In this document: piece by piece, positions 1-64,000 of the stretch
Numbering within the stretch: the stretch's first letter is position 1
Layout: each line of letters begins with the position of its first letter
Source of the DNA: a virus
Strand: one strand, 5' to 3'
Virus record (IMG/VR): IMGVR_UViG_3300026078_000029
Span: 1 to 64,000 of that record
DNA: 64,000 bases
Notes under the pieces: model-generated
Databases searched by the model: none
What the model was told of the DNA's origin: nothing
Seen by the model: the letters and a program-made list of their open reading frames with translations, nothing else
Position numbers and translations under genes: made by a program

Positions 1-2
1 AC

Positions 3-776
3 TGTCAGAACCCGCAGGAAACTATGATGCTTAGATTACGCCAGAATGCTATTGATAGAGGGGATTTGACAGTTGGCCCAAATGGACAGTTACAAACTGC
101 GGTTAATGAAAAGACGAAGCCTGAGTTTAAGCCGAATTATAGGCCAGACCTGTATTATGAACACAAACTATGGGATTGGCAGAATAATCCTAATGGACAA
201 AATGGCCCACCTGCACAGCCGCAATCAATAACTATACCTTTTGCCAAAGGAGGCGTGGTTCATGCGCCAAACTATGTGCCTTTATCGCTACCAAATAAGA
301 ATTTTGCGGGAGCGCAAAGTATTAATATGGAAAATGGCAAACCTGAAAAAAATCTAAACTCATCAGATACATATGCTATAGTTGGGGCAGGCGACTTCCC
401 GGTTATAAAACAATATAAATCTCCGGGAGTAAAATATGATTTAGGGGGTACTATTGCTCAACCGGAATTTATAAAAAATAATCCGAATGCTGTAGAATAC
501 AAACGCATGGTACACGTTCAGCAAAAAGACCCGTTAAACCCCGACGCCCCTGTTATAAATCATTTAGTGCCATACGAAAACCTACCAAAGAACGTAGCCA
601 ACCAAAAAGATGTACGTACAGCTTTGAGCGGGTTGAATAAGACGCCTGTTTATGGACAAGGGCAACAAAATTACAAGGCGGTTAATGGCAAATCGTACAA
701 TCACAACGAATTACTTAAATTAGGGTATACCGAAGATCAAATAAAAGAAGCGTTAAAATTAGGCACATTGAAATAA
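3..776 (+). CDS. Virion-region protein, 5' partial
   Basis: The reading frame is open from base 3, before the first ATG codons at 24 and 27, so the true start probably lies upstream of the window. About 257 residues are visible. The protein is rich in Asn, Pro, Gln and Gly, with no membrane segment or catalytic motif that I recognise. The C-terminus (LGYTEDQIKEALKLG) looks like a short helical hairpin. It ends one base before the next gene, a large virion-type protein, so the two probably share an operon. Function unknown; an internal or structural virion role is inferred from the neighbour only. Confidence 0.7.
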   Translation, partial: CQNPQETMMLRLRQNAIDRGDLTVGPNGQLQTAVNEKTKPEFKPNYRPDLYYEHKLWDWQNNPNGQNGPPAQPQSITIPFAKGGVVHAPNYVPLSLPNKNFAGAQSINMENGKPEKNLNSSDTYAIVGAGDFPVIKQYKSPGVKYDLGGTIAQPEFIKNNPNAVEYKRMVHVQQKDPLNPDAPVINHLVPYENLPKNVANQKDVRTALSGLNKTPVYGQGQQNYKAVNGKSYNHNELLKLGYTEDQIKEALKLGTLK

Positions 777-777
777 T

Positions 778-3700
778 ATGACTCCCGGAGATAAAGACCC
801 ACTTGGAATATTAACACCACAAGGAACTAAGCAAAGTGACCCATTAGGATTGCTAACACAAAAAAAAAGTCCTGTTGGGAACGCTTCAAACTCTACCTTA
901 CCCTCATTGCCAAGTGGATTAGGGACTATCCCAAGTATCCAGACCTTTACTGAACCGTCAACTGCGCCATATACGCAGGAGTATATTGACAGTCAAAAAA
1001 AACAACAGGAAACGAACAGGCAAGCCGTTGTGGACAAGGCTAACAAGCAATTGCAAAGCGACTACGCAAAACTTGATCCACAAACTAAAGAAACGTGGCA
1101 AAAGATAAGTCAGGCAGCTAACAGGCAGCCGGAGGAGTTCAGGCAGCCATCTGATGAAGAAATAGCGCACTGGAAGTTTATGGATACTCCGGTAGGTAAG
1201 GTTGTTGGCGCTACAAAATATCTGACAAGTAAAGCATTGGGCGGCACAGTAGACGTTATCAAGGGCGCTACGCACGAATGGAATAAGGCTTTAGGCAGCC
1301 CCGCAGCAGATATTGGCAATGACATTGTTATGGGCAAACTATCGCAGGCGGCTAATCTCGGTCAAACTAAAAACGACATTGCGCAAGTCGAAAACAGTAA
1401 GATACTATCGGCGGCAGGGATGGCGGCAGAATTTGCGCCAACTATAGCGGGAGGTGAGGCTTCAAAAGCACCTGAAGCATTAATGTTTCTACAAGGCGTT
1501 GGCCAGGGTAAAGATTTAGCTGATAAGCTGCAAATAGACAATCCTATTGCCAAAGAAGCATTAATACAGGGTACGGGAGTGGTGAATTTGGCGCTGTCAG
1601 ACCTCAAATTGTTCGGAAAGTTGCCAAGTGCTTTGAAAGGGCAAATTAGTACGGGGGTAGCCTTAGACGCGCTAAAAGAAGCAGCCGGGAAAGACCTTTC
1701 CAGTACAGCGTTCAAAGACCTACTGTTGAAGGGTGCGAATAGTGCTGCTGAAAAGCTGCAACGCGCCCCGCTAGAGGCGGCTACGCATTACATGAATACT
1801 ATTAAAACATTAACCAAACTTAACGTGGGCAACTTCGCGCTACACAAGGCCGTAGACGCTATTAACAACAAACCAGTATTCAACGAAACTCCGGGCGATT
1901 TGGCCGCGAACGAGTACAAAATGGTTACGCAAGATGCGCCATTATTTGCTGCCATACCAATGGGTCGTGAGTTGACTAAACTAACTCCGCTTTCAAACTA
2001 CAAAAATAGTGTCGTTGAACACCTGCTTGACCATCCAAACGATGCTGAATCTGTGAAGTCCACACTTGAGCAACATGGTCAGGAACAGGGATGGTCGCCG
2101 GAAGAAGTACAGGCTACCAAAGATCATGTAGATAAAATAGCAGGTGCGGTTAAGTCACTTCCACCCGATATGGCGACTCCTAAGAAAGAAAAGGCAGTGG
2201 GTTTGGTATTGGACAGAAACGATCTGCAGAAGGATTTGGGTGAATTGCAATCACAACGCGGTCAACTTGACCCCTCGTTACAGGAAACAGCATCTTCGCA
2301 TGAGCAATATTTGACTGATAAGATCGACCAGGCTAATGATAAAATACGGCAACTCGTAACAGGGAAGCGTACGACTTATAGCAAGGATGAAGAAGCAGGT
2401 AAATTTTATAAGACTACCGACGGTACTCGCGAGGAGATCAGCCCGTCACGATATGATTTGGAAAATTTAGAACGTACATCAAAACAACAAAAAAATGAAA
2501 TACGAGAACAGCAAAATGGACAAGAAACAGGACAAAAAGGCGATGAAGAAAGTAACCGCCAAAGCCAAGCCAGCAATGAAGAAAATGGGCAAAAAGAAGT
2601 AAATGCCACTACAGAAAGGGTCGAGCCGCAAAACAATATCGACCAACATCAAAACGGAAATGTCAGCAGGGAAACCACAGAAGCAGGCGGTGGCAATAGC
2701 CCTGAACGTAGCGGGGAAGTCAAACAAGAAGAAGGCAGCGAAACGTCCATCAAAAACAAAAAAATAGATACGGACAGGGAAAAACGGGGCCTATCTCCAC
2801 TCATGTCTGAAGCGCGTAAAGACTTCGGTAAAATTTGGGACGGCGCAATGAAGCAACTTGACGAAAACCCTGATGCGGGTCGTGAATTAGTAGACGAATT
2901 GCATAATAAGCCACGTGCGGTAGATGATACTGAAGTGGCTTTAATTACCCATACACTTGCGGAGGCGAAGAACCGATACGACCGTGTTAATGAGGAAATT
3001 GTTAAAGCCCAAGACGCCGGACACGATACAACTGATTTGGATGCTAAATTAGACGCTGCAAGCGATAATTTACAGAAGATAGAGGAAGTGTCGCGCAAAG
3101 TTGGCTCAAAGACCTCGGCAGGCTTAAACGCCCGTAAAATGATGATACGGGATGATATGTCATTGGCTAACTTGGAAACAAAGAAGCGGGTGGCTTTGGG
3201 GCGTAAATTGACGACTGAGGAACGGGAGGATTTGCGTAAAGTACATGAGGAGTACCATAAGCGCGAAAAGGAATATCAGGCTATCATTGATAAACTAACG
3301 CAAAAAAACCGTGATTTACAGGAACGGCAGGCGATTGAGAAGTTGAAGGCTGAGGCGCGTAAGGAAGCTCGTACCAAACGCAGCGAGTCGCGTGGTGAAA
3401 ACCGTGAAAAGTTGGTTCAGGATATTCGCGCTAAGTTAAAGATTGCGCGTACTTCTGAGCGACTTAACGTTTCCATACCATTTGCGCAGCAGGTAGCGGA
3501 ACTATACAAAATTTCACCTGAACTGGCAAAGTTGGCGAAGTCCTACATTGCAGAGGGTATCGATAAGTTGGAAGATCTGGTTGATAAGATACATGAGCAG
3601 TTGTCGGAGTATGACAAACGTGCTATTCGTGATGCGCTGAGTGGCTACGGTAAACCAGTAGAGCGCGAAACAAAGCCTGAATCGCAGGCTAAATTGGACG

Positions 3701-5616
3701 CCTTAAAAACGCAGGCTAAGTTGCTGTCCAAGCTAGAGGACTTGCAGGCGAAGGAATATAAAGCACCTGAACGTAAAAAGGCGCAAATCAGCGCTGAAAT
3801 AGCAGACCTGAAAAAGCAGGTTCGCGAGCTTATGCAGCCTGATATTTCACTCAAAGCCATCAAAACACGTACAGCTAACCAAATCAAAGAATATCAGCGC
3901 AGGTTGGCAGAGAAAGATTTTGAGTCTGCACTGAAAAGACCACCTACAGAACTTGACCCTGAAGCTATTAAGGCTAAGGCTGACTTGGAGCGGGTGCGAG
4001 ATGAGTTTAACGCTGAACTGGAAAAAGACAGGTTAGCTAATCGTGGCAATTGGGAGAAAGGATGGGATAAATTTTTAAAGTACCGTCGTGCTGAATTACT
4101 TCTCAACCTTTCAGGCGCGGCAAAGGTTGGTATGGCTTCTATGTACCGTATCGTGAGCCAGCCATTACATGAGTTGGTTGGTTCAGTAGAACGGCAAGTG
4201 CCGGGACTAAAACAAATTGCTGAAAAAGCACCACGTGAGGGCTATGGTTTTGTGCCGGATGTGGAATGGAAGGCGCTTAAAACTGTTTGGAATGCTGATA
4301 CGATTGCCGAAGTAAAAAAGAAGTTTAAGGGGCAGTTGGACAATTTGGACACAGCCTTTGGTGATAAAAAAGAGCACTATGATGTTGATAGGTTACTTGA
4401 CTTAGCAGGTAACATACACGCGGCCGAAAAAGAATTTGCCAAACAAAATGAGTTTAGACGTAGTGTCCTATTACGAACTAAGTACGCGGAAGAACATGGT
4501 GTCGACACAGGAAATCCATTCGTTCAGCTTCAAATAGGCATCTCAGCATTGAAAGACGCCAACAGGCAGATATTTATGGCGGATAATGTGGCGACATCTG
4601 CGTACAGAGGGCTGTTGAGTTTGTTGGAAAGCAAATCATCCGAAACAAAATTTGGTAAAACGGCTAAAATAAGTGCAGGTATATTAAAACTTATGCTGCC
4701 AATAGTTAAAGTGCCTACTAACTACTTGATTGAAAAGGCTCAATATACACCGATATTAGGCGCTTTAAAGGCGGTTAATATCATGCGAAAAGGATTGGAA
4801 AAAATGACGCCCGATCAGGCAGACTATGTGATACGTATAATGAAAAAGCAGGGTATTGGTGCAGGATTAGTTGCTATGGGGTATGCGCTTCCTGGTAACT
4901 TTGGCGGATTTTATATTCCTGGTAAAAAACGTGACGAGAATGATGCTTTGGCCGCCAACGATGTATCGATATTAGGAGTTAAAATACCACACTTTTTAAC
5001 ACATACGCCATTGCTTACGCTTTTGCAGTTAGGCGCTACAATAAGACGTGCAGCCGCAGGTGATGTGGCTATGGGAACAGCTAATGATTTTGCTGAAAGT
5101 ACGCCTTTTTACGAAACACCAAAAGAGGCTGTAAAAGCTATGGAAAATAGCAATAGCATGCAGCAATTCATAGGGAACACGTTACGGGGTCTTATCGTGC
5201 CTAATATGGTGTCACAGGTTGCTGAACATTATGATACAGATGAAGAAGGGAATCAGGTCAAACGTGCGCCTAAGTCTGTTTTGCAAGGTATAGAGTCCGG
5301 AATTCCAGGATTGAGAGAACAAGTTTCTATCAAAAATCCTCATCCGGGGTTTGATAAGATTATGATTGGTGACCATGAATACAAACTCAACAACCAACAG
5401 ATACAGGAACGTCAAAAGTTCTACGAGGACTTTATGAAAACAGAAGGCGCTAAAGCTATCAAGTTGGAGATAGCCAAAACGACCAATAAAGTCGAAAAAG
5501 AAAAGCTAACCAAGCGGCTTAAATCGATGGCGTCAAAAGTTAGTAAGCGAAAACTTGAGGCTAAGTACCACAATTCGGAAACAGGTGGATATGATTTTCA
5601 GGATGTGGAGGAATAA
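778..5616 (+). CDS. Large polyvalent / internal virion protein (1612 aa)
   Basis: A 1612-residue protein with mixed architecture. The N-terminus has a twin short motif, DPLGILT then DPLGLLT, within the first 30 residues. Residues of about 130-400 are Ala/Gly-rich helices. About 470-680 is a low-complexity Gln/Glu/Asn linker. About 680-1100 is charged coiled coil. The C-terminal 400 residues contain amphipathic or membrane-like helices. This layout matches proteins that phages package and eject with DNA, or large polyvalent proteins; no protease, lysozyme or ADP-ribosyltransferase motif could be assigned. It follows the upstream gene by one base. An ejection role is inference. Confidence 0.75.
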
Positions 5617-5622
5617 AACACT

Positions 5623-5853
5623 TCATCTTCTAAACTTTAAATCAATATCCCTAATATTAGCCAACACACTTTCTCTTGTATAGCCTTTACCAAGATGGTA
5701 AACAACTTGCCCATCCTTGCTGTCTATAGCAAACGAGCCTCTTGAATCCAATTCATTTCTAATCAAGTCGGATGTTCTAAAATCTCTGTTTTCCCGCGCG
5801 GATATGCGCATATCGGTTAACTCGTCGGTTAAGAAGTCTTTGAAGTTTTCCAT
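5623..5853 (-). CDS. Small protein resembling the cysteinyl-tRNA synthetase C-terminal domain
   Basis: A 76-residue protein. The pattern R-x-x-A-R-x-x-x-D-F-x-x-x-D-x-I-R-x-x-L, then D-S-K-D-G, resembles the C-terminal region of cysteinyl-tRNA synthetase, where this helix pair and DxxDG turn contribute to anticodon recognition. No catalytic part is present. It overlaps the upstream minus-strand gene by 25 bases. It could bind RNA, or the motif could have been reused for another purpose. The resemblance is read by eye from the sequence. Confidence 0.7.
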   Translation of the reverse strand: MENFKDFLTDELTDMRISARENRDFRTSDLIRNELDSRGSFAIDSKDGQVVYHLGKGYTRESVLANIRDIDLKFRR

Positions 5854-6221
5854 AATTCTATTTCAAGTTCTTTACCGGTCAAAGCGAAGTAAAGGTTTTG
5901 GAATTGGTGAAGGTATTTAATCTTAATATCCTGGCCAGTAATAGCGTGATAAAATGATTTGTTTTTATATATCAAACGCAGTTCTGATATATCATAGTAA
6001 CACTCGTTGCCAAATTGTACCCTATCAAAAAACGTCTGATTAATTTTTTTAATATCTAATTTCTCTAATATTTCAGGCGTCAATGGTATTCCCTCAATAT
6101 CTTCAAAGTTATCGAATCCCCAATTATTACTGCATATCATAAAATCTGAAATAGATGTTACTTTTAGTAACTGTCCTGGAGTTTTAATCCAGTTGCCTAT
6201 TCTTAATTCGTTCGCTTCCAT
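5829..6221 (-). CDS. Conserved Bacteroidota/phage hypothetical protein (ELRIGNW...YLHQFQNLYFALTGKEL family)
   Basis: A 130-residue protein starting at the ATG at 6221 (MEANELRIGNW). The frame stays open a little further upstream, but this start matches the usual N-terminus of the family. The signatures ELRIGNW, IPLTPEILEKL and YLHQFQNLYFALTG are typical of a small protein common in Bacteroidota genomes and phages whose function is not established. It is co-oriented with and overlaps the CysRS-tail-like gene; the pair forms a minus-strand island between plus-strand virion genes. Confidence 0.8.
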   Translation of the reverse strand: MEANELRIGNWIKTPGQLLKVTSISDFMICSNNWGFDNFEDIEGIPLTPEILEKLDIKKINQTFFDRVQFGNECYYDISELRLIYKNKSFYHAITGQDIKIKYLHQFQNLYFALTGKELEIELWKTSKTS

Positions 6222-6276
6222 AATCCATATTGCTTTCCTCAAATTTAAACGCAAAAAACCGTATATCCAAATTCCC

Positions 6277-6284
6277 TATATTTA
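6277..6284 (+). promoter_or_regulatory. Putative -7 element TATATTTA
   Basis: TATATTTA resembles the Bacteroidota -7 consensus TAnnTTTG and lies 18 nt before the ATG at 6303, at the point where transcription must restart on the plus strand after the minus-strand pair. No -33 TTTG is seen at about 20 nt upstream. Confidence 0.4.
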
Positions 6285-6302
6285 CCCCTAAACAATAAGA
6301 CA

Positions 6303-6641
6303 ATGGCAACAGTATTAGCGGGTAATAAGAACAATATTTACACTTGGGCTTTAAGCACCTCAGCAAAGACCTTAACGTTTTCTAATATCACTGGCTTTGA
6401 CCTTGAAATGTCTTCATTGCAAAGCGTGTGGAGTGTTACAGCAAATAAGTATTTGACTTTGGGGGTAAATGTTGTTTCGTGTGCCATTGTGTATGCAGCG
6501 GGGTTGCCTACCTATGTTTATACATTTACGGCGATTGACTCAGGGATAGCCAATTCTGACACTCTGATAATAAGGCTCCAAATTCCTGATGCGTATTTAG
6601 ACTATTCAGTACTCCTATACATTGCTGGCGCAACTATTTAA
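6303..6641 (+). CDS. Small putative virion/appendage protein
   Basis: A 112-residue protein rich in Thr, Ser, Ala and Val with alternating hydrophobic residues, consistent with a beta-sandwich virion protein. No signal peptide or known motif. It opens the plus-strand appendage module and is followed after 11 bases by another beta-rich protein. Function not recognised. Confidence 0.7.
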   Translation: MATVLAGNKNNIYTWALSTSAKTLTFSNITGFDLEMSSLQSVWSVTANKYLTLGVNVVSCAIVYAAGLPTYVYTFTAIDSGIANSDTLIIRLQIPDAYLDYSVLLYIAGATI

Positions 6642-6652
6642 ACTATTAAGAA

Positions 6653-7111
6653 ATGGCAGTAGTAGCATCCATGTCGGTAAGTTCCAATGCAGCAGGCACA
6701 GTGCTGACCTTAAGCGACACGTCAACTGGTTTGGGTACAGTATCAGCCCGTACATTCACCATATACAATTCATTAGGTGATTTGGTGCAGGTGATAGATT
6801 CGCCTACATCCGCCACAGCAGACTACGCAGTTACCGCAGATGCTTATTGGTCATTCACGCTTGATGTTACCGATAATACAGGGACTTATCAGGCCGTGCG
6901 GAACTATTTAGCTAACGGCATCTATTTAAGCACATACGTGAATGTCATAGCCCAATTAGGTTGTAGCTGCAATTGCGGTAGCGAGCAACTTACTTACGCC
7001 GATATTGCTGAATTGTATAACACATCGGCGTTACGCCTCGCTTTAGGTGGCTTCGGAAATGCCGCAAATAACGCCATTGTTGCCGCAAACGCTATAATTA
7101 CAGGAAGCTAA
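6653..7111 (+). CDS. Ig/fibronectin-like putative virion protein
   Basis: A 152-residue protein. Residues 1-90 look like an Ig or Fn3-type beta-sandwich (SSNAAGTVLTLSDTS, then WSFTLDVTDNTGTY). The C-terminal part has a GCSCNCG cysteine cluster and Ala-rich helices. Its stop overlaps the next ATG at 7111 by one base, indicating translational coupling. Probably a tail or appendage component; exact role unknown. Confidence 0.7.
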   Translation: MAVVASMSVSSNAAGTVLTLSDTSTGLGTVSARTFTIYNSLGDLVQVIDSPTSATADYAVTADAYWSFTLDVTDNTGTYQAVRNYLANGIYLSTYVNVIAQLGCSCNCGSEQLTYADIAELYNTSALRLALGGFGNAANNAIVAANAIITGS

Positions 7112-7884
7112 TGCCATCAGCGCAATCCATAGAAAATACCTTACTAAGTGCAAGTTTGCTCATGGCAAATCAGTGTACCGCTAATTTGGTGCAATTGAGT
7201 GTTGGTAATGATGAATTGAGTTGGGCAAGCATACGGAGGTTAAACAGGAATATTAATGCGCTTCAATACCAGTATAACACAGGCCAGTACGACGCAACGA
7301 CTACGGTGGCCTTATACAACTGCCTTAACAGTTTAGTAGGCTTCGACACGACGATAAATAATCTTGACCCTAACTTCCAAAATTCAACTGTAGTGTATGA
7401 TGTTACTGCGGTAACTAACGCGCAGGCTAATTATGACAGAATTATATTTGAGAATGTCGATACGGTATCTTTAAGTGATTTTCAAGCGACCTACGTTGAT
7501 AGATATGGCGATAATGCTATTGTTGAGCTTTTTGTGACTACAGACGCATTTGCTACAGTGCAGCAAGATACGGGGACAGTGCCGACAATAGTAAATTTAG
7601 GCGGTGACGTAAATAAACCCGATAGTTATACTTGGACTTTTGGCATGCCGACTACCGGATATATACAAATAACAGGTTTTGTGCCGGAAAGCGCAAATAT
7701 CGTTTCACCACCAATCACTAATACAAGCTCAGTATTGCTTGACAATGCCACGTTAAATGGGTTATATCCAACCGCACTTTGGGGGCAACTCATATTATTG
7801 CCAAACGTGCCTGCTAAATACGAAAAACTTGATAATTCATCAACAGGACAATGGGACTTACAAACTTACACACCAAACTTATAG
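7111..7884 (+). CDS. Putative appendage / tail protein (257 aa)
   Basis: The N-terminal 100 residues are helical (NIALQ-type heptads, RLNRNINALQYQYN). The rest is beta-rich, with a likely small sandwich domain around residues 105-195. No catalytic motif. The 3' end overlaps the start of the following signal-peptide gene by 34 bases. The helical stalk plus beta domain suggests an attachment or baseplate-type adaptor. Inference only. Confidence 0.7.
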   Translation: MPSAQSIENTLLSASLLMANQCTANLVQLSVGNDELSWASIRRLNRNINALQYQYNTGQYDATTTVALYNCLNSLVGFDTTINNLDPNFQNSTVVYDVTAVTNAQANYDRIIFENVDTVSLSDFQATYVDRYGDNAIVELFVTTDAFATVQQDTGTVPTIVNLGGDVNKPDSYTWTFGMPTTGYIQITGFVPESANIVSPPITNTSSVLLDNATLNGLYPTALWGQLILLPNVPAKYEKLDNSSTGQWDLQTYTPNL

Positions 7885-8987
7885 TCATACTTCTGTTGGT
7901 AACGTTGGGTGCGTCTGCCCAAACTACGATCATACCAGATAAGTTGCGCATTAAAACCGTTCCTCAATCACCTGTAAGCGGGGATATGATGGTTACTGTA
8001 GACGCGAGTGGTAATATCAAAAAAGACACTATTAAATCGGGTAGCACTACCACCCACTCACTGTCCTTCACATATGGATTTTTAGGGCAGCCTTTTTCCT
8101 TTAATGGCTCTGCGCCAGTCAGTAGTCAAATCGATACTACGAAGCTACAGACCATACTAAACTTTTTCCCAAAGGGAGATACGCGATACCTGAAAAGTTC
8201 AACAGCATCCACTACCTACGCTTTACAATCGACTACCATAAGCGCAGGAACGGGGCTAACTGGTGGCGGTTCGTTAGCGGCTAACAGGACTATTAGCAGT
8301 GATACATCCGTATTGAGGACAGTTGCTAACTCGTACTCGCTTTCAGGGATGCAGACGAAGTTGAATAACTATGCTTTACTGGCTTCTCCCGTACTTACAG
8401 GAACACCCACCGCTCCAACTGCCACAGTAGGAACAAATACTACTCAGATAGCAACTACGGCTTTCGTATTGGCTAATTCAAGCACTGTTAGCGGGGCGAA
8501 TCCTTCGGCGACAGCAGGTACAAGCGCTGTGAATGGATATGCTGCTACATTCATGCGTAGTGACGCTGCACCAAAGGTGGATAGTACGGTTTTTCAGACG
8601 GTAGCTAACTTCTTTCCAAAAGGGGATACACGGTACGCAAAGATAAGCGGCACGACAAACAATGTTAGTAGTATAAACGTACCGGGTTTAATTAATGTTA
8701 ATCAATCCCTATCCTATAGTGTACCATCCGGTGGCGCTTTATTAAGAATTAATCCATGGTCTTTTTATAGAACTGGAACTGGCTCTGTCGATGTGTCACT
8801 AACATATAATGATTTGGGCGGTTCGTCCCATACGGTATCTTTTGGAAGTATAAGTTCTGGCACTCCGGTTACTAATGCATCATCAACAATTATACAAGCT
8901 CAATCTTTAAGTACAATTCAAATATCTTGGACTGTTACTGGTACAATAACTTACGATGCGGCGGCTACAATTGAAAAATTACTGTAA
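7851..8987 (+). CDS. Tail-fibre-like protein with Sec signal peptide
   Basis: A 378-residue protein. The N-terminus has a hydrophobic stretch ending ASAQT, a typical Bacteroidota signal peptidase I site (cleavage after Ala, Gln at +1). The body carries phage-fibre signatures: two copies of FFPKGDTRY(L/A)K and the collar-type segment with PVLTGTPTAPTA. The C-terminal 100 residues are a beta-sandwich. It starts inside the previous gene and ends one base before the next fibre gene. A secretion signal on a fibre-like protein is unexpected for a virion protein assembled in the cytoplasm. The fibre role is supported by repeats; the export fate is unknown. Confidence 0.8.
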   Translation: MGLTNLHTKLIVILLLVTLGASAQTTIIPDKLRIKTVPQSPVSGDMMVTVDASGNIKKDTIKSGSTTTHSLSFTYGFLGQPFSFNGSAPVSSQIDTTKLQTILNFFPKGDTRYLKSSTASTTYALQSTTISAGTGLTGGGSLAANRTISSDTSVLRTVANSYSLSGMQTKLNNYALLASPVLTGTPTAPTATVGTNTTQIATTAFVLANSSTVSGANPSATAGTSAVNGYAATFMRSDAAPKVDSTVFQTVANFFPKGDTRYAKISGTTNNVSSINVPGLINVNQSLSYSVPSGGALLRINPWSFYRTGTGSVDVSLTYNDLGGSSHTVSFGSISSGTPVTNASSTIIQAQSLSTIQISWTVTGTITYDAAATIEKLL

Positions 8988-11900
8988 ATGAAAAAGATTT
9001 TACTATATATACTGCTTTTACTACCTGCTTGGTGCTTCGCCCAACAAGCACAGCCCGTCAATCCTGTTCAAGTTACGCAGACTACGCTTTATAACGAGCC
9101 ATCTACAGGCACTCGTTGGTGGTACAACGGTGCTACATTGGGTTGGTATCCGATATTTCCTTACAGTCCCCCAAATACCGTTCTAACTGGATTGGGAATG
9201 TCAGTAGTTTCGAGTACTCTGACTGTAGCTACTGGCACTTGGCGCATAAATAGTCAGGTTTACTCTTTATCTTCGCCTGCCAACTTTACATTACAAGCAA
9301 GAGACACCATTTATTCACGATACGAGACGGTATATGCTATTAAAGCGAATAATGGGATAGGGATAAAAGTAGGTCAGCTTTCTCCTACGCCCATACAGCC
9401 AACGGTAGGTGCTGATAGCCTTGTTGTTGGAGCGGCACTGATTACACCCACTGTCACTATAGTTATTCCACCAGGGCCTTCCAATCAATTTGTATTCGCT
9501 ATTCCGGGAGTGCAACAAAGCTACGCCAATCCTTGGGTAAGAACATTGAGAGCAGATACCATTAAAGTAGCAGGTAAATATATCTTTCCAAGCGTAGACG
9601 GCACATCAGCGCAGGTATTGCAAACGGATGGCTCGGGGCATCTGTACTGGTCAAGTCAGGCAATCTATACGCCGGGATTTGGGTTAAATTTGAATGCGCA
9701 GGCATTTAGTGTAGATACAACTAAGATTGTAACCCTAACGGCAATGCTGGACACACTGCACAATAATGCAGCTCACTTTGACACTACCCAATTCAGCGTT
9801 GTGAATGATACGATACATTGTATAGCGTGTGGAGTTTCCGGCCCGACCATCTATACTGGTGACGGAACGTTAGCGTCAGATCGAACAGTTGCATTGAATA
9901 ACCACTTCTTACAATTTACCGATACAAATTCGGGATATACAGGTAATTATAATTTCGGGAATAGTGGTTTTGTTGCTCATATAGATAATGGATCTGATAA
10001 CGCCGAATTTAGTAGTTCTTCTGGCCCCGTGTCTGCCACCCTTGAGATAAATACCTTAAACCTGTCAAGCGGTAGAGGGTCATCTATACTTATGGGTAAT
10101 TCCAATGACGGCATGAATATCCAACATCAGGACTACACATCAGGTCATCCCGTGCAAATTAGGTTAGGTGGAGACGGTCTCAGCGCATCGAATGCTATAG
10201 ATAGTACTGGCATCCGGTATACATCATACACTGACTATTGGAGAGCCGACTCACTCACCTTAATGCCTAAACAATGGATTGAGGCTTATGTAGCTGCGCA
10301 TAGCGGCGGCACAACTACAAATGCCGTTACTTTTAATAATTCAGGATCAGGAGCAGCAAGCGGAACTACATTCGATGGGTCATCAGCAAAAACGATAAGC
10401 TATAATACCATAGGCGCTCAGCAGACTTTAACGCTAACCACAACGGGGACAAGCGGTGCGGCCACGTTGGTTAGTGGTACTTTAAATATACCGCAATATA
10501 GCGGAGCCACGGCAGGAAATCCGACCGGGTTACTAACCTTTACAGCCGCAAACGGTACGGCCTCAACCTATAAGCGTTCAGACGGCCTAAATGCTATAGA
10601 TAGTACGGTTGTAGCCAGTTATGCCAACCACCCTACCTTCGCACAATTACAGACGAAGGTAAATGGATATGTACCAACGTCTACAACAGTTGCGGGCTTC
10701 GCTCTTTCGTCAAATGTTACGTTAGCCAACCATGCACCTGGATTCGGACTTTCGGGTTCTAACTACAATGGATCGGGGGCGCAGACGTGGATTGTCGATA
10801 CTACGGCGATAGCTACTCCGTACTACGTGAAATGGGTGGCTGGCCCTGACGGCATTGTGAGCGGCATGTCTCCAACGACCATAAGCGGAACAACAGCTAC
10901 TGTGCCATCCGGTGTATACAGGCTGAACAACTTGCTGATCACTAAAGCTAGCAGCACGAATGTGACCATCGATGCGCAGGACGCTACTTTGAACAGGTAT
11001 GATTTGATTGTTGGCGACGCATCTGGAGTACTGACTAAGGTATCCGGTACACTTGGCACTGATGCTGCGCAGCCGGATGTCCCTGCAAATAAGGCACTGA
11101 TAGCGTATATCTATATCCCTGCTACGGGCGGAACTGTAGTGAGCGGTGGAGGCGGCGGTAAAGGAACGACACAAAATGCACTTAGTGGCGGGTACGGAGT
11201 TGTACCGTTTACCTTCAATGGCGGTACGGCGGGAATCAAGGTAGTTGTGGATACGACGAGTTCAACAGGGTTGGTAAGCAAGGGGAGGTTGGCTACTAAT
11301 TTAGGTGGCTATGTAAAAAGCGTTTCGGTAGCCTCTGCAAACGGGCTAAGCGGCACTTCATCAGGTGGACAAACGCCATCGTTAACATTAACGTTAAGCA
11401 CGATCAAACCTAACGTTGTCGCTCAAACTCCTGTGGGTACAGCAGGAACAGACTCTGTGATGGTAAAGCATAGTGATGGGACTATTAAAGCTATTAGCCC
11501 GACTTATTATGGGACGGGCGGAGGGTCTACTCTTACTTTTGGAACACACCTAACCAGCGGTGGCGCTTCTTATAACGGCTCTGCGCCGGTAACGATTACT
11601 TCTGATGCAACTAATGCAGCCACCGCAAGCACTATCATGTCCCGTGACGCAAATGCAAATGTAAATGCTAATAATTTAATATATAATTATACAACAACCG
11701 CGACAACAAATACTACTACCACATTAACTGTTTCGTCTGCCAAATTACAATATTTTACAGGGACACAGGCGCAAACCGTAGTGCTACCGAATGTATCCAC
11801 TCTAGTCGTGGGTATGCGATATGAAATAGTTAGTCTACTGACGGGGACTTCAACTATAAATGTACAATCATCTGGCGGTAATGCAATTGTATCCATAGCG

Positions 11901-12731
11901 GCAAATAACAATGCCGTTTTTACGGTAATAAGTACATCTGGAACCGGCGCATCTAGTTGGGCTTTTCAATATTTCCCATCTTTAGATAATACAGGATTAT
12001 TAAATATAAATTCGTTAAATGCTTCTACGCAAATTGTTTCAGGATATATACTGGCTACATCAGCTCTTGAAACAGCAGGGAATCCAGCGAATACAAACTT
12101 CATGGCCACTGGTGGTGGCAGTATGGGAAGTGACAATACAAATCCTACTTTCGGAGGGGCAACAAAAACATCTCAAAGAGTGATGTTTAATGGAGGCAGC
12201 ACCGGAACTGTTCCCAATACAGATAATTATGCCAATGTAATATTTGGGTCTACGCCATTTTCAGTGGCCAATGCAACAACTATTCCATGGGGGACAAATG
12301 TAGCTATAAAAGCACCCGGAACAATAACGCTTTCAGGTACCGGTACTGTGACCAATACAGCTTCTCTATACATTGATGGAGTAAGTTCTACAGGAACAAA
12401 TAATTATGCTGTATATGTAGCAAGCGGTAACACTAACGTAGCGTCATTAAACACCGCTTTTGTTTCTAAATCGGCAAATTATACGTTAACAGACAATGAC
12501 TATAGCGTTCTATCGAGCGGAAGCGGAACAACTATCACATTACCTACAGCAGTAGGCAGATTAGGGCGAATATATACGATTAAACGAAACGACGGTACTA
12601 ATACACAGACAGTAGGAACAACAAGTTCCCAAACTATTGATGGTTCAACAACTTATTCGCTTTCAGCGGATAAAAAATATGTTACCGTTCAAAGTGATAA
12701 TGCAAACTGGTGGATTATAGCAAATAATTAA
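8988..12731 (+). CDS. Giant tail-fibre/adhesin-like protein with Sec signal peptide (1247 aa)
   Basis: The N-terminus has a signal peptide ending WCFAQQ. About 1200 residues of Ser/Thr/Gly/Ala-rich beta repeats follow, with motifs seen in phage fibres and collar proteins (FNNSGSGAASGTTFDGSSAKTIS; TAGNPTGLLTF; repeated DTT- and TLT-type strands). The last 90 residues form a domain with YTLTDNDYSVLSS and ITLPTA, which is frequent at the C-terminus of phage and cyanophage appendages. It directly follows the 7851 gene and precedes another signal-peptide gene by one base. Likely a receptor-binding fibre. Domain borders were read by eye. Confidence 0.8.
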   Translation: MKKILLYILLLLPAWCFAQQAQPVNPVQVTQTTLYNEPSTGTRWWYNGATLGWYPIFPYSPPNTVLTGLGMSVVSSTLTVATGTWRINSQVYSLSSPANFTLQARDTIYSRYETVYAIKANNGIGIKVGQLSPTPIQPTVGADSLVVGAALITPTVTIVIPPGPSNQFVFAIPGVQQSYANPWVRTLRADTIKVAGKYIFPSVDGTSAQVLQTDGSGHLYWSSQAIYTPGFGLNLNAQAFSVDTTKIVTLTAMLDTLHNNAAHFDTTQFSVVNDTIHCIACGVSGPTIYTGDGTLASDRTVALNNHFLQFTDTNSGYTGNYNFGNSGFVAHIDNGSDNAEFSSSSGPVSATLEINTLNLSSGRGSSILMGNSNDGMNIQHQDYTSGHPVQIRLGGDGLSASNAIDSTGIRYTSYTDYWRADSLTLMPKQWIEAYVAAHSGGTTTNAVTFNNSGSGAASGTTFDGSSAKTISYNTIGAQQTLTLTTTGTSGAATLVSGTLNIPQYSGATAGNPTGLLTFTAANGTASTYKRSDGLNAIDSTVVASYANHPTFAQLQTKVNGYVPTSTTVAGFALSSNVTLANHAPGFGLSGSNYNGSGAQTWIVDTTAIATPYYVKWVAGPDGIVSGMSPTTISGTTATVPSGVYRLNNLLITKASSTNVTIDAQDATLNRYDLIVGDASGVLTKVSGTLGTDAAQPDVPANKALIAYIYIPATGGTVVSGGGGGKGTTQNALSGGYGVVPFTFNGGTAGIKVVVDTTSSTGLVSKGRLATNLGGYVKSVSVASANGLSGTSSGGQTPSLTLTLSTIKPNVVAQTPVGTAGTDSVMVKHSDGTIKAISPTYYGTGGGSTLTFGTHLTSGGASYNGSAPVTITSDATNAATASTIMSRDANANVNANNLIYNYTTTATTNTTTTLTVSSAKLQYFTGTQAQTVVLPNVSTLVVGMRYEIVSLLTGTSTINVQSSGGNAIVSIAANNNAVFTVISTSGTGASSWAFQYFPSLDNTGLLNINSLNASTQIVSGYILATSALETAGNPANTNFMATGGGSMGSDNTNPTFGGATKTSQRVMFNGGSTGTVPNTDNYANVIFGSTPFSVANATTIPWGTNVAIKAPGTITLSGTGTVTNTASLYIDGVSSTGTNNYAVYVASGNTNVASLNTAFVSKSANYTLTDNDYSVLSSGSGTTITLPTAVGRLGRIYTIKRNDGTNTQTVGTTSSQTIDGSTTYSLSADKKYVTVQSDNANWWIIANN

Positions 12732-12732
12732 C

Positions 12733-13098
12733 ATGAAAAAATACATCACATTATTATTCCTGATAGCAGCTATCGGAGCAAGTGCGCAGACAAGGGTCAC
12801 AAGCGTGGCTTTAGGCGATCAGATATGGCTACCGAGGGGCGCAGTTGAAATAGCACCTATTCCTATAAATATGGCAAAGGATTCTGTTAGAACGATGTCA
12901 TATACCTTTCTTTCTCCGCGCGATACAACAGCCGTAACTATAATAAGTGTTTTTGGTTATGATAAAAATGGAACAGCTATTTATAACACACAAATTTCAT
13001 TAGTGGGTACAGCGTACCACAAATGGAAGTCGCTTATTACCCCTTTGGATAGCTACATATCCACACAGCTTAAACGAATAACTCAGTTAACCCAATGA
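12733..13098 (+). CDS. Small secreted protein of the fibre operon
   Basis: A 121-residue protein with a clear signal peptide (cleavage at GASAQ). The mature part is a compact beta-rich domain of about 100 residues with no cysteines. It starts one base after the giant fibre gene ends and overlaps the next gene by four bases (ATGA). It may be a fibre-associated subunit or chaperone; no family recognised. Confidence 0.7.
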   Translation: MKKYITLLFLIAAIGASAQTRVTSVALGDQIWLPRGAVEIAPIPINMAKDSVRTMSYTFLSPRDTTAVTIISVFGYDKNGTAIYNTQISLVGTAYHKWKSLITPLDSYISTQLKRITQLTQ

Positions 13099-13289
13099 CC
13101 TTCACCACCATCATACAAGCCATCGACCCGCATACAGGCGAATTCGCGGAGTACGCAGGCCCACTGATTGAGGCTGATAGTTGGGAGCAGGCACAGTTAC
13201 GATGCGACACGCTTGGGTTAGGCTATTGCAAGGTTGATGGAGAATTTACAGGAGAACATACACATATTTTTAAACACGAACTAAATTAA
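13095..13289 (+). CDS. Small hypothetical protein
   Basis: A 64-residue acidic protein (ADSWEQAQLRCDTLGLGYCKVDGEF) coupled to the upstream gene by an ATGA overlap. The pattern of a helix followed by a Cys-containing strand is reminiscent of small phage proteins of unknown function. No assignment possible. Confidence 0.65.
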   Translation: MTFTTIIQAIDPHTGEFAEYAGPLIEADSWEQAQLRCDTLGLGYCKVDGEFTGEHTHIFKHELN

Positions 13290-13296
13290 AATCACA

Positions 13297-13461
13297 ATGG
13301 GAGACTTACAACAAATCATTAGCGACCTGATTAATCAGCATGGTCAGGAAGCGGTACAAGAGGCGGTTAATAAGCATGTGGCGAATACAAGCGGGGCTAC
13401 GCCTACCTGCCCAAAAGGCTATTACTGGAACGGCTCTGAATGCGTTTTGGACGTAGGATGA
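13297..13461 (+). CDS. Small protein with C-terminal Cys pair motif
   Basis: A 54-residue protein. An amphipathic helix (residues 1-30) is followed by CPKGYYWNGSECV, a two-cysteine loop found in small secreted or EGF/chitin-binding-like modules and in Bacteroidota phage peptides. There is no signal peptide. It overlaps the ATG of the next membrane protein by four bases (ATGA at 13458), which supports both starts. Confidence 0.65.
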   Translation: MGDLQQIISDLINQHGQEAVQEAVNKHVANTSGATPTCPKGYYWNGSECVLDVG

Positions 13462-13829
13462 AGGCAAGGCTCATTATAACAACATTCGCGCTAATCTTAT
13501 ATCTGGCTTTGTTCAACCTGTATATATTTGAAATTAAGCGCCTCGATATTCAGTCCTATAAACTGTTTTACAATTACCTAACGGCAGGAATGACCGTTTT
13601 TTATGTAGCCGATTGGAAGGCAGGATTTGTAAATAGGTATCACGAACATATAAATTTTATTTGTATATTGTGCGTATTAGTTAACTATTTAATAATAATC
13701 CTTACACATCACACAGTGTTACATCAAGATAAACCAATAGAGTTGTTCTATGCTTTTAACGGCTCGGTTTTTGCAGTTACGGTATTGATTGTTATTAACT
13801 TCATTAAGCATGGCTACTATAAAAGCTAA
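13458..13829 (+). CDS. Polytopic membrane protein
   Basis: A 123-residue protein with about four hydrophobic segments (residues near 5-25, 42-58, 68-88, 100-117). The start at 13458 is chosen over an in-frame ATG slightly upstream because it forms an ATGA overlap with the preceding gene. Its neighbours are a small amphipathic protein and a receiver domain, which suggests a membrane-linked module. Function unknown; lysis or signalling are both possible. Confidence 0.65.
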   Translation: MKARLIITTFALILYLALFNLYIFEIKRLDIQSYKLFYNYLTAGMTVFYVADWKAGFVNRYHEHINFICILCVLVNYLIIILTHHTVLHQDKPIELFYAFNGSVFAVTVLIVINFIKHGYYKS

Positions 13830-13830
13830 G

Positions 13831-14079
13831 ATGGCAAATTTACCTATCCCTACTAATCAATGGTTGCAGCTTTTTGAAGACCTGTTGCCGTATTGTACCG
13901 TTTTTGGTTTATGTTGGAAAGCATTTGACCTTGTGTTTAAATATTTTTCGGACAAGCAAAAGGAGGCCGTTAAGGAACTTATACGAACAGAAGTGAAGCC
14001 CGACATTGAAAGGCTGAACGGCAATTTTGAGAGTTTAGAGAAAGCTATTTGGGCCTTAGAGAAAAAGATCATATCATGA
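13831..14079 (+). CDS. Small membrane-associated protein with C-terminal coiled coil
   Basis: An 82-residue protein from the ATG one base after the previous stop; an in-frame ATG at 13810 would add seven residues. One hydrophobic stretch (LLPYCTVFGLCWKAFDLVF) is followed by a charged helix ending in a short coiled coil. This resembles small phage membrane proteins near lysis genes. The stop overlaps the next ATG (ATGA at 14076). Confidence 0.65.
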   Translation: MANLPIPTNQWLQLFEDLLPYCTVFGLCWKAFDLVFKYFSDKQKEAVKELIRTEVKPDIERLNGNFESLEKAIWALEKKIIS

Positions 14080-14468
14080 AACTCAGCGTCCTTTGCCTCG
14101 ATGACGAACCCGTAATCCTTGAATGGATGAGGCACGTATTTGAAGATGAGGTGTACGACCTGAAAACCTTCAAAGAGCCGCAGGAATTTATAGCTGCATT
14201 CACTGCCGACACCGACCTTGTCATTACCGATATGCGCGTACCTGGTTACGACCTGTACTCTACGCTCGAACACTTCCACGAGATCAATAAGGGTGTTTAC
14301 ATTATTGTTATTTCGGCCTACTTCGACGATGCTATTTACGAACGGCTGTTTGAACTTGGCGTTGACCGTGTGATACAAAAAAATAAGCCAGAATGGATTC
14401 ATAAGATCGGGCAGTATGTCAATGAGCTGTTTCCACGTATCCATCAACGCGCGCAATTATCACAGTAA
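14076..14468 (+). CDS. Stand-alone response-regulator receiver domain
   Basis: A 130-residue single-domain protein with the complete receiver signature: acidic pair D9-D10 (LCLDDEP), phospho-acceptor D52 (DLVITDMRVPG), Ser80 at the switch position (VISA) and Lys102 after the fifth strand. No output or kinase domain follows. Known receivers accept phosphate from histidine kinases; here the partner would have to be a host kinase or an undetected phage one. The start at 14076 is set by the ATGA overlap with the upstream gene, and the stop overlaps the next tiny membrane gene by one base. The fold assignment is firm; the role is unknown. Confidence 0.88.
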   Translation: MKLSVLCLDDEPVILEWMRHVFEDEVYDLKTFKEPQEFIAAFTADTDLVITDMRVPGYDLYSTLEHFHEINKGVYIIVISAYFDDAIYERLFELGVDRVIQKNKPEWIHKIGQYVNELFPRIHQRAQLSQ

Positions 14469-14623
14469 TGGATGCGGGGCTTATTACTCTGGTTTTGGCT
14501 ATCATAGGTTTTGCAGCAGGGTTTATTAAACTTTACGTAGACAATGTGGATTTGAAAAGGGAGTTAGAACGAAAGGACGAGAAGATCGCTGAATTAAAAG
14601 AGTTTATAAAAGACTCGAAATGA
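14468..14623 (+). CDS. Tiny one-helix membrane protein with coiled-coil tail
   Basis: A 51-residue protein: N-terminal transmembrane helix (residues 4-22), then a highly charged helix of Lys/Glu/Asp heptads. This is the topology of small i-spanin-like or membrane-anchor proteins. The start overlaps the receiver stop codon by one base (TAATG), supporting coupling. Possibly the membrane partner of the receiver; speculative. Confidence 0.65.
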   Translation: MDAGLITLVLAIIGFAAGFIKLYVDNVDLKRELERKDEKIAELKEFIKDSK

Positions 14624-14628
14624 ATTTG

Positions 14629-14636
14629 TAACTTTA
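14629..14636 (+). promoter_or_regulatory. Putative -7 element TAACTTTA
   Basis: TAACTTTA lies five bases before the ATG at 14642 and resembles TAnnTTTG. If used, the fibre mRNA would have almost no leader. No clear TTTG at the -33 position. Confidence 0.35.
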
Positions 14637-14641
14637 TTAGC

Positions 14642-16477
14642 ATGAAACGATTACTCTCCCTAATTATTTTCCTTCTCCCCCTATTCACCCATGCCCAATA
14701 CATCTCCGGTTGCGGCCCGTACACCACTTCGGGGCCAATAACACTCGCGTCTAATACCACAGTAAGCGGCAAGTTGATTGACCTCGCAGGCGCGAATACA
14801 GTAGGTATAACAGGCAACGGCGTTACCAACGTTCATATCACCAAGTGTAAGATCATCAATAACACCAACTTCGGCATTTTACTTAATGGCTGTACCAATA
14901 TCACAATTGACTCTTGCTATATTTCTAACGTTGGTTTCGGAGTATACGCGCAATCAGGGTCGTCGCAGATAAAAGTTAATGGCAATTACTTTCTGAATAT
15001 CAACGGCATCAGCACCGCCTTTCTCGGGCATGCGGTTCAGTTTAATGGCGTTAATGGCGGTGGTAGCCAAATCAATAATAATAGGGTAGAGAACATTGCG
15101 GGCGTGGCAATCCATCCTCACGATATGCTGAACGTTTACCAATCTAATGGCCTGCCGGGCGACTCCATACAGGTTATAGGAAACTGGGTAAGAGGAGGAC
15201 AGTACTACTTCTGGCCAGACGCTAATAGTGGCGCAGCGGGGATTATTATGGGGGATGTGGGCGGGTCATACCAAGTATGCAGGAATAACATACTCGTTAA
15301 TACAGGATATTCCGGCATTCAATGCAACGGCACAGGAACGCATATTAAGATTGATCATAACCAAATGTTCAGCACCTATGCGCCGGTATCGCATCAGGCA
15401 ATCACTATTTTAGATGCTAATCAGATTGAATGCAGTTATAACCAAACGAACTGGACGAACTATAATAACCTGAATGTGCTTTATTCAGACGGGGAGACGC
15501 AATACTACCTCGGGTCAACTCCGTCACCGACTCCTGTAGGCTTTGCTACCAATACTTGGAAAGCGAACATTACGGCGAATATTCTGCCATCTTCGCTGAT
15601 TCCAGCCTGCGGGACTACGGCAACTCGGCCAAACATAGCATACAATCCGACTATCTACATCTTTACGGTTGGCGTTTCAGCATCCATAGGCGCGCCAACG
15701 AATAGTGGGGGCAATGGGACGTTTAGCGTATCGCCTGCGTTGCCTACTGGGCTTACATTGAGTTCTACGGGCGCAATCTCGGGAGTGCCGTCAGTGGCAA
15801 CGGCGCAGGGGGTGTATACAGTTAGTTGTGTGAATAGCGGTGGCAGCAGCTCTGTCCCCTTGCAGATCACAATAAATAATCCTGTTGTAGCTGTTCCAAA
15901 AATAACGTACAATCCTAATACGGTAAATGTAACCGTTAGCAGCACTATACCGACCTTGAACCCTTCAAGCAGTGGGGGCGCGGTAGCAAGTTGGGGAATC
16001 TCACCATCTTTACCAAGCAATTTGACATTCGTTAACGGAGTAATTTCCGGGCAGGCTTTAACTACCCAGGCATCTACGCCATATGTTGTGAGCGCAACCA
16101 ATGCAAGTGGCGTATCTAATGCCACCGTTTATATCCAGGTAAATCCGCAGCCTCCGTTAGCACCGTCAATAAGTTATCCGGCTTCGAGTTATGCATTACA
16201 ACAGAATACAAGTATAACCATTCAGCCCACAAATAGTGGGGGAGTTGGGATGTATGCCGTTACGGCGGGGAGTCTTCCCGCTTCGTTGAGTCTAAATTCA
16301 CAAACAGGCGTTATTCAAGGTAGTTTAACGGCCATACAGAGTCCGACGAATGTGACAATAACCTGTACGAATGCCACCGGCAGCAGCCCATTTGTAATTA
16401 GCTTTGGGGTTAATGCTGCACCGACCAATCACTGGTTTCTGATCAACAATACATGGTTCGGGCCTGTGTTTCAGTAG
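14642..16477 (+). CDS. Beta-helix tailspike-like protein with three Ig-like repeats and signal peptide
   Basis: A 611-residue protein. The signal peptide ends FTHAQY. Residues of about 35-290 form a right-handed parallel beta-helix (repeated short rungs such as GVTNVHITKCKIINN, SSQIKVNGNYF) of the pectate-lyase type, common in tailspike depolymerases. Residues of about 330-590 hold three putative-Ig (He_PIG-like) repeats, each with a GLTLSSTGAISGVPS-type core (LPTGL, LPSNL, LPASL). The last 15 residues are aromatic-rich. Active-site residues cannot be named. Likely a polysaccharide-binding or degrading appendage. Two terminator hairpins follow. Confidence 0.82.
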   Translation: MKRLLSLIIFLLPLFTHAQYISGCGPYTTSGPITLASNTTVSGKLIDLAGANTVGITGNGVTNVHITKCKIINNTNFGILLNGCTNITIDSCYISNVGFGVYAQSGSSQIKVNGNYFLNINGISTAFLGHAVQFNGVNGGGSQINNNRVENIAGVAIHPHDMLNVYQSNGLPGDSIQVIGNWVRGGQYYFWPDANSGAAGIIMGDVGGSYQVCRNNILVNTGYSGIQCNGTGTHIKIDHNQMFSTYAPVSHQAITILDANQIECSYNQTNWTNYNNLNVLYSDGETQYYLGSTPSPTPVGFATNTWKANITANILPSSLIPACGTTATRPNIAYNPTIYIFTVGVSASIGAPTNSGGNGTFSVSPALPTGLTLSSTGAISGVPSVATAQGVYTVSCVNSGGSSSVPLQITINNPVVAVPKITYNPNTVNVTVSSTIPTLNPSSSGGAVASWGISPSLPSNLTFVNGVISGQALTTQASTPYVVSATNASGVSNATVYIQVNPQPPLAPSISYPASSYALQQNTSITIQPTNSGGVGMYAVTAGSLPASLSLNSQTGVIQGSLTAIQSPTNVTITCTNATGSSPFVISFGVNAAPTNHWFLINNTWFGPVFQ

Positions 16478-16485
16478 CCTTTCAC

Positions 16486-16506
16486 GCGCTGTGCTAAGCG
16501 CTTTTT
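16486..16506 (+). terminator. Intrinsic terminator after the tailspike gene
   Basis: Stem GCGCT/AGCGC with a 6-nt loop, followed by TTTTT, beginning nine bases after the tailspike stop. Confidence 0.6.
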
Positions 16507-16526
16507 CATAGGTAATAAATTGGTAG

Positions 16527-16555
16527 AGTCTTGGCGCGAGGTCAGGACTTTTTTT
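16527..16555 (+). terminator. Second, stronger intrinsic terminator
   Basis: Eight-pair stem AGTCTTGG/TCAGGACT (two wobble pairs), 7-nt loop, then seven T. In tandem with the 16486 hairpin, it closes the appendage operon. Confidence 0.75.
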
Positions 16556-16556
16556 G

Positions 16557-16564
16557 TATATTTA
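16557..16564 (+). promoter_or_regulatory. Putative -7 element TATATTTA
   Basis: TAnnTTTA box directly after the terminator T-tract, 35 nt before the ATG at 16600. It probably restarts transcription for the following gene and lysis region. No -33 TTTG was found at the usual distance. Confidence 0.4.
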
Positions 16565-16599
16565 CAACGAGCAATGTAGCTCAATTAAAATCTTACATT

Positions 16600-17109
16600 A
16601 TGTCACGTATCACAAAACAGATAGCTGAAGCTGTCGCCAATCAACTTGTTTTACCTAAAAGGCAAGAACTTCAAAAGGAAGAACAAAAATTACATCAAAT
16701 TACTACCGACATTTATTTAAAGCACATTCCGTCACAGGTAATGGATGCTTATGATAAGTATCATGAATGGTTTAATAAAACCGAATCCGTTTATTTAAAC
16801 ACTAACGGTTTTAATTATGAATATTTAGCGTTAACAAAAAATTATCCAAAACAACGTAATAAATACCCTGAGTTTACAGCCGCTGAATCAGCCAAAATAA
16901 GAGTTCAATTTGACATAGTGGCCGATTTGAAAAAATCAATAGAAAAGTTAAAATTTGATATTGAAACCGCTGTATTTAATTTACGTACTTATAGCAATGT
17001 CGAAAAAGAATTTCCAGAGGCGTTTAAATTGTTACCAGCTAAACAAACAACTGCGCTGATAGTTAATTTAAAAGACATTCGCTGTCAACTGGACAAAGCA
17101 AACTGCTAA
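16600..17109 (+). CDS. Coiled-coil hypothetical protein (169 aa)
   Basis: Start placed at 16600 (MSRITKQIAEAV). An upstream in-frame ATG at 16531 lies within the terminator stem and is unlikely. The protein is helical and charged, with heptad-like segments at residues of about 15-45 and 95-130. No membrane segment. It sits between tailspike and lysis genes and has its own terminator. Function unknown. Confidence 0.75.
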   Translation: MSRITKQIAEAVANQLVLPKRQELQKEEQKLHQITTDIYLKHIPSQVMDAYDKYHEWFNKTESVYLNTNGFNYEYLALTKNYPKQRNKYPEFTAAESAKIRVQFDIVADLKKSIEKLKFDIETAVFNLRTYSNVEKEFPEAFKLLPAKQTTALIVNLKDIRCQLDKANC

Positions 17110-17139
17110 AGGTTTGTAAGATTTCCAATAGTAGCTAAG

Positions 17140-17164
17140 AGCCTCATTAACTTGGGGCTTTTTT
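17140..17164 (+). terminator. Intrinsic terminator
   Basis: Stem AGCCTC/GGGGCT (one wobble), 8-nt loop, then six T; 31 bases after the 16600 gene. Confidence 0.75.
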
Positions 17165-17193
17165 ATTTCCAAAACTTTTCCTTAAATTAGTAT

Positions 17194-17286
17194 ATGGATA
17201 AACCTACGCTCTATAGCATCCTTCTTTGGGCAGCATTACTCATAATGTCTATTGGTGTTCCAATTTGGTTAATGCTCACTAACTGA
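17194..17286 (+). CDS. Tiny one-helix membrane peptide (30 aa)
   Basis: A 30-residue peptide made almost entirely of one hydrophobic helix, with a short polar N-terminus. It is the first of three consecutive micro-genes upstream of the lysozyme. The spacing of one base to the next ATG supports it being real. A holin, antiholin or lysis-timing peptide is a reasonable inference from position. Confidence 0.55.
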   Translation: MDKPTLYSILLWAALLIMSIGVPIWLMLTN

Positions 17287-17287
17287 T

Positions 17288-17422
17288 ATGAACGACCAAT
17301 ACCTCCGCTTTCACCTCCCGCCTAATCCATTCCTATGGCTACTGTTCGGCTTGGTTATCCTCTGCCTTTTCATACTGATTGGCGATAAGATGTTGAGTGT
17401 TTGGAATTATGGATTAGAGTAA
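17288..17422 (+). CDS. Tiny membrane protein (44 aa)
   Basis: A 44-residue protein with one strong hydrophobic helix (residues of about 16-34) flanked by polar ends. It starts one base after the previous micro-gene stop. Likely part of the lysis cassette with its two neighbours and the GH25 gene; no family recognised. Confidence 0.55.
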   Translation: MNDQYLRFHLPPNPFLWLLFGLVILCLFILIGDKMLSVWNYGLE

Positions 17423-17434
17423 GTAACTTTAGAT

Positions 17435-17527
17435 ATGGTACTCACACTTTTCCTTATTGCATTTGCCCTGTTCATTTTCTTGACGGGCCTCTGTATGGAG
17501 TTGGATGAAAGGCAGGGGAGAAGATGA
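17435..17527 (+). CDS. Tiny one-helix membrane peptide overlapping the lysozyme gene
   Basis: A 30-residue peptide: hydrophobic helix (residues 2-20) and charged C-terminus. TAACTTTA lies three bases before its ATG. Its stop overlaps the lysozyme ATG (ATGA at 17524), a typical coupling that supports a holin or pinholin-like partner for the lysozyme. Confidence 0.55.
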   Translation: MVLTLFLIAFALFIFLTGLCMELDERQGRR

Positions 17528-18156
17528 TACGCGGAACAGACCGATCTCACTGGAATGCAAAAGTCTCGTTGTCCGATTTGGTAGCAAAAGGTGTAAAATT
17601 TATCTGGTTCAAATCAACTCAGGCAGACACCTACCAAGACCCGACGTTTAACACTTCATGGCAAGAGGCTAAAGCAACTACTGGCCTTATTCGAGGGGCC
17701 TATCATTTCTTTGACCCTCGTATTGACGGCATAATCCAGGCTAAGCATTATTTAGCTACAGGCATCAACTTTTCAAACGAGGGTTGCCTTATGCCTTGTG
17801 TTGACGTAGAAGACCTCACAGGCAGTGACGCGGCTCAAGCTAACAGATGGGTTGCTGTTAACTATAAGATCGCTATAACGCGCCTAAATGACTTCTTGGG
17901 CTATGTTAAAGAGCACACTAACAGGGATTGCATGATCTATACGTACAATAACTATCCTAAAGAGTATTTTCACGGATATGGGTTTCCAGTTAACCCGATG
18001 TGGCTATCTTCGCTACAGACCAACTGTCCCAACCGATATGATACCGGGAAGCAGCCTGAATTTTGGCAGTGGACGTACAATTGGAATGGGACGGATATGG
18101 ATGGTAACTATTTTACAGGCACACAGGACGAGTTAAATAAATTGGCAAACTTGTAG
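17524..18156 (+). CDS. GH25 muramidase (endolysin)
   Basis: A 210-residue single-domain glycoside hydrolase family 25 lysozyme, which cleaves the MurNAc-GlcNAc bond of peptidoglycan. Visible signatures: N-terminal G-T-D-R-S-H-W with Asp6, the KSTQ segment, RGAYHFF, and the catalytic D94-x-E96 in the strand PCVDVEDL. The C-terminal region WQWTYNW is typical of the family. No signal peptide or cell-wall-binding domain, so release through a holin is expected. The flanking micro membrane genes and the 18178 gene complete a lysis cassette. Confidence 0.93.
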   Translation: MIRGTDRSHWNAKVSLSDLVAKGVKFIWFKSTQADTYQDPTFNTSWQEAKATTGLIRGAYHFFDPRIDGIIQAKHYLATGINFSNEGCLMPCVDVEDLTGSDAAQANRWVAVNYKIAITRLNDFLGYVKEHTNRDCMIYTYNNYPKEYFHGYGFPVNPMWLSSLQTNCPNRYDTGKQPEFWQWTYNWNGTDMDGNYFTGTQDELNKLANL

Positions 18157-18164
18157 TATATTTA
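18157..18164 (+). promoter_or_regulatory. Putative -7 element TATATTTA
   Basis: TAnnTTTA box immediately after the lysozyme stop and 13 nt before the ATG at 18178; may drive the holin-like gene separately. Confidence 0.3.
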
Positions 18165-18177
18165 AAATAAAAAAACA

Positions 18178-18408
18178 ATGGAACAATCAAAATTCTTATC
18201 ACTGAACTGGGGAGATGTGCTAAAGGGTCTTATCATGGCAGTTGGCACACCTGCATTGCTGATTATTCAACAAGCCATAGCAAATGGACAGTTTGTATTC
18301 AATTGGAAGCAAATCGGCATGGCGGCTATCGCGGGGGGCGTGGCTTATTTACTGAAAAACTTCTTTACGCCTCCTGCGTCGAAGTCGGATAGCCCGGTGG
18401 CGAAATAA
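18178..18408 (+). CDS. Holin-like membrane protein
   Basis: A 76-residue protein with two hydrophobic helices (residues of about 15-34 and 45-63) and a polar, Lys/Ser-ending tail. Size, topology and position right after a GH25 endolysin are those of a class II holin. The N-terminus is short and polar. Assignment rests on topology and context. Confidence 0.7.
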   Translation: MEQSKFLSLNWGDVLKGLIMAVGTPALLIIQQAIANGQFVFNWKQIGMAAIAGGVAYLLKNFFTPPASKSDSPVAK

Positions 18409-18422
18409 ATCACAAACTAATT

Positions 18423-19106
18423 TCAAGTTCCTTGCCATGCCGACCCCCAATTGCAACTATTATTGTCTTTTGGATATGGCAAAGGGGCGTGTTTTAGTTT
18501 ATTAATAATATTCTTCCTTTGCTTTTTATGGAGTATATATAAATATCTGTGTTTTTTCTTGGTTTCAATTCTTCTATAATTTGGATCTATTTTAAGAAGT
18601 TCAACGGTATTGATAGTCCCAAATTTAGCCACTACACTTCTTGGATGCATTATTTCGCCGTTTATTTGATGTAAGTACCCTTTAATAAGCATCGTATTAT
18701 TCCCTTGATAAATCCAATTAGTTGCTTGATAAATTACTCCAACATGCCCAGCCATTGGGTCGGAATAGCTTATTAATACTTTTATTGATGTGTGCTGCCT
18801 TAGCCAATCAAATGTCATAGCTATAAAATGGGATTCTGAATTTTTAGGTTCTTCGTCCCTTAGCCATAATCTTGTCAATTCCAATACCTCATTATTTTCA
18901 AGGTCTACAGTTATACTTTTCACGGTTTGGCGACCGATCGGGAAACCATATATGGCTATTCCGCATAGCTCGTCAATGTCATTGAATAGGCCTATTGAAT
19001 ATCTACATGAAGTCCATTTGTGAGAATAATGGTTTTTTATTATAGTAGCTTTGGCTACTTCCTTATCTATAATGGAGATGTGATAATTCTTCATTAGTCC
19101 GGTCAT
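18423..19106 (-). CDS. Mom-like DNA modification protein (GNAT-type)
   Basis: A 227-residue protein resembling the phage Mu Mom family, which adds a carbamoylmethyl group to adenine N6 and blocks many restriction enzymes. Signatures: IIKNHYSHKW near the N-terminus, GIAIYGFPIG, an LTRLWLRDE segment, and SYSDPMAGHVGVIYQATNW, the acetyltransferase-like core. The start at 19106 forms an ATGA overlap with the upstream HTH-like gene; the Met at 19094 is an alternative. It is the last gene of a long minus-strand accessory operon. Activity is inferred from family resemblance. Confidence 0.82.
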   Translation of the reverse strand: MTGLMKNYHISIIDKEVAKATIIKNHYSHKWTSCRYSIGLFNDIDELCGIAIYGFPIGRQTVKSITVDLENNEVLELTRLWLRDEEPKNSESHFIAMTFDWLRQHTSIKVLISYSDPMAGHVGVIYQATNWIYQGNNTMLIKGYLHQINGEIMHPRSVVAKFGTINTVELLKIDPNYRRIETKKKHRYLYILHKKQRKNIINKLKHAPLPYPKDNNSCNWGSAWQGT

Positions 19107-19285
19107 CTTATTAAGATATAAAACTCTATATTATTTTCTTTTTGACTTTTAAATATACCTTCAGTAATAGCCATTTCACATAGCGTTCGTGCTTTTATTC
19201 TTGATATTTGGAATGATTGGCAAATATCATCAACTGTTATGCGTTCTGGATTTAACAATTTTATCCTATCAAGTATGATTTCCAT
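19103..19285 (-). CDS. Small winged-helix / HTH-like protein
   Basis: A 60-residue protein. The segment ITVDDICQSFQISRIKARTL looks like a helix-turn-helix, followed by a short wing. It is coupled to the Mom-like gene by ATGA and lies just after a terminator, so it may be transcribed with that gene and regulate it. Mom expression is tightly controlled in Mu, which makes this plausible but unproven. Confidence 0.65.
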   Translation of the reverse strand: MEIILDRIKLLNPERITVDDICQSFQISRIKARTLCEMAITEGIFKSQKENNIEFYILIR

Positions 19286-19299
19286 ATCATTTAAGTTTT

Positions 19300-19326
19300 A
19301 AAAAAAACCGGATGATTAGTCCGGTT
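19300..19326 (-). terminator. Minus-strand intrinsic terminator
   Basis: Perfect stem AACCGGA/TCCGGTT with a 7-nt loop. On the minus strand it is followed by a run of T (A-tract at 19300-19307 on the plus strand). It separates the 19350 gene from the HTH/Mom-like pair. Confidence 0.85.
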
Positions 19327-19349
19327 CTGAAAAAGTCGGTGCGGGGGAG

Positions 19350-19838
19350 TTACACAGCCGAAACTGGTGTAGTCGGCAAACTAACCAACTTAATTTCCTT
19401 ATTTCTAAAGAACTCATTATAGACAAATTCTATCACGGTACTTATTATTCCAAATGGTGTAGCAGAGCCTGTTAGAACGTCTGCAACAACCTGCGCGCCT
19501 GTAGATAACACTCTATCCCATTCGCTGTCTTGTAGGCTCTTTAAATGCTCTTGTATGACAACTATCAAATCTTCCAACGTCGCCGGAACGGTTAACTTCC
19601 AGTAATTAGCTAAAACGGATAGCGACGAATACAGCAGATCGGCATTGATTGGCAAATTGGCCTGTAATGTAGCGATGGTCAGCTTCGGATCTTGCCCGAT
19701 AAATTGTTGTAAGATGTTGATAATACCTGAACCGTTTTTAATCTGTTCCTGGATTTGTGAAGGGATGTGATTCCATGCCCGGCGGGTGGCTGAAAAGATG
19801 CTCGTGAATAGTTCGCCTAAAAAAGAGAAGATGCTCAT
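19350..19838 (-). CDS. Helical hypothetical protein (162 aa)
   Basis: The N-terminal segment MSIFSFLGELFTSIFSATRRAW is amphipathic or membrane-seeking. The rest is helical with LEDLIVVIQEHL and VVADVLTGSA helices. No signal peptide site is visible. It has its own terminator. It could be membrane-associated; not recognised. Confidence 0.7.
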   Translation of the reverse strand: MSIFSFLGELFTSIFSATRRAWNHIPSQIQEQIKNGSGIINILQQFIGQDPKLTIATLQANLPINADLLYSSLSVLANYWKLTVPATLEDLIVVIQEHLKSLQDSEWDRVLSTGAQVVADVLTGSATPFGIISTVIEFVYNEFFRNKEIKLVSLPTTPVSAV

Positions 19839-19867
19839 TTGATTTGAATTTAATTGTTTATGTAAAG

Positions 19868-20101
19868 TTATGATTTGTTTACTGCATTATAGGCATCCAT
19901 ATCCACAATTACAAGCACTGGGCGATACCTTTTGTTATCGTTTATGATATTCATTGCGACTTCAGCAGGCACTCCCATTTTCACATATCCATTACGGCCT
20001 TTTACATCGCAACTTACCATTTCAAAGCAGCATCCTGCTTTTGCTGTTTTATCCTTATCATCTTGCTGATTAAGGATGTCGAGTGTTTCAAATAGTCTCA
20101 T
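19868..20101 (-). CDS. Small hypothetical protein
   Basis: A 77-residue mixed alpha/beta protein with a CC pair and a GYVKMGVPAEVAMNII segment. It follows the 20109 gene closely. Function unknown. Confidence 0.6.
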   Translation of the reverse strand: MRLFETLDILNQQDDKDKTAKAGCCFEMVSCDVKGRNGYVKMGVPAEVAMNIINDNKRYRPVLVIVDMDAYNAVNKS

Positions 20102-20108
20102 ATATTTT

Positions 20109-20399
20109 TTAATTTGTTGGTTTCTTAGGTTGCTCCTTAACCGGATGAAATTTCATGTACTGACTGCGAAGCACAGAGTCTATGTGCAATACAGCCGCAT
20201 GATAAGCATTGTAATCCTTCGTGCTAATCTTGTCGGAATTACCCGCTGCGACTTCGCCAAAGTAGAGTAATTGGCTAATCTGGCTGACCTGGCTCTCTGT
20301 GAGCTTGTAGTACATAATCGGAGTGTCCTTTTTAGTTGTTTGCGCAAATCCGGCTAATGCTGCAAAAGCCAGAGCGAGTGTTATGGTGGTTCGTTTCAT
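20109..20399 (-). CDS. Small secreted/periplasmic protein
   Basis: A 96-residue protein with a signal peptide ending LAGFAQT (Ala-Gln cleavage, as in host exported proteins). The mature part is helical with a central YNAYHAAVLHIDSVLRSQYM helix, then a Lys/Pro-rich tail. It starts at the stop of the upstream gene (one-base overlap). Another phage protein apparently sent to the periplasm; role unknown. Confidence 0.7.
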   Translation of the reverse strand: MKRTTITLALAFAALAGFAQTTKKDTPIMYYKLTESQVSQISQLLYFGEVAAGNSDKISTKDYNAYHAAVLHIDSVLRSQYMKFHPVKEQPKKPTN

Positions 20400-20608
20400 T
20401 ATAAATTTAATAAATCTTTTGCTTCTTGTAATATTTCGTCTTGACCTATAGCATCGTCAATGCTATCATGAACAACTTTAGCCAAACTACCAATATTTAT
20501 CTTACCCTCTACAATGTGGTTTCTCTTGTATTTATCCTCTGCAACGATATACCATTGGTCGGAATGGAGTAGATAGAGGAATATTTTAAAGGCTTTGGAT
20601 AGTTTCAT
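20399..20608 (-). CDS. Small hypothetical protein
   Basis: A 69-residue protein (FKIFLYLLHSDQWYIVAEDKYKRN at the start, helical end). It is coupled to the downstream secreted protein. No recognised motif. Confidence 0.6.
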   Translation of the reverse strand: MKLSKAFKIFLYLLHSDQWYIVAEDKYKRNHIVEGKINIGSLAKVVHDSIDDAIGQDEILQEAKDLLNL

Positions 20609-20619
20609 CTTTCTACTTT

Positions 20620-21087
20620 TTAATGCTTGCTATCAGTTTCTCTTGGCTGAAACGGAGACTTAATACCTTCAATATCTATTCCTGCCTCTTTTAGTTTATC
20701 CTGTAAATGACTGCGCCAATAATATCGTGGCCTGCCTTCTACGGGTGGTTCGGGGAAGTCATAATATCCTAATAGCCATTTAAATATTTCGTCACGTGAT
20801 TCTAGCGCCTTAGTCAACCTTTCTATGGTGGTGGATTGGGTGGCTGTATATTCATCCATAAGCTTAGCGACATTGTCTCTTGAGAACATATTGTTAAATG
20901 GCAGTTTTGTAGGATATTTTGATTCTATAAATTCCTCTGCCGTACCTGTTACTAATGGGGACTCGCGGTCAAGGTTGTAGGATTGCTGCATAGCATTGAG
21001 GACCGATGTGGTAATCAGATATCCACACCCCATTTTGTTCAATATCTGTTCAAACTTGGGAATTATTTCGCTTTGTTTCTTTTCCAT
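20620..21087 (-). CDS. Hypothetical protein with clear Shine-Dalgarno
   Basis: A 155-residue protein starting at 21087 (MEKKQSEII). The frame extends upstream, but a GGGAGGGA tract six bases before this ATG and the end of the preceding gene favour this start. It is unusual in having a strong Shine-Dalgarno, while most genes here lack one. Helical; contains PPVEGRPRYYWRSHL. Function unknown. Confidence 0.7.
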   Translation of the reverse strand: MEKKQSEIIPKFEQILNKMGCGYLITTSVLNAMQQSYNLDRESPLVTGTAEEFIESKYPTKLPFNNMFSRDNVAKLMDEYTATQSTTIERLTKALESRDEIFKWLLGYYDFPEPPVEGRPRYYWRSHLQDKLKEAGIDIEGIKSPFQPRETDSKH

Positions 21088-21091
21088 GTTG

Positions 21092-21316
21092 TTATCCCTC
21101 CCAAGGTTGTAGATTATCAAATTCGATTGGATTCATTTTACCTATTATTACTTTTTCAACATCTCTTAACGAGAATGCACCTGATTTTATTAATCCACGC
21201 CAACCTCCTTCTTGTTCCCATTGCTCCAATGAGAATATATAATCGGGTAAGTCGTAAAACTTTACCACTTTGACGTTTACGGGTTCGTATACTCCTTTGT
21301 AATTATAGTCGCTCAT
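21092..21316 (-). CDS. Small hypothetical protein
   Basis: A 74-residue protein (FSLEQWEQEGGWRGLIKSGAFSLRDVEKV). Aromatic-rich, no membrane segment. Its 3' end supplies the Shine-Dalgarno of the next gene. Not recognised. Confidence 0.6.
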   Translation of the reverse strand: MSDYNYKGVYEPVNVKVVKFYDLPDYIFSLEQWEQEGGWRGLIKSGAFSLRDVEKVIIGKMNPIEFDNLQPWEG

Positions 21317-21334
21317 ATCATTTTCCTTTAAGTG

Positions 21335-21775
21335 TTACTTTTTATTCCCCAATTCAAAACATCTTAACATTACATCATTAAGGTCGTAGTCTCCTTTTTC
21401 AAATCGGTTCTTTATCTTTTCAAATTCTGTTAGTGGCAACTTCCCTTCCCCCTCTTTCTGCTCGACAATTGGAACCCATATTTGGCGAAAGGCATCAGGC
21501 ATATCATTTACCAATTCTTCTGCATAATAAGCATTAGCATCTTTCCACCTAATTTCTTTATCAATTCCTGCTTGCACCAAATCTTTATTTACTCTTATTT
21601 GCCACCTCAATTCTGCTAAAATAGTTTTTCCTGGTTCGGTGTTGACGATGGCCGGGCAGGGGAACCACGGCTGTTTAGCATAAAATGAATCGGACGCGGC
21701 TTTATTCGAAAAAGCGTAATCTTTGGCTTCTGTACCCATGTAGTCTTTTACAATAATTTGGGTGGGTTGGTTCAT
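21335..21775 (-). CDS. Hypothetical protein (146 aa)
   Basis: A charged, globular protein with short beta and helical segments. It is coupled to the upstream 21772 gene by an ATGA overlap. No motif recognised. Confidence 0.65.
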   Translation of the reverse strand: MNQPTQIIVKDYMGTEAKDYAFSNKAASDSFYAKQPWFPCPAIVNTEPGKTILAELRWQIRVNKDLVQAGIDKEIRWKDANAYYAEELVNDMPDAFRQIWVPIVEQKEGEGKLPLTEFEKIKNRFEKGDYDLNDVMLRCFELGNKK

Positions 21776-22116
21776 GGCTTAATTAGTTTAAGTTTATCAA
21801 TATCATCTTCATAAAAGTTCAATGAGAATTTAGCACCAATTTTAATGCGTCTAATCTCCCCATCAGGGTTAAACTCTACATTCCTTATCTTGCCATTGCG
21901 CCAAATAGGATAGTTATCCCTAATCTCTTTTGGTATGTCATGTTTATTAATCTTTGGCTTTCCTGAGCTGTGACACATTAAATCTACTTGACATATGTTT
22001 TGATATTCCTGAGTCCCCTTAAACTCTTCCAACGCCTTTTTATGGTCGTAAGTCAAGTATTGAAATTTACCGCCATTTAATGCGTGGTCGAGGATTGTTT
22101 TAAGATTTGTCTCCAT
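21772..22116 (-). CDS. Hypothetical protein (114 aa)
   Basis: A Lys/Ile-rich protein with a helix-rich N-terminus (LKTILDHALNGGKFQYLTYDHKK) and a basic beta-rich C-terminus. Overlaps the next gene by four bases. Not recognised. Confidence 0.65.
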   Translation of the reverse strand: METNLKTILDHALNGGKFQYLTYDHKKALEEFKGTQEYQNICQVDLMCHSSGKPKINKHDIPKEIRDNYPIWRNGKIRNVEFNPDGEIRRIKIGAKFSLNFYEDDIDKLKLIKP

Positions 22117-22122
22117 ATCCTT

Positions 22123-22362
22123 TTACTCACTTGCTTTTGGGGTTAATAATGATTTGTAGTAGGAAACGCCCCGATTTAATGGTTTCGGGAATGCTTCTAT
22201 ATTCTTTAGCATTTCGGCGGTAGCATCTTCCACCCGTTGCCAACTTTTGCCTTTTGGCTCGAATACGGGCAATCCGTAAACTACACAATAAGCCATTACC
22301 TTATCGTAATCTTCTACGGCTGTGACTTTCATAACCGCATGGTGCATTGATACTATACTCAT
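22123..22362 (-). CDS. Small hypothetical protein
   Basis: A 79-residue protein in the same operon, six bases before the 21772 gene. It contains VEDYDKVMAYCVVYGLPVFE and a Trp-x-Arg-Val segment. Not recognised. Confidence 0.6.
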   Translation of the reverse strand: MSIVSMHHAVMKVTAVEDYDKVMAYCVVYGLPVFEPKGKSWQRVEDATAEMLKNIEAFPKPLNRGVSYYKSLLTPKASE

Positions 22363-22406
22363 AATTCTTTCTCCATTTTAATCCACCCGAAAACAAGGGC
22401 GGCTGA

Positions 22407-22598
22407 TTAATTATACCAGTTATGATGGCAGCGTAAACAATACGCCTGACCGCCTCCAATGCCCATATTACTAATCAATGTTGGAATAGTACAGGAACAC
22501 CATGTATTGCCCGAATCATCCGTGTGTGGCTTCCTGTAGCCAAATAACGGGGACTTGCTATACTCCTGCTTTTCGGTCTGCTCTTTTGGTATGTTCAT
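22407..22598 (-). CDS. Small zinc-ribbon-like protein
   Basis: A 63-residue protein with Cys-x-Cys in the middle and Cys-x-x-Cys-His near the C-terminus (YCLRCHHNWYN), a plausible single zinc site. Possibly nucleic-acid or protein binding; no family assigned. Confidence 0.6.
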   Translation of the reverse strand: MNIPKEQTEKQEYSKSPLFGYRKPHTDDSGNTWCSCTIPTLISNMGIGGGQAYCLRCHHNWYN

Positions 22599-22607
22599 TG
22601 GGTGGGG

Positions 22608-22760
22608 TTATTTAATTTTATTATATACTAATTCTGCCATTTTTTGAACGGCTTCAAATGTTTCTTTATCTGAATTTGGATTCATATTTACATGAATGGT
22701 CCCCACCTTTGTGGACAGATAAAAGTGATTTTTAAGATTATTTCGCTTGGCCTTTTTCAT
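22608..22760 (-). CDS. Small basic hypothetical protein (50 aa)
   Basis: A 50-residue ORF starting at 22760. Basic N-terminus, a short beta hairpin (FYLSTKVGTIHVNMN) and a C-terminal helix. Spacing to neighbours fits the operon. Not recognised. Confidence 0.5.
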   Translation of the reverse strand: MKKAKRNNLKNHFYLSTKVGTIHVNMNPNSDKETFEAVQKMAELVYNKIK

Positions 22761-22804
22761 TTTTCTCCCCCTTTTAATTATTGTTACCTATTGATAGGAT
22801 GTGG

Positions 22805-23071
22805 TTAAACATTAGAATACCCTTTATAAAAATAACTTGAGTTGACAGCATGTGTTGAATTGTCGGTTTCATACAATGGCACCCACGGGCAATCGTATGT
22901 ATCCATTTCAGAAGATGTTGCAGCATTGTTTCCAACTCTCAATACAGGTATACCACAAACCTTACTTTCATCATAGTACCTGCTTTCGTGGCAATCAACA
23001 AATAAAAAGTATTGTGGCGGATAAGCCATGTTTCTCAAGCCTGCTGCAACTTTTTCAATTTCAGTTTTCAT
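22805..23071 (-). CDS. Hypothetical protein (88 aa)
   Basis: The sequence PPQYFLFVDCHESRYYDESKVCGIPVL and two Tyr/Asp-rich segments suggest a compact alpha/beta domain. Not recognised. Confidence 0.6.
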   Translation of the reverse strand: MKTEIEKVAAGLRNMAYPPQYFLFVDCHESRYYDESKVCGIPVLRVGNNAATSSEMDTYDCPWVPLYETDNSTHAVNSSYFYKGYSNV

Positions 23072-23108
23072 ACTCTTTGGTGTTTTACTGTTTTATATTG
23101 ATTAGGGG

Positions 23109-23465
23109 TTAACGATCTAATGTGTTTGATGCTGAACCATCTTTGCCAATTGATATGTGATGTTTTTCCCAATTAGGATGACGTGACGATACATTATTTA
23201 CAAATCCTTGTCGCCACTCTTCGGCTTCTTTTCTGGCTTCTGCCAATTGTTTTTTAAGTTGTGAAACCTCAAAACTATCACCACGAGTATCAACATATCC
23301 AAATGCCATAGATTGCGTTTCGATAGCTCCGATAATGCCATCAGCTATTTCATTTTGCTTTTCGCGTGGTATTGAGTTCCAAATATCAGCAAGTCCAGCC
23401 TCGTCAAATATGCACGATAGTGATTCGGCGTAATAATCTATTTTGTATTGTTCTTGTTTCATCAT
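23109..23465 (-). CDS. Helical hypothetical protein (118 aa)
   Basis: The central VSQLKKQLAEARKEAEEWRQGF is a clear coiled-coil helix; the C-terminus has HPNWEKHH. Start at 23465, an in-frame Met follows. Not recognised. Confidence 0.65.
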   Translation of the reverse strand: MMKQEQYKIDYYAESLSCIFDEAGLADIWNSIPREKQNEIADGIIGAIETQSMAFGYVDTRGDSFEVSQLKKQLAEARKEAEEWRQGFVNNVSSRHPNWEKHHISIGKDGSASNTLDR

Positions 23466-23501
23466 CTTAAGTTTAGTTTCTATTAATACCCCGGCTGTAT
23501 T

Positions 23502-23669
23502 TCAGCAAGAGGGCTGTTTGGTTATAAAATTGTAAATATTATACATGCCAAGTGCAGCGATCAGCGTGTAAGCACCCATACCTAACCAATCCGATTTAAC
23601 TAAATCTATACCACATATAATGCCTGATAAAAAGCAGAGTAATGCCTGCAGGATTATTCTTGTTCTCAT
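23502..23669 (-). CDS. Small two-helix membrane protein (55 aa)
   Basis: A 55-residue protein with two hydrophobic helices (residues of about 4-22 and 31-48). It overlaps the upstream lipoprotein gene by four bases (ATGA), so the two may act together at the envelope, for example in exclusion or lysis. Function inferred from topology only. Confidence 0.6.
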   Translation of the reverse strand: MRTRIILQALLCFLSGIICGIDLVKSDWLGMGAYTLIAALGMYNIYNFITKQPSC

Positions 23670-23926
23670 CTAGTGCTATCCTTTCTGATTTCAGAATGGT
23701 CGGCTATAAATGAAGCGGTGTCAATCCTAGTAGTGTCAAATCTCACATAATTGGCGGCAGTCACAATTACGCAGGTGTCAATCGATATTGTTCCCATACT
23801 GGCAATAGTGACACTGTCCTGTGCCTGTGTGCTACTCTCTGCCTTGCGTTGCCTCTCACACCCAATCGCCAAAATTATCAAAATGGCGAGGAGGCAGGCG
23901 GTTTCGGTGGGGGAAAGTTTTTTCAT
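23666..23926 (-). CDS. Putative lipoprotein (86 aa)
   Basis: N-terminal hydrophobic segment ending ILAIGC-ERQ, a plausible lipobox (A-I-G-C), so Cys23 could be acylated. The mature part is short, acidic and Thr/Asp-rich. It is coupled to a membrane protein downstream and to the 23923 gene upstream by four-base overlaps. Could be an outer-membrane spanin partner or an exclusion protein; not proven. Confidence 0.65.
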   Translation of the reverse strand: MKKLSPTETACLLAILIILAIGCERQRKAESSTQAQDSVTIASMGTISIDTCVIVTAANYVRFDTTRIDTASFIADHSEIRKDSTR

Positions 23927-24123
23927 GATATACGGGTTACTTTATAAACACCATTTTCAGTTTCAGCCACAATTACTATCGGGGCGAAGTTCTTATTATG
24001 ATAACGCCAAGCCGTGAGCATGGAATTATACTTTGATTTCTTCACGTTAAAACTATCACCGACTTGCATAGTCTTAAATGGATAGGTTTGCTTACGCTCT
24101 TTTAATATTGAGTTGTTTGCCAT
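23923..24123 (-). CDS. Small hypothetical protein (66 aa)
   Basis: A 66-residue basic protein. The pattern VGDSFNVKKSKYNSMLTAWRYHN, then ETENGVYKVTRI, is frequent in small phage proteins of unknown function. Overlaps the lipoprotein gene by four bases. Confidence 0.65.
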   Translation of the reverse strand: MANNSILKERKQTYPFKTMQVGDSFNVKKSKYNSMLTAWRYHNKNFAPIVIVAETENGVYKVTRIS

Positions 24124-24160
24124 TATATTAAATTCAGTTTTTTTTGCCGACTTAAGATAG

Positions 24161-24436
24161 TTACATATTTATCCTAACCCGTTCATATCTTTTTATCATT
24201 TCTTTAGCATCATTCCATCTGCCTTGTTTGCAGTATTTTAATGCCGAATCATTTATATGAGCCAGCGTTGACATTTTTCGGAATGGATATAATAATGCTT
24301 TTAAAAAATTCATTTCTAATATTTTATTGTCCCCATATCTCTTGCTTTCGCATTGTAGGCGTGACATGGACGCCTCGTTATTTATATGGTGCCAGCGGAG
24401 GCCACCTTTAGGGTGGCTTTCCTTCATGTTACTCAT
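24161..24436 (-). CDS. Hypothetical protein, start uncertain
   Basis: The frame from 24436 encodes 91 residues, but the first 40 look poorly coding and overlap a GCCACC/GGTGGC hairpin. An internal Met (MNFLKALLYPFRK, about 24313) gives a more protein-like 50-residue product with an amphipathic helix and Lys/Arg-rich end. It is the first gene of the minus-strand accessory operon. Confidence 0.45.
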   Translation of the reverse strand: MSNMKESHPKGGLRWHHINNEASMSRLQCESKRYGDNKILEMNFLKALLYPFRKMSTLAHINDSALKYCKQGRWNDAKEMIKRYERVRINM

Positions 24437-24662
24437 ACAGGTTTGTTTCGAACCGCCCCTATACTTTCTTAAGACGTGCTATATTGACACTATCCCCGCC
24501 ATGTATTTGTCTTTCGACTTTGTAAAGGTAAAAACTATTTCCCATATACGCAACAAAAATATTTAAAAATATTTTAAAATAAATTTCCTAATATCAAAAC
24601 TTATACCCAACTTTGTTCCCACACCCCGAAAGATTGGAGGGGGAAAGGAGAGTAAAACAAGC
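24437..24662. other. Divergent intergenic region
   Basis: 226 bases between divergent operons. It holds a very AT-rich stretch (24550-24590), a minus-strand -7-like box, and, close to the plus-strand start, a GGGGGAAAGGAG tract that ends about 12 bases before the ATG at 24663. No gene seen. Confidence 0.6.
24554..24561 (-). promoter_or_regulatory. Putative minus-strand -7 element TATTTTTG
   Basis: On the minus strand this reads TATTTTTG, a full match to TAnnTTTG, about 118 bases upstream of the first minus-strand start. No TTTG at the ideal -33 distance. Confidence 0.45.
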
Positions 24663-24956
24663 ATGAACTTAGCAACCTATACACAAGAATATACTCAACA
24701 ATTTTTTGAGTTTAAAGATTGGGAACAAGCTTTCAGAGTATACTATGAAGATTATAAATTGCATGGTGATAATATTCAATTTGTAGTTAGCTTTAATCCG
24801 TATGATAGTGGTTATTGGATTGAAAAAGCAGGGACTGAATTAGGTGGTTCAGCAAGGATTTATAATCATAAAAAAATTATCGCTTTAAAGTCGCGTATTA
24901 AAAAGGAAATAGCATTGGCTAAAATTGAGGGGCGTTCACCAAGATTTATATCATAA
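24663..24956 (+). CDS. Hypothetical early protein (97 aa)
   Basis: First gene of the plus-strand early/replication region. Aromatic and acidic N-terminus (TQEYTQQFFEFKDWEQAF), beta hairpin in the middle, Lys/Arg-rich helix at the end. No recognised domain. Preceded by a purine-rich Shine-Dalgarno-like tract. Confidence 0.65.
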   Translation: MNLATYTQEYTQQFFEFKDWEQAFRVYYEDYKLHGDNIQFVVSFNPYDSGYWIEKAGTELGGSARIYNHKKIIALKSRIKKEIALAKIEGRSPRFIS

Positions 24957-24976
24957 ACCAAATAACTCATTGACAT

Positions 24977-25210
24977 ATGGAAAAGCAAATAGAAGAAACA
25001 TTCGACGCAAAGCAGGCCCACGAAGTACACGCCAAATGGTGTAAAGACAACCAATGGCCTCACTTTGCACCCACTCAATTCTGCTACGATTGCAGGCAGG
25101 ATATTTATAAGCAAATCGATCACGGCACTTATAAAACAGGTATATCAGTCGAGCGTGCTAATGGCCCTATTACTGGTTGCCCTCATTGCCATCATTCTTA
25201 TTGCGATTAA
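24977..25210 (+). CDS. Zinc-binding conserved Bacteroidota protein
   Basis: A 77-residue protein with C-x-x-C (CYDCRQDIY) and the C-terminal signature ITGCPHCHHSYCD, a small zinc-ribbon-like family widespread in Bacteroidota and their mobile elements. Four Cys plus His can bind one or two zinc ions. Function unknown; family call by motif. Confidence 0.75.
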   Translation: MEKQIEETFDAKQAHEVHAKWCKDNQWPHFAPTQFCYDCRQDIYKQIDHGTYKTGISVERANGPITGCPHCHHSYCD

Positions 25211-25255
25211 ACCCTTTCACCCCCGGTTAGCAAGTGAGGGGAAAATAAAAGAGAT

Positions 25256-25600
25256 ATGAAAGAATTTGAAGGAACAAAAGGCCCGTGGTTGGTACATGAT
25301 ACCTACGAAGAGTATAATGATTATACGCCTGAAAATCCACAAATAATAGTTTGGGACGGCGACGAACAAGCCTCAAAATATATTTGTGATATGGGCGAAA
25401 TGGGTGATTTTAATTATGCAGAAGAATTGGCTAATGCCAAACTGATTGCTGCCGCACCAGAATTATTAGAGGCACTACAATTACTATTAAGCCACGCGCC
25501 AAGTATAGAAGACTTAGGGGGCAAAAAAACTGCCTTTAGTAATTCATTCGGCGAAGCTATTGGAAAAGCAGAATCCGCACTTAACAAAGCATTATCATGA
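25256..25600 (+). CDS. Ead/Ea22-like phage protein
   Basis: A 114-residue protein. The N-terminus GTKGPW and the segment NAKLIAAAPELLEALQLLL are hallmarks of a common early phage protein family. Function not established. The stop overlaps the next ATG by four bases. Confidence 0.75.
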   Translation: MKEFEGTKGPWLVHDTYEEYNDYTPENPQIIVWDGDEQASKYICDMGEMGDFNYAEELANAKLIAAAPELLEALQLLLSHAPSIEDLGGKKTAFSNSFGEAIGKAESALNKALS

Positions 25601-25791
25601 GCCTCCCCACCCTCCTCCAACAACTTGAATCCGGTTCAATATCGGCTGCGCAGGCAGAGCAGGAAATTAGGGATGAGATTGAACGGGTGCGGAACGAGTC
25701 GTTCCACTTGGTTTGGCGCAGTGCTTGCAGAGAGTTGAAAATGGCGTTTGAATTAGAAACTAAATCACATAAACATGAAAATAGAAATTAA
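25597..25791 (+). CDS. Small helical hypothetical protein
   Basis: A 64-residue, entirely helical, charged protein. Coupled to the upstream gene by ATGA and overlapping the next gene by 17 bases. Not recognised. Confidence 0.6.
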   Translation: MSLPTLLQQLESGSISAAQAEQEIRDEIERVRNESFHLVWRSACRELKMAFELETKSHKHENRN

Positions 25792-26047
25792 CTTAAACGG
25801 CAACAAATACTCAATCACGGTTGAGGGTAATTGCTTTACTGCCACTAAGTATGGCGAAAACCAAAAGTCAGGCGAAGAAACATCGCGGGATTTAGGATAC
25901 TTCAATAAGCTATCTAACGCTTGTTTACGGCTATGTAGGGAAGAGGTAGCGCAATCGGATGACGTTGTAGACCTGAAAGAGTTTGCCTCGCGTATAGAGG
26001 CTATAAATAAGCAATTACTGGAACAATTGGAAGGGGTACAGATATGA
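25775..26047 (+). CDS. Small hypothetical protein (90 aa)
   Basis: Beta-rich N-terminus (KIEINLNGNKYSITVEG), then a helical C-terminus. Stop overlaps the next micro-gene (ATGA). Not recognised. Confidence 0.6.
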   Translation: MKIEINLNGNKYSITVEGNCFTATKYGENQKSGEETSRDLGYFNKLSNACLRLCREEVAQSDDVVDLKEFASRIEAINKQLLEQLEGVQI

Positions 26048-26148
26048 GCAAACATCGATCAATCCAATCAACCGTACACCCGCCAAAAAGACTGCCGTTT
26101 AATAAATGGGCGCTCTACATAAAGGCGCAGATAATCAAGTCCAATTAA
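26044..26148 (+). CDS. Tiny basic peptide (34 aa)
   Basis: A 34-residue basic peptide (KHRSIQSTVHPPKRLPF) started by an ATGA overlap. No domain. It may be real because of the coupling; function unknown. Confidence 0.4.
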   Translation: MSKHRSIQSTVHPPKRLPFNKWALYIKAQIIKSN

Positions 26149-26214
26149 GTGGCTTTATAGCTTGATAAGATTTTAAAAAAGCAATTTCTATAACATAACA
26201 TAATACTTAACAAC

Positions 26215-27024
26215 ATGAAAAAAGAACAATTACAGGTTATGGGCGAACAGTCGGCCATAAGCCAATTCAGTCAAACAGACGTTGACATTATTAAAAATTC
26301 GGTTGCCAAAGGTACAACGGATGCAGAGTTAAAGTACTTCCTTGCCGTTGCCGCATCAACCGGGCTTAACCCATTTCAAAAAGAAATATGGTGTTACAAG
26401 TCAGGCAACGATATGCTGATCTTCGCCGGGCGCGATGGCTTCCTTTCCAACGCACAACGCAAATCTGATTTTCGCGGTATCCGGTCCGCGTACGTTTGTG
26501 AAAAGGACAAATTTAAAATGAATGTTGTATCCGGCCATATTGAACACGAGTTTTCACAGGCTGATCGCGGTAATATCGTTGGGGCTTATGCCATAGTGAA
26601 ACGTGACAATATGGATAGTTTTATTGCTTGGGCTTCATTTGCTGAATTTAACAAGGGTTACAACGCATGGAAATCAAATCCTGGCAGCATGATTAAAAAG
26701 GTTGCCGAAGCCCACGCGCTAAAGCAGGCTTACTCGCTATCGGGTATTGACTCCGAACACGATTATGACTTTCAGCGCAATACTTTTGCCTCTCCGTCAG
26801 AAGACACCGACTTCACAGAAATAATTCCTCCTGCACCATTAGAAGTGCCTGAAACGATCATTAACGCCATTGCTGATGCAAAGACATTGGATGAACTGAC
26901 GGCAATCTTTAATGACAATACCGCGCTACATGGCGAGGCTTTGTTTATAAAGGCGATGGGAGAACGTAAACAGCAAATTAAAAAGGCGGCCAAAAATGAA
27001 CAAGCAGCAAACGTTCAACCGTAA
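26215..27024 (+). CDS. Bet/RecT-family single-strand annealing recombinase
   Basis: A 269-residue recombinase. The segment STGLNPFQKEIWCYK, the DGF and SDFRGI elements and the WASFAEFN...AEAHALKQAY helices match the lambda Bet group of the RecT superfamily. These proteins anneal complementary single strands with the help of a 5'-3' exonuclease. The partner nuclease is encoded at 27191. The last 70 residues are a divergent tail. The 3' end overlaps the next gene by 29 bases. Confidence 0.9.
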   Translation: MKKEQLQVMGEQSAISQFSQTDVDIIKNSVAKGTTDAELKYFLAVAASTGLNPFQKEIWCYKSGNDMLIFAGRDGFLSNAQRKSDFRGIRSAYVCEKDKFKMNVVSGHIEHEFSQADRGNIVGAYAIVKRDNMDSFIAWASFAEFNKGYNAWKSNPGSMIKKVAEAHALKQAYSLSGIDSEHDYDFQRNTFASPSEDTDFTEIIPPAPLEVPETIINAIADAKTLDELTAIFNDNTALHGEALFIKAMGERKQQIKKAAKNEQAANVQP

Positions 27025-27187
27025 GGAAGTTCGGGAGTTGCTCAAAAGGCAAATTAAAGCCAGTGTGGAAAGTTACAACCGCGCTGGCCCCGACCCTTTT
27101 CTCATTAGGTTCTGCATGTCGCAATATTGCGATGAAATGGGCAGAACATCAAAGCGTCTTAAAAATGTTAAACCTATCAAATTTTAA
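26996..27187 (+). CDS. Small basic protein between annealase and nuclease
   Basis: A 63-residue protein with high Lys/Arg content and a Cys-containing centre (RFCMSQYCDEMGRTSKR). Overlaps the Bet gene by 29 bases and ends three bases before the nuclease. May assist recombination; not recognised. Confidence 0.6.
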   Translation: MNKQQTFNRKEVRELLKRQIKASVESYNRAGPDPFLIRFCMSQYCDEMGRTSKRLKNVKPIKF

Positions 27188-27190
27188 ACC

Positions 27191-28054
27191 ATGTCAGAAT
27201 TAGTAGAAGAAATAGAAGAGGTCGTCATTATCCAAGACTTCAAACAAAAATTAGATCAGCTAATTGATGATTTAATGACCGGCAAAAAACTATTGTCATT
27301 CAGTAGTTTAAAAAAATTCAGAGATACCCCCATAGATTTTGTAAATTACGTCTTACAAAAGCCGGAGCAAACAGAGGCTATGTTTTTAGGCACCGTCATT
27401 CACTGCCTGGTTTTAGAGCCTGAAAAGTTTGACGAACGATATACAGTCATGGATGACACGGCAAAGGTGGCTGAAATTGGTGGTGGTAACCCACGCAATA
27501 CCAATCTATACAAGGAATGGAAAGCGAATTTTTTGGCTAATGTTAAAGGTACTGTAATCACAATTAAGATACATGAACAGGCAAAAGCCATCGCAAATAA
27601 TATAATGTTCAACCGGGCTGCAAAAAAGATAATATCTTTATGTCCTGAACGTGAAAAGTACATTGAATGGCAATATAAAAACTTCGGCTTTAGAGGATAT
27701 ATTGATCTTAACGGCCAGAAGTTAAAAGCTGACCTTAAATTAGTCCCAGATGCTTCACCACGTAAGGCACAACGCACTATTATTGACAGATGGATATACG
27801 GGCAGGCTGCAATGTATCTTACAGAGGAGGGCGTTAAAGTGCCGTTTTATATAATAGCCTTTGATCGCAAGGGAGGCGTGTCGGTTCACAAATTGGATAA
27901 GTCACTTATTGATCACGGCTTAGAGGAATACGAAACGGTTGTAGACAAATTTAACGAATGTTTGATCAAAGAAAACTTTAATCAATCGTACGACTTCTGG
28001 GCAGAAAGTTGGGACGGAATTTTCGTCTGCGATAAGCCAGCATATATGTATTAA
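27191..28054 (+). CDS. RecE-like PD-(D/E)XK exonuclease
   Basis: A 287-residue protein of the RecE/exodeoxyribonuclease VIII-like type. Signatures: helix with SFSSLKKF, GTVIHCLVLEPEKF (family motif I region), then GYIDLNGQKLKADLKLVPDAS (the expected D...K...L-K catalytic strands) and the helix YGQAAMYL. It degrades 5' ends of dsDNA so the adjacent Bet protein can anneal. The D of the core motif is in ADLKLV; exact metal ligands need alignment. Confidence 0.85.
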   Translation: MSELVEEIEEVVIIQDFKQKLDQLIDDLMTGKKLLSFSSLKKFRDTPIDFVNYVLQKPEQTEAMFLGTVIHCLVLEPEKFDERYTVMDDTAKVAEIGGGNPRNTNLYKEWKANFLANVKGTVITIKIHEQAKAIANNIMFNRAAKKIISLCPEREKYIEWQYKNFGFRGYIDLNGQKLKADLKLVPDASPRKAQRTIIDRWIYGQAAMYLTEEGVKVPFYIIAFDRKGGVSVHKLDKSLIDHGLEEYETVVDKFNECLIKENFNQSYDFWAESWDGIFVCDKPAYMY

Positions 28055-28087
28055 CCCCCATACCTAACGCAAGCAGTTTAAAAAAGA

Positions 28088-28213
28088 TGACATATTTTGC
28101 AGCCCAAGACATCCGCAGTTACAACCGTTCCCAATATTGCGCCCAAAACGACCCGCTAACCCTCATTCGCTCAGATGGCCTAGAGTGGGTCAGCGCTTCC
28201 CCTGCCTGGTTGA
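28088..28213 (+). CDS. Small gene, possibly frameshifted (41 aa, second frame continues to 28292)
   Basis: The first frame encodes 41 residues (ATG at 28088, ending in TGA at 28211). It contains RSYNRSQYCAQNDPLTLIRSDG, which looks like real coding sequence. A second frame from about 28190 to 28292 encodes a hydrophobic/acidic segment (PCLVEMLSENEVVVLVEEEI) with its own ATG at 28215. One missing or extra base would join them into a single protein of about 67 residues, so this is either a broken gene, a sequencing error, or two micro-genes. Confidence 0.4.
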
Positions 28214-28292
28214 GATGCTTAGCGAGAATGAGGTGGTGGTTTTGGTGGAAGAGGAAATAAAGGAAGTTAAAAGTCAGTTAAGTTTATTTTAG

Positions 28293-28300
28293 TATATTAG
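28293..28300 (+). promoter_or_regulatory. Putative -7 element TATATTAG for RNA element A
   Basis: TATATTAG differs from TAnnTTTG at one base. If it is the -7 box, transcription would start at about 28305, just before the 5' complementary segment of element A. Confidence 0.35.
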
Positions 28301-28304
28301 TTTA

Positions 28305-28388
28305 CCCGGCCAGCCAGCGGAATTAAGAAGCTTTAAAACGAGCTATTAGGGGGATCGTCTGGCTGGCGTGAACCCGAATAGCTTTTTT
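28305..28388 (+). ncRNA. Structured RNA element A (terminator with loop complementary to the 5' end)
   Basis: From the predicted start, GCCAGCCAG (28309-28317) is followed by a terminator with arms AGCTATTAGGG (28341-28351) and CCCGAATAGCT (28373-28383), one mismatch, then six T. The 21-nt loop contains CTGGCTGGC (28359-28367), the exact complement of the 5' segment. Pairing of segment and loop would compete with, or form a pseudoknot on, the terminator. The SNF2 helicase ATG is seven bases after the T-tract, so this may be an attenuator leader or a small RNA. Same layout as elements B and C. Confidence 0.65.
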
Positions 28389-28394
28389 GATTTT

Positions 28395-29762
28395 ATGGAT
28401 TATATACAATTCTTAGAACGGAAAAAACATCTAATTGGTGACTTTGGTTTTGAAGCTACGTGGTATCCCGATATCGCTTTTGATTTCCAAAGGTTTATAA
28501 TAGAGAAATCTATCAGAAAAGGCCGGATAGGTAATTTCATTGACACTGGATTGGGCAAGACACTTATTCAACTTTCGGAAGCTTTCAACATCATTTTACA
28601 CACCAATAAAAAAGTACTAATCTTAACGCCGCTGGCAGTTGCTTTCCAGTTCATATTAGAGGCTGAAAAGATTGGTATTGATGATATTGAATACTCAAAA
28701 GATGGCAAGCATACTAAAAAAATCGTACTTTGTAATTACGAACGGTTACACCTTTTTGATACATCTGATTTTGTTGCCGTCATATGTGACGAAAGTTCAA
28801 TACTTAAAAACTTTGATGGTAAAATAAAGGCACAAATAACAGCTTTTGTAAAGAAAATACCTTATCGTTTCTTATCGACCGCGACCCCTTCGCCTAATGA
28901 TTTTATAGAACTTGGCACATCATCCGAAGCTTTAGGATATATGGGATATATGGATATGTTAGGTAAATTCTTTAAGAACAATCAAAATAGCGTTGATAGT
29001 TCAAACCGGAATATTGGCGAAAAATGGTATCTGAAACCACATGCCGAAAATGATTTTTTTGCTTGGGTAAACCAATGGTCTATTATGTGTAAGATGCCAT
29101 CCGACTTAGGATTTTCAGATGAGCGTTATATTTTGCCTAACCTAATTATTAACGATCACGTTGTAAAAAATCAATCACTTATCGACGTCAACGGTCAGAT
29201 CCAAATGTTTACGCCTATGGCTAAATCCATGACCGAAGTCAGGCATGAACAAAAACAAACCGAAACTAAACGTTGTGAAAAAGCTTGCGAATTAGCTGCC
29301 GGTAAAATTTCTGTCTATTGGTGTAACACAAATAATGAAAGCGCGTTACTCCGGGGTCTGGATAAAGAAGCCGTAGAAATAATAGGCAGCCAATCTATTG
29401 AGCAAAAAGAAGAAGCTTTAAAGGCATTTGCGTCTGGCGATATAAAGCGGCTAATCACCAAAGCTAAAATGACAGGCATGGGCCTTAACTGGCAGCACTG
29501 CAACCATTCAGTATTTTTTCCTACCTGGAGCTATGAGCAGTGGTATCAATCTATCCGCAGGTTTTGGCGTTTCGGACAGGTCAACGATGTGACTATCGAC
29601 CGGGTAACATCGGACGGTCAGCGCCGGGTTATGGATGCCATAGACCAAAAAACAGATAAGGCCATAAACCTGCACGGGAAATTAACCCAAAGTGTAAACA
29701 GTTCTTTTACGCATACATATAAACCATTTAATAAAGAAGTTTTAAAACCCTCATTTATATGA
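28395..29762 (+). CDS. SNF2-family helicase / ATPase
   Basis: A 455-residue protein from the ATG at 28395. An upstream GTG at 28368 lies within the terminator loop and is rejected. Helicase motifs: FDFQRFII, Walker A NFIDTGLGKT, motif II VICDESS, motif III STATPSPND, and motifs V and VI with TKAKMTGMGLNW and QSIRRFWRFGQ. This fits the SNF2-type proteins often paired with DNA methyltransferases in phages. Its stop overlaps the methyltransferase ATG (ATGA). Probable ATP-driven DNA translocase; DNA substrate and purpose unknown. Confidence 0.88.
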   Translation: MDYIQFLERKKHLIGDFGFEATWYPDIAFDFQRFIIEKSIRKGRIGNFIDTGLGKTLIQLSEAFNIILHTNKKVLILTPLAVAFQFILEAEKIGIDDIEYSKDGKHTKKIVLCNYERLHLFDTSDFVAVICDESSILKNFDGKIKAQITAFVKKIPYRFLSTATPSPNDFIELGTSSEALGYMGYMDMLGKFFKNNQNSVDSSNRNIGEKWYLKPHAENDFFAWVNQWSIMCKMPSDLGFSDERYILPNLIINDHVVKNQSLIDVNGQIQMFTPMAKSMTEVRHEQKQTETKRCEKACELAAGKISVYWCNTNNESALLRGLDKEAVEIIGSQSIEQKEEALKAFASGDIKRLITKAKMTGMGLNWQHCNHSVFFPTWSYEQWYQSIRRFWRFGQVNDVTIDRVTSDGQRRVMDAIDQKTDKAINLHGKLTQSVNSSFTHTYKPFNKEVLKPSFI

Positions 29763-30838
29763 AAAAAATCACAGAAAATATTGCCAATCCGAAACGTAAA
29801 AATCCAAATACACTTACCACTACGTTATCAGGCACAACAAAGGAGCAATTAATAACCGATCAATATGCAATTTATAATTCTGATTGCATGGAAGTATTGC
29901 CAACACTCGCTAATGAAAGTATTGATTTATCCATATACTCACCCCCATTTGCAGGGCTTTATAACTATTCCAGCGATCACCGCGACTTTTCCAACTGTGA
30001 ATCTAAAGAGCAATTTTTAGAACAGTATGAATTTTTAATTGCTGAAATTGCCAGGGTAACTAAACCCGGCCGGATATCGGCTGTTCATTGCACAGATGTT
30101 TTTGATAACACTTGCAGGCTTTGGGATTTCCCACATGAAATTATTAAACTGCACGAAAAATATAGCTTTGAATACCGAAACCGGATAACTATTTGGAAAG
30201 AGCCATTAAAAGTGCGCATGCGCACTATGGTGCAATCATTAATGCATAAATTTATAGTTGAAGATAGCACCAAATGCTTTACCGCTATGCCTGATTATGT
30301 ATTGGTGTTTACCAAAAAGGGTGATAATTTAGTCCCAGTTATACACCCATTTGGCATTAACGAATATGCCGGAGAAACTCCAATATTGCCAAATATACTG
30401 CGGGCCTGGAATAATGCTAATAATAGCAATCTTAATGAAGATCAACTTTGGGAACACCTTAATAAAATTAATGAGGAAGATAAAATAACCAAACTTAATC
30501 ATTACATCTGGCAACGCTATGCTTCCTCTGTTTGGGATGATATTCGGATTGATAATGTTTTGCCATTCAGAGATAGTAAAGACCCAGATGATGAAAAGCA
30601 CGTTCATGCTCTACAATTAGATGTTATTGATAGGCTGGTTGAATTATATAGCAATCCTGGCGAAGTTGTGTTAACACCTTTTATGGGCGTTGGAAGCGAA
30701 TGTTATAGCCCTGTTTCAATGGGACGAAAAGCTATCGGCATAGAGCTAAAGGATAGCTATTATAAACAGGCAATTGAAAATATGAAATTAGTAAAAAGTA
30801 GGTATCGTGTAAAAGTTCAACAAACCCCCCTATTTTAA
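29759..30838 (+). CDS. DNA N4/N6 methyltransferase (beta class)
   Basis: A 359-residue enzyme with motif IV SPPF at residues 61-64 (IDLSIYSPPFAGLY) placed before motif I near the C-terminus (PFMGVGSECYSP), the order of the beta class of amino-methyltransferases. RKAIGIELKDSY is the strand-2 acidic residue region. It uses S-adenosylmethionine to methylate adenine N6 or cytosine N4. The gene overlaps the SNF2 helicase by four bases; no restriction nuclease is adjacent, so it may protect phage DNA. The recognition sequence is not predictable. Confidence 0.9.
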   Translation: MKKITENIANPKRKNPNTLTTTLSGTTKEQLITDQYAIYNSDCMEVLPTLANESIDLSIYSPPFAGLYNYSSDHRDFSNCESKEQFLEQYEFLIAEIARVTKPGRISAVHCTDVFDNTCRLWDFPHEIIKLHEKYSFEYRNRITIWKEPLKVRMRTMVQSLMHKFIVEDSTKCFTAMPDYVLVFTKKGDNLVPVIHPFGINEYAGETPILPNILRAWNNANNSNLNEDQLWEHLNKINEEDKITKLNHYIWQRYASSVWDDIRIDNVLPFRDSKDPDDEKHVHALQLDVIDRLVELYSNPGEVVLTPFMGVGSECYSPVSMGRKAIGIELKDSYYKQAIENMKLVKSRYRVKVQQTPLF

Positions 30839-30864
30839 CCACCCCGTAAAAAATTATCACAAAA

Positions 30865-31347
30865 ATGGAACAATTCGAATGGAGCGAAAGCGGATTGCAA
30901 TTACTGGCTATATTCAAAGGTAAAATAGCATCAGAGGGCGGACATTTCGCATTATGGTCTAAAATGCGCCGGGAACTAAGGCCAGTATTACAACATGCCA
31001 TACCGGTTCGTAAAGCTAAACGCAGCCCATATAAACACCCCCATGCGCGATTTGTACTTGATAATTGGAAGGAGATGAGTGTTTATAAAATGGCTGCAAT
31101 GACAGGAATGTCTCCGGCTGGTGTGTCCAGGTTAAGTAAAGCACTTCGGCTTCGGAATAAAAAATATATTTGGAATAAGACAGGTCGAAAGCCGGTTGAG
31201 AAATCATTAGTATTCGATACTGAAACCGGTATATTTTATTTTTCTTGCGCTGAGGCTTCGCGCGCTTTATGTATTAACGAGCGGACTTTTCAATGTTATA
31301 TGTCTGGCGCCCGCAAATGGTATACCCGCTGTGTTCGCCTCTGTTAA
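30865..31347 (+). CDS. DNA-binding protein with HTH and NUMOD1-like segment
   Basis: A 160-residue protein. The middle contains a helix-turn-helix-like segment (SVYKMAAMTGMSPAGVSRLSK). The C-terminus (SLVFDTETGIFYFSCAEASRALCINERTF) resembles the NUMOD1 repeat of homing endonucleases, a small DNA-binding module. No nuclease domain present, so it may be a regulator. It is followed by RNA element B. Confidence 0.7.
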   Translation: MEQFEWSESGLQLLAIFKGKIASEGGHFALWSKMRRELRPVLQHAIPVRKAKRSPYKHPHARFVLDNWKEMSVYKMAAMTGMSPAGVSRLSKALRLRNKKYIWNKTGRKPVEKSLVFDTETGIFYFSCAEASRALCINERTFQCYMSGARKWYTRCVRLC

Positions 31348-31413
31348 CAACTTTCTCCAAAGTTTGTTTTGTTTTTGCGTGTTGGAATGGTATATTTAGT
31401 AAGAAAAACGTTC

Positions 31414-31444
31414 TTTATCTTTTTAATCTAAATTAGTATTTTTG
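31414..31444 (+). promoter_or_regulatory. Bacteroidota-type promoter for RNA element B
   Basis: TTTA at 31414-31417, 19-nt spacer, then TATTTTTG at 31437-31444, a full match to TAnnTTTG. The expected start point, four bases on, coincides with the first base of the 5' segment of element B. Confidence 0.6.
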
Positions 31445-31447
31445 TGA

Positions 31448-31531
31448 GGTAGTAGCCACGGAGATACTACGCTTATACACACATTAATATTAAAACTGCC
31501 CGCGCTTGCTACTACCTTGCCGGGCTTTTTT
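31448..31531 (+). ncRNA. Structured RNA element B (terminator with loop complementary to the 5' end)
   Basis: An 84-nt predicted RNA. It begins with GGTAGTAGC (31448-31456). The terminator arms are GCCCG (31498-31502) and CGGGC (31521-31525), followed by six T. The 18-nt loop carries GCTACTACC (31508-31516), the perfect complement of the 5' segment. A local TACTAC at 31465-31470 could pair with the same segment and act as a switch. It lies 30 bases before the 31561 gene. It shares the order of parts with elements A and C but no sequence. Confidence 0.75.
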
Positions 31532-31560
31532 GTCTTTATGCTTTTTTACCTTTAATCTTT

Positions 31561-32010
31561 ATGATACCTAATAATCACAAACCAACTGCAACTATCCCAA
31601 AACAACCGGATGCTTCGGCCCATCAGCAGGTAATAAGAGACGCACATAAAGCAACCAAAGACGCGCGATTGGAGTCACGTTACTACCAGTCGCTTGCAGG
31701 GTCATACCAGTTACTTTATAATAAAGACACCGAGGCGTGGAAAGCAATAACGACAATTGAGGGAATTACTTATGAGTTACTGCAAGAACTAACTGAATAT
31801 GCTGAAAAAAATGGGTATACAGAACGGGTGAAAAAATCACTTTCGCGGCTAATGCTTTTTGAAGCTAATATCGGTACACTAAGTAAAATACAATTAGATA
31901 ATTTCAACTTATCCAACACACTAAGGAATGAACGGATAGAAAATGGTAAGCTGCGCCAGGAAATAACCGACCTTAACCGAAGATTACAATTACATACCGA
32001 AAATATATGA
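31561..32010 (+). CDS. Coiled-coil protein upstream of helicase (149 aa)
   Basis: Helical throughout, with a C-terminal coiled coil (SNTLRNERIENGKLRQEITDLN). Overlaps the following helicase gene by four bases (ATGA), so it may act with it. No catalytic motif. TACCTTTA lies six bases before the ATG. Confidence 0.7.
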   Translation: MIPNNHKPTATIPKQPDASAHQQVIRDAHKATKDARLESRYYQSLAGSYQLLYNKDTEAWKAITTIEGITYELLQELTEYAEKNGYTERVKKSLSRLMLFEANIGTLSKIQLDNFNLSNTLRNERIENGKLRQEITDLNRRLQLHTENI

Positions 32011-33491
32011 CTGCAATTAAACCAAGGGACTATCAAATTGAATTTGTTAACTCAATTATAAAAAAACTTTCAGAGGGGCACACAAGGGTATGTTGCCAGT
32101 TGGCAACAGGAGCTGGTAAAACGATCTGTTTTTCTTATCTATTACAACGATATCTTTCCCGTTATCCGTCTGCTAAGATTGCTATTTTAGTACACAGGCA
32201 GGAGTTGATGATGCAGACCAAGAAAACGCTTTCTATTTTTGGAATAGAAAATGTATATGTAGAAATGGTCGAGACTTTTAATAATAAACTTAAAAAAGTT
32301 CCTGATATATATTTCGATCTTATCATCTTAGATGAAACACATATAGGAAATTTCTTTAAGCTAATAGACCATTTCATTGAACGGGAACGCGCAGGACAAA
32401 AAGCTACAATTATTCTTGGCTTTTCAGCAACACCAAAATCTTCAAGTAAAAAACATCCACTAAATGGATACTATCAGGCAATTGTTACAGGGGTGGAAAT
32501 CAACAAACTAATAGAATTACAACATCTTTCTCCGGCAATACACCACGCACCACCTACGCAATTAAACTCAAAGAATATTAAGGTGACGGCTGGAGAATAT
32601 AACATGGCCGCAATGGGGATTGAATTTTCTAAGCCCAAATTAGTAGACGCAGTGGTCGATGCGTACGAAAAATTTTGTAAAGGGAAAAAAACATTGGTAT
32701 TCAATACAACAATTGAACATTCTAATTTAGTTCATGAGTGCTTCAAGAATAACGGGTATAATAGCAGGTCGCTTGACAGTAAATCAGTAACTGATGAAGT
32801 CCGGAAAGAAACATTTGAATGGTTATCAAATACTCCCAACGCAATTCTAAATAATGTAGGGATTGCTACAACTGGATTTGATGACCCAACTATCGAGGCT
32901 ATTATTTTCAATAGAAAGACTAAATCACTTCCGCTTTGGTTGCAATGTTGTGGACGCGGATCCCGACTATCGCCTCAAACAGGAAAAGAATACTTCATAA
33001 TAATAGATTTAGGAGATAATATACGCGGGGAAAAATTTGGTTATTGGAATGAAAAACATGATTGGAAGGGTTATTTTTATAACCCAGACAAACCAGGAGA
33101 AGGCGCGCCACCAATGAAAGTATGCCCAAATGAAAAAGTACCGACAATCGACACACAAACAGGGAAAGAAATATTAGTACCTTGTGAAGCACTAATTTAT
33201 ATGGCTGCAACGATTTGCCCATATTGTGGTTTTGAAATGCCGAGGCAAACCGTATATTCGGATATGATAATGGAGCTGGAAATTTTACCCGACACCCCTA
33301 TTCGTAAAAATTCTCAAACATTTCTCCATAGTCTTATTAAGCAAATTACAGAACGTATTAAACCACTTCAACTTACCACAAATGAAAAAAAAGAAATGAT
33401 GTTCTACGCGTTTAAAGAAGCGCATGAAAAAACAGGATTTGAACCTAAGCAACATATTTTATCACATTTAGTATCAGTTTATGGTAAATAA
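32007..33491 (+). CDS. DEAD/DEAH superfamily 2 helicase with zinc finger
   Basis: A 494-residue helicase. RDYQIEFVNSI (Q-motif-like start), Walker A QLATGAGKTI, motif II LDETH, motif III FSATP, motif VI QCCGRGSR. Near the C-terminus, CEALIYMAATICPYCGF supplies a likely zinc site. The fold is that of phage UvsW-type or type III restriction-like helicases, possibly for recombination or origin melting. It sits between a coiled-coil gene and the SF3-like protein; overlaps the latter by 11 bases if the upstream start is used. Confidence 0.88.
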   Translation: MTAIKPRDYQIEFVNSIIKKLSEGHTRVCCQLATGAGKTICFSYLLQRYLSRYPSAKIAILVHRQELMMQTKKTLSIFGIENVYVEMVETFNNKLKKVPDIYFDLIILDETHIGNFFKLIDHFIERERAGQKATIILGFSATPKSSSKKHPLNGYYQAIVTGVEINKLIELQHLSPAIHHAPPTQLNSKNIKVTAGEYNMAAMGIEFSKPKLVDAVVDAYEKFCKGKKTLVFNTTIEHSNLVHECFKNNGYNSRSLDSKSVTDEVRKETFEWLSNTPNAILNNVGIATTGFDDPTIEAIIFNRKTKSLPLWLQCCGRGSRLSPQTGKEYFIIIDLGDNIRGEKFGYWNEKHDWKGYFYNPDKPGEGAPPMKVCPNEKVPTIDTQTGKEILVPCEALIYMAATICPYCGFEMPRQTVYSDMIMELEILPDTPIRKNSQTFLHSLIKQITERIKPLQLTTNEKKEMMFYAFKEAHEKTGFEPKQHILSHLVSVYGK

Positions 33492-34902
33492 AATGTCGGT
33501 GGCTTACAGAGCCTCCGAAAAACAATTCCCCCATTTTACTTTATATAGGGCTAAGCAAAATGGCGGATGGGAATTTGACTTTGTGAAGTTAACTGCCTTC
33601 TTCACTTCACGTGGATATTTCATTTACAGAACTTCTATTGACCGGTTTATACCTATACGCATAATAGACAATATCGTAAAGCAGGTAGGTAAAAAAGAAC
33701 TGAAGGACGAAATACTAAATTTTCTCATCCTAGTTGATGACTGCCCTGAATATATTCATCAGTTTGCGCTTAAAGATATTTCAAAAGCTGTATCTGATGA
33801 TTTTCTTGAAACACTGCCAGCAAAACAGGTAGAATTCAGGAAAGACAGGAAAGACGCTATGCAGCTTTACTATCAGAATTGTATAGTCAAAATAACAAAA
33901 AATAAGATTACTACACATCCTTACACTGAATTGGATGGGTATATATGGGAAAGTCAAATTTTACCCCGTGTCTACAATACATCTGTAAACCCAGATCAAA
34001 TTGAGTCTGATTTTAAAAAATTCGTTTTTAATATATCTAACAAGGATAATAATAGGTATAAATCTATTTGTTCTGTTTTAGGATTTTTAATACATAATTA
34101 CAAATCCCCTGCATACTGCCCAGCAATTATTTTAAATGACGAAGTTATTTCAAGTAACCCGGAGGGAGGGACAGGAAAAGGCTTATTAATAAAGGCGGTA
34201 GAGCAATTCTTAACAACCATTACAATAGAAGGGAAAACATTTAGCTTCGATAAAAATTTCGTTTACCAATCCGTAAATGCAGATACAAAATTAATAGCCT
34301 TCCAAGATGTGAATAAATCATTTGACTTTGAACGTTTATTTGCCGTATTGACAGATGGAATTAATATTGAAAAAAAAGGGAAGGATGCCATACATTATAC
34401 ATTCCAAGATACTCCAAAAATAGTTATAACAACTAACTACGCAATTAAAGGCGCGGGGAACTCACATGAACGCAGACGGTTTGAATTGGAAATTTCACAG
34501 CACTATAACAGACAAAGAACGCCATTGGACGATTTTAAAAAAATGATGTTCGTGGAATGGTCGCAAAATGACTACGAGTCATTTGACGCATTTATAGTCG
34601 ATTGCTGCCAATTTTATTTAAAGGCAGGGTTAGTATCCCAAACACTAATAAACTTGCCTGAGAAGCGATTAATTGCAGAAACAAACATAGATTTTATAAA
34701 GTTCATGACTGATTTTGATTTTAGAACAATAGCTCGGGCAGAATTATACCGATCGTTTACTGAGCAATTCGATGAATATCTTAGTAATAAATATTTTACT
34801 AAGCAATTATTCTCAAAATGGGTTAATGTATATGCTGAAAGCAAGGGTTATTCGGTTGAAGATTATATATACCAGTCCGTACGGCACTATAAGTTTACGT
34901 AA
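33481..34902 (+). CDS. SF3-type helicase / D5-like replication protein
   Basis: A 473-residue protein with a superfamily 3-like ATPase core: Walker A NPEGGTGKGLL, motif B around KLIAFQDVNKS, motif C KIVITTNYAIKG and an arginine-finger region SHERRRFELE. The N-terminal 200 residues are a primase-associated or origin-binding region without clear primase residues. Such proteins open replication origins and unwind the fork. The iteron array begins in its stop codon, which favours an initiator role. Start could also be 33493, one base after the helicase stop. Confidence 0.85.
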   Translation: MVNKMSVAYRASEKQFPHFTLYRAKQNGGWEFDFVKLTAFFTSRGYFIYRTSIDRFIPIRIIDNIVKQVGKKELKDEILNFLILVDDCPEYIHQFALKDISKAVSDDFLETLPAKQVEFRKDRKDAMQLYYQNCIVKITKNKITTHPYTELDGYIWESQILPRVYNTSVNPDQIESDFKKFVFNISNKDNNRYKSICSVLGFLIHNYKSPAYCPAIILNDEVISSNPEGGTGKGLLIKAVEQFLTTITIEGKTFSFDKNFVYQSVNADTKLIAFQDVNKSFDFERLFAVLTDGINIEKKGKDAIHYTFQDTPKIVITTNYAIKGAGNSHERRRFELEISQHYNRQRTPLDDFKKMMFVEWSQNDYESFDAFIVDCCQFYLKAGLVSQTLINLPEKRLIAETNIDFIKFMTDFDFRTIARAELYRSFTEQFDEYLSNKYFTKQLFSKWVNVYAESKGYSVEDYIYQSVRHYKFT

Positions 34903-35200
34903 TTACAAAGTTTGTAACCAAATTACAAACTAATTACAAAAAAATTACAAAGTTTAAAAGTGTAAACACTTGCAAATCAAATAATTAACACCAAAATTAC
35001 AGAAATTACAAAGCTTTACCCTATATATATACCAATTATATCACGTACGTAAAATATATAAAAAGTTTGTAATGTTTGTAACAAAGTGCCATAACTCATT
35101 GGAAATGCACTTTTGAAATTACAAAGTTTGATAAAAATTACAAAGTTGCCTTAAAAAGGGGCAAAAAATTACAAAGTTTACCCCCAAAATTACAAAGTTT
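34901..35200 (+). repeat. Iteron array, candidate replication origin
   Basis: 300 AT-rich bases with the direct repeat AATTACAAAGTT(T). Full or nearly full copies start at 34901, 34943, 35004 (one mismatch), 35117, 35136 (last base differs), 35167 and 35188. Partial copies lie at 34921, 34932 and 34995. Inverted relatives (GTTTGTAAT) lie around 35063-35080. The first copy overlaps the helicase stop, and the last ends at the base before the next ATG. Directly repeated sites beside an SF3 helicase are typical of replicon origins; regulation of the nuclease gene is an alternative. Confidence 0.7.
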
Positions 35201-35593
35201 ATGAACCGAAAAGAGGAAATATTACATCAACAGGTTGCTGAAGCATGGAGAAACTCACATCTTCCTTCCAATCCAGACCCAAACGCATATCGTAACCACC
35301 AACGACTTATATGCAACTGGGCTAACAGCGAAACAGGACGATCTGGGAATAAGGCTCGTAGCATGGGGGTAAAAAAAGGAATAGCTGATTGGTTATATAT
35401 GCGAGAGAATGGAGGTGTTATTTGGATAGAATTAAAAACGGATACAGGAAACCAATCAAAAGAACAGAAACTTTTCGAAACGCTATGCAAATCTTTAGGT
35501 CACGAATACCATATTTGCAGGGATTATTATCACTTTTGGGATATAATAGGAGTAGAGCCTCCATTTAAACTTAATGAATTACTAACAAAGTGA
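35201..35593 (+). CDS. VRR-NUC endonuclease
   Basis: A 130-residue single-domain nuclease of the VRR-NUC (PD-(D/E)XK-like) family. Signatures: GVKKGIADWLYM (catalytic Asp in GIAD), then IWIELKTDTG (E-x-K core) and SKEQKLF (Gln helix). These small nucleases often resolve or nick replication/recombination intermediates in phages. The ATG follows the last iteron directly. Confidence 0.88.
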   Translation: MNRKEEILHQQVAEAWRNSHLPSNPDPNAYRNHQRLICNWANSETGRSGNKARSMGVKKGIADWLYMRENGGVIWIELKTDTGNQSKEQKLFETLCKSLGHEYHICRDYYHFWDIIGVEPPFKLNELLTK

Positions 35594-35843
35594 TTATGAT
35601 GTTTATTTTAATTATCCCGATAAGAGGGCGTTAAAAAGATTTAGCTACTTGGTTTACTATGTAAAAAGTACTTTTTTATACAAAGTGCAAGGTAGATAAC
35701 CTCACTTTTACCCTTATAAACACACAAAAAGTATTGTTTTCGCAAGGTTTTTTCCCACTTTTAACTAAAAGTAGCCAAAAACAAGTGTGTTTTTCCCACT
35801 TAGCTTAAAAACGTGGGATAGGGCAGAAAAGTTTAGGAAACGC

Positions 35844-35886
35844 AGCGGGTTAGTGCGTCTGGATCACCCAAACCGCTACCATCCAG
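35844..35886. other. Possible pseudoknot (element D, weak)
   Basis: AGCGGGTT (35844-35851), CTGGAT (35859-35864), AACCGCT (35871-35877), ATCCAG (35881-35886) interleave as in elements A-C, with one mismatch. No T-tract follows on either strand, and a competing CGCA/TGCG hairpin exists, so support is weak. Confidence 0.25.
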
Positions 35887-35890
35887 GCAT

Positions 35891-35916
35891 AAAAAAAGCC
35901 CGCGTTAGGCGAGCTT
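35891..35916 (-). terminator. Minus-strand intrinsic terminator
   Basis: Stem AAGCCCGC/GCGAGCTT (one mismatch) with a 5-nt loop. On the minus strand it is followed by seven T. It ends the thirteen-gene minus operon that starts near 38929. Confidence 0.75.
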
Positions 35917-35919
35917 GTG

Positions 35920-35935
35920 TGTTCCATGTGGAACA
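35920..35935. promoter_or_regulatory. parS-like palindrome
   Basis: TGTTCCATGTGGAACA, arms of seven bases around TG. It differs by one central base from the ParB/Spo0J-type parS form TGTTCCACGTGGAACA. It lies in non-coding DNA about 720 bases from the iterons. No ParA or ParB gene was seen in the window. Confidence 0.5.
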
Positions 35936-35951
35936 AATGTCAGAGTGACGG

Positions 35952-36149
35952 TTAATTCGTGTCTTCCGTTCTTAAGTCGTTCAAGATTGTCAAACTAAAA
36001 CTATAATCACCAACAACTTGACGTTTACCAAGCGCCGTGTATACCTCGGGTTCGTTTAGACCTAAGGCTTTAGCGGCTTCAGATGTTGTATTGTACTTGG
36101 TTGTTAGTTTAGTTTTCCAGTTATAAGTTAATATTATTTGTGTTTTCAT
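35952..36149 (-). CDS. Small NUMOD1-like DNA-binding protein
   Basis: A 65-residue protein. The centre (TTSEAAKALGLNEPEVYTALGKRQ) is a NUMOD1-like helix-turn-helix, with beta strands on each side. Such modules are found singly in Bacteroidota phages. It is the last gene of the minus operon and is followed by the terminator. Confidence 0.7.
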   Translation of the reverse strand: MKTQIILTYNWKTKLTTKYNTTSEAAKALGLNEPEVYTALGKRQVVGDYSFSLTILNDLRTEDTN

Positions 36150-36249
36150 ATCGTTTAGTTCAAATATATGTAATGAACCGTATCAAGGTATCTCCACATT
36201 TGATACCTGTACCGGGTGTTGTTTGAGTAGTGGGTGAGGATGTACATAT

Positions 36250-36321
36250 CTACAATGTGCTAAGTAATCCCAAAATAATCATTATGACTATTATGGTTAG
36301 GGTGGTGTGTTGGTCTTTCAT
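36250..36321 (-). CDS. Very small membrane peptide (23 aa)
   Basis: A 23-residue ORF starting two bases after the stop of the 36323 gene. It has one hydrophobic stretch (TLTIIVIMIILGLL). The tight spacing supports translation, but the length makes it uncertain. Confidence 0.35.
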   Translation of the reverse strand: MKDQHTTLTIIVIMIILGLLSTL

Positions 36322-36322
36322 C

Positions 36323-36580
36323 TCACTTCGTTTTTTGGTTGAGGGCTTCAATGAGGGCGTCAGCTTGGTTGATTGCCAATTTAGCCAAGTCGTTCGGATG
36401 TCGAGTTAGGCCGCCATTTTCGGTTTGAGCACCCATCTGTAACATGCCTTGCATAGCCATAGCTGCAAAGTATTCGCGCTTAGTGAGGCCTGGTATTTTA
36501 ATATCAATTTCACGCCAATCATTGGGGATTTCTTGCGTTACAACTGATGGGTGTATTGAATGATCGCCTTCCGTTTTCAT
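36323..36580 (-). CDS. Conserved phage protein (LTKREYFAAMAMQG family)
   Basis: An 85-residue protein. The segment GLTKREYFAAMAMQGMLQ, then a C-terminal helix ADALIEALNQ, is a signature common in Bacteroidota phages and prophages. Function not known. Confidence 0.75.
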   Translation of the reverse strand: MKTEGDHSIHPSVVTQEIPNDWREIDIKIPGLTKREYFAAMAMQGMLQMGAQTENGGLTRHPNDLAKLAINQADALIEALNQKTK

Positions 36581-36590
36581 CTTTTGTGGT

Positions 36591-36863
36591 TTAAAGGGTT
36601 TTAAATTTGTTACTGGCTTCCATCTTAACCATAGCCTCTAAGATACGAATCCCGATCCGTGTATACCTGTATGCTACGTCATACATCTCAAGATTCCAAT
36701 ACTCATCATGGTGGTAGTTCGCCGTGTCGAGCATACGCTTCAGGTCTGAGTAAGTGAGCTTCCGGCAGCGGTGGTTACGTTCCATAGACTTCGCCAGTGC
36801 TTGGACTCCGGCAATTGTGCCGTTCCACCCTTCGCGGACTGATTTTGTGGGGGTGATTTTCAT
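36591..36863 (-). CDS. Small hypothetical protein (90 aa)
   Basis: A basic helical protein (RNHRCRKLTYSDLKRMLDTANYHH). Overlaps the 36860 gene by four bases. Not recognised. Confidence 0.65.
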   Translation of the reverse strand: MKITPTKSVREGWNGTIAGVQALAKSMERNHRCRKLTYSDLKRMLDTANYHHDEYWNLEMYDVAYRYTRIGIRILEAMVKMEASNKFKTL

Positions 36864-37072
36864 AGCGTAGCCTCCTTGTATGCCTGGTCACAGTCATAGA
36901 AACCCACTAAGCCGTTTATATTTTCGTCACCGGCTGCTATATCATAAGGATGGCGCTTGGTATGAATTTTAAAGTAATAGGCATCTTGATAGTGTTTTAC
37001 ATAAGTGCCTTTTGTACCCATTGTATCAAGCAGATACATTTTACCGGGCGTGTGCGGATCGTTTGCTTTCAT
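36860..37072 (-). CDS. Small hypothetical protein (70 aa)
   Basis: Aromatic-rich beta-type protein with many Tyr and Asp residues. Coupled to both neighbours by four-base overlaps. Not recognised. Confidence 0.6.
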   Translation of the reverse strand: MKANDPHTPGKMYLLDTMGTKGTYVKHYQDAYYFKIHTKRHPYDIAAGDENINGLVGFYDCDQAYKEATL

Positions 37073-37257
37073 TGGTTTATCAGGTTTAAATATTCGGTTT
37101 TGGTTAAATAATCTTGTGCGTATTCGCGCCCGTCCTGTGTGTATTGTACACTGGTTAGTCCGCGTTCGTCGGTAATTTGGCGCAGGATATGGACTTTGTG
37201 TGAGCTTATACAGTTAGCTGTAAAGCATAGGGCGGCGATCAGTGTTAGTGTTTTCAT
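37069..37257 (-). CDS. Small exported protein
   Basis: A 62-residue protein with a hydrophobic N-terminus (TLIAALCFTANC) that looks like a short signal peptide; the lipobox is not canonical. The mature part is charged, with a Tyr-rich end. Overlaps the next gene by four bases. Envelope role possible. Confidence 0.55.
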   Translation of the reverse strand: MKTLTLIAALCFTANCISSHKVHILRQITDERGLTSVQYTQDGREYAQDYLTKTEYLNLINQ

Positions 37258-37259
37258 GG

Positions 37260-37394
37260 CTATCTAAGGTTAGCTATTGATAAAACAATAATCAGTGCCG
37301 GGGTTGCAATGGTTAGGAATACAATTGCCTTGTCTCTGTTAGCGCCTTCACCCTGAGCGATAACGGCACGGAATGCGGTTTTTAAAGTGTTCAT
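37260..37394 (-). CDS. Small membrane protein (44 aa)
   Basis: A 44-residue ORF starting at 37394, with one hydrophobic helix (KAIVFLTIATPALIIVLSIAN). It ends two bases before the 37257 start. Not recognised. Confidence 0.55.
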   Translation of the reverse strand: MNTLKTAFRAVIAQGEGANRDKAIVFLTIATPALIIVLSIANLR

Positions 37395-37498
37395 GGTCAT
37401 TAATTTTAATTGAGAAACATCTCTCACCACCAAATCCCCGCCGTTGTTTCAGGGCGAGGCTGGCGGTTGCTACTGGGGAATGACCAGTAACCCGGTAG

Positions 37499-37780
37499 TT
37501 AGTTTTTAGGATATAATTCCTTAAATTTGGTTGTGGTTTTTACATGATCTAATCCGCAATCAATATGTAATTTAGCGTATCTTACAGAACCGACCATACT
37601 TAAACAAACTCCATCTTTCACAATATCATATTGTGAACTTGAATATCTGTAAATCTCATACCCGTTATATTGAATTGGCGTTTCATCGCGTGGAGTTATA
37701 AACTCATGGATATACGGATTGTTACGGTGTTGCTCAGGCTTGTAAAAGCTATTTTTGTAGGTTTTCATGTTTTTGGTCAT
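37499..37780 (-). CDS. Small hypothetical protein (93 aa)
   Basis: Globular protein with beta-hairpin segments (YNGYEIYRYSSSQYDIVKDG). Start at 37780, or the Met four codons later. The segment ATGACC before the second Met recurs at other starts in this operon. Confidence 0.6.
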   Translation of the reverse strand: MTKNMKTYKNSFYKPEQHRNNPYIHEFITPRDETPIQYNGYEIYRYSSSQYDIVKDGVCLSMVGSVRYAKLHIDCGLDHVKTTTKFKELYPKN

Positions 37781-37809
37781 TATTAAAATAGGTGGTGAAA
37801 TTGGGTTAG

Positions 37810-38121
37810 TTATATTTCTCTGTTTTCATATGAATAGCCGCGATAAAATTCAACATAGCTTAAGTCTTTAGTATAAGCCACACGCAATGGTTTAGAACCA
37901 ATACCCCAATAAACACCGCCTTTATCGTATGCAGCATCCGACATTGGTACAAAGCAATCAAAAATAGCTATTTGGTTAGCTTTAACTATTTTACAATTAC
38001 GGCCTGATGTTATTGTAGTTGGGCGTTCGCCTATATTATTACGTCCCATTGGCGCCCCATAGGTACAATTTACTTTGGTAATGATTTTTGATAAAGTTGA
38101 TTGAGTTTTCATACTGGTCAT
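37810..38121 (-). CDS. Hypothetical protein (103 aa)
   Basis: Beta-rich protein with IAIFDCFVPMSDAAYDKGGVYWG. Start at 38121, or the Met three codons later. Not recognised. Confidence 0.6.
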   Translation of the reverse strand: MTSMKTQSTLSKIITKVNCTYGAPMGRNNIGERPTTITSGRNCKIVKANQIAIFDCFVPMSDAAYDKGGVYWGIGSKPLRVAYTKDLSYVEFYRGYSYENREI

Positions 38122-38141
38122 TATTTAATATTTGTTTTACG

Positions 38142-38324
38142 TTATACAAGTTTATTAACTGTACCTATTTGACGATATTTTTTGTCATTCAAAACACTAA
38201 TTTGCTCACATATTTCAAATATTAAATGAGCTTTTTTGAATTGCATGTAATTCTCTGTCTTTTCGATAATTTTTAGAGCTTTCTCTAAATCTTTAATATC
38301 CTTATCAATCGATTGTAAGTTCAT
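38142..38324 (-). CDS. Small helical protein (60 aa)
   Basis: All-helical, charged protein (DKDIKDLEKALKIIEKTENY). Coiled-coil-like. Not recognised. Confidence 0.55.
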   Translation of the reverse strand: MNLQSIDKDIKDLEKALKIIEKTENYMQFKKAHLIFEICEQISVLNDKKYRQIGTVNKLV

Positions 38325-38334
38325 GGTCTTTACG

Positions 38335-38493
38335 TTATTGGTTATTTAATTGTTTCAGTTGTTTTTCCAACTCTACCTGGCGCTTTACAAAAGTCGCCAG
38401 TGATCCGTGTTGTTTAAGGATGTAGCTGTAACACTTGTCGGATAGTCTGACAGTCCTAACCTTTGCTACATCGTCGTCGTTTAGTTTTCTCAT
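38335..38493 (-). CDS. Small basic protein, possible RHH-like (52 aa)
   Basis: A 52-residue protein starting at 38493. A short strand (VRTVRLSDKCY) followed by two helices resembles a ribbon-helix-helix repressor, and the operon promoter has a matching palindrome. It is a candidate autoregulator, low certainty. Confidence 0.5.
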   Translation of the reverse strand: MRKLNDDDVAKVRTVRLSDKCYSYILKQHGSLATFVKRQVELEKQLKQLNNQ

Positions 38494-38517
38494 ATAAATT
38501 TATGGGTTGTTGATTAA

Positions 38518-38802
38518 TTATACGTCATAAGCTACACGTAATTTTACTGTAACTCTATTATGTTTATATTCAAATTCAAAATATCGGCCGCATACACGAC
38601 CTGTACAGTCATAATCCGAATAGATAGGTATTCCACCACTATTTGCGCGACAAAAACGATATAATATCTTATAACGTGCTTTTGTTATTCTACCGCTAAA
38701 TGAGCGGCAAAATACAGCTTCGTCATAGTCGCCACCGTTGGGCTTAAACCGATTGTAGTTGATGTTACTTGGTTGATCTGGGTCATTGTGGTATGTTCTC
38801 AT
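38518..38802 (-). CDS. Hypothetical protein (94 aa)
   Basis: Basic beta-rich protein (RITKARYKILYRFCRANSGG), with Cys and Arg clusters. Near the start of the minus operon, only 4 bases before the first gene. Not recognised. Confidence 0.6.
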   Translation of the reverse strand: MRTYHNDPDQPSNINYNRFKPNGGDYDEAVFCRSFSGRITKARYKILYRFCRANSGGIPIYSDYDCTGRVCGRYFEFEYKHNRVTVKLRVAYDV

Positions 38803-38806
38803 GTTT

Positions 38807-38929
38807 TTAAGTTTTAAGCTGCCTTAACACGTTACGATCATGTTTCTTAGATAACCATATCAAAGGCAAACAATACAGCATTAGTATTATGCTTAGCACT
38901 AATAAATCAAAGAACCTTTCTAAGTACAT
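38807..38929 (-). CDS. Small membrane protein (40 aa)
   Basis: A 40-residue ORF with one hydrophobic helix (FDLLVLSIILMLYCLPLIW) and a basic C-terminus. First gene of the minus operon, 70 bases downstream of the -7 box of its promoter. Confidence 0.5.
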   Translation of the reverse strand: MYLERFFDLLVLSIILMLYCLPLIWLSKKHDRNVLRQLKT

Positions 38930-38998
38930 CCTAACTCGAACGCTATCACAGCGGCTAATAGTTCGCTTAACTAATCAAATCCTTGCGATCTGATATAA

Positions 38999-39030
38999 CA
39001 AAGGTAATACGTATTACGATATAATCCAAA
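38999..39030 (-). promoter_or_regulatory. Strong Bacteroidota-type minus-strand promoter
   Basis: On the minus strand: TTTG (39027-39030), a 20-nt spacer, then TACCTTTG (38999-39006). Both boxes match the consensus TTTG and TAnnTTTG at ideal spacing. It would drive the 38929-to-35952 operon. Confidence 0.75.
39004..39017. promoter_or_regulatory. Palindromic operator overlapping the -7 box
   Basis: GTAATACGTATTAC is a perfect 14-base palindrome. It overlaps three bases of the TACCTTTG box and the spacer, the expected place for a repressor site. Confidence 0.65.
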
Positions 39031-39123
39031 TTTATTTGATTTTTGTCGCTAATTAGTTTGTAAGGTGAGTTTGCGACACTAACACATATACGCGCGTAGG
39101 ATCCAATAGGGCAGGAGGGAGGT

Positions 39124-39138
39124 TTTAGTATTACTAAA
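39124..39138. promoter_or_regulatory. Second operator-like palindrome
   Basis: TTTAGTA-T-TACTAAA, arms of seven bases. About 107 bases from the first palindrome in the same divergent region. Its AGTA/TACT core resembles part of GTAATACGTATTAC only loosely. Confidence 0.4.
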
Positions 39139-39483
39139 CAAAATTTACTTAACATAATGATATTTATGAGACGTATTATTGCCGGTTTAGGTTATAACGT
39201 GGCGTTATACTGCATTCCGTTCTCCCATACATACGCGCGCGCGTTTCCTTTTCACTCCTTCCTTCACGCGCGTTCCTGCTGCGTTTTCAAAACAGTTGTT
39301 CGGGTTTCAGCAGAATCATTTTAGTTTTTCCAGGTAAGAGGAGTTTCGTTTTGGAATTTATAGCCTACCCCGGCTTTTACTTTTCAATCTATCTTCGCAC
39401 CGCACCCCCTCAAATCACGGGCGGTTATCTCCACGCCCCATACCCACACATTTTTTTTCTACACCCCACCCCACAAAATTTTA

Positions 39484-39516
39484 TTTGGAAATGTGCGTAC
39501 CAATCGCGTAACTTTA
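39484..39516 (+). promoter_or_regulatory. Bacteroidota-type promoter
   Basis: TTTG at 39484-39487, 21-nt spacer, then TAACTTTA at 39509-39516; the first gene starts 16 bases later at 39533. Probably the start of the packaging/glycosylation operon. Confidence 0.6.
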
Positions 39517-39532
39517 TAGGAAAAGCAGTCCG

Positions 39533-39700
39533 ATGCCCCAAAACGAAGTCATAATTGAGTTACAGAACGAGCGAACCTACCTCACCTTTGTTCGAGAAGG
39601 CGTCAAATTGTACGGCCTTAGTTGCTCCACCGACGACATTCAGAAGATGATTGAGCAGCATATCAGGTCGCACGTCAATAGCGAGGGGGTGTTGAAGTGA
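39533..39700 (+). CDS. Small hypothetical protein (55 aa)
   Basis: A 55-residue protein: beta hairpin (EVIIELQNERTYLTFVREG), then a helix (TDDIQKMIEQHIRSHV). Its stop overlaps the GTG start of the next gene (GTGA). Not recognised. Confidence 0.6.
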   Translation: MPQNEVIIELQNERTYLTFVREGVKLYGLSCSTDDIQKMIEQHIRSHVNSEGVLK

Positions 39701-40023
39701 CGATCACCGCCCAAATAGCCTACATCAAATCACATCCGTTCTATAGGCTGGCGCTCGCAGACGAGGCGGCTATGGAGTTGTTACTATTCGAGGTTATGTT
39801 TCACACCTACACTGTTGCAAGTGGAAACTGCGCTCGCGCTTACAGGCAGGCTCGCCGGATGAATGGCCCTCAAATCGTTGAAGCGATACGGGATTGTGCG
39901 CCGCCAGCTAACCTTGACCTGCGGTTGCCGATACCGGAGCCTGAGTGTGTCGTTGTGTCAATTAAAAATGCCGCCAGTATTTCAGTGGCAGCTCAGGGGG
40001 AGTTAGGGGAGTTAGAAGGCTAA
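39697..40023 (+). CDS. Hypothetical protein with GTG start (108 aa)
   Basis: Starts with GTG coupled to the previous stop. Ala/Arg-rich N-terminal helices (NCARAYRQARRMNGP). Small phage protein of unknown function; converges with the 40020 gene. Confidence 0.65.
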   Translation: MTITAQIAYIKSHPFYRLALADEAAMELLLFEVMFHTYTVASGNCARAYRQARRMNGPQIVEAIRDCAPPANLDLRLPIPEPECVVVSIKNAASISVAAQGELGELEG

Positions 40024-40304
40024 GTCGCTGAAATTACGGAAGCTGTCGCCTCAGACACTAAAATAGTTCCGGTAAATCGTTGATTCTTATTGAACCATTG
40101 AATATTCACGGAGGTTAATGCCGGAGGGAACGCCGCTATTTGCGCTGCCGTTGCCGCTGATATACCCTGTATAGCTCGGTTACTCAGCCCAAATATAGGG
40201 CATGGTGACGTTGCTGTGGGTAATGTTCCAGGAAATGTTTGATCCTGTGTGCCAACCGCCATCCCGTTGAAGGATAGAAGGTGAACTGATTGTACTACTG
40301 CCAT
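40020..40304 (-). CDS. Hypothetical beta-rich protein (94 aa)
   Basis: Gly/Thr/Ala-rich, with conserved-looking IFGLSNRAIQGISAATAAQI. Overlaps the convergent 39697 gene by four bases. Not recognised. Confidence 0.55.
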   Translation of the reverse strand: MAVVQSVHLLSFNGMAVGTQDQTFPGTLPTATSPCPIFGLSNRAIQGISAATAAQIAAFPPALTSVNIQWFNKNQRFTGTILVSEATASVISAT

Positions 40305-40339
40305 CTTATTTCAGATTTATCTGCGATAAAAGTAATAAA

Positions 40340-40371
40340 TTTGGTAATGTGGTTTTTGAATTGTAGATTTA
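40340..40371 (+). promoter_or_regulatory. Bacteroidota-type promoter for RNA element C
   Basis: TTTG at 40340-40343, exactly 20 nt, then TAGATTTA at 40364-40371. The expected start is about 40376, the first base of the element C 5' segment. Confidence 0.65.
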
Positions 40372-40375
40372 CGTC

Positions 40376-40502
40376 AGCAATATGTTATTAGTGAAAATCA
40401 GTAAGACATTTAAATTATTCGCCCGGACTACCAGCACTTGTGATTTTCATGACATATTGCTTTATATCTTGTATTCTAATTGCTGCCGGGCGATATTTTT
40501 TT
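40376..40502 (+). ncRNA. Structured RNA element C (terminator with loop complementary to the 5' end)
   Basis: A 127-nt predicted RNA. The 5' segment AGCAATATGT (40376-40385) plus TGAAAATCA (40392-40400) pairs perfectly with TGATTTTCA (40441-40449) and ACATATTGCT (40452-40461). That second strand sits inside a terminator-like stem: CGCCCGG (40420-40426) and CAGCA (40432-40436) pair with TGCTG (40481-40485) and CCGGGCG (40486-40492), followed after three bases by seven T. The ATG at 40507 follows within five bases. The longest and clearest member of the A/B/C set. Confidence 0.8.
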
Positions 40503-40506
40503 AATT

Positions 40507-40776
40507 ATGAGCATCATTTCACTAACACCAGAACAGCACGAGCTTCTTGTCAAAGGAGGTATGGAGCGTTTTTTTTCGCCTATGTCCACTGAAGATATGT
40601 ACGAAATAATTCCGTTACATGCGCAGGAGGGCGGGGACGACATGGATATGTACTGTTATGAGCGAGAAGAAAGAGAGAAATGTTTGGATATAGCCTGCAA
40701 TGTTCCGGTTAAAAGTTTGGACGAGTTATTTTCTAACGCTGAAAAGATTCGGGTGTGGTTGGAGGGTGGTATCTAA
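40507..40776 (+). CDS. Acidic hypothetical protein (89 aa)
   Basis: Start at 40507, just after element C. Acidic helical protein (TPEQHELLVKGGMERFF) with a Cys-x-x-Ala pair. The stop overlaps the glycosyltransferase ATG by one base. Not recognised. Confidence 0.65.
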   Translation: MSIISLTPEQHELLVKGGMERFFSPMSTEDMYEIIPLHAQEGGDDMDMYCYEREEREKCLDIACNVPVKSLDELFSNAEKIRVWLEGGI

Positions 40777-41477
40777 TGTGTGCGCTCCTGAGTATGTGCG
40801 CCTATTGCACCCCCGAAAATGGTAAAGAAAAGTACCTGATACAGACGTTAGAATCGTTACGCGCTACCGTCAACTTTGATAAACATCGCCTAATTGTCAT
40901 CAATAACGGTATGGATGTTCCATGTCTGCACCAAAACTGGTTCACACTATTGGAGTCCGACACGAACTTAGGGACAGCAGAAGGCATAAACAGGGGGCTT
41001 ATACTTCGTGAGTATGGCGAGCCATTTGTAAAATGCGACGATGATTGGACGACGGAACACGTAGGGTGGGTTGATGATATGGTTCGAGTGCTATGCGAGC
41101 ATTCTGGGATTGGTATACTTGGCCTAAAGCGTGACGATGTGTACGGCGAGTTAATTGAGGATGGGGAATTGCTTTGGAACTCGGACATAATGGGGACTTG
41201 CACAATGTTTCAGCCGGAGATGTTGGAGAAAGTTGGCTACATGTGGAGTCCTGGGGTATATGGATATGATGACGTCACGATGTCAGTGAGGTCTGAGTGC
41301 GCAGGGTTTAAGAACGCCTTCATGAAAAACATACGCATAACTAACCTTGACGAGGGTGGAACTTTGTTCACGGAGTGGAAGAAAAGAGAGGCCAGCGAGC
41401 ATATGAATGAGGTATCTATAGTGTGTGATAAGTATAGGGACGGAACGTTGGGTGTTTATTATAATCCGTTTGAGTGA
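40776..41477 (+). CDS. GT2-like glycosyltransferase
   Basis: A 233-residue GT-A-type protein. RLIVINNGMD and NLGTAEGINRGL match GT2 nucleotide-sugar binding, KCDDDW is the DxD metal motif, and TCTMFQPEMLEKVGY plus GYDDVTMSVR fit the acceptor side. It would transfer a sugar from a nucleotide donor to an unknown acceptor. First enzyme of a glycosylation and methylation island; neighbours overlap by one to a few bases. Confidence 0.85.
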   Translation: MCALLSMCAYCTPENGKEKYLIQTLESLRATVNFDKHRLIVINNGMDVPCLHQNWFTLLESDTNLGTAEGINRGLILREYGEPFVKCDDDWTTEHVGWVDDMVRVLCEHSGIGILGLKRDDVYGELIEDGELLWNSDIMGTCTMFQPEMLEKVGYMWSPGVYGYDDVTMSVRSECAGFKNAFMKNIRITNLDEGGTLFTEWKKREASEHMNEVSIVCDKYRDGTLGVYYNPFE

Positions 41478-42088
41478 TGATCGAAGGAGATAGTGGTGAA
41501 TACGAATTTCTAACTGAAGCTGTGCGCTTATCTGCTAACATTGATGCGCCTACGGTTGAAATTGGCGTACGATCAGGACTTGGAAGTGCTACTATGATGG
41601 ATGCTATAGTTGAATATTGTCCAGGTAAAACTCACATCGGTATCGATCCTTACGGAAGCATCTTATACGCAATGAAAGAGAACATCGAACCGTGTCGGTT
41701 GGATTATACAAACGACATGTACAAGCAATGCATGGTAGATTTGTTTACGCATATCATTGGTAAACCGGTGGAGTTTGTTCATTTTAAGATGACTGATATT
41801 GAATATTTTGAACGATTTAGTGATGACACTCCCATTTATTGCACTAACGAATATTATTACAAAATTTATTCATGTGTGCATTTTGATGGGCCGCATACTG
41901 CCGATGCTGCTCTTTCTGAAGTTCATTTTTTCCATTACCGTACTCCATCTGGAGCAACCTTCGTATTCGATGATATTGGCGTTGAGGACTTTTTCTATAC
42001 GCATTCTCGCGTACACGATTGGTTGTTAAAACATGGGTGGGAATGTTTAAAAACGGGGGTTAAGAAGGCTTTATATCAGAAAAAATGA
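41477..42088 (+). CDS. SAM-dependent methyltransferase
   Basis: A 203-residue class I methyltransferase. PTVEIGVRSGLGSATMM is motif I, THIGIDPYG follows the acidic strand, and VHFDGPHT and FVFDDIG correspond to later motifs of the Methyltransf_24-like type. It lies between two glycosyltransferases, so sugar or capsid methylation is a reasonable guess. The ATG at 41477 overlaps the previous stop (TGATG). Confidence 0.82.
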   Translation: MIEGDSGEYEFLTEAVRLSANIDAPTVEIGVRSGLGSATMMDAIVEYCPGKTHIGIDPYGSILYAMKENIEPCRLDYTNDMYKQCMVDLFTHIIGKPVEFVHFKMTDIEYFERFSDDTPIYCTNEYYYKIYSCVHFDGPHTADAALSEVHFFHYRTPSGATFVFDDIGVEDFFYTHSRVHDWLLKHGWECLKTGVKKALYQKK

Positions 42089-42243
42089 GAATTTTACAAT
42101 TTATAGTATGGATGCTATACGGAATCACATTAGGAATGATGATTGGCGACAGAGGTATTTGGACTGGAATTCCTGTTATTATAGGTTTAACCATATCAAT
42201 AACTGCACTTATAATAAAATTAAATCCTAATGACCAACATTAA
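42085..42243 (+). CDS. Small two-helix membrane protein (52 aa)
   Basis: A 52-residue protein with two hydrophobic helices (residues of about 3-20 and 26-43). Coupled to the methyltransferase (ATGA) and overlapping the next gene by 14 bases. First of three micro membrane genes interleaved with the sugar enzymes. Confidence 0.6.
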   Translation: MRILQFIVWMLYGITLGMMIGDRGIWTGIPVIIGLTISITALIIKLNPNDQH

Positions 42244-42889
42244 ACTCATAACCGTATGCTCCCACCCTGAACACGCCGAAGCGCTGAGAAGAAGTGCGGA
42301 GTTGCATAATTGGGATTTCGTGTGCATTCACGTTCCTGAATGGAAGGGGTTTGGGATGAAACTTATTGAAACATACAACTATCTAAAGGCGCATCCTGAA
42401 GTAGAACGGTTTGTTTTTTGTGATGCTTTTGATGTAGTGGTATTTGGGACGCCGGAGGAGTTTGAGGAGAAACATATTTGGCATGACAATATGCTATTAT
42501 CTTGTGAACGTGGGCTGTGGCCTCCAATATTACATCCATTTAAAGAAAGGTATATTGAGTATAAGCACAGGTTTAATTATATTAATAGTGGTTTGTATTA
42601 CTCACCTTCAGGCACTTTCATTAGCTTAGTAGAGAAATACAAGCCAAGTTTCGATACAGACGATCAGTATTGGATGAATATGGTTTACCTATTTGAAGGG
42701 ATGGATTTAAACATAATGGAAGATAGTTGCCAAAGAGTTTTTAACTCTCATAGTTTTATAGATGAGGGGCAGTATGGGTATGATGGGGGTCGTATTCAAA
42801 TAATGAATTGCGAACCGGTGTTCGTTCACTCGAACGGAAGATCAGTTGATCCGAAATTAGATGAATTAGTAAAGGAGATGTTGGGATGA
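42230..42889 (+). CDS. PLOD-like glycosyltransferase
   Basis: A 219-residue GT-A protein resembling the glycosyltransferase domain of procollagen lysyl hydroxylases. VFCDAFDVVVFG carries the DxxD metal site, YINSGLYYSP and DTDDQYWMN are typical of that group. The acceptor is unknown. Overlaps the previous micro-gene and the next membrane gene (ATGA). Confidence 0.85.
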   Translation: MTNIKLITVCSHPEHAEALRRSAELHNWDFVCIHVPEWKGFGMKLIETYNYLKAHPEVERFVFCDAFDVVVFGTPEEFEEKHIWHDNMLLSCERGLWPPILHPFKERYIEYKHRFNYINSGLYYSPSGTFISLVEKYKPSFDTDDQYWMNMVYLFEGMDLNIMEDSCQRVFNSHSFIDEGQYGYDGGRIQIMNCEPVFVHSNGRSVDPKLDELVKEMLG

Positions 42890-43107
42890 AAACTATATTT
42901 GCTATATTTTTAGTGGTATTATTAATATCAGCACTTGATTTACTTTTCTTTTTATTATATAAAGAAACATTCCTTATGGAAAATTCAAATAGCGTAAAAG
43001 AAAGTTTTCAAGTATGTAAGTGGGTTGTAATGCCGATGTTGATAATACTTTTTAACTCTTTAGGAATATTCTTTGTAAAATTTATATACGATAGTAGAAA
43101 CTTATGA
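42886..43107 (+). CDS. Two-helix membrane protein (73 aa)
   Basis: Two hydrophobic segments (residues of about 4-25 and 47-68) separated by a charged loop. Four-base overlaps with both neighbours. Could anchor the sugar enzymes to the membrane. Not recognised. Confidence 0.65.
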   Translation: MKTIFAIFLVVLLISALDLLFFLLYKETFLMENSNSVKESFQVCKWVVMPMLIILFNSLGIFFVKFIYDSRNL

Positions 43108-43799
43108 CCCTCGCCGACCTCCGCGACAACTGGCAAGACGTGCCAGCGTTCCATCAATCGATACACGAGCATTTCATGGCACTTGTTAATGCTGACCCGA
43201 AACTCGACGCCCACAGAACATATGTTGAATCAAAAGTATTCGGCATGGGTGAACGTTCATTCTGGTGGTTATGGAAGCTACTACTCGAAACACTACCCGA
43301 AAACCCAAAGCTGCTTGAGGTGGGAGTTTTTAAGGCGGCTACCATGTCGCTCTGGAAGATGCTGCGGCCGGACGCTACCTGCTATGGCGTTACGCCACTT
43401 GACGGACGCGGCACAGGTTGGACAGAAGACGACTACTTCGCACATATCACTAAGATACACCACGATTTTGGGTTGGATATGCCAATTCTGTATGTGGGTG
43501 GAAGCGCTGAAACTCCAATCATTGAACAAGTATATCACTCACGTCCGTATGATATTATTTATGTGGATGGCGATCATAGCGAAGTTGGGGCTTTAGCAGA
43601 CCTTAATAACTACGCAAGATGTGTAAAACAAGGCGGCTATTTAGTCATTGATGATTGTTGCTGTGACTTTCATATGCAATTCGGCTATTTCCAAGGCATA
43701 CAATCAGTTCAAGACGCTTTTGACCAGTGGGATAGTTCTGAGTTTAAGTTTGTTTGCAATGTTGTTCACCTTAGAGTTTTGAGGAGGATATCAATATGA
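43104..43799 (+). CDS. SAM-dependent methyltransferase (Methyltransf_24-like)
   Basis: A 231-residue protein. KLLEVGVFKAATMSLW is motif I, DIIYVDGDHSEVGALADL and GGYLVIDDCCCDFH are the typical later motifs (acid-rich DGDH metal or substrate region), as in macrocin/CmcI-like O-methyltransferases. It may methylate the sugar made by the neighbours. Coupled by ATGA on both sides. Confidence 0.87.
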   Translation: MTLADLRDNWQDVPAFHQSIHEHFMALVNADPKLDAHRTYVESKVFGMGERSFWWLWKLLLETLPENPKLLEVGVFKAATMSLWKMLRPDATCYGVTPLDGRGTGWTEDDYFAHITKIHHDFGLDMPILYVGGSAETPIIEQVYHSRPYDIIYVDGDHSEVGALADLNNYARCVKQGGYLVIDDCCCDFHMQFGYFQGIQSVQDAFDQWDSSEFKFVCNVVHLRVLRRISI

Positions 43800-43918
43800 C
43801 TTTTATAAAACAACACTGGCCTGCCATCCTCGCATCCTTAGGTTTCGTTGCACTTATTGGTGTGTCGGCGTGGTTGGTGGCAGGGCATTGGGAGTGGGTT
43901 AGGGGGACTCTTAAATGA
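43796..43918 (+). CDS. Tiny membrane protein (40 aa)
   Basis: A 40-residue protein with one hydrophobic helix (PAILASLGFVALIGVSAWLV). A GAGGAGG-type Shine-Dalgarno lies upstream. Start and stop both overlap neighbours (ATGA), so it is very likely translated. Confidence 0.65.
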   Translation: MTFIKQHWPAILASLGFVALIGVSAWLVAGHWEWVRGTLK

Positions 43919-44874
43919 AGCGAATCCTCTACTACAAATTCTTTGACGGCGGCTCAGAGTTCTACCGAATCAAACCTCTCGAATACATCCACGATAAAGA
44001 ACTTACCCTTGTTGAGTGCCGGGACTCAACGCTAAACTTCCAATTACTTGACTCCTTTGACACTGTGTTCCTGCTCAGGCCACAGGGTCAAATCGCTATT
44101 GACTTTATCAAAACAGCTAAACGTTGGCACAAGAAGGTGATAATAGACTGGGATGACTCCCCCCTGTCATTAGGTACGCTGAATCCGCTCTATATGCAAT
44201 ACGAACACGAAAAGAAATCGACCATTGACTGCATTACATTAGCAGATGATGTTTGGGTGTCTACTCCTGAAATTAAGAGCGCATTTAGGTTGTATAACAA
44301 GAACATTCACGTCATCCCAAACGCCCACGATGACCTTCTGCTGCCCGTTCGCAACAAACGCCCATTTACGTACAACAAAATAGCTACCTATCGCGGTGGA
44401 GACTCCCATTATGGCGATATGTACGACATCGGTGTACCGGAGAAAATCATCAGTATGGTAAACGGTAATAAGGATTGGCAATTCGTTTTCTTCGGACAGC
44501 GATTTCATTATTTAGAAAACAGGTGTGGGGATAACTACATTGCCTATACAGGTGGTCTGAATATGGTGGAGTATATGCAGTGGATGATGAATCAGAACGC
44601 TTGCGTAGCCTTTTACCCGCTCGCTAATACGAAGTTTAATAGGAGTAAGTCTAATATCTTCTTCTTAGAAATGGTATACTGCGGGTCAGCTGTATTTGGG
44701 AATAAAGATTTGCCGGAGTACGACAATGTACCATGCTATCAGTGGCACGAAAATATTACGAAGGTATCTGAGTCGGAGTTGAAAATGGCTAATGAACTGT
44801 CTTGGAATTACATTAAAGAAAATTTATTATTGTCTAAAGTAAACTTGTTAAGAATAGAAAGGCTGAAAGCATGA
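43915..44874 (+). CDS. GT-B fold glycosyltransferase (GT4-like)
   Basis: A 319-residue protein. The N-terminal half has WDDSPLSLG and the VWVSTPEI segment; the C-terminal half has NAHDDLLLP, an FFGQRF strand, and the donor-binding region NIFFLEMVYCGSAVFG. This is the general layout of small GT4-like enzymes that use nucleotide sugars. Acceptor unknown. Ends with an ATGA overlap with the GroES-like gene. Confidence 0.78.
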   Translation: MKRILYYKFFDGGSEFYRIKPLEYIHDKELTLVECRDSTLNFQLLDSFDTVFLLRPQGQIAIDFIKTAKRWHKKVIIDWDDSPLSLGTLNPLYMQYEHEKKSTIDCITLADDVWVSTPEIKSAFRLYNKNIHVIPNAHDDLLLPVRNKRPFTYNKIATYRGGDSHYGDMYDIGVPEKIISMVNGNKDWQFVFFGQRFHYLENRCGDNYIAYTGGLNMVEYMQWMMNQNACVAFYPLANTKFNRSKSNIFFLEMVYCGSAVFGNKDLPEYDNVPCYQWHENITKVSESELKMANELSWNYIKENLLLSKVNLLRIERLKA

Positions 44875-45479
44875 AGTGCATCCATAATCGCATACGTGTA
44901 AAGTTTGAAACGACTCATAATAAGATTTTCGATGTAGGAGGTGTTCAGCTAATACGCCCCGATGACTGGCGCGACACATATGATGAAAAGTCACAGGAGA
45001 ACGTAAATTATCTCGAAACGAAACCACAGATTTGTACAGTGCTGGCGACTAATGACAAGTACCCGTATAAGGTAGGTGACAGGCTATTCGTCCATTACAT
45101 GGCGCACGAGACGGCCAGCTGCGGCGACATCTTGACTAACGAAGCCTTCATCATAGCCGACTACGTCTTTTTTACCTTCCGGACTGACGAAGAATGGGAA
45201 CTTGTGCCAGGAACGTACTTGGGCAAGCAGGTTTATACGCCTGAACAGGCCACAAAATCGGGTCTTATCTACGAATTGGGCGGCAAAAAAGAGAACTTGC
45301 AGGTACAGATTACACATGTACCGCCCGATGCTGAAGAAATTTCAATTGGGGATACGGTATTGTCCATAGATAAGTACAACTATGAGTTCACCATCTACCC
45401 CGACAGATACATCCGACTCACCAAAGAAGAAATTGTAGGAAAAGTTATCCATGCCGAAAAAGAAGAAGCTATCGCATGA
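44871..45479 (+). CDS. Tandem GroES-like protein (candidate co-chaperonin)
   Basis: A 202-residue protein that looks like two GroES-type beta-barrels in a row. Domain 1 (1-85): NRIRVKFETT, VGGVQL, and KVGDRLFVHY. Domain 2 (115-197): LQVQITHVPPD, SIGDTVLSIDKYNYEF, then RYIRLTKEEIVGKV, which parallels the last GroES strands. T4 uses a GroES-like gp31 with host GroEL to fold its capsid protein; position just before terminase and capsid genes suggests a similar role. The match is by eye; needs a structure comparison. Confidence 0.65.
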   Translation: MKCIHNRIRVKFETTHNKIFDVGGVQLIRPDDWRDTYDEKSQENVNYLETKPQICTVLATNDKYPYKVGDRLFVHYMAHETASCGDILTNEAFIIADYVFFTFRTDEEWELVPGTYLGKQVYTPEQATKSGLIYELGGKKENLQVQITHVPPDAEEISIGDTVLSIDKYNYEFTIYPDRYIRLTKEEIVGKVIHAEKEEAIA

Positions 45480-45990
45480 AGTTATAGCCGAACTGAGGGC
45501 AAAGATTAAGTCAATGAACTTAAATCTTCACCGGATTCGCAAGCAGTACTACATGTACGGTTACAATAAGTGTGTAAAAGAGTTAGGCAAGCCTATTAAG
45601 CCGCCAAAAATTAAGAAAGTTAAGGTAGTTAAGAAGGTTACAAAAGAAGTAACCGTTCCAATACAGCGCGGACGAGGCGAATTTGCCGACATGGTGTCTG
45701 ATACCATAGTTGTAAGCAGGTTTTGCGCAGAAAGCGGCATTCATATCACCATCTTCCCCATTTTATTAGCTATTCTAACCCTCGAGACCCCAACTTTGCC
45801 TAAATTAAAGCAATTTGGGTGGGATTATAGTGTTTTGAGATACCGAATGCAGTACTTGGAGCAAGAGGGATGGGTGGAAGTGTTCAGGAACAGTACCAAA
45901 GCAATGACAATCGTGCCAAGTTTGAAAGGTCAGAAGTTATTTAGTAGCTTTAAGGAATATTATGGAAACAGCAAGCGCAAACCTGATTGA
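45451..45990 (+). CDS. Winged-helix protein, possible terminase small subunit
   Basis: A 179-residue protein. Lys-rich N-terminus (MPKKKK and a KKVTKEV linker) and a C-terminal winged-helix-like part (LKQFGWDYSVLRYRMQYLEQEGWVEVF). DNA-binding and immediate position two genes before TerL make TerS likely. Overlaps the previous gene by 29 bases. Confidence 0.6.
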   Translation: MPKKKKLSHEVIAELRAKIKSMNLNLHRIRKQYYMYGYNKCVKELGKPIKPPKIKKVKVVKKVTKEVTVPIQRGRGEFADMVSDTIVVSRFCAESGIHITIFPILLAILTLETPTLPKLKQFGWDYSVLRYRMQYLEQEGWVEVFRNSTKAMTIVPSLKGQKLFSSFKEYYGNSKRKPD

Positions 45991-46228
45991 AGAACTGAAT
46001 AAGATTTTCGAGATATATACCAACGAGCTGAAGGCGTGGCGTGAGGGGAAAGGGAAAGGGACGTATCTTCTCGACGAGGATATGTTCGATGTTGTTATCA
46101 AACTACTGGACAAGTCTGATAAGATTAAGAAGTTGAATCAGACGGATGAGGGCGAGAGCGGGGGGAAAGCGGAAGGGGCTAAGGTTCGTAATATTCAGGA
46201 CATCATACTAAATGGTACTAAGAAATGA
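45962..46228 (+). CDS. Small helical protein, alternative terminase small subunit
   Basis: An 88-residue helical, charged protein directly before the terminase large subunit, with an ATGA overlap. It lacks a clear DNA-binding motif, but size and coupling fit a terminase partner. The choice between it and the 45451 protein as TerS is open. Confidence 0.6.
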   Translation: METASANLIEELNKIFEIYTNELKAWREGKGKGTYLLDEDMFDVVIKLLDKSDKIKKLNQTDEGESGGKAEGAKVRNIQDIILNGTKK

Positions 46229-48309
46229 CGGTTCAGGAGATTAAAGATGCTATTGGGCGGTTTGAGAGGGAGAGACTCATTGGTGAAATAACAGTAATCC
46301 AACCTGAACCGCCGAAGGATTACAAGACTATTGCCAATTGGAACTTACCTGCTAAGGAACAGTTTTTTACTTACACGGTACAGCCAGACCGTAACCGTGA
46401 TCCATCGCAAGAGTTTTTAGTTACCGAAGCACTCCGGTTCAAGTATGGATATTGGCTATTCATCAATGGTGAACTATATTGGTTCACACCTTTCTACTAT
46501 TTTTTTCTGAACTACTGGACTGACAAAGGCAAGCGGATGAGGTTTGTTGATAGTCAGTTACACGCCTCTCTATGGTTTTGGCAGATAGAGCAGATGGATA
46601 ATATGGCTGGCGGTAATCTCATCACTAACCGGCGTTTTGGTAAAACGGTCTGGTCTACCGGATTGGCTTATTTCCGAACAATGACTAATCCATTCCATCG
46701 TTGCGGTATACAATCAAAGACGAATGCCGACGGCAAATTGGTTTTCAGTAAGCTGATAAAATCATGGCAGAAATTACCCAATTGGTTAAAGCCTATTGAT
46801 AGTGGCGAAACGCGCCCTGCTACTGTGTTAGAGTTTAGTGAGCCTCGTACGCGCAGCACAAATAAGGAAAAGAAAGTATACGGGGAGGTATTGGATAGCT
46901 CAATTGACTTTAGGGCATCCGAGGAAGATGGATATGACGGGGATGAATTGCACACTTACTTTGAGGATGAATTTGGGAAATGTATATCGTCCAATACCGA
47001 TACAAGATGGGGCGTTGTGCAATTCTGTTTGGTTATAGGCGCTAATATCGTAGGTAAAGCTATACGTACTACCACTGTAGAGGAAATGGAGCGCCGGGGC
47101 GGTAAAAACGCCAAGAAAACATGGGACGATAGTATGATTTCAACCCTTAATCCTGAGACAAATCGTACCAATTCTATGTTAACCAACCTGTTCATCCCCG
47201 CAGATTTCGGATTTTCAGGGCATCACCCAATAACAAAACAGCCTTTTGTTGATGAGTACGGTATATCTAATAGGGATTTGGCGCGAGAATACATTCTCTC
47301 TACTTGGGCTAACCTTAAAGATGAAAAGCTAAAGGCCGCGCAGCGTAAAAATCCCCTTACCCTCAAACACGCTTTTCAAGTATCCGAAAACTCCGGTACG
47401 TTCGACCAAGAGATATACGACTATTTGGAACAACAGAAAGAATATTTGGACGGCACAAGCCTGACAGGCGAGAAAGCGCCCAAAAATTTGCGCCGCACAG
47501 TTACCTTCTACCGCGACATAGATGGATTGGCAAAGTGGCGAGACGACCCGCAAGGGCATGCCTCATTCATTTGGGATTTCCCAAAGCCAACCATGTCCAA
47601 TGCCCGTAAGCCGGGCGAACTAAACCAGTGGCGACCGCTCAACTGTGAGGAGTTTGTTGGGGGATGTGACCCATTCGCTGCTACGATTGTGTCTGGACCA
47701 GGCTCTATGGGTGTGCTGTACATTTTCCGTAAGGGCAACGCTGATGACTACGAAAATTCGGGTCTACCCATTCTACGTTACGCCCAACGTACACGGCGCG
47801 TAGAAGACTTCCATAAAAACGTTATGATTATCCTGCAATACTTTGGGTGCAAGGTAAACTATGAATCGGATGTACCGGACTATTACGAAACATTTGTTCG
47901 AGAGTTGTTTCGCAACTATGTCATGTGGACGCCTCGGGTAGCAATTGATCCTACCAAACGAAACCATACGCCCCGTCCGGGAACATTATCAAAAGACCCC
48001 TACGCTTTTCAGAAGCAATTTCAGGTATTGGTTTCCTACTTGTACGCAAGATGGCACAAAATATACTTTATTGAACTGATTGACCAATTAATTGATTTCG
48101 ATGTGAACGACCGCACCAAGTCAGATGAGGTGATCGCTTTCTCTATGGCGCTGTTAGGTGGATGGGAGACGGGAGAGCAGCCTAAGAAAGATACGCGGAC
48201 ACCACAGTTTTTGAAGTTTAAGAATAATCAGAAGCGGCAGGATGCTAATGGAGGGTATATTGATTTATCGAAATATCATGAGCCTATTAGTGATAAAATA
48301 CCGTTTTAG
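46225..48309 (+). CDS. terL: Terminase large subunit
   Basis: A 694-residue packaging ATPase/nuclease. Walker A-like LITNRRFGKT at residues of about 132-141, Walker B with an acidic pair in HTYFEDEFGK, and C-terminal nuclease region (GGCDPFAATIV; SDEVIAFSMALLG with the final acidic residues). The long N-terminal part before the ATPase is typical of terminases from Bacteroidota phages of the crAss-like type. It pumps DNA into the prohead through the portal encoded just downstream. Confidence 0.9.
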   Translation: MTVQEIKDAIGRFERERLIGEITVIQPEPPKDYKTIANWNLPAKEQFFTYTVQPDRNRDPSQEFLVTEALRFKYGYWLFINGELYWFTPFYYFFLNYWTDKGKRMRFVDSQLHASLWFWQIEQMDNMAGGNLITNRRFGKTVWSTGLAYFRTMTNPFHRCGIQSKTNADGKLVFSKLIKSWQKLPNWLKPIDSGETRPATVLEFSEPRTRSTNKEKKVYGEVLDSSIDFRASEEDGYDGDELHTYFEDEFGKCISSNTDTRWGVVQFCLVIGANIVGKAIRTTTVEEMERRGGKNAKKTWDDSMISTLNPETNRTNSMLTNLFIPADFGFSGHHPITKQPFVDEYGISNRDLAREYILSTWANLKDEKLKAAQRKNPLTLKHAFQVSENSGTFDQEIYDYLEQQKEYLDGTSLTGEKAPKNLRRTVTFYRDIDGLAKWRDDPQGHASFIWDFPKPTMSNARKPGELNQWRPLNCEEFVGGCDPFAATIVSGPGSMGVLYIFRKGNADDYENSGLPILRYAQRTRRVEDFHKNVMIILQYFGCKVNYESDVPDYYETFVRELFRNYVMWTPRVAIDPTKRNHTPRPGTLSKDPYAFQKQFQVLVSYLYARWHKIYFIELIDQLIDFDVNDRTKSDEVIAFSMALLGGWETGEQPKKDTRTPQFLKFKNNQKRQDANGGYIDLSKYHEPISDKIPF

Positions 48310-48318
48310 TTTATTCAT

Positions 48319-48326
48319 TATATTTG
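48319..48326 (+). promoter_or_regulatory. Late promoter-like box TATATTTG, 4 nt from ATG
   Basis: Perfect TAnnTTTG, with four bases (AAAC) before the portal ATG. No -33 TTTG. Same spacing as at 51583, 57436 and 60160. Confidence 0.6.
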
Positions 48327-48330
48327 AAAC

Positions 48331-50847
48331 ATGAATGAAGTATCAGCCGCAATCAACCCGCTTTTAACAGACGAAGATAAAAACAATGAGGCTTATGGGT
48401 TAAAAATGATGAAAGCGGCTGCCGCACAATGGCAGACAGGCTATTTAGGTACGTCGAGACTCCAACGTAAACAACGCTTTGACTACAACCGTTCCTATGC
48501 GTTGGGCAAGTACAATATGGATGAATTTAAAGACATTCTTGACCTTGACGGCGAGTTTTCGGTACTTAACCTGCCTTACGATTGTTTGAACATCCTTAAA
48601 CCTTATCTTAATAGACTCAAAGATCGTTACAACCAGCGCGACGAACTTATTCAGTGCTATGCCACCGACCCTTTTACCTCATCCAAGAAAGACCAAGCAA
48701 AACAAGCGGCTATATTCAAGCTAAAACACAAAGACGATATACAAGCCGTTCAGCAGCAATCAGGCATACAGACTGAGGAGTTTAGTGAGAATGACCCTGA
48801 AACCGAAGCTGACATCAATATGGAGTTTGGCTTCAGCTACAAGGAACGCGAAGAAGTTATCATGGAAAACTTAATCAACATCGTTTTCTATGAAAATGGC
48901 TTTACCGATGTGGTGAAGGATAGGCTGTTGGATGACCTGATCAATTGCGGAATAGCAGGCACTAAGACCTATGTTGATGGAACGGGGCGAATAAAGATAC
49001 GATGCATCAAACCCGAAAACCTTATCACTTCTTACAGTGAATGGAATGACTTTAGAGATTGGCAGTACTTGGGCGAGATATACTATCTGTCCATCATGGA
49101 AATTCGCCTACTTTACCCCGGAAAGGTAGACGAGCAGGAGTTGTATAACCTTTCTCAAACATTAGTCGGGCAATACGGAAACCCTGCTATGTGGGGCTTT
49201 ACCTGGACGCCACTTTACTATACTTCTATAGCGCGTCCTTACGATGCTTGGCGTGTACCAGTTGTCGAGATCGATTTCAAGACGCTGTACAATATGAAAA
49301 AGTCAGTTGTCACCAATAAGTTTGGCCGCGAGTCGATTGTGGATGAAGTCACCAACCCGAATGCCGACGTGAGCGAGCTTGACTCAAACCCCTACTACGT
49401 GTCATACACTGGTGTTTATATCATGGACACCAACCATGTTTTGCGATGGGGGCTATCCAAGAATATGGTGAAACCTGAAAAGAACTTGGAAGAAATCATT
49501 TCGCAGTATTGTGTATATATGTACGACAATACGGAAATGTCCAATAAGCCTTTGATGGAACAGCTCATACCTTCTGTTAAGAAGATGACGCTGTATGAAC
49601 TGCAACAATTGAAGATTGTAGCCGCCGCAGCGCCGGATGGGTACGATATAGACGTTGCTTTGATGTCGGATATATCTTTGGACGGCGGTAATACCACAAT
49701 GTCACCACAGGGTTTATATGAGGTCTATAAGCAAACAGGTATACGTTATTATAAATCGATACCAGATGAAGGTATTGAAGGCGGTCAGCGTCGCGTACCT
49801 GTACAGGCAAACCAAGTACCGTTTAGCCCCAAACTGGAGGCATTGCAGCAATTGAAGCAAAATGAGTTGTTGGTTATTACAAACATTATTTCCAATGAAC
49901 TCGACAGTGGCAACATACGCAACCAGGCTGTGGGACAGAAGGTATTGCAAGAAGCTAAACAGACAGGCGAGTCAACCAGCAACTACATCTACAACTCATT
50001 CCTAAATGTCTTGCAACGAACGAGCAAAGTTGTTCAGCTTCGTGGATGGGACATACTCATGTATGGGAAGAAATGGGGGGTACAATTCTATGACGGATAC
50101 AGACAGGCGTTAGGAACAGGTAAGGTTGAATACCTGAAAATGGAAGCGACGCCGGATTGGGGGCAAACCGCCTTTGATATTCAGATAAAAACCATTATTG
50201 GCGACACCGAACAGGTTGCTTTGGAAAATAACATTCAGGCAGCGTTGGCAAATGATAAGATTGAGTTTTCCGATGCCTTGGACATACGGGAATTGGCAGT
50301 AACTAATGTGAAGTGGGCATCTTATGTGATGTCGCAGCGGATTAATAAGCGGCAGAAGACGCTACAGGAAAACCAGATGGCGCTCAGTCAGCAGAATACG
50401 CAGGCAGCAGTTGCAGGCGCACAGGCTAAGACGCAGGGTGAATTACAGTTATCGCAGTTTACGGCAGAACAGAAGGCGGCGGCTGATTTGAGGGAGAGGG
50501 AGACGCAAATGCTCGTCGAGCAGGAAAAGTTTGCTGGTATACTTAAGGCGAACATAGCTCAGTCGGTGCTGCAAGCAGGTGGAAAGATAACCGATATACC
50601 AACGTTTGTTTTTGAAGGTTTACCATTGCAGAAAGCACTTGACCACGCCAACGCAATGAACTATTTACAAACGATGGCACAAGCGGCAGGTGTGCAGCAA
50701 CAGCGGGCAGACGCTCAGCAAGCGCAGCAGGAACAACCAGAATCAATGACTGTTCAGATGCCAGACGGAACTCGTGGGCAAATACCTAAACATAGGTATG
50801 ATGAGTTTGCTCAAAAATATCCAGATCATCAGGTAGAAGCAGCATAA
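48331..50847 (+). CDS. Portal protein
   Basis: An 838-residue protein right after TerL. The N-terminal half has LNLPYDCLNILKPYLNRLKDRYNQ, a long insert, and an AGTKTYVD region typical of large portals. The C-terminal 150 residues are a Gln/Ala-rich coiled coil (QMALSQQNTQAAVAGAQAKT) that would form the barrel. The portal dodecamer is the DNA gate of the head. Length matches crAss-like portals better than those of lambda. Confidence 0.85.
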   Translation: MNEVSAAINPLLTDEDKNNEAYGLKMMKAAAAQWQTGYLGTSRLQRKQRFDYNRSYALGKYNMDEFKDILDLDGEFSVLNLPYDCLNILKPYLNRLKDRYNQRDELIQCYATDPFTSSKKDQAKQAAIFKLKHKDDIQAVQQQSGIQTEEFSENDPETEADINMEFGFSYKEREEVIMENLINIVFYENGFTDVVKDRLLDDLINCGIAGTKTYVDGTGRIKIRCIKPENLITSYSEWNDFRDWQYLGEIYYLSIMEIRLLYPGKVDEQELYNLSQTLVGQYGNPAMWGFTWTPLYYTSIARPYDAWRVPVVEIDFKTLYNMKKSVVTNKFGRESIVDEVTNPNADVSELDSNPYYVSYTGVYIMDTNHVLRWGLSKNMVKPEKNLEEIISQYCVYMYDNTEMSNKPLMEQLIPSVKKMTLYELQQLKIVAAAAPDGYDIDVALMSDISLDGGNTTMSPQGLYEVYKQTGIRYYKSIPDEGIEGGQRRVPVQANQVPFSPKLEALQQLKQNELLVITNIISNELDSGNIRNQAVGQKVLQEAKQTGESTSNYIYNSFLNVLQRTSKVVQLRGWDILMYGKKWGVQFYDGYRQALGTGKVEYLKMEATPDWGQTAFDIQIKTIIGDTEQVALENNIQAALANDKIEFSDALDIRELAVTNVKWASYVMSQRINKRQKTLQENQMALSQQNTQAAVAGAQAKTQGELQLSQFTAEQKAAADLRERETQMLVEQEKFAGILKANIAQSVLQAGGKITDIPTFVFEGLPLQKALDHANAMNYLQTMAQAAGVQQQRADAQQAQQEQPESMTVQMPDGTRGQIPKHRYDEFAQKYPDHQVEAA

Positions 50848-50884
50848 TTACAGATTCCCGTAAAATAATGTAAAAAGTTTATTT

Positions 50885-50892
50885 TATACTTG
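50885..50892 (+). promoter_or_regulatory. Putative -7 element TATACTTG
   Basis: TATACTTG, one base from TAnnTTTG, 35 nt upstream of the ATG at 50928. -33 element not evident. Confidence 0.35.
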
Positions 50893-50927
50893 TATCGGCA
50901 ATTCAGCCAAATTAAAAAAATACTAAA

Positions 50928-51383
50928 ATGCAAGAAAATGTAAAAGTATTTACACCGGAGGTATTAGTAAATATTTTCGGTAATGTAAAGATCAAGGGCG
51001 ATTTTACCTACAAACTCCATGTTGGGCACATTAATAGTCGCGAACTATCTGAACTGGTAAATGTAAATAAGGAATATGGAATGGATTTTCATATTAGTCG
51101 TTCGGGGAAGGGGTTAATTATTTACTGTCCAACAATTATAGCATCGGAAGAATTATCTCAAACCACAGAACCAATCACAAACAAAAAAAGAACTATTCGC
51201 GACTTCTTTGAGTTAGATTTACCCAACCAGGAAGCGAGAATGGCGGCCTTTGAGAATACAGCAAAGGTAAGATTGGATTTGGAAGTTAATAGTTTATCAG
51301 AAGCAATCTTACAATCTTTTTATATTAGCGACACTAAGCAAGGTGCTGAATATTGGCAGGATATAATGGTCAATGCGATATGA
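50928..51383 (+). CDS. Hypothetical protein (151 aa)
   Basis: N-terminal beta-rich domain (NIFGNVKIKGDFTYKLHV), then a helical region with FFELDLPNQEARMAAFENTAK. Between portal and the metallopeptidase-like gene. Stop overlaps the next ATG (ATGA). Not recognised. Confidence 0.65.
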   Translation: MQENVKVFTPEVLVNIFGNVKIKGDFTYKLHVGHINSRELSELVNVNKEYGMDFHISRSGKGLIIYCPTIIASEELSQTTEPITNKKRTIRDFFELDLPNQEARMAAFENTAKVRLDLEVNSLSEAILQSFYISDTKQGAEYWQDIMVNAI

Positions 51384-51511
51384 AAAGGCAACCAAAAACG
51401 GTATTTGATAAAATATGCGAAAAGTATGGACTAAAATACCCATGCGCATCAATTATTAAAGCGTTATCTGCTGCTTATCGGTTAGGGAAACGCGAAAGCC
51501 ACTTAAAATAA
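51380..51511 (+). CDS. Small basic protein (43 aa)
   Basis: A 43-residue basic helical protein (VFDKICEKYGLKYPCASIIKAL) started by ATGA. Not recognised. Confidence 0.55.
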   Translation: MKRQPKTVFDKICEKYGLKYPCASIIKALSAAYRLGKRESHLK

Positions 51512-51544
51512 ACTTCCCAAACATTTTTTTCAAGTGAATAAATC

Positions 51545-51578
51545 AAGCCATACAGTTGTGAAATTGAATGGCTTTTTT
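51545..51578 (+). terminator. Intrinsic terminator
   Basis: Stem AAGCCAT/ATGGCTT, 16-nt loop, then TTTTTT (51573-51578). It precedes the 51583 promoter-like box. Confidence 0.75.
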
Positions 51579-51582
51579 GTTT

Positions 51583-51590
51583 TATATTTG
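51583..51590 (+). promoter_or_regulatory. Late promoter-like box TATATTTG, 4 nt from ATG
   Basis: Perfect TAnnTTTG followed by ATTT and the ATG at 51595. Identical spacing to the other three late boxes. Confidence 0.6.
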
Positions 51591-51594
51591 ATTT

Positions 51595-52449
51595 ATGTCT
51601 ATAGGAGACCCATTTTCAGAATTTGGAGGAAGTGCATTCTCGAACAATCCATTCAAAGAGTTTGGAGGTGATGTAATTAATCCAAATACAACGGACACTC
51701 TTCAAAAAAAATTTTATGCTAATTATATGTCGTCTCCAATATACAAACAGAGATTAAATAATTTTGATATAAAAGACAAGCCAGATATATCTAATATTTT
51801 AAATACAAATATATCGCATATTACCGGAGTAGGATCAAAGGCTATGACAAAAGATGTAACCGCAAACAATACCATTAAAACAGCAGGATTCCCTATAAAA
51901 CAAGGATTGTCTAATGTTAACATAGATAACAATCAGTTAGGGCAAATAAACAAGCAGTATAATGTAAATACGAAATTAGATGATGTAGTAGCTCACGAAT
52001 TATCACATGTTTCAAGGCAACTAACTCCGAAAGAAGAAGAATTTATAGCGTCTATGAATAAGCAAAAGATAGCCTCTGATTTATTCAAAGAATTTAAAAA
52101 ACAAGGGCCGGTATACGATTCAAAAACGCTGAAACCCGCGGGATTTTCAGAGTGGTTATCAAATAGCTACGAACCAAACCCTGCTGTACATGATTCTAGT
52201 CCAAACGAAATTAAAGCAGACCTTGATGCCTTGCGATTTCAAATGCAAAAAAAGGGAATTTATGATGTTTCAAAAAGAAATATGAGTGCTGATGATTTTA
52301 AAAAGGCAACTCAAGATAAGGATATACAAAATAGTGTAGAGTTTAAGAGACTAATGCAGCGATTTAATCCAAATAACATTATTAAATTAAATAATACGAT
52401 AGCTCTTAATTATAATAAATCAAATGGCGAGCAGGGGAATATGGCATAA
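51595..52449 (+). CDS. Putative zinc metallopeptidase of the head region
   Basis: A 284-residue protein. VVAHELSHVSRQL contains HExxH, the zinc-peptidase motif (residues of about 132-136). A further candidate ligand is an acidic residue in NEIKADLDALRF. The N-terminus has a twin motif, DPFSEFGG and NPFKEFGG, like the DPLG twin in the 778 gene. Could be a prohead protease or a virion enzyme; no capsid-cleavage site was identified. Confidence 0.7.
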   Translation: MSIGDPFSEFGGSAFSNNPFKEFGGDVINPNTTDTLQKKFYANYMSSPIYKQRLNNFDIKDKPDISNILNTNISHITGVGSKAMTKDVTANNTIKTAGFPIKQGLSNVNIDNNQLGQINKQYNVNTKLDDVVAHELSHVSRQLTPKEEEFIASMNKQKIASDLFKEFKKQGPVYDSKTLKPAGFSEWLSNSYEPNPAVHDSSPNEIKADLDALRFQMQKKGIYDVSKRNMSADDFKKATQDKDIQNSVEFKRLMQRFNPNNIIKLNNTIALNYNKSNGEQGNMA

Positions 52450-52474
52450 AAAAGCCCCGGCGAGCGAGGCTTTA
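52448..52474. terminator. Bidirectional terminator
   Basis: Stem AAAGCC/GGCTTT with A-run before and T-rich sequence after, between convergent genes ending at 52449 and 52480. Confidence 0.65.
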
Positions 52475-52479
52475 ATTTC

Positions 52480-52746
52480 TTACGCAGAAGGTGGAGTAGG
52501 TGCTACCGAAGCGGTGAATGTGATTTGGAAAGCCTCGAAAGCAGCGATTGCAGCCTGAGCGTTGGTAAGCGCAGTTTGAAAGTCGTCAGATGCTTTGGTG
52601 ATTTGCGCCTTCAAAGCGTCAAGGTCAGCCTGGTTGTCGTCTACATTAATTGAAATGATTGCCATTTTTTGAATGTTTTTAATTGTTAATACTTCTTTAC
52701 CATTGATATACACATAAAGGTTTTCGCTGAAACGTGTGAATCTCAT
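52480..52746 (-). CDS. Small helical protein (88 aa, or 62 aa from inner start)
   Basis: The C-terminal part from the Met at 52665 (MAIISINVDDNQADLDALK) is an Ala-rich, coiled-coil-like helix ending in Pro/Ala, typical of small phage proteins. The frame extends to 52746 and could include MRFTRFSENLYVYINGKEV. Either start is possible. It lies on the minus strand within head genes. Confidence 0.6.
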   Translation of the reverse strand: MRFTRFSENLYVYINGKEVLTIKNIQKMAIISINVDDNQADLDALKAQITKASDDFQTALTNAQAAIAAFEAFQITFTASVAPTPPSA

Positions 52747-52772
52747 AGCGTAAAGTTACTAAATTAAATGAT

Positions 52773-53252
52773 ATGACACCACCGGACAATTACGGAGAAA
52801 AACCGAAACCGCTAACAGCGCAAGACAAGGCTAAGTGGAATAAATTTATTGGCTTTGTTGAGGCTAATAATATGAAGAACAATCCTATTTTGGATCAGCG
52901 CAACAAACAAGTTGGCATGAGTCTTTTACAAAAGTTCAACTTAGCTAATCCTAAAGACGCTTTGCCGACTGACATCATTCCAAAAGTTCAGCAGGAATTG
53001 CAAGATTATCGCACTAATTTGGTTAATCAGTGGAAAGCGGGAAGAATTGCGCCGATCGAGGGCGTTAAGACGGAAGATGATTTGATGTCTGGAATCAGCA
53101 AAGTCGATGGGTGGCCCGGTACAAAAACCCTTAGCAGCCGTTTCCCTACCGCGCAGATAACAATTGTTACGCCGGAAGGTAAACAGGTAAAGGATTATGG
53201 AACTGATATAGGAGCGTACGATAAGGCGCAGGGAATAACTGGCTCAAAATAG
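52773..53252 (+). CDS. Putative head protein (159 aa)
   Basis: Helical N-terminus (KWNKFIGFVEANN) and a C-terminal part with KVDGWPGTKTLSSRFPTAQI, beta-rich. Before the scaffold-like gene. Exact role unknown. Confidence 0.65.
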   Translation: MTPPDNYGEKPKPLTAQDKAKWNKFIGFVEANNMKNNPILDQRNKQVGMSLLQKFNLANPKDALPTDIIPKVQQELQDYRTNLVNQWKAGRIAPIEGVKTEDDLMSGISKVDGWPGTKTLSSRFPTAQITIVTPEGKQVKDYGTDIGAYDKAQGITGSK

Positions 53253-53313
53253 CAACTCGAAAAGTACATTAATATTTGTTTTAAATTGCGTACAAATAAT
53301 TTAAAACAATTTT

Positions 53314-54363
53314 ATGGCAAACGAACCAATGTTTTCGCCGGTAGCACCCGACGCGGTATACACCCCGGAAACACCAATCGAAACTCCGGCTGAAGTGACT
53401 GCCGAAGTAACGCCGCCAGTAGTAACAGAAGAAACTCCTGCGGCTGAACCCACACTTGAAGCACCCGCAGAAGCTACCGCACCAACTCAGGTTGAAGTCA
53501 TACGCGAGGTAGAGAAGATCGTCGAGAAGTATCCTGAAATGGATGAGTACACTTCTGAACTTTTCACTGCGCTTATGGAGGGGAAAGAGGATGTTTTACT
53601 CAACTACCTTTCCGAAAAGCACCGCGACTATAAGAAGATGTCGGACTATGACGCTATCAAAGCCAACTTGCTTAAGTCTAATCCACACTATTCGGATGAA
53701 GATGCGGCACTCAAAATAGAGATGCAATACGGGGATGTGGTGAAGATTGACCTGTCGGGCCTCGATGCAGAAAGTGAGGAGTATGCCGAAGCAGTGGCGC
53801 ACAACAAAACAGTAGAGCGCAACCAAAAGCTACTAAAGCTCGATGCTGTAGAAGCCCGCGCTGCTTTAGAGGCCGCAAAAAAAGAAATTAAACTACCAAA
53901 AATAAAACAACAGGAAGTCGTAGTAGATAACCAACCAACACCTGAAGCAATCGAGCAGGGACGCAGAGATTGGCAGGCATACGTTGATAATAGTATTCCA
54001 GAAGTAAAGGATTTCACCTACAAAGTGGGGGACGAGGATGTCTCTTATCAGGTATCCGATGCGGAAAGAAAAGAAATGTCAACGCTGTTAAAGGAATCCA
54101 GCGGCAACCAAATCCTGCAAGAATTGGGATGGGTAGATAAAGAAGGTAAGCAAAATGTTTCAAAGATAGCCGGGGATGTGCTGAAATTGAAAAAAATGGC
54201 TACACTCATATCTAACGCCTACACTCAAGGAAAGACCGCAGGGACTAAATCAACAGTGGCAGAAATCAAGAACCTTGACCTGTCACAAAATAATTCAACA
54301 ACAGTCGCAGCGCAACAAGCCGACATTGGCTTATTGGGCTTTGCGCATTTAAACCCTAAGTAA
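53314..54363 (+). CDS. Scaffold-like protein
   Basis: A 349-residue acidic protein. N-terminal 60 residues are Glu/Pro/Thr/Ala-rich and disordered (EETPAAEPTLEAP). The rest is helical with coiled-coil segments. Position 16 bases before the major capsid gene and composition match a phage scaffolding protein, which shapes the prohead and is then lost. Confidence 0.75.
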   Translation: MANEPMFSPVAPDAVYTPETPIETPAEVTAEVTPPVVTEETPAAEPTLEAPAEATAPTQVEVIREVEKIVEKYPEMDEYTSELFTALMEGKEDVLLNYLSEKHRDYKKMSDYDAIKANLLKSNPHYSDEDAALKIEMQYGDVVKIDLSGLDAESEEYAEAVAHNKTVERNQKLLKLDAVEARAALEAAKKEIKLPKIKQQEVVVDNQPTPEAIEQGRRDWQAYVDNSIPEVKDFTYKVGDEDVSYQVSDAERKEMSTLLKESSGNQILQELGWVDKEGKQNVSKIAGDVLKLKKMATLISNAYTQGKTAGTKSTVAEIKNLDLSQNNSTTVAAQQADIGLLGFAHLNPK

Positions 54364-54379
54364 AAAAAATTAAACAACA

Positions 54380-55726
54380 ATGGCAGCATCAACCATCCCC
54401 GCAAGTTTCTCCGCCCCGCAGGTCACCCGGTACGGATTAATCAACTCCCTGAACGTAATCAATGTTACGGCTTTTGGTGAGATAGTACAAAAATTTGGCT
54501 TTACCCCATATATCGGCTTGAACGAATTGGCAGGTAATGAAGAAAAATCAGACAACAAACAGGTACGTTGGTACGAAGAACACGGGCGCGCATTGAACTT
54601 TGTTACCGCAGCAGGTGCAGTGTCAGGCGCAGCAGGCGCTTCAATCACCGTAACTGTAGGTGCAGGCAACTACTGGTCAAACGGTACGCTATCCCTACCA
54701 TCGGTAGGCATGGAGTTCCGCAGCGCACAGACAGGTATCATTACCCGCTGTACCGCAGTGAACCGTACCACTCCGTTCGCACACACATTTTCTATTACCC
54801 CGATTGTATCTACTCAGGCAGCTACCGTAGCAGCAGGTGAAGAATTACTTTCTATGGGCTTTTATCAGGTAGGCGGTTCTTCGGACGTTACCGAAACCAT
54901 CATTCCTACTGTTGACCGTTACAGCAACTACAACACCGAACTTCGTTGGGACACCACTCTGGATGACCTTGCGATGATGGAAAAGGTGGAGTTTTCCTGC
55001 AACGGATCACACGCATGGTTTACTTTCCAACAGCAGAAAGACGAGTTGCGTCAATACCTGCAACGCGAGTACAACTTGATGAACGGCATTCAGGCAAATA
55101 ACCTGCCTTATGACGAATCCGGATCTGACGGTGTATTGGCACAGGTAGCCGCAAATGGACAGACTCTGAATTATAGCCAATTCGGAACTCAAACCGTAAT
55201 GGCTCAGGTTGACCGTATGCTATCGGCTGTAGGCGCTCCGGGTGAGTACGATGTTTTGGCGGCTAAATTACCGTTCCAGGACATGCAGAACTCAATCGCC
55301 AATGAAATTAACAACGGTGCTATTATCTACGCAGAAGGTTCGCCTATGGGTGGTTATGACATCAAAGCTAACTTCAAGAGCATCACCATGTACAACCGTA
55401 AACTGAACTTAACCAACTACCAAATCTTCGACGAACAGTTTATGTTCGGCGCAAGCGGTACTGGTATTCAGTCTAACTTGTCGCTATGGGTTCCAAGAGG
55501 TAAAACCACTGGCTTAGGTCAAGATCAGAAAACACAAGTCATCGTACCTCGTTTCTGCCTGACCTATCAGCAGATTGGTGGTGCTAACAAATGGCACATG
55601 TGGCAATCAGGTGGTTATGCAGATAACCCGAACGGTACTATCGCTAACAAATCGTACCATAACATCGCTTACTTTGGTGTTAAACTGTACGGCGCGATAC
55701 AGTACCTGACTACTTACAAACAGTAA
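54380..55726 (+). CDS. Major capsid protein
   Basis: A 448-residue protein after the scaffold-like gene, compact, with HK97-type features: N-terminal PQVTRYGLINSL helix and E-loop-like region, Gly/Ala-rich beta segments (TAAGAVSGAAGASITVTVGAG), and a helical centre with TFQQQKDELRQYL. Length is in the range of crAss-like capsid proteins. It would form the icosahedral shell; the GroES-like gene upstream may help it fold. A terminator follows. Confidence 0.85.
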   Translation: MAASTIPASFSAPQVTRYGLINSLNVINVTAFGEIVQKFGFTPYIGLNELAGNEEKSDNKQVRWYEEHGRALNFVTAAGAVSGAAGASITVTVGAGNYWSNGTLSLPSVGMEFRSAQTGIITRCTAVNRTTPFAHTFSITPIVSTQAATVAAGEELLSMGFYQVGGSSDVTETIIPTVDRYSNYNTELRWDTTLDDLAMMEKVEFSCNGSHAWFTFQQQKDELRQYLQREYNLMNGIQANNLPYDESGSDGVLAQVAANGQTLNYSQFGTQTVMAQVDRMLSAVGAPGEYDVLAAKLPFQDMQNSIANEINNGAIIYAEGSPMGGYDIKANFKSITMYNRKLNLTNYQIFDEQFMFGASGTGIQSNLSLWVPRGKTTGLGQDQKTQVIVPRFCLTYQQIGGANKWHMWQSGGYADNPNGTIANKSYHNIAYFGVKLYGAIQYLTTYKQ

Positions 55727-55733
55727 TACTATC

Positions 55734-55764
55734 AAAGGGACAGGAAAGTGAGCCTGTCCCTTTT
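55734..55764. terminator. Strong bidirectional terminator after the capsid gene
   Basis: Perfect 11-bp stem AAAGGGACAGG/CCTGTCCCTTT with an 8-nt loop and T-tract; eight bases after the capsid stop. It probably limits read-through of the abundant capsid message. Confidence 0.85.
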
Positions 55765-55789
55765 AACTTAATCTATACAAACAATTAAA

Positions 55790-56725
55790 ATGGCAACTAT
55801 CGAAAAGAAGCGCGGAAATCCGAACTTCGTCAAAAGAACAGTAGAACCGGACATCGCAGGAATTAACAACGCTCCGAACCTGCACAAAGAGTACATCTTC
55901 CAACTTATCAGAACCCACGAAAAGCAAAAGCCGATCTCCGCAAAGATGGGCGACTTAGGCGGGGAAATCTTATCACCTTATCAGCCTTTCTTCGCTGTAG
56001 TCAATTCAGGACTGGCATGGGACGCACATTATGTCCCGCGAGAAGGCGCAAAACCGGGGGCGTCACGCAGATGGCGCTATCTTCACGGCTTCCCTACCAT
56101 ATGGGTTGACGAGCAGATAGACCCTGAACCAACCAAAGAAGAAATTGCAAGCAACCTTAATGACATCGTATTCCGTAATGGGATATTGCGCGTGTTTGAG
56201 CATGAGCAGACCAAATTACAGGCTGTTATGCTGAATGACGCGTTTGAGGGTTGTAAAAGGCCATTAAAGAATGTGCCGCATCAGTACAGGTTATTGGATC
56301 AGGATAAGATTGATAAAGAAGTTCTGAGCCAACTTGACGAGCAATTTGAAGCTGAAAAAGCGGCGCGCGAGGCTACTCCACAGGAAATGTATGCCCTTGC
56401 ATACTTTTTCGGAATTGACTTGGCGCAGACCGACGAGGCTATACGCAAGCACTTCATTACGAAGGCGCGTAGTAACCCCGGCATATTTCGTCGCGAATTT
56501 GTGAACCCTAAAAATAAATATAAATACATCTTTATGACGGCATTGGGTCAGAACATCATATCTGACACAAGAATCCCAGGTCATGTCTATTTAGTAGAAG
56601 CTGACAGGCCAGTATATGACTTGAGGACAGACAATACCATTGAGGAACTATCCGCAGCGGTGATGGGAAATGACCAAAAGTCCACTGACCTATATAATCA
56701 GTTGCGAAAAATGATTGAAGATTAA
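55790..56725 (+). CDS. Putative head/connector protein (311 aa)
   Basis: A soluble alpha/beta protein. A conserved-looking region with RRWRYLHGFPTIWVDEQ and PQEMYALAYFFGIDL. It may be a head decoration or minor capsid protein, from position between capsid and connector genes. No family could be assigned. Confidence 0.65.
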   Translation: MATIEKKRGNPNFVKRTVEPDIAGINNAPNLHKEYIFQLIRTHEKQKPISAKMGDLGGEILSPYQPFFAVVNSGLAWDAHYVPREGAKPGASRRWRYLHGFPTIWVDEQIDPEPTKEEIASNLNDIVFRNGILRVFEHEQTKLQAVMLNDAFEGCKRPLKNVPHQYRLLDQDKIDKEVLSQLDEQFEAEKAAREATPQEMYALAYFFGIDLAQTDEAIRKHFITKARSNPGIFRREFVNPKNKYKYIFMTALGQNIISDTRIPGHVYLVEADRPVYDLRTDNTIEELSAAVMGNDQKSTDLYNQLRKMIED

Positions 56726-56729
56726 TTGG

Positions 56730-56757
56730 TAAAGCCCCGTAGAGATTTGGGGCTTTA
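56730..56757. terminator. Bidirectional terminator
   Basis: Nine-bp stem TAAAGCCCC/GGGGCTTTA, 10-nt loop, T-rich on both sides. Lies between convergent genes ending at 56725 and 56761. Confidence 0.85.
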
Positions 56758-56760
56758 TTT

Positions 56761-56919
56761 TTACCCCTTCACTCGTTTTAACGCTTTGTTTTTGCTACCT
56801 GCTTTTTTAGCCTTACGACTTGCAGAAGCAATGATGGCTCCAGCGCTCTTTTTTGAATATCCTTCTTTTTCTACAGATTTTACAGCTCCTTTAAAACCCA
56901 CATGTTTTATCTTTGCCAT
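56761..56919 (-). CDS. Small very basic protein (52 aa)
   Basis: Start at 56919 (MAKIKHVGFKGAVKSVEKEG). Lys/Arg/Ala/Ser-rich, with KSAGAIIASASRKAKKAG. Similar small basic proteins recur in Bacteroidota phages; a DNA-condensing or virion role is possible. On the minus strand inside the head module. Confidence 0.65.
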   Translation of the reverse strand: MAKIKHVGFKGAVKSVEKEGYSKKSAGAIIASASRKAKKAGSKNKALKRVKG

Positions 56920-56927
56920 GACTTTTT

Positions 56928-56959
56928 TTTGTTTTAAAGATAAGTATTTTGTAGATTTG
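56928..56959 (+). promoter_or_regulatory. Bacteroidota-type promoter
   Basis: TTTG at 56928-56931, exactly 20 nt, then TAGATTTG at 56952-56959, both consensus. The ATG of the next gene is 13 bases on. Confidence 0.7.
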
Positions 56960-56972
56960 CTTTTAAAGCAAT

Positions 56973-57242
56973 ATGGAAACAATTACAATTAATGATCGGG
57001 AATACCCATTATCTACCACCAAAGAGGAATTGATGGATAATCTAATCGTGTTGGGAGAAAGCGCACACAAGATTAAAGATGAGCCAATACAGAAAAAAGA
57101 AAGCCACTACCTCACCCCCCGAAACCACCTAAAAGACCTTAAATATCATATTGAGGCATTAAAGCGGTTAGCGCCGGGAAGTCCGACGTTAGCTATTAAG
57201 GAGATGCAGTATGAAGCGGGGTTACGTGCGCTTAGTGAATAA
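56973..57242 (+). CDS. Small hypothetical protein (89 aa)
   Basis: A strand-helix N-terminus (TITINDREYPLSTTKEELMDNL), a linker, and a C-terminal helix. Has a clear promoter. Converges with the 57232 gene (11-base overlap). Not recognised. Confidence 0.65.
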   Translation: METITINDREYPLSTTKEELMDNLIVLGESAHKIKDEPIQKKESHYLTPRNHLKDLKYHIEALKRLAPGSPTLAIKEMQYEAGLRALSE

Positions 57243-57399
57243 ACCTCGTAAATATTAACCACCAACCTAATATTGCCAGTATAGCACACGCAGCCAGTAT
57301 AGCCCAATGAAACACAAACGTAGGCGCAGCGAATGGTAGAATCGTGATTATGGTAAACACTATTGTGCTTATCCAAATGTAGATTGGTAAAATGCTCAT
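57232..57399 (-). CDS. Small membrane protein (55 aa)
   Basis: A 55-residue ORF in a different minus frame from the shadow ORF at the same place. Two hydrophobic helices (WISTIVFTIITILPF and HWAILAACAILAILGWWLIF). Start at 57399. Plausible but short. Confidence 0.5.
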   Translation of the reverse strand: MSILPIYIWISTIVFTIITILPFAAPTFVFHWAILAACAILAILGWWLIFTRFIH

Positions 57400-57435
57400 A
57401 TAATCTCAACACAAAATAACATTACTTGTTTTTGT

Positions 57436-57443
57436 TATATTTG
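57436..57443 (+). promoter_or_regulatory. Late promoter-like box TATATTTG, 4 nt from ATG
   Basis: Perfect TAnnTTTG followed by GGCT and the ATG at 57448. No -33 TTTG. Confidence 0.6.
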
Positions 57444-57447
57444 GGCT

Positions 57448-58629
57448 ATGACGGTAGACCAAGTTTTTCAAAGAGTATTGACACTTTCGGCTAAGTCTGG
57501 ATTTACCGGGACAATTTCAAGTGTCAATTTCAATCAGAACTTTCCGTTCGCAGAAAGGCGCTATTATCAAAAACTTTACGGCAACCAAAATGAGTATCGT
57601 TATGGTGACCCTGTCCCTCGTATTGCTTACCCAAGCACAATAAAAGTTAGTTCTTCGCTTTCTAAGTTCAGTTCAGCACCGCAGATATTAACCATCGATG
57701 CAAATGGACACGCACCAAAGCCTACCGATTTGTTCTTTGTAGACTCCCTTAGCCATATCATGTATGAAAATGGGGGCGCAATAAATGGAAGCATTACAGC
57801 GGGTACGGCCTACACTAACGGAGTATATACAGGAATTCCCTTAACTGGCGGGAGTGGTACTGGCGCAATAGCAACTATAACGATAGCAGGAAACTTAGTC
57901 ACTCAGGTTCGGGTCACAACAAATGGTACGGGATATAAACCTGGCGATACATTAAGCGCCCTTGCTGCGAATATTGGCGGAACAGGGAGCGGATTTTCAT
58001 ACTATGTCCTATCTGTAGGGACTACGCCAACAGCAGTTAGGCGTGTTGAAAAACAGGATTTGGCAGATAATCTATTTAGCTACTATGAATATCCAACTGA
58101 AATGTTCCCTATTTATGTGGAATATGAGGATTATTTTCAATTCTATCCAACTACGTTAATATCGGCTACATTGACGTATCTAATGAACCCGACTACCTGT
58201 TATTGGGGATATACGTTGAATGGCACAATTAGCACTACCAATACACTTGTTGGCGGTAGTGGCTATACTAACGGCACGTATCCAAATGTAAACTTCACAG
58301 GAGGCGCGGGCAACAGCGCAAGCGGCACTGTAGTGGTTTCAGGCGGCGTCGTTACGTCGGTAACAATTACCAATGGTGGGTTTCAGTATAAGGTTGGGGA
58401 TACGCTGACGGGAACGTTACCTGTTGGTGCGGGGTGGTCATTTAAAGTTGCAAGTATCACTAACGCGCGACAGGTTTATGATTCCGCAACAAGTGTTGAT
58501 CCTATTTGGTTGGACATCGACATAGATAACATAATTTATATGTTTTTGACCGACATGGGCGCGTTCTTGAAGGATTCGGAATTAGAAGGCTATGCTACGG
58601 CGAATAGCAGGAATGGAGGCATATCATGA
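57448..58629 (+). CDS. Virion protein with two Gly-rich beta repeats
   Basis: A 393-residue protein. Two copies of a Gly-rich unit occur at residues of about 112-185 (TNGVYTGIPLTGGSGTGA) and 270-333 (TNGTYPNVNFTGGAGNSA), each ending YKxGDTL. Such units are found in structural proteins of large phages and may be insertion or decoration domains in a connector-type core. Overlaps the next gene by four bases. Likely a head-tail or ring protein. Confidence 0.72.
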   Translation: MTVDQVFQRVLTLSAKSGFTGTISSVNFNQNFPFAERRYYQKLYGNQNEYRYGDPVPRIAYPSTIKVSSSLSKFSSAPQILTIDANGHAPKPTDLFFVDSLSHIMYENGGAINGSITAGTAYTNGVYTGIPLTGGSGTGAIATITIAGNLVTQVRVTTNGTGYKPGDTLSALAANIGGTGSGFSYYVLSVGTTPTAVRRVEKQDLADNLFSYYEYPTEMFPIYVEYEDYFQFYPTTLISATLTYLMNPTTCYWGYTLNGTISTTNTLVGGSGYTNGTYPNVNFTGGAGNSASGTVVVSGGVVTSVTITNGGFQYKVGDTLTGTLPVGAGWSFKVASITNARQVYDSATSVDPIWLDIDIDNIIYMFLTDMGAFLKDSELEGYATANSRNGGIS

Positions 58630-59249
58630 CGTACGGAAAATTGGCTGAGTTGATTATAACAGCCTACTACAAGGCGTATCCTAATCAGAATGCAAACTAT
58701 ACGCTACGCCAGATTAGTGAATTTATCGCCCAAGAAGTAGCTTCTCACGCCTTTTTAGATGCGGTAGCTCAGGACAGGCTTGGGGAAAGCGTCTACTCCA
58801 ACGACCAATTTCTCTGCACTTACAACGGACTATCCGTCCAAACAGAGTCGGCTACAGGCAGAAAGTACATTACGATGCCAAATACGCCTGCCGGATTACC
58901 GCAGGGACGAGAATTGGCATATATAGCCTTCAACGGCAATAAAAAGACGCAGATATTCCCGATGCGGAATAAGGATAGATTTATGCAACAGCTTACGGTT
59001 ACGCCGAAGTGGATGGTACTCGCGTACATTGAAGGTGGCAACATCTATTTGGATAACGTAAGTAGCCTCGTTTCAGCAACGGTGAACCTAACTTTGGTAG
59101 GTAGCGTTCCTGTCGGCACAGAATTGGTTGATTTGCCACTGAACTTACCAAAATCGGTTGAATCGGCTATAGTTGATAAGATATTGAATAGGTTGAATAT
59201 GGTGAGGAATGTACTCCCCGATGGCGTTAATGACAACGTGTCAAAGTAA
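58626..59249 (+). CDS. Putative head-tail connector protein (207 aa)
   Basis: N-terminal helices (YGKLAELIITAYYKAYP), then a beta-rich middle and C-terminal helices (KSVESAIVDKILNRLNMVRN). Coupled to the previous gene and seven bases before the next. By position and size, a ring or connector component. Not recognised at family level. Confidence 0.68.
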   Translation: MTYGKLAELIITAYYKAYPNQNANYTLRQISEFIAQEVASHAFLDAVAQDRLGESVYSNDQFLCTYNGLSVQTESATGRKYITMPNTPAGLPQGRELAYIAFNGNKKTQIFPMRNKDRFMQQLTVTPKWMVLAYIEGGNIYLDNVSSLVSATVNLTLVGSVPVGTELVDLPLNLPKSVESAIVDKILNRLNMVRNVLPDGVNDNVSK

Positions 59250-59255
59250 AAGGAT

Positions 59256-60038
59256 ATGCTAACATTAAGAGAAGTAGTAGGCCAATTGTTGGACAGTCAG
59301 GATTCCAGTTCTCATACGTTCCGGCGTTTGTATAATCTTGGCGTCTTTGGCATGAAGACTGAATTTGGTTTGGATGTAAAAAATTCAATAAAAACAGTCC
59401 TTCTCGACATAAATCCCAACAAAACCTGTGAACTCCCTTGTGATTACGTAACGCTTAGTAAGATGGGGGTTGTTAATTCGTATGGTGAGATAAGTTGCTT
59501 TAAGCGCAATGAAAGACTCTCCATGTACCACGCCGAATACTTTACTCAAACAAACCGTAACGCAGGTGTACCGACTTTGCCGACTTATGGATGGTACGGA
59601 GGCTTAAACGGGGGGCTGGTTGACTACAATGCTTTTGCCTACCTGAACTATTGGTACTCCGGCACAACCTTTAACCTATACGGACTTGGTTCAGGCACAG
59701 CAGATGTTGGCGAATATAAGATTGACGAAACAAACCGAATCATTCTGTTTAACGAGCAGTTTCACTGGACGCAATTCTTGCTTGAGTATATGTCGGATGG
59801 TAGTGATGAGGAAAATGATGATTATCCGGTTGATATTCGGATGGCAGAAGCGGTGAAATGCTGGCTGAGGTGGCAGGATAAGATCGATAAGAAAAACGTA
59901 GGAATAGGGGAGAAAAACAAACTCAAACTCGACTATTATAATCAGAAGCGCCTCTCAAGAATGCGTATTAACCCAATTATTCTTAACGAAATGCAAAATA
60001 TTGAGCGCAGAAGTTGGAGAATGGTTGCAAAAGCATAA
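59256..60038 (+). CDS. Putative tail-tubular / ring protein (260 aa)
   Basis: A mixed protein with N-terminal helices, a beta-rich centre (PCDYVTLSKMGVVNSYGEI) and C-terminal helix RRSWRMVAKA. Resembles tail-tubular proteins found next to the large tail protein of crAss-like phages. Terminator follows. Confidence 0.7.
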   Translation: MLTLREVVGQLLDSQDSSSHTFRRLYNLGVFGMKTEFGLDVKNSIKTVLLDINPNKTCELPCDYVTLSKMGVVNSYGEISCFKRNERLSMYHAEYFTQTNRNAGVPTLPTYGWYGGLNGGLVDYNAFAYLNYWYSGTTFNLYGLGSGTADVGEYKIDETNRIILFNEQFHWTQFLLEYMSDGSDEENDDYPVDIRMAEAVKCWLRWQDKIDKKNVGIGEKNKLKLDYYNQKRLSRMRINPIILNEMQNIERRSWRMVAKA

Positions 60039-60092
60039 AGTATTATTTATATTTATAATGTTTTTCATAAGGAAGTAGTTTTTGGTTTTAGA

Positions 60093-60130
60093 AAGTCTCC
60101 ATGCGATACACGATCCGGGGGACTTTTTTT
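60093..60130 (+). terminator. Intrinsic terminator
   Basis: Stem AAGTCTCC/GGGGACTT (one wobble), 17-nt loop, then seven T (60124-60130). Confidence 0.75.
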
Positions 60131-60159
60131 ATGCCCAAAAATGACTGCCTATTTTATGT

Positions 60160-60167
60160 TAAATTTG
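60160..60167 (+). promoter_or_regulatory. Late promoter-like box TAAATTTG, 4 nt from ATG
   Basis: TAnnTTTG followed by AGGA and the ATG at 60172. Fourth example of the four-base spacing. Confidence 0.6.
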
Positions 60168-60171
60168 AGGA

Positions 60172-63100
60172 ATGGCTGTAATTTCAAATCTTATAACTTT
60201 TTATCACGGCGGTCAAGATCAGGACGACGCTCCTATCAAAATTCAGCCCGGCGACTACATTGCTGCGTACAACTGCCGAAATTCAGGCACAGTATCAGGA
60301 GAGGACGGCTACACGACCAATATCGAATCCAACATCTTCATTCAAGGCTCACTTCCATCAGGTATTAACAAAATTGTAGGCGCACAGGGATTTGAGCAAA
60401 TACGTAAATCTGTTTGGTTTATCTACAATTCAGAAGGCTTTCACCAAATAGGGGTATTAGACTACGATACCAATGTATTAACGATTGCTTTTGAGAACCT
60501 GACCGACTCAGCAGATGTAGATATTCTAGCGCTGTCCCCCAATAATTATGTACTTGACATCAAGTTAGTCAATGACGACTTTCTCATTTGGAATGATGGT
60601 AAAGCGCCTGTTGGGTATACTAATTTAACCAAGTTGCTTGCGGGTGGTTACGGCACATTGATAGCCGAAGATTTGGCATTGCTGAAACCACAGATACTTC
60701 AGCCGCCAACTGGCACATATGGCAGTGATAACGGGCAGCCATCGAATGACCTTTTCGCCCTATTGCCGCAATTTACCGTTCAGTATATCAACGCTGAATT
60801 TAATTATTCAGCATGGGGTACGTGGTCTAAGCGCATTGTCCCTTACCAACAGGATACGCCATCTTTAGGAAGCGATGTGTCTCAAAATAACTACATCGTT
60901 GTTAGCGTAAATATCGGCTCTGAACGCGCGAATACTTTAAATATAGCATGCAGGTTCGGGACTAATATTTTCAATATTATTAAATCGGTTGACAGGGCTT
61001 ATATACTCGCATTACCCCATTCGGCAGTAGATGTAGACAATGAGATTTACGAGGCATATAATTCCGGTACAAATACGTATAGTTTTGCCTTTTATAATAA
61101 TGACATCACCATTCCGGTCAATCCGCTTGAAACCGACCTGTTTTATGACTATATATGGCCTTGCGGCGCAACGGAAGTGGTCAATGGAACGATCATAGCC
61201 AATGCGGATATTCATGCGGGGTATGAAAGGCCAACAACAAGCGTTACGGTGACTGGTATAGGGTATGATCCCAACATTGATATTCCCGCAGGAACATATC
61301 CTAACCCACTGAAGGTATTAAGTTATTTCCCAGGCGCATCCGGCAGCGGGGCAGGCGATCATAAACGTATTATGAGCTTTACGCTTGGCGGGACTCCACA
61401 TACAGGCGATAAGATCATTGTTGTTGTATATGATATTAGAAATTCCGCATCCACCAAAAACTATACCTACACCGTTCCAAGCGCATTGGATGGTAATTTA
61501 GCCGGGGTAATTGCTGCGTTCGCGCCATTTTTTCCTCGTTCTTCTTACACCACCAATAGTATCACGTGGACGGACGACCCTTACTTTACTATGCAGAATA
61601 TAGCAATACAGCTATTTTTTGCGGGGGCTACTGTAGCAAATTCAATTGAAAGCGTATTGGATAACCAGCCCTACCAGGCGGCATTATCCTACAGGGACAG
61701 CAATGGAACTCCATTCCCGTTACGTACAGATAGTTCATTTCAATTTATTACCCCATCAAGGGCGCAGGTTAACGGTCAGGCAGTCGAAGTGTCGTGGACT
61801 ATCAATGATATGGCTGCGCCTGTTGGGGCAGTAGATTATCAGTGGCTATTAACCAAACCGGCATTACCGCAATTGGTGGAAACTACCGCTACCATCTTAA
61901 ACTTCAAAGGTACATGGAATGCTTCTACCAATACGCCAACATTGGCTGTGAATGATGGCAGCGCAAAGGTAGGAGACACTTATCAGGTAACAACGCCTGC
62001 GCGCCCTGAATTTACGCCTTATCATGATTTAGGCAATGGTGCGGTATATGATACAGGGGACTATGTGGTTTATAACGGACAGCTTTGGAATGTCTTGCCG
62101 AAAAACTTTGGTGACTTGACCGATACTGGAAATATACTTGCCTTTTCGCTTAATCCGTTGCAATTATTCAATTCAGAATACGCGACACAGGGCGTATCGA
62201 CTATTTTAGGTTATGAATATGTTGTCAATGATAGGTGTACCCTGCACTATTATATTGATGGTAGCGGAACTAAACAATATTTTAATCAGCCATGCGTAAA
62301 CCTGTCTGTTTTTGGGTTTGATGCGGCATCCTATATCGTAAAAGTAGAAAAATCAGCCTCCTTCACGGTATCTGGTGGCAATGTGCTTTATAACGGACAG
62401 CAAATAAATGGACTGAATATATTTTTAAGGCTATATTCTCCTGCGCCACAAGACCAATCTTCATCGGCAGTTCTTAACGGAACGGTTTATTACGAAGTTG
62501 GAGAGCGTTTTACGATCACTAACGGGCAGCATGATGTATTATCAGGAACTTTTGCTTCCGGTGGCGTTTATTACAAGACCCGTCAAATGCCGGATGCTTT
62601 ATTGCCTTACGCCAATCCGCCTGTAGACGTACTGTCAACCGATTTTAACTATTCTGATTTTTACCCATCCGCATTCGGCTCATTCGGAAGACCGCGCTAT
62701 TATAATGATGAACTGGAAAAAACAGAGCGAAAGGCAGTTATTACATGGTCTGATACTTATGTATTGGGCAGTAAGCGGAATGGGCTTACTCGGTTCTACC
62801 CTGAAAATGTATACGGAGTGCAGGGTGGTCAAACCTCGGCCAATTACGGGCGAATCGTGAAGATGCTGCAAGTAAACAATGAGTTGGTGATTCTACAGCA
62901 ACTAAATCATGGTAGTATACCTGTTTATCAGGTGGTATACACGGATGCTTTGCAGAAAACTACCGTTGCTGTCAGCGAAAAACTATTTAACCCTATCCGG
63001 TACACCACAAGTAAGCACATCGGAATTGGGGATGCAAAGGAAAGCGTCGCTATTTACAACAACGTTATTTACTGGATTGACCCTAACAGGTCGCAACCCG

Positions 63101-64000
63101 TAAGATGGGAAGGTGATGGGTGTTTCCCTATTTCGCTTAAAATGTCGAAATATTTCAAAACGACATTGCAGGCGGCATTTGGGTTGGGGTATAAGATAAT
63201 TGGGTGGTATGATATATTTAATGATGAATATGTTATCTCCATTCAGCAACCGGGCGGTATCATTAGTACCTTTGCTTTCTCGGCAGCAAACTGGCAGTAT
63301 TTAGAGACGTACACTATTGCGCCGGGTGATATAACCATTACTACGCCACCAACGCACTCTACGCCGTCTTATGATAGCGGCACAGGAGTTGTTACGCTGA
63401 CGCCAGATGCTAACTACGTTGGCTCAGACACAATGGTTATTTCTTTTCCTGCGCCGGGGTTGGGGACGGTAACTAAAAACGTATGCTTTAGTTGGACTGC
63501 CGGAAGTGGAAGCGTTAATCCTTTTGCATTTACGTCTATTGATAACGCACTACTTGATACTTTATATTCCTCTAATGTTATCGGGGTTTCTGGCAATGAT
63601 TACGCTGTACCGATCAGCATTACTAGTGGAGAATACAGTATAAATGGTGGCGCATGGACTTCATCAGCAGGAACGGTTAATAATGGCGACTCAGTACAAG
63701 TAAGGCAAACCAGTTCAGGTAGCAATGATACCACTACGACTACAACTTTAACTATTGACAGCCAATCTGCAAATTTTGATGTAACTACGCAAGCATCAAC
63801 CCCCGCATTTAATGTTAATATTTATAATAATTCTTCTTCTGTTCTAATTGTAAGCACAACTATAGGCTCAAATGTATATGGTAATGTGAATCCAGGCGGG
63901 TCTATGAGTTTAAATGTCGCAGCTGGAACTTATACTGTCCAAGTTAAAACAGGAGCCGGAGGAACTAGATATGTGAATTGTACCGGGCAGACAGAGCAAA
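60172..64000 (+). CDS. Large tail hub / stabilization-like protein, 3' partial
   Basis: The frame from the ATG at 60172 is open to the window end (1276 codons), so the gene is truncated. Residues 1-1000 are beta-rich with repeating blade-like strands. Segment around 960-1020 (YNNVIYWIDPNRSQPVRWEGDG, FPISLKMSKYF, then GWYDIFNDEYVISI) matches the pattern of the large stabilization/tail protein of crAss-like phages. Residues of about 1135-1220 form an Ig-like domain with YSINGGAWTSSAGTVNNGDSV. It would cap the portal and connector as the tail hub. Family call by motif. Confidence 0.78.
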   Translation, partial: MAVISNLITFYHGGQDQDDAPIKIQPGDYIAAYNCRNSGTVSGEDGYTTNIESNIFIQGSLPSGINKIVGAQGFEQIRKSVWFIYNSEGFHQIGVLDYDTNVLTIAFENLTDSADVDILALSPNNYVLDIKLVNDDFLIWNDGKAPVGYTNLTKLLAGGYGTLIAEDLALLKPQILQPPTGTYGSDNGQPSNDLFALLPQFTVQYINAEFNYSAWGTWSKRIVPYQQDTPSLGSDVSQNNYIVVSVNIGSERANTLNIACRFGTNIFNIIKSVDRAYILALPHSAVDVDNEIYEAYNSGTNTYSFAFYNNDITIPVNPLETDLFYDYIWPCGATEVVNGTIIANADIHAGYERPTTSVTVTGIGYDPNIDIPAGTYPNPLKVLSYFPGASGSGAGDHKRIMSFTLGGTPHTGDKIIVVVYDIRNSASTKNYTYTVPSALDGNLAGVIAAFAPFFPRSSYTTNSITWTDDPYFTMQNIAIQLFFAGATVANSIESVLDNQPYQAALSYRDSNGTPFPLRTDSSFQFITPSRAQVNGQAVEVSWTINDMAAPVGAVDYQWLLTKPALPQLVETTATILNFKGTWNASTNTPTLAVNDGSAKVGDTYQVTTPARPEFTPYHDLGNGAVYDTGDYVVYNGQLWNVLPKNFGDLTDTGNILAFSLNPLQLFNSEYATQGVSTILGYEYVVNDRCTLHYYIDGSGTKQYFNQPCVNLSVFGFDAASYIVKVEKSASFTVSGGNVLYNGQQINGLNIFLRLYSPAPQDQSSSAVLNGTVYYEVGERFTITNGQHDVLSGTFASGGVYYKTRQMPDALLPYANPPVDVLSTDFNYSDFYPSAFGSFGRPRYYNDELEKTERKAVITWSDTYVLGSKRNGLTRFYPENVYGVQGGQTSANYGRIVKMLQVNNELVILQQLNHGSIPVYQVVYTDALQKTTVAVSEKLFNPIRYTTSKHIGIGDAKESVAIYNNVIYWIDPNRSQPVRWEGDGCFPISLKMSKYFKTTLQAAFGLGYKIIGWYDIFNDEYVISIQQPGGIISTFAFSAANWQYLETYTIAPGDITITTPPTHSTPSYDSGTGVVTLTPDANYVGSDTMVISFPAPGLGTVTKNVCFSWTAGSGSVNPFAFTSIDNALLDTLYSSNVIGVSGNDYAVPISITSGEYSINGGAWTSSAGTVNNGDSVQVRQTSSGSNDTTTTTTLTIDSQSANFDVTTQASTPAFNVNIYNNSSSVLIVSTTIGSNVYGNVNPGGSMSLNVAAGTYTVQVKTGAGGTRYVNCTGQTEQ

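Follow-up and report, generated by a model that had tools for sequence, protein, structure and literature searches.

At the start of the virion-gene operon of an uncultured phage, the messenger RNA leader contains a pseudoknot that overlaps a very short reading frame. This design is kept in at least 23 distinct related phages, although nearly every paired base and the small peptide have changed. The structure and the leader frame are well supported. The favored interpretation, a translation-responsive attenuator that registers whether a ribosome is present, is held with only about even confidence, and the direction and target of regulation are inferred.

A pseudoknot at the head of the operon

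The DNA analyzed (hereafter the window) is a stretch of 64,000 nt, positions 1 to 64,000 of IMG/VR virus record IMGVR_UViG_3300026078_000029. The element and its surroundings, all on the plus strand, comprise the following:

40340..40371 (+), Bacteroidetes-type promoter: TTTG (40340-40343), 20 nt, then TAGATTTA (40364-40371)
40376..40385 (+), 5' arm of P1a (AGCAATATGT), pairing with 40452-40461
40391..40400 (+), 5' arm of P1b (GTGAAAATCA), containing the conserved leader start codon (GTG here, mostly ATG in relatives)
40391..40504 (+), leader reading frame from GTG 40391 (or in-frame ATG 40382) to TAA 40502-40504, reading KISKTFKLFARTTSTCDFHDILLYILYSNCCRAIFF after the start codon
40401..40418 (+), A-rich loop L1 (GTAAGACATTTAAATTAT), about 18-22 nt in most members
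40419..40436 (+), 5' arm of P2 (TCGCCCGG at 40419-40426, a 5-nt bulge, CAGCA at 40432-40436)
40441..40450 (+), 3' arm of P1b (TGATTTTCAT)
40452..40461 (+), 3' arm of P1a (ACATATTGCT)
40462..40480 (+), pyrimidine-rich loop L3 (family theme ..TATCTTCATTT..)
40481..40493 (+), 3' arm of P2 (TGCTGCCGGGCGA; TGCTG at 40481-40485, CCGGGCGA at 40486-40493)
40496..40502 (+), T7 run after P2, a terminator-like tail
40507..40776 (+), first operon gene, 89 aa, function unknown (not the same gene in every member)
40785..48309 (+), downstream operon: glycosyltransferases and methyltransferases, GroES-like protein, terminase large subunit

An initial sequence-only reading had described 19 of 19 possible pairs between 40376-40400 and 40441-40461 (helices of 10 and 9), crossed by a 12-pair helix and followed by seven T directly before the ATG at 40507, with a promoter placing the transcription start at the first paired base. 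What it observed is in the sequence. We count one more pair in each of two helices: P1a has 10 pairs, P1b has 10 including one G-U (the count of 9 leaves out that G-U), and P2, which crosses P1, has 13 across its bulge and ends 13 nt before the ATG. The promoter matches the sigma-ABfr consensus TTTG / TAnnTTTG (PMC7366714), and a -7-like box precedes most of the members found.

The earlier reading also judged such interlocked complementarity very unlikely by chance, and this is borne out. A descriptor requiring P1 crossing P2, P2 ending 8-21 nt before a start codon, and a -7 box upstream scores 56 here; the next best place in the window scores 46, and none of 40 dinucleotide-shuffled windows has a place at 56. 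Ordinary nested minimum-energy folding is only mildly better than shuffles (z -2.0), on both strands, as expected for a pseudoknot that such programs cannot model. An alternative 7-bp pairing of 40375-40381 with 40479-40485 is possible in the window, but it is not seen in the member L139 and was dropped.

No known RNA family accounts for the element. Rfam 15 gave zero matches at gathering score in the window and in 15 loci that hold members, and relaxed searches of three members gave only chance-level hits. A tRNA/tmRNA search also returned nothing, with no tmRNA (ARAGORN model) in the window.

Relatives and covariation

The same architecture occurs at the head of the same operon in 22 further distinct uncultured phages, plus one near-copy (related loci are given here by L numbers). 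The near-copy and closest relative, L015, has the element nearly unchanged, including the promoter, while its neighborhood differs more. More informative are distant phages found through operon proteins. By looking only at the place upstream of the operon, and not by a structure search, we first saw the same plan in L007, L008, L009, L010, L013, and L014; descriptor scans and further reading of operon heads brought the set to 23 distinct members plus L015. The members precede different first genes: the 89-aa unknown, a glycosyltransferase, or, in phages in which no glycosylation genes were detected (L249, L264), a GroES-like gene shortly before the terminase. The element therefore goes with the operon head, not with glycosylation.

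Upstream of the element, a 94-aa minus-strand gene of unknown function (40020-40304 in the window) is conserved on the opposite strand in L007, L015, L170, and L178. In L015, a reading frame resembling a GIY-YIG homing endonuclease (by eye only; L015:4150-4760) lies between this gene and the promoter of the element; it is absent from the window.

DNA similarity to sequenced phages was not detected, and cultured relatives identified by terminase (Pachyviridae, Elemovirus, Maribacter phage) show no such element within the 16 kb upstream of the terminase. In a partial DNA pattern scan of viral contigs, new hits were chance and only already known members were genuine. Among bacterial genomes there were only two glycosyltransferase relatives, and no element was found near them. 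A pseudoknot with the same topology (11-bp P1, 7-8-bp P2, TTTATTATT) at L012:429-526 has no promoter box or operon context; it is either chance or a displaced relative, and was left out.

Lack of covariation had been named beforehand as the observation that would count against the structure, and the covariation found is strong. Because a MAFFT alignment does not register the arms, pairs were counted helix by helix, by position from the outer end. P1a starts G-C, C-G in 22 of 23 members; further in, pairs occur in three to five types, with 5-13 members changed on both sides relative to the commonest pair, and P2 behaves likewise. Overall, pairs 3-10 of P1a and 1-9 of P2 change on both sides while staying paired (changes are counted per member, not per event on a tree). 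Arms of the same member pair at 99%, whereas arms of different members pair at 62% (P1a) and 49% (P2). In 21 of 24 elements no shuffle of 200 reaches the observed combined score, and the other three have 1 or 2. It should be kept in mind that several members were recognized by their complementarity, so the shuffle test is not independent for those, although it is for the ones found by position. The element thus is an H-type pseudoknot with two crossing helices conserved by covariation.

A leader reading frame without a conserved peptide

The sequence-only reading missed a leader reading frame that overlaps the element (40391 or 40382 to 40504). In most members, an ATG or GTG about 15-24 nt after the start of P1, inside the second part of that helix, opens a frame through the whole structure. 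In 17 of 23 members the frame (31-42 codons) has its start in the expected place, in the 5' part, and its stop within -12..+22 nt of the next ATG, against 1.7 expected by chance (P about 7e-16); the thresholds for this test were set after seeing the first members. Frame 0 has 4 stops in 594 codons, against 40/589 and 32/577 in the other two frames. In 16 of 21 members the start codon itself lies in P1b pairing.

Neither the peptide nor its register is kept. The start codon sits 21-28 nt before P2 in 17 of 19 members, but the remainder of this distance modulo 3 is spread about evenly over 0, 1, and 2. The peptides have no conserved column except Met, show no run of control codons, and have no PHROG match, so a conserved leader peptide was rejected. 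L009 and L197, which are related in sequence, read the homologous bases in different frames, both open. Openness is kept and content is not, so translation itself, rather than the product, seems to be selected.

The frame is not indispensable. L008 and L250 lack a clear spanning frame, and L264 has only a weak TTG candidate. Members with a shorter frame (L014, 12 codons; L249, 11; L140, 25) still end near or beyond the P2 5' arm.

The terminator-like end

The 8 nt after P2 hold 5.7 T on average over 23 members (71%), against 2.4 (30%) at the matching distance before 318 other gene starts of the same contigs. P2 is GC-rich and P1 mostly is not. The T-run is weak in L007 and L250, however, and the loop enclosed by P2 is long (about 45-60 nt) for an intrinsic terminator. 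Frameshifting was considered and rejected, because the structure lies upstream, not downstream, of the T-run.

Interpretation

The interpretation in the sequence-only reading is partly supported. It is right that this is a real structured RNA element at the head of the glycosylation/packaging operon, and the element has no Rfam match. The implied riboswitch reading is not supported: apart from the outer G-C/C-G of P1, the A-rich loop, and the pyrimidine-rich loop, there is no conserved single-stranded core, and the first gene differs between members. Nor is the element purely noncoding, given the leader frame in most members.

We favor, with about even confidence, an mRNA leader that controls the phage's late (virion surface and packaging) operon according to whether a ribosome enters the short leader frame. 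In this view, transcription starts at about 40376, and P1 folds as soon as its 3' arm is made, burying the leader start codon in P1b. P2 then pairs across it, forming a pseudoknot whose GC-rich stem plus T-run resembles an intrinsic terminator and ends 8-23 nt (most often 13) before the next start codon, so that transcription would stop or the downstream start would be blocked. If a ribosome loads on the leader before P1 closes, it would cover or pass the P2 5' arm, P2 could not form, RNA polymerase would go on, and the ribosome would end at the next gene's start, where it could re-initiate. The sequences themselves establish the helices and their covariation, the conserved leader start, the open frame, the stop next to the next start, and the T-run; the folding order, the stopping of transcription (or blocking of translation) by P2, its dependence on leader translation, and the ribosome as the input are inferences from sequence alone. 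The shortened frames of L014, L140, and L249 fit this model, whereas L008, L250, and L264 do not. No general, mutually exclusive antiterminator hairpin was seen; UCAU, the complement of an AUGA start and thus a possible second partner for the leader start codon, recurs in loop L3 in 10 of 21 members (L007, L010, L139, L155, L181, L170, L180, L179, L014, and L140).

The main rival is a purely translational switch, which we consider possible but less likely. Here, P2 would not terminate transcription; the pseudoknot would keep ribosomes from the next gene's start, which would be opened by ribosomes that translate the leader and re-initiate, as in translational attenuators. The position of the leader stop in 17 of 23 members and the weak T-runs of L007 and L250 are consistent with this, as is the fact that Bacteroidetes lack Shine-Dalgarno sites and that initiation there depends on mRNA structure (PMC6847099). 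However, P2 ends about 13 nt before the AUG and so flanks rather than covers the start, and the T-run directly after a GC-rich stem, far above what other gene starts show, would be left unexplained.

An operator for a phage or host RNA-binding protein that represses the operon by stabilizing the pseudoknot is unlikely. There is a phage precedent, in that T4 gp32 binds a 5' pseudoknot in its own mRNA (PMC3014915), and the single position at the operon head fits. On the other hand, stem sequences have turned over almost completely, and no common exposed core was seen except the A-rich and pyrimidine-rich loops. The first gene is an 89-aa unknown, a glycosyltransferase, or a GroES-like protein in different members, not the same RNA-binding protein in all, so simple autoregulation by the first product is unlikely, and the leader frame is not explained.

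Still less likely, the element might mainly be the source of a small phage RNA (about 125 nt) released at the T-run and acting in trans, with the leader frame as a by-product. A consensus promoter and a terminator-like end do delimit a compact RNA, but the arms diverge freely with no conserved seed, the place directly before the operon start is constant, and the open frame is unexplained. A metabolite riboswitch of an unknown class is very unlikely: although a pseudoknot followed by a terminator-like tail is a common riboswitch plan, and SAM-II leaders in Sinorhizobium combine pseudoknot, terminator, and alternative start codons (PMC9373788), there is no Rfam match, no invariant ligand-pocket nucleotides across the 23 members, and no shared metabolic gene downstream.

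Relation to known systems

Ribosome-mediated and translational attenuators (leader-peptide systems such as trp, erm, and cat) likewise have a short leader frame starting just after the transcription start, overlapping RNA structure, a terminator-like stem or occluded downstream start, and a stop close to the next gene. The present element has the short frame at a fixed place before the first gene and the GC-rich stem followed by a T-run. It differs in having no conserved peptide or control codons, in a frame that even shifts relative to the RNA, in a pseudoknot in which the leader start codon itself is base-paired, and in its place on a phage late operon; we therefore do not class it as a classical leader-peptide attenuator, but only as working like one. 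The T4-type gene 32 leader is also a phage mRNA 5' pseudoknot upstream of a start codon (PMC3014915), but here the helices are longer, there is an overlapping leader frame and a T-run, the downstream genes differ, and the first gene is not a known RNA-binding protein. SAM-II type leaders share the H-type topology, with termination and alternative starts reported in Sinorhizobium (PMC9373788); the present element has no Rfam match, conserved binding core, or shared metabolic gene. In repY/repZ control of IncI-type plasmids, translation of a leader frame is coupled to a pseudoknot that governs the next gene; there the pseudoknot activates and an antisense RNA is involved, and here the pseudoknot contains the leader start codon.

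We regard the element as a new RNA family. Its parts (leader frame, terminator-like stem, pseudoknot) are of known kinds; the combination, its place at the head of a phage late operon, the pairing of the leader start codon, and the conservation of openness without peptide or register have, to our knowledge, not been described, and literature searches, which did not extend to most subscription papers, found no such phage element. It remains possible, although we rate it as slightly less likely than not, that this is a new class of regulatory RNA in Bacteroidetes phages, a pseudoknot that senses ribosome entry. In that case, selection would keep the frame open and its start codon hidden in the knot, but neither the peptide nor even the frame register, and translation itself would be the signal that releases the late operon.

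How Bacteroidetes phages time their late genes is, as far as we know, poorly understood, and structured leaders for phage operons are rarely documented; a 2010 review called the T4 gene 32 pseudoknot possibly the only viral case used for translational autoregulation (PMC3014915). The element described here is widespread, quickly evolving but structurally constant, with a built-in leader frame in an unannotated place, and it makes a definite prediction, that ribosome entry decides late expression. Another consensus promoter in the window (56929-56959, plus strand; TTG-N20ish-TAGATTTG), also present in L002, has an ATG about 15 nt downstream but lacks the knot.
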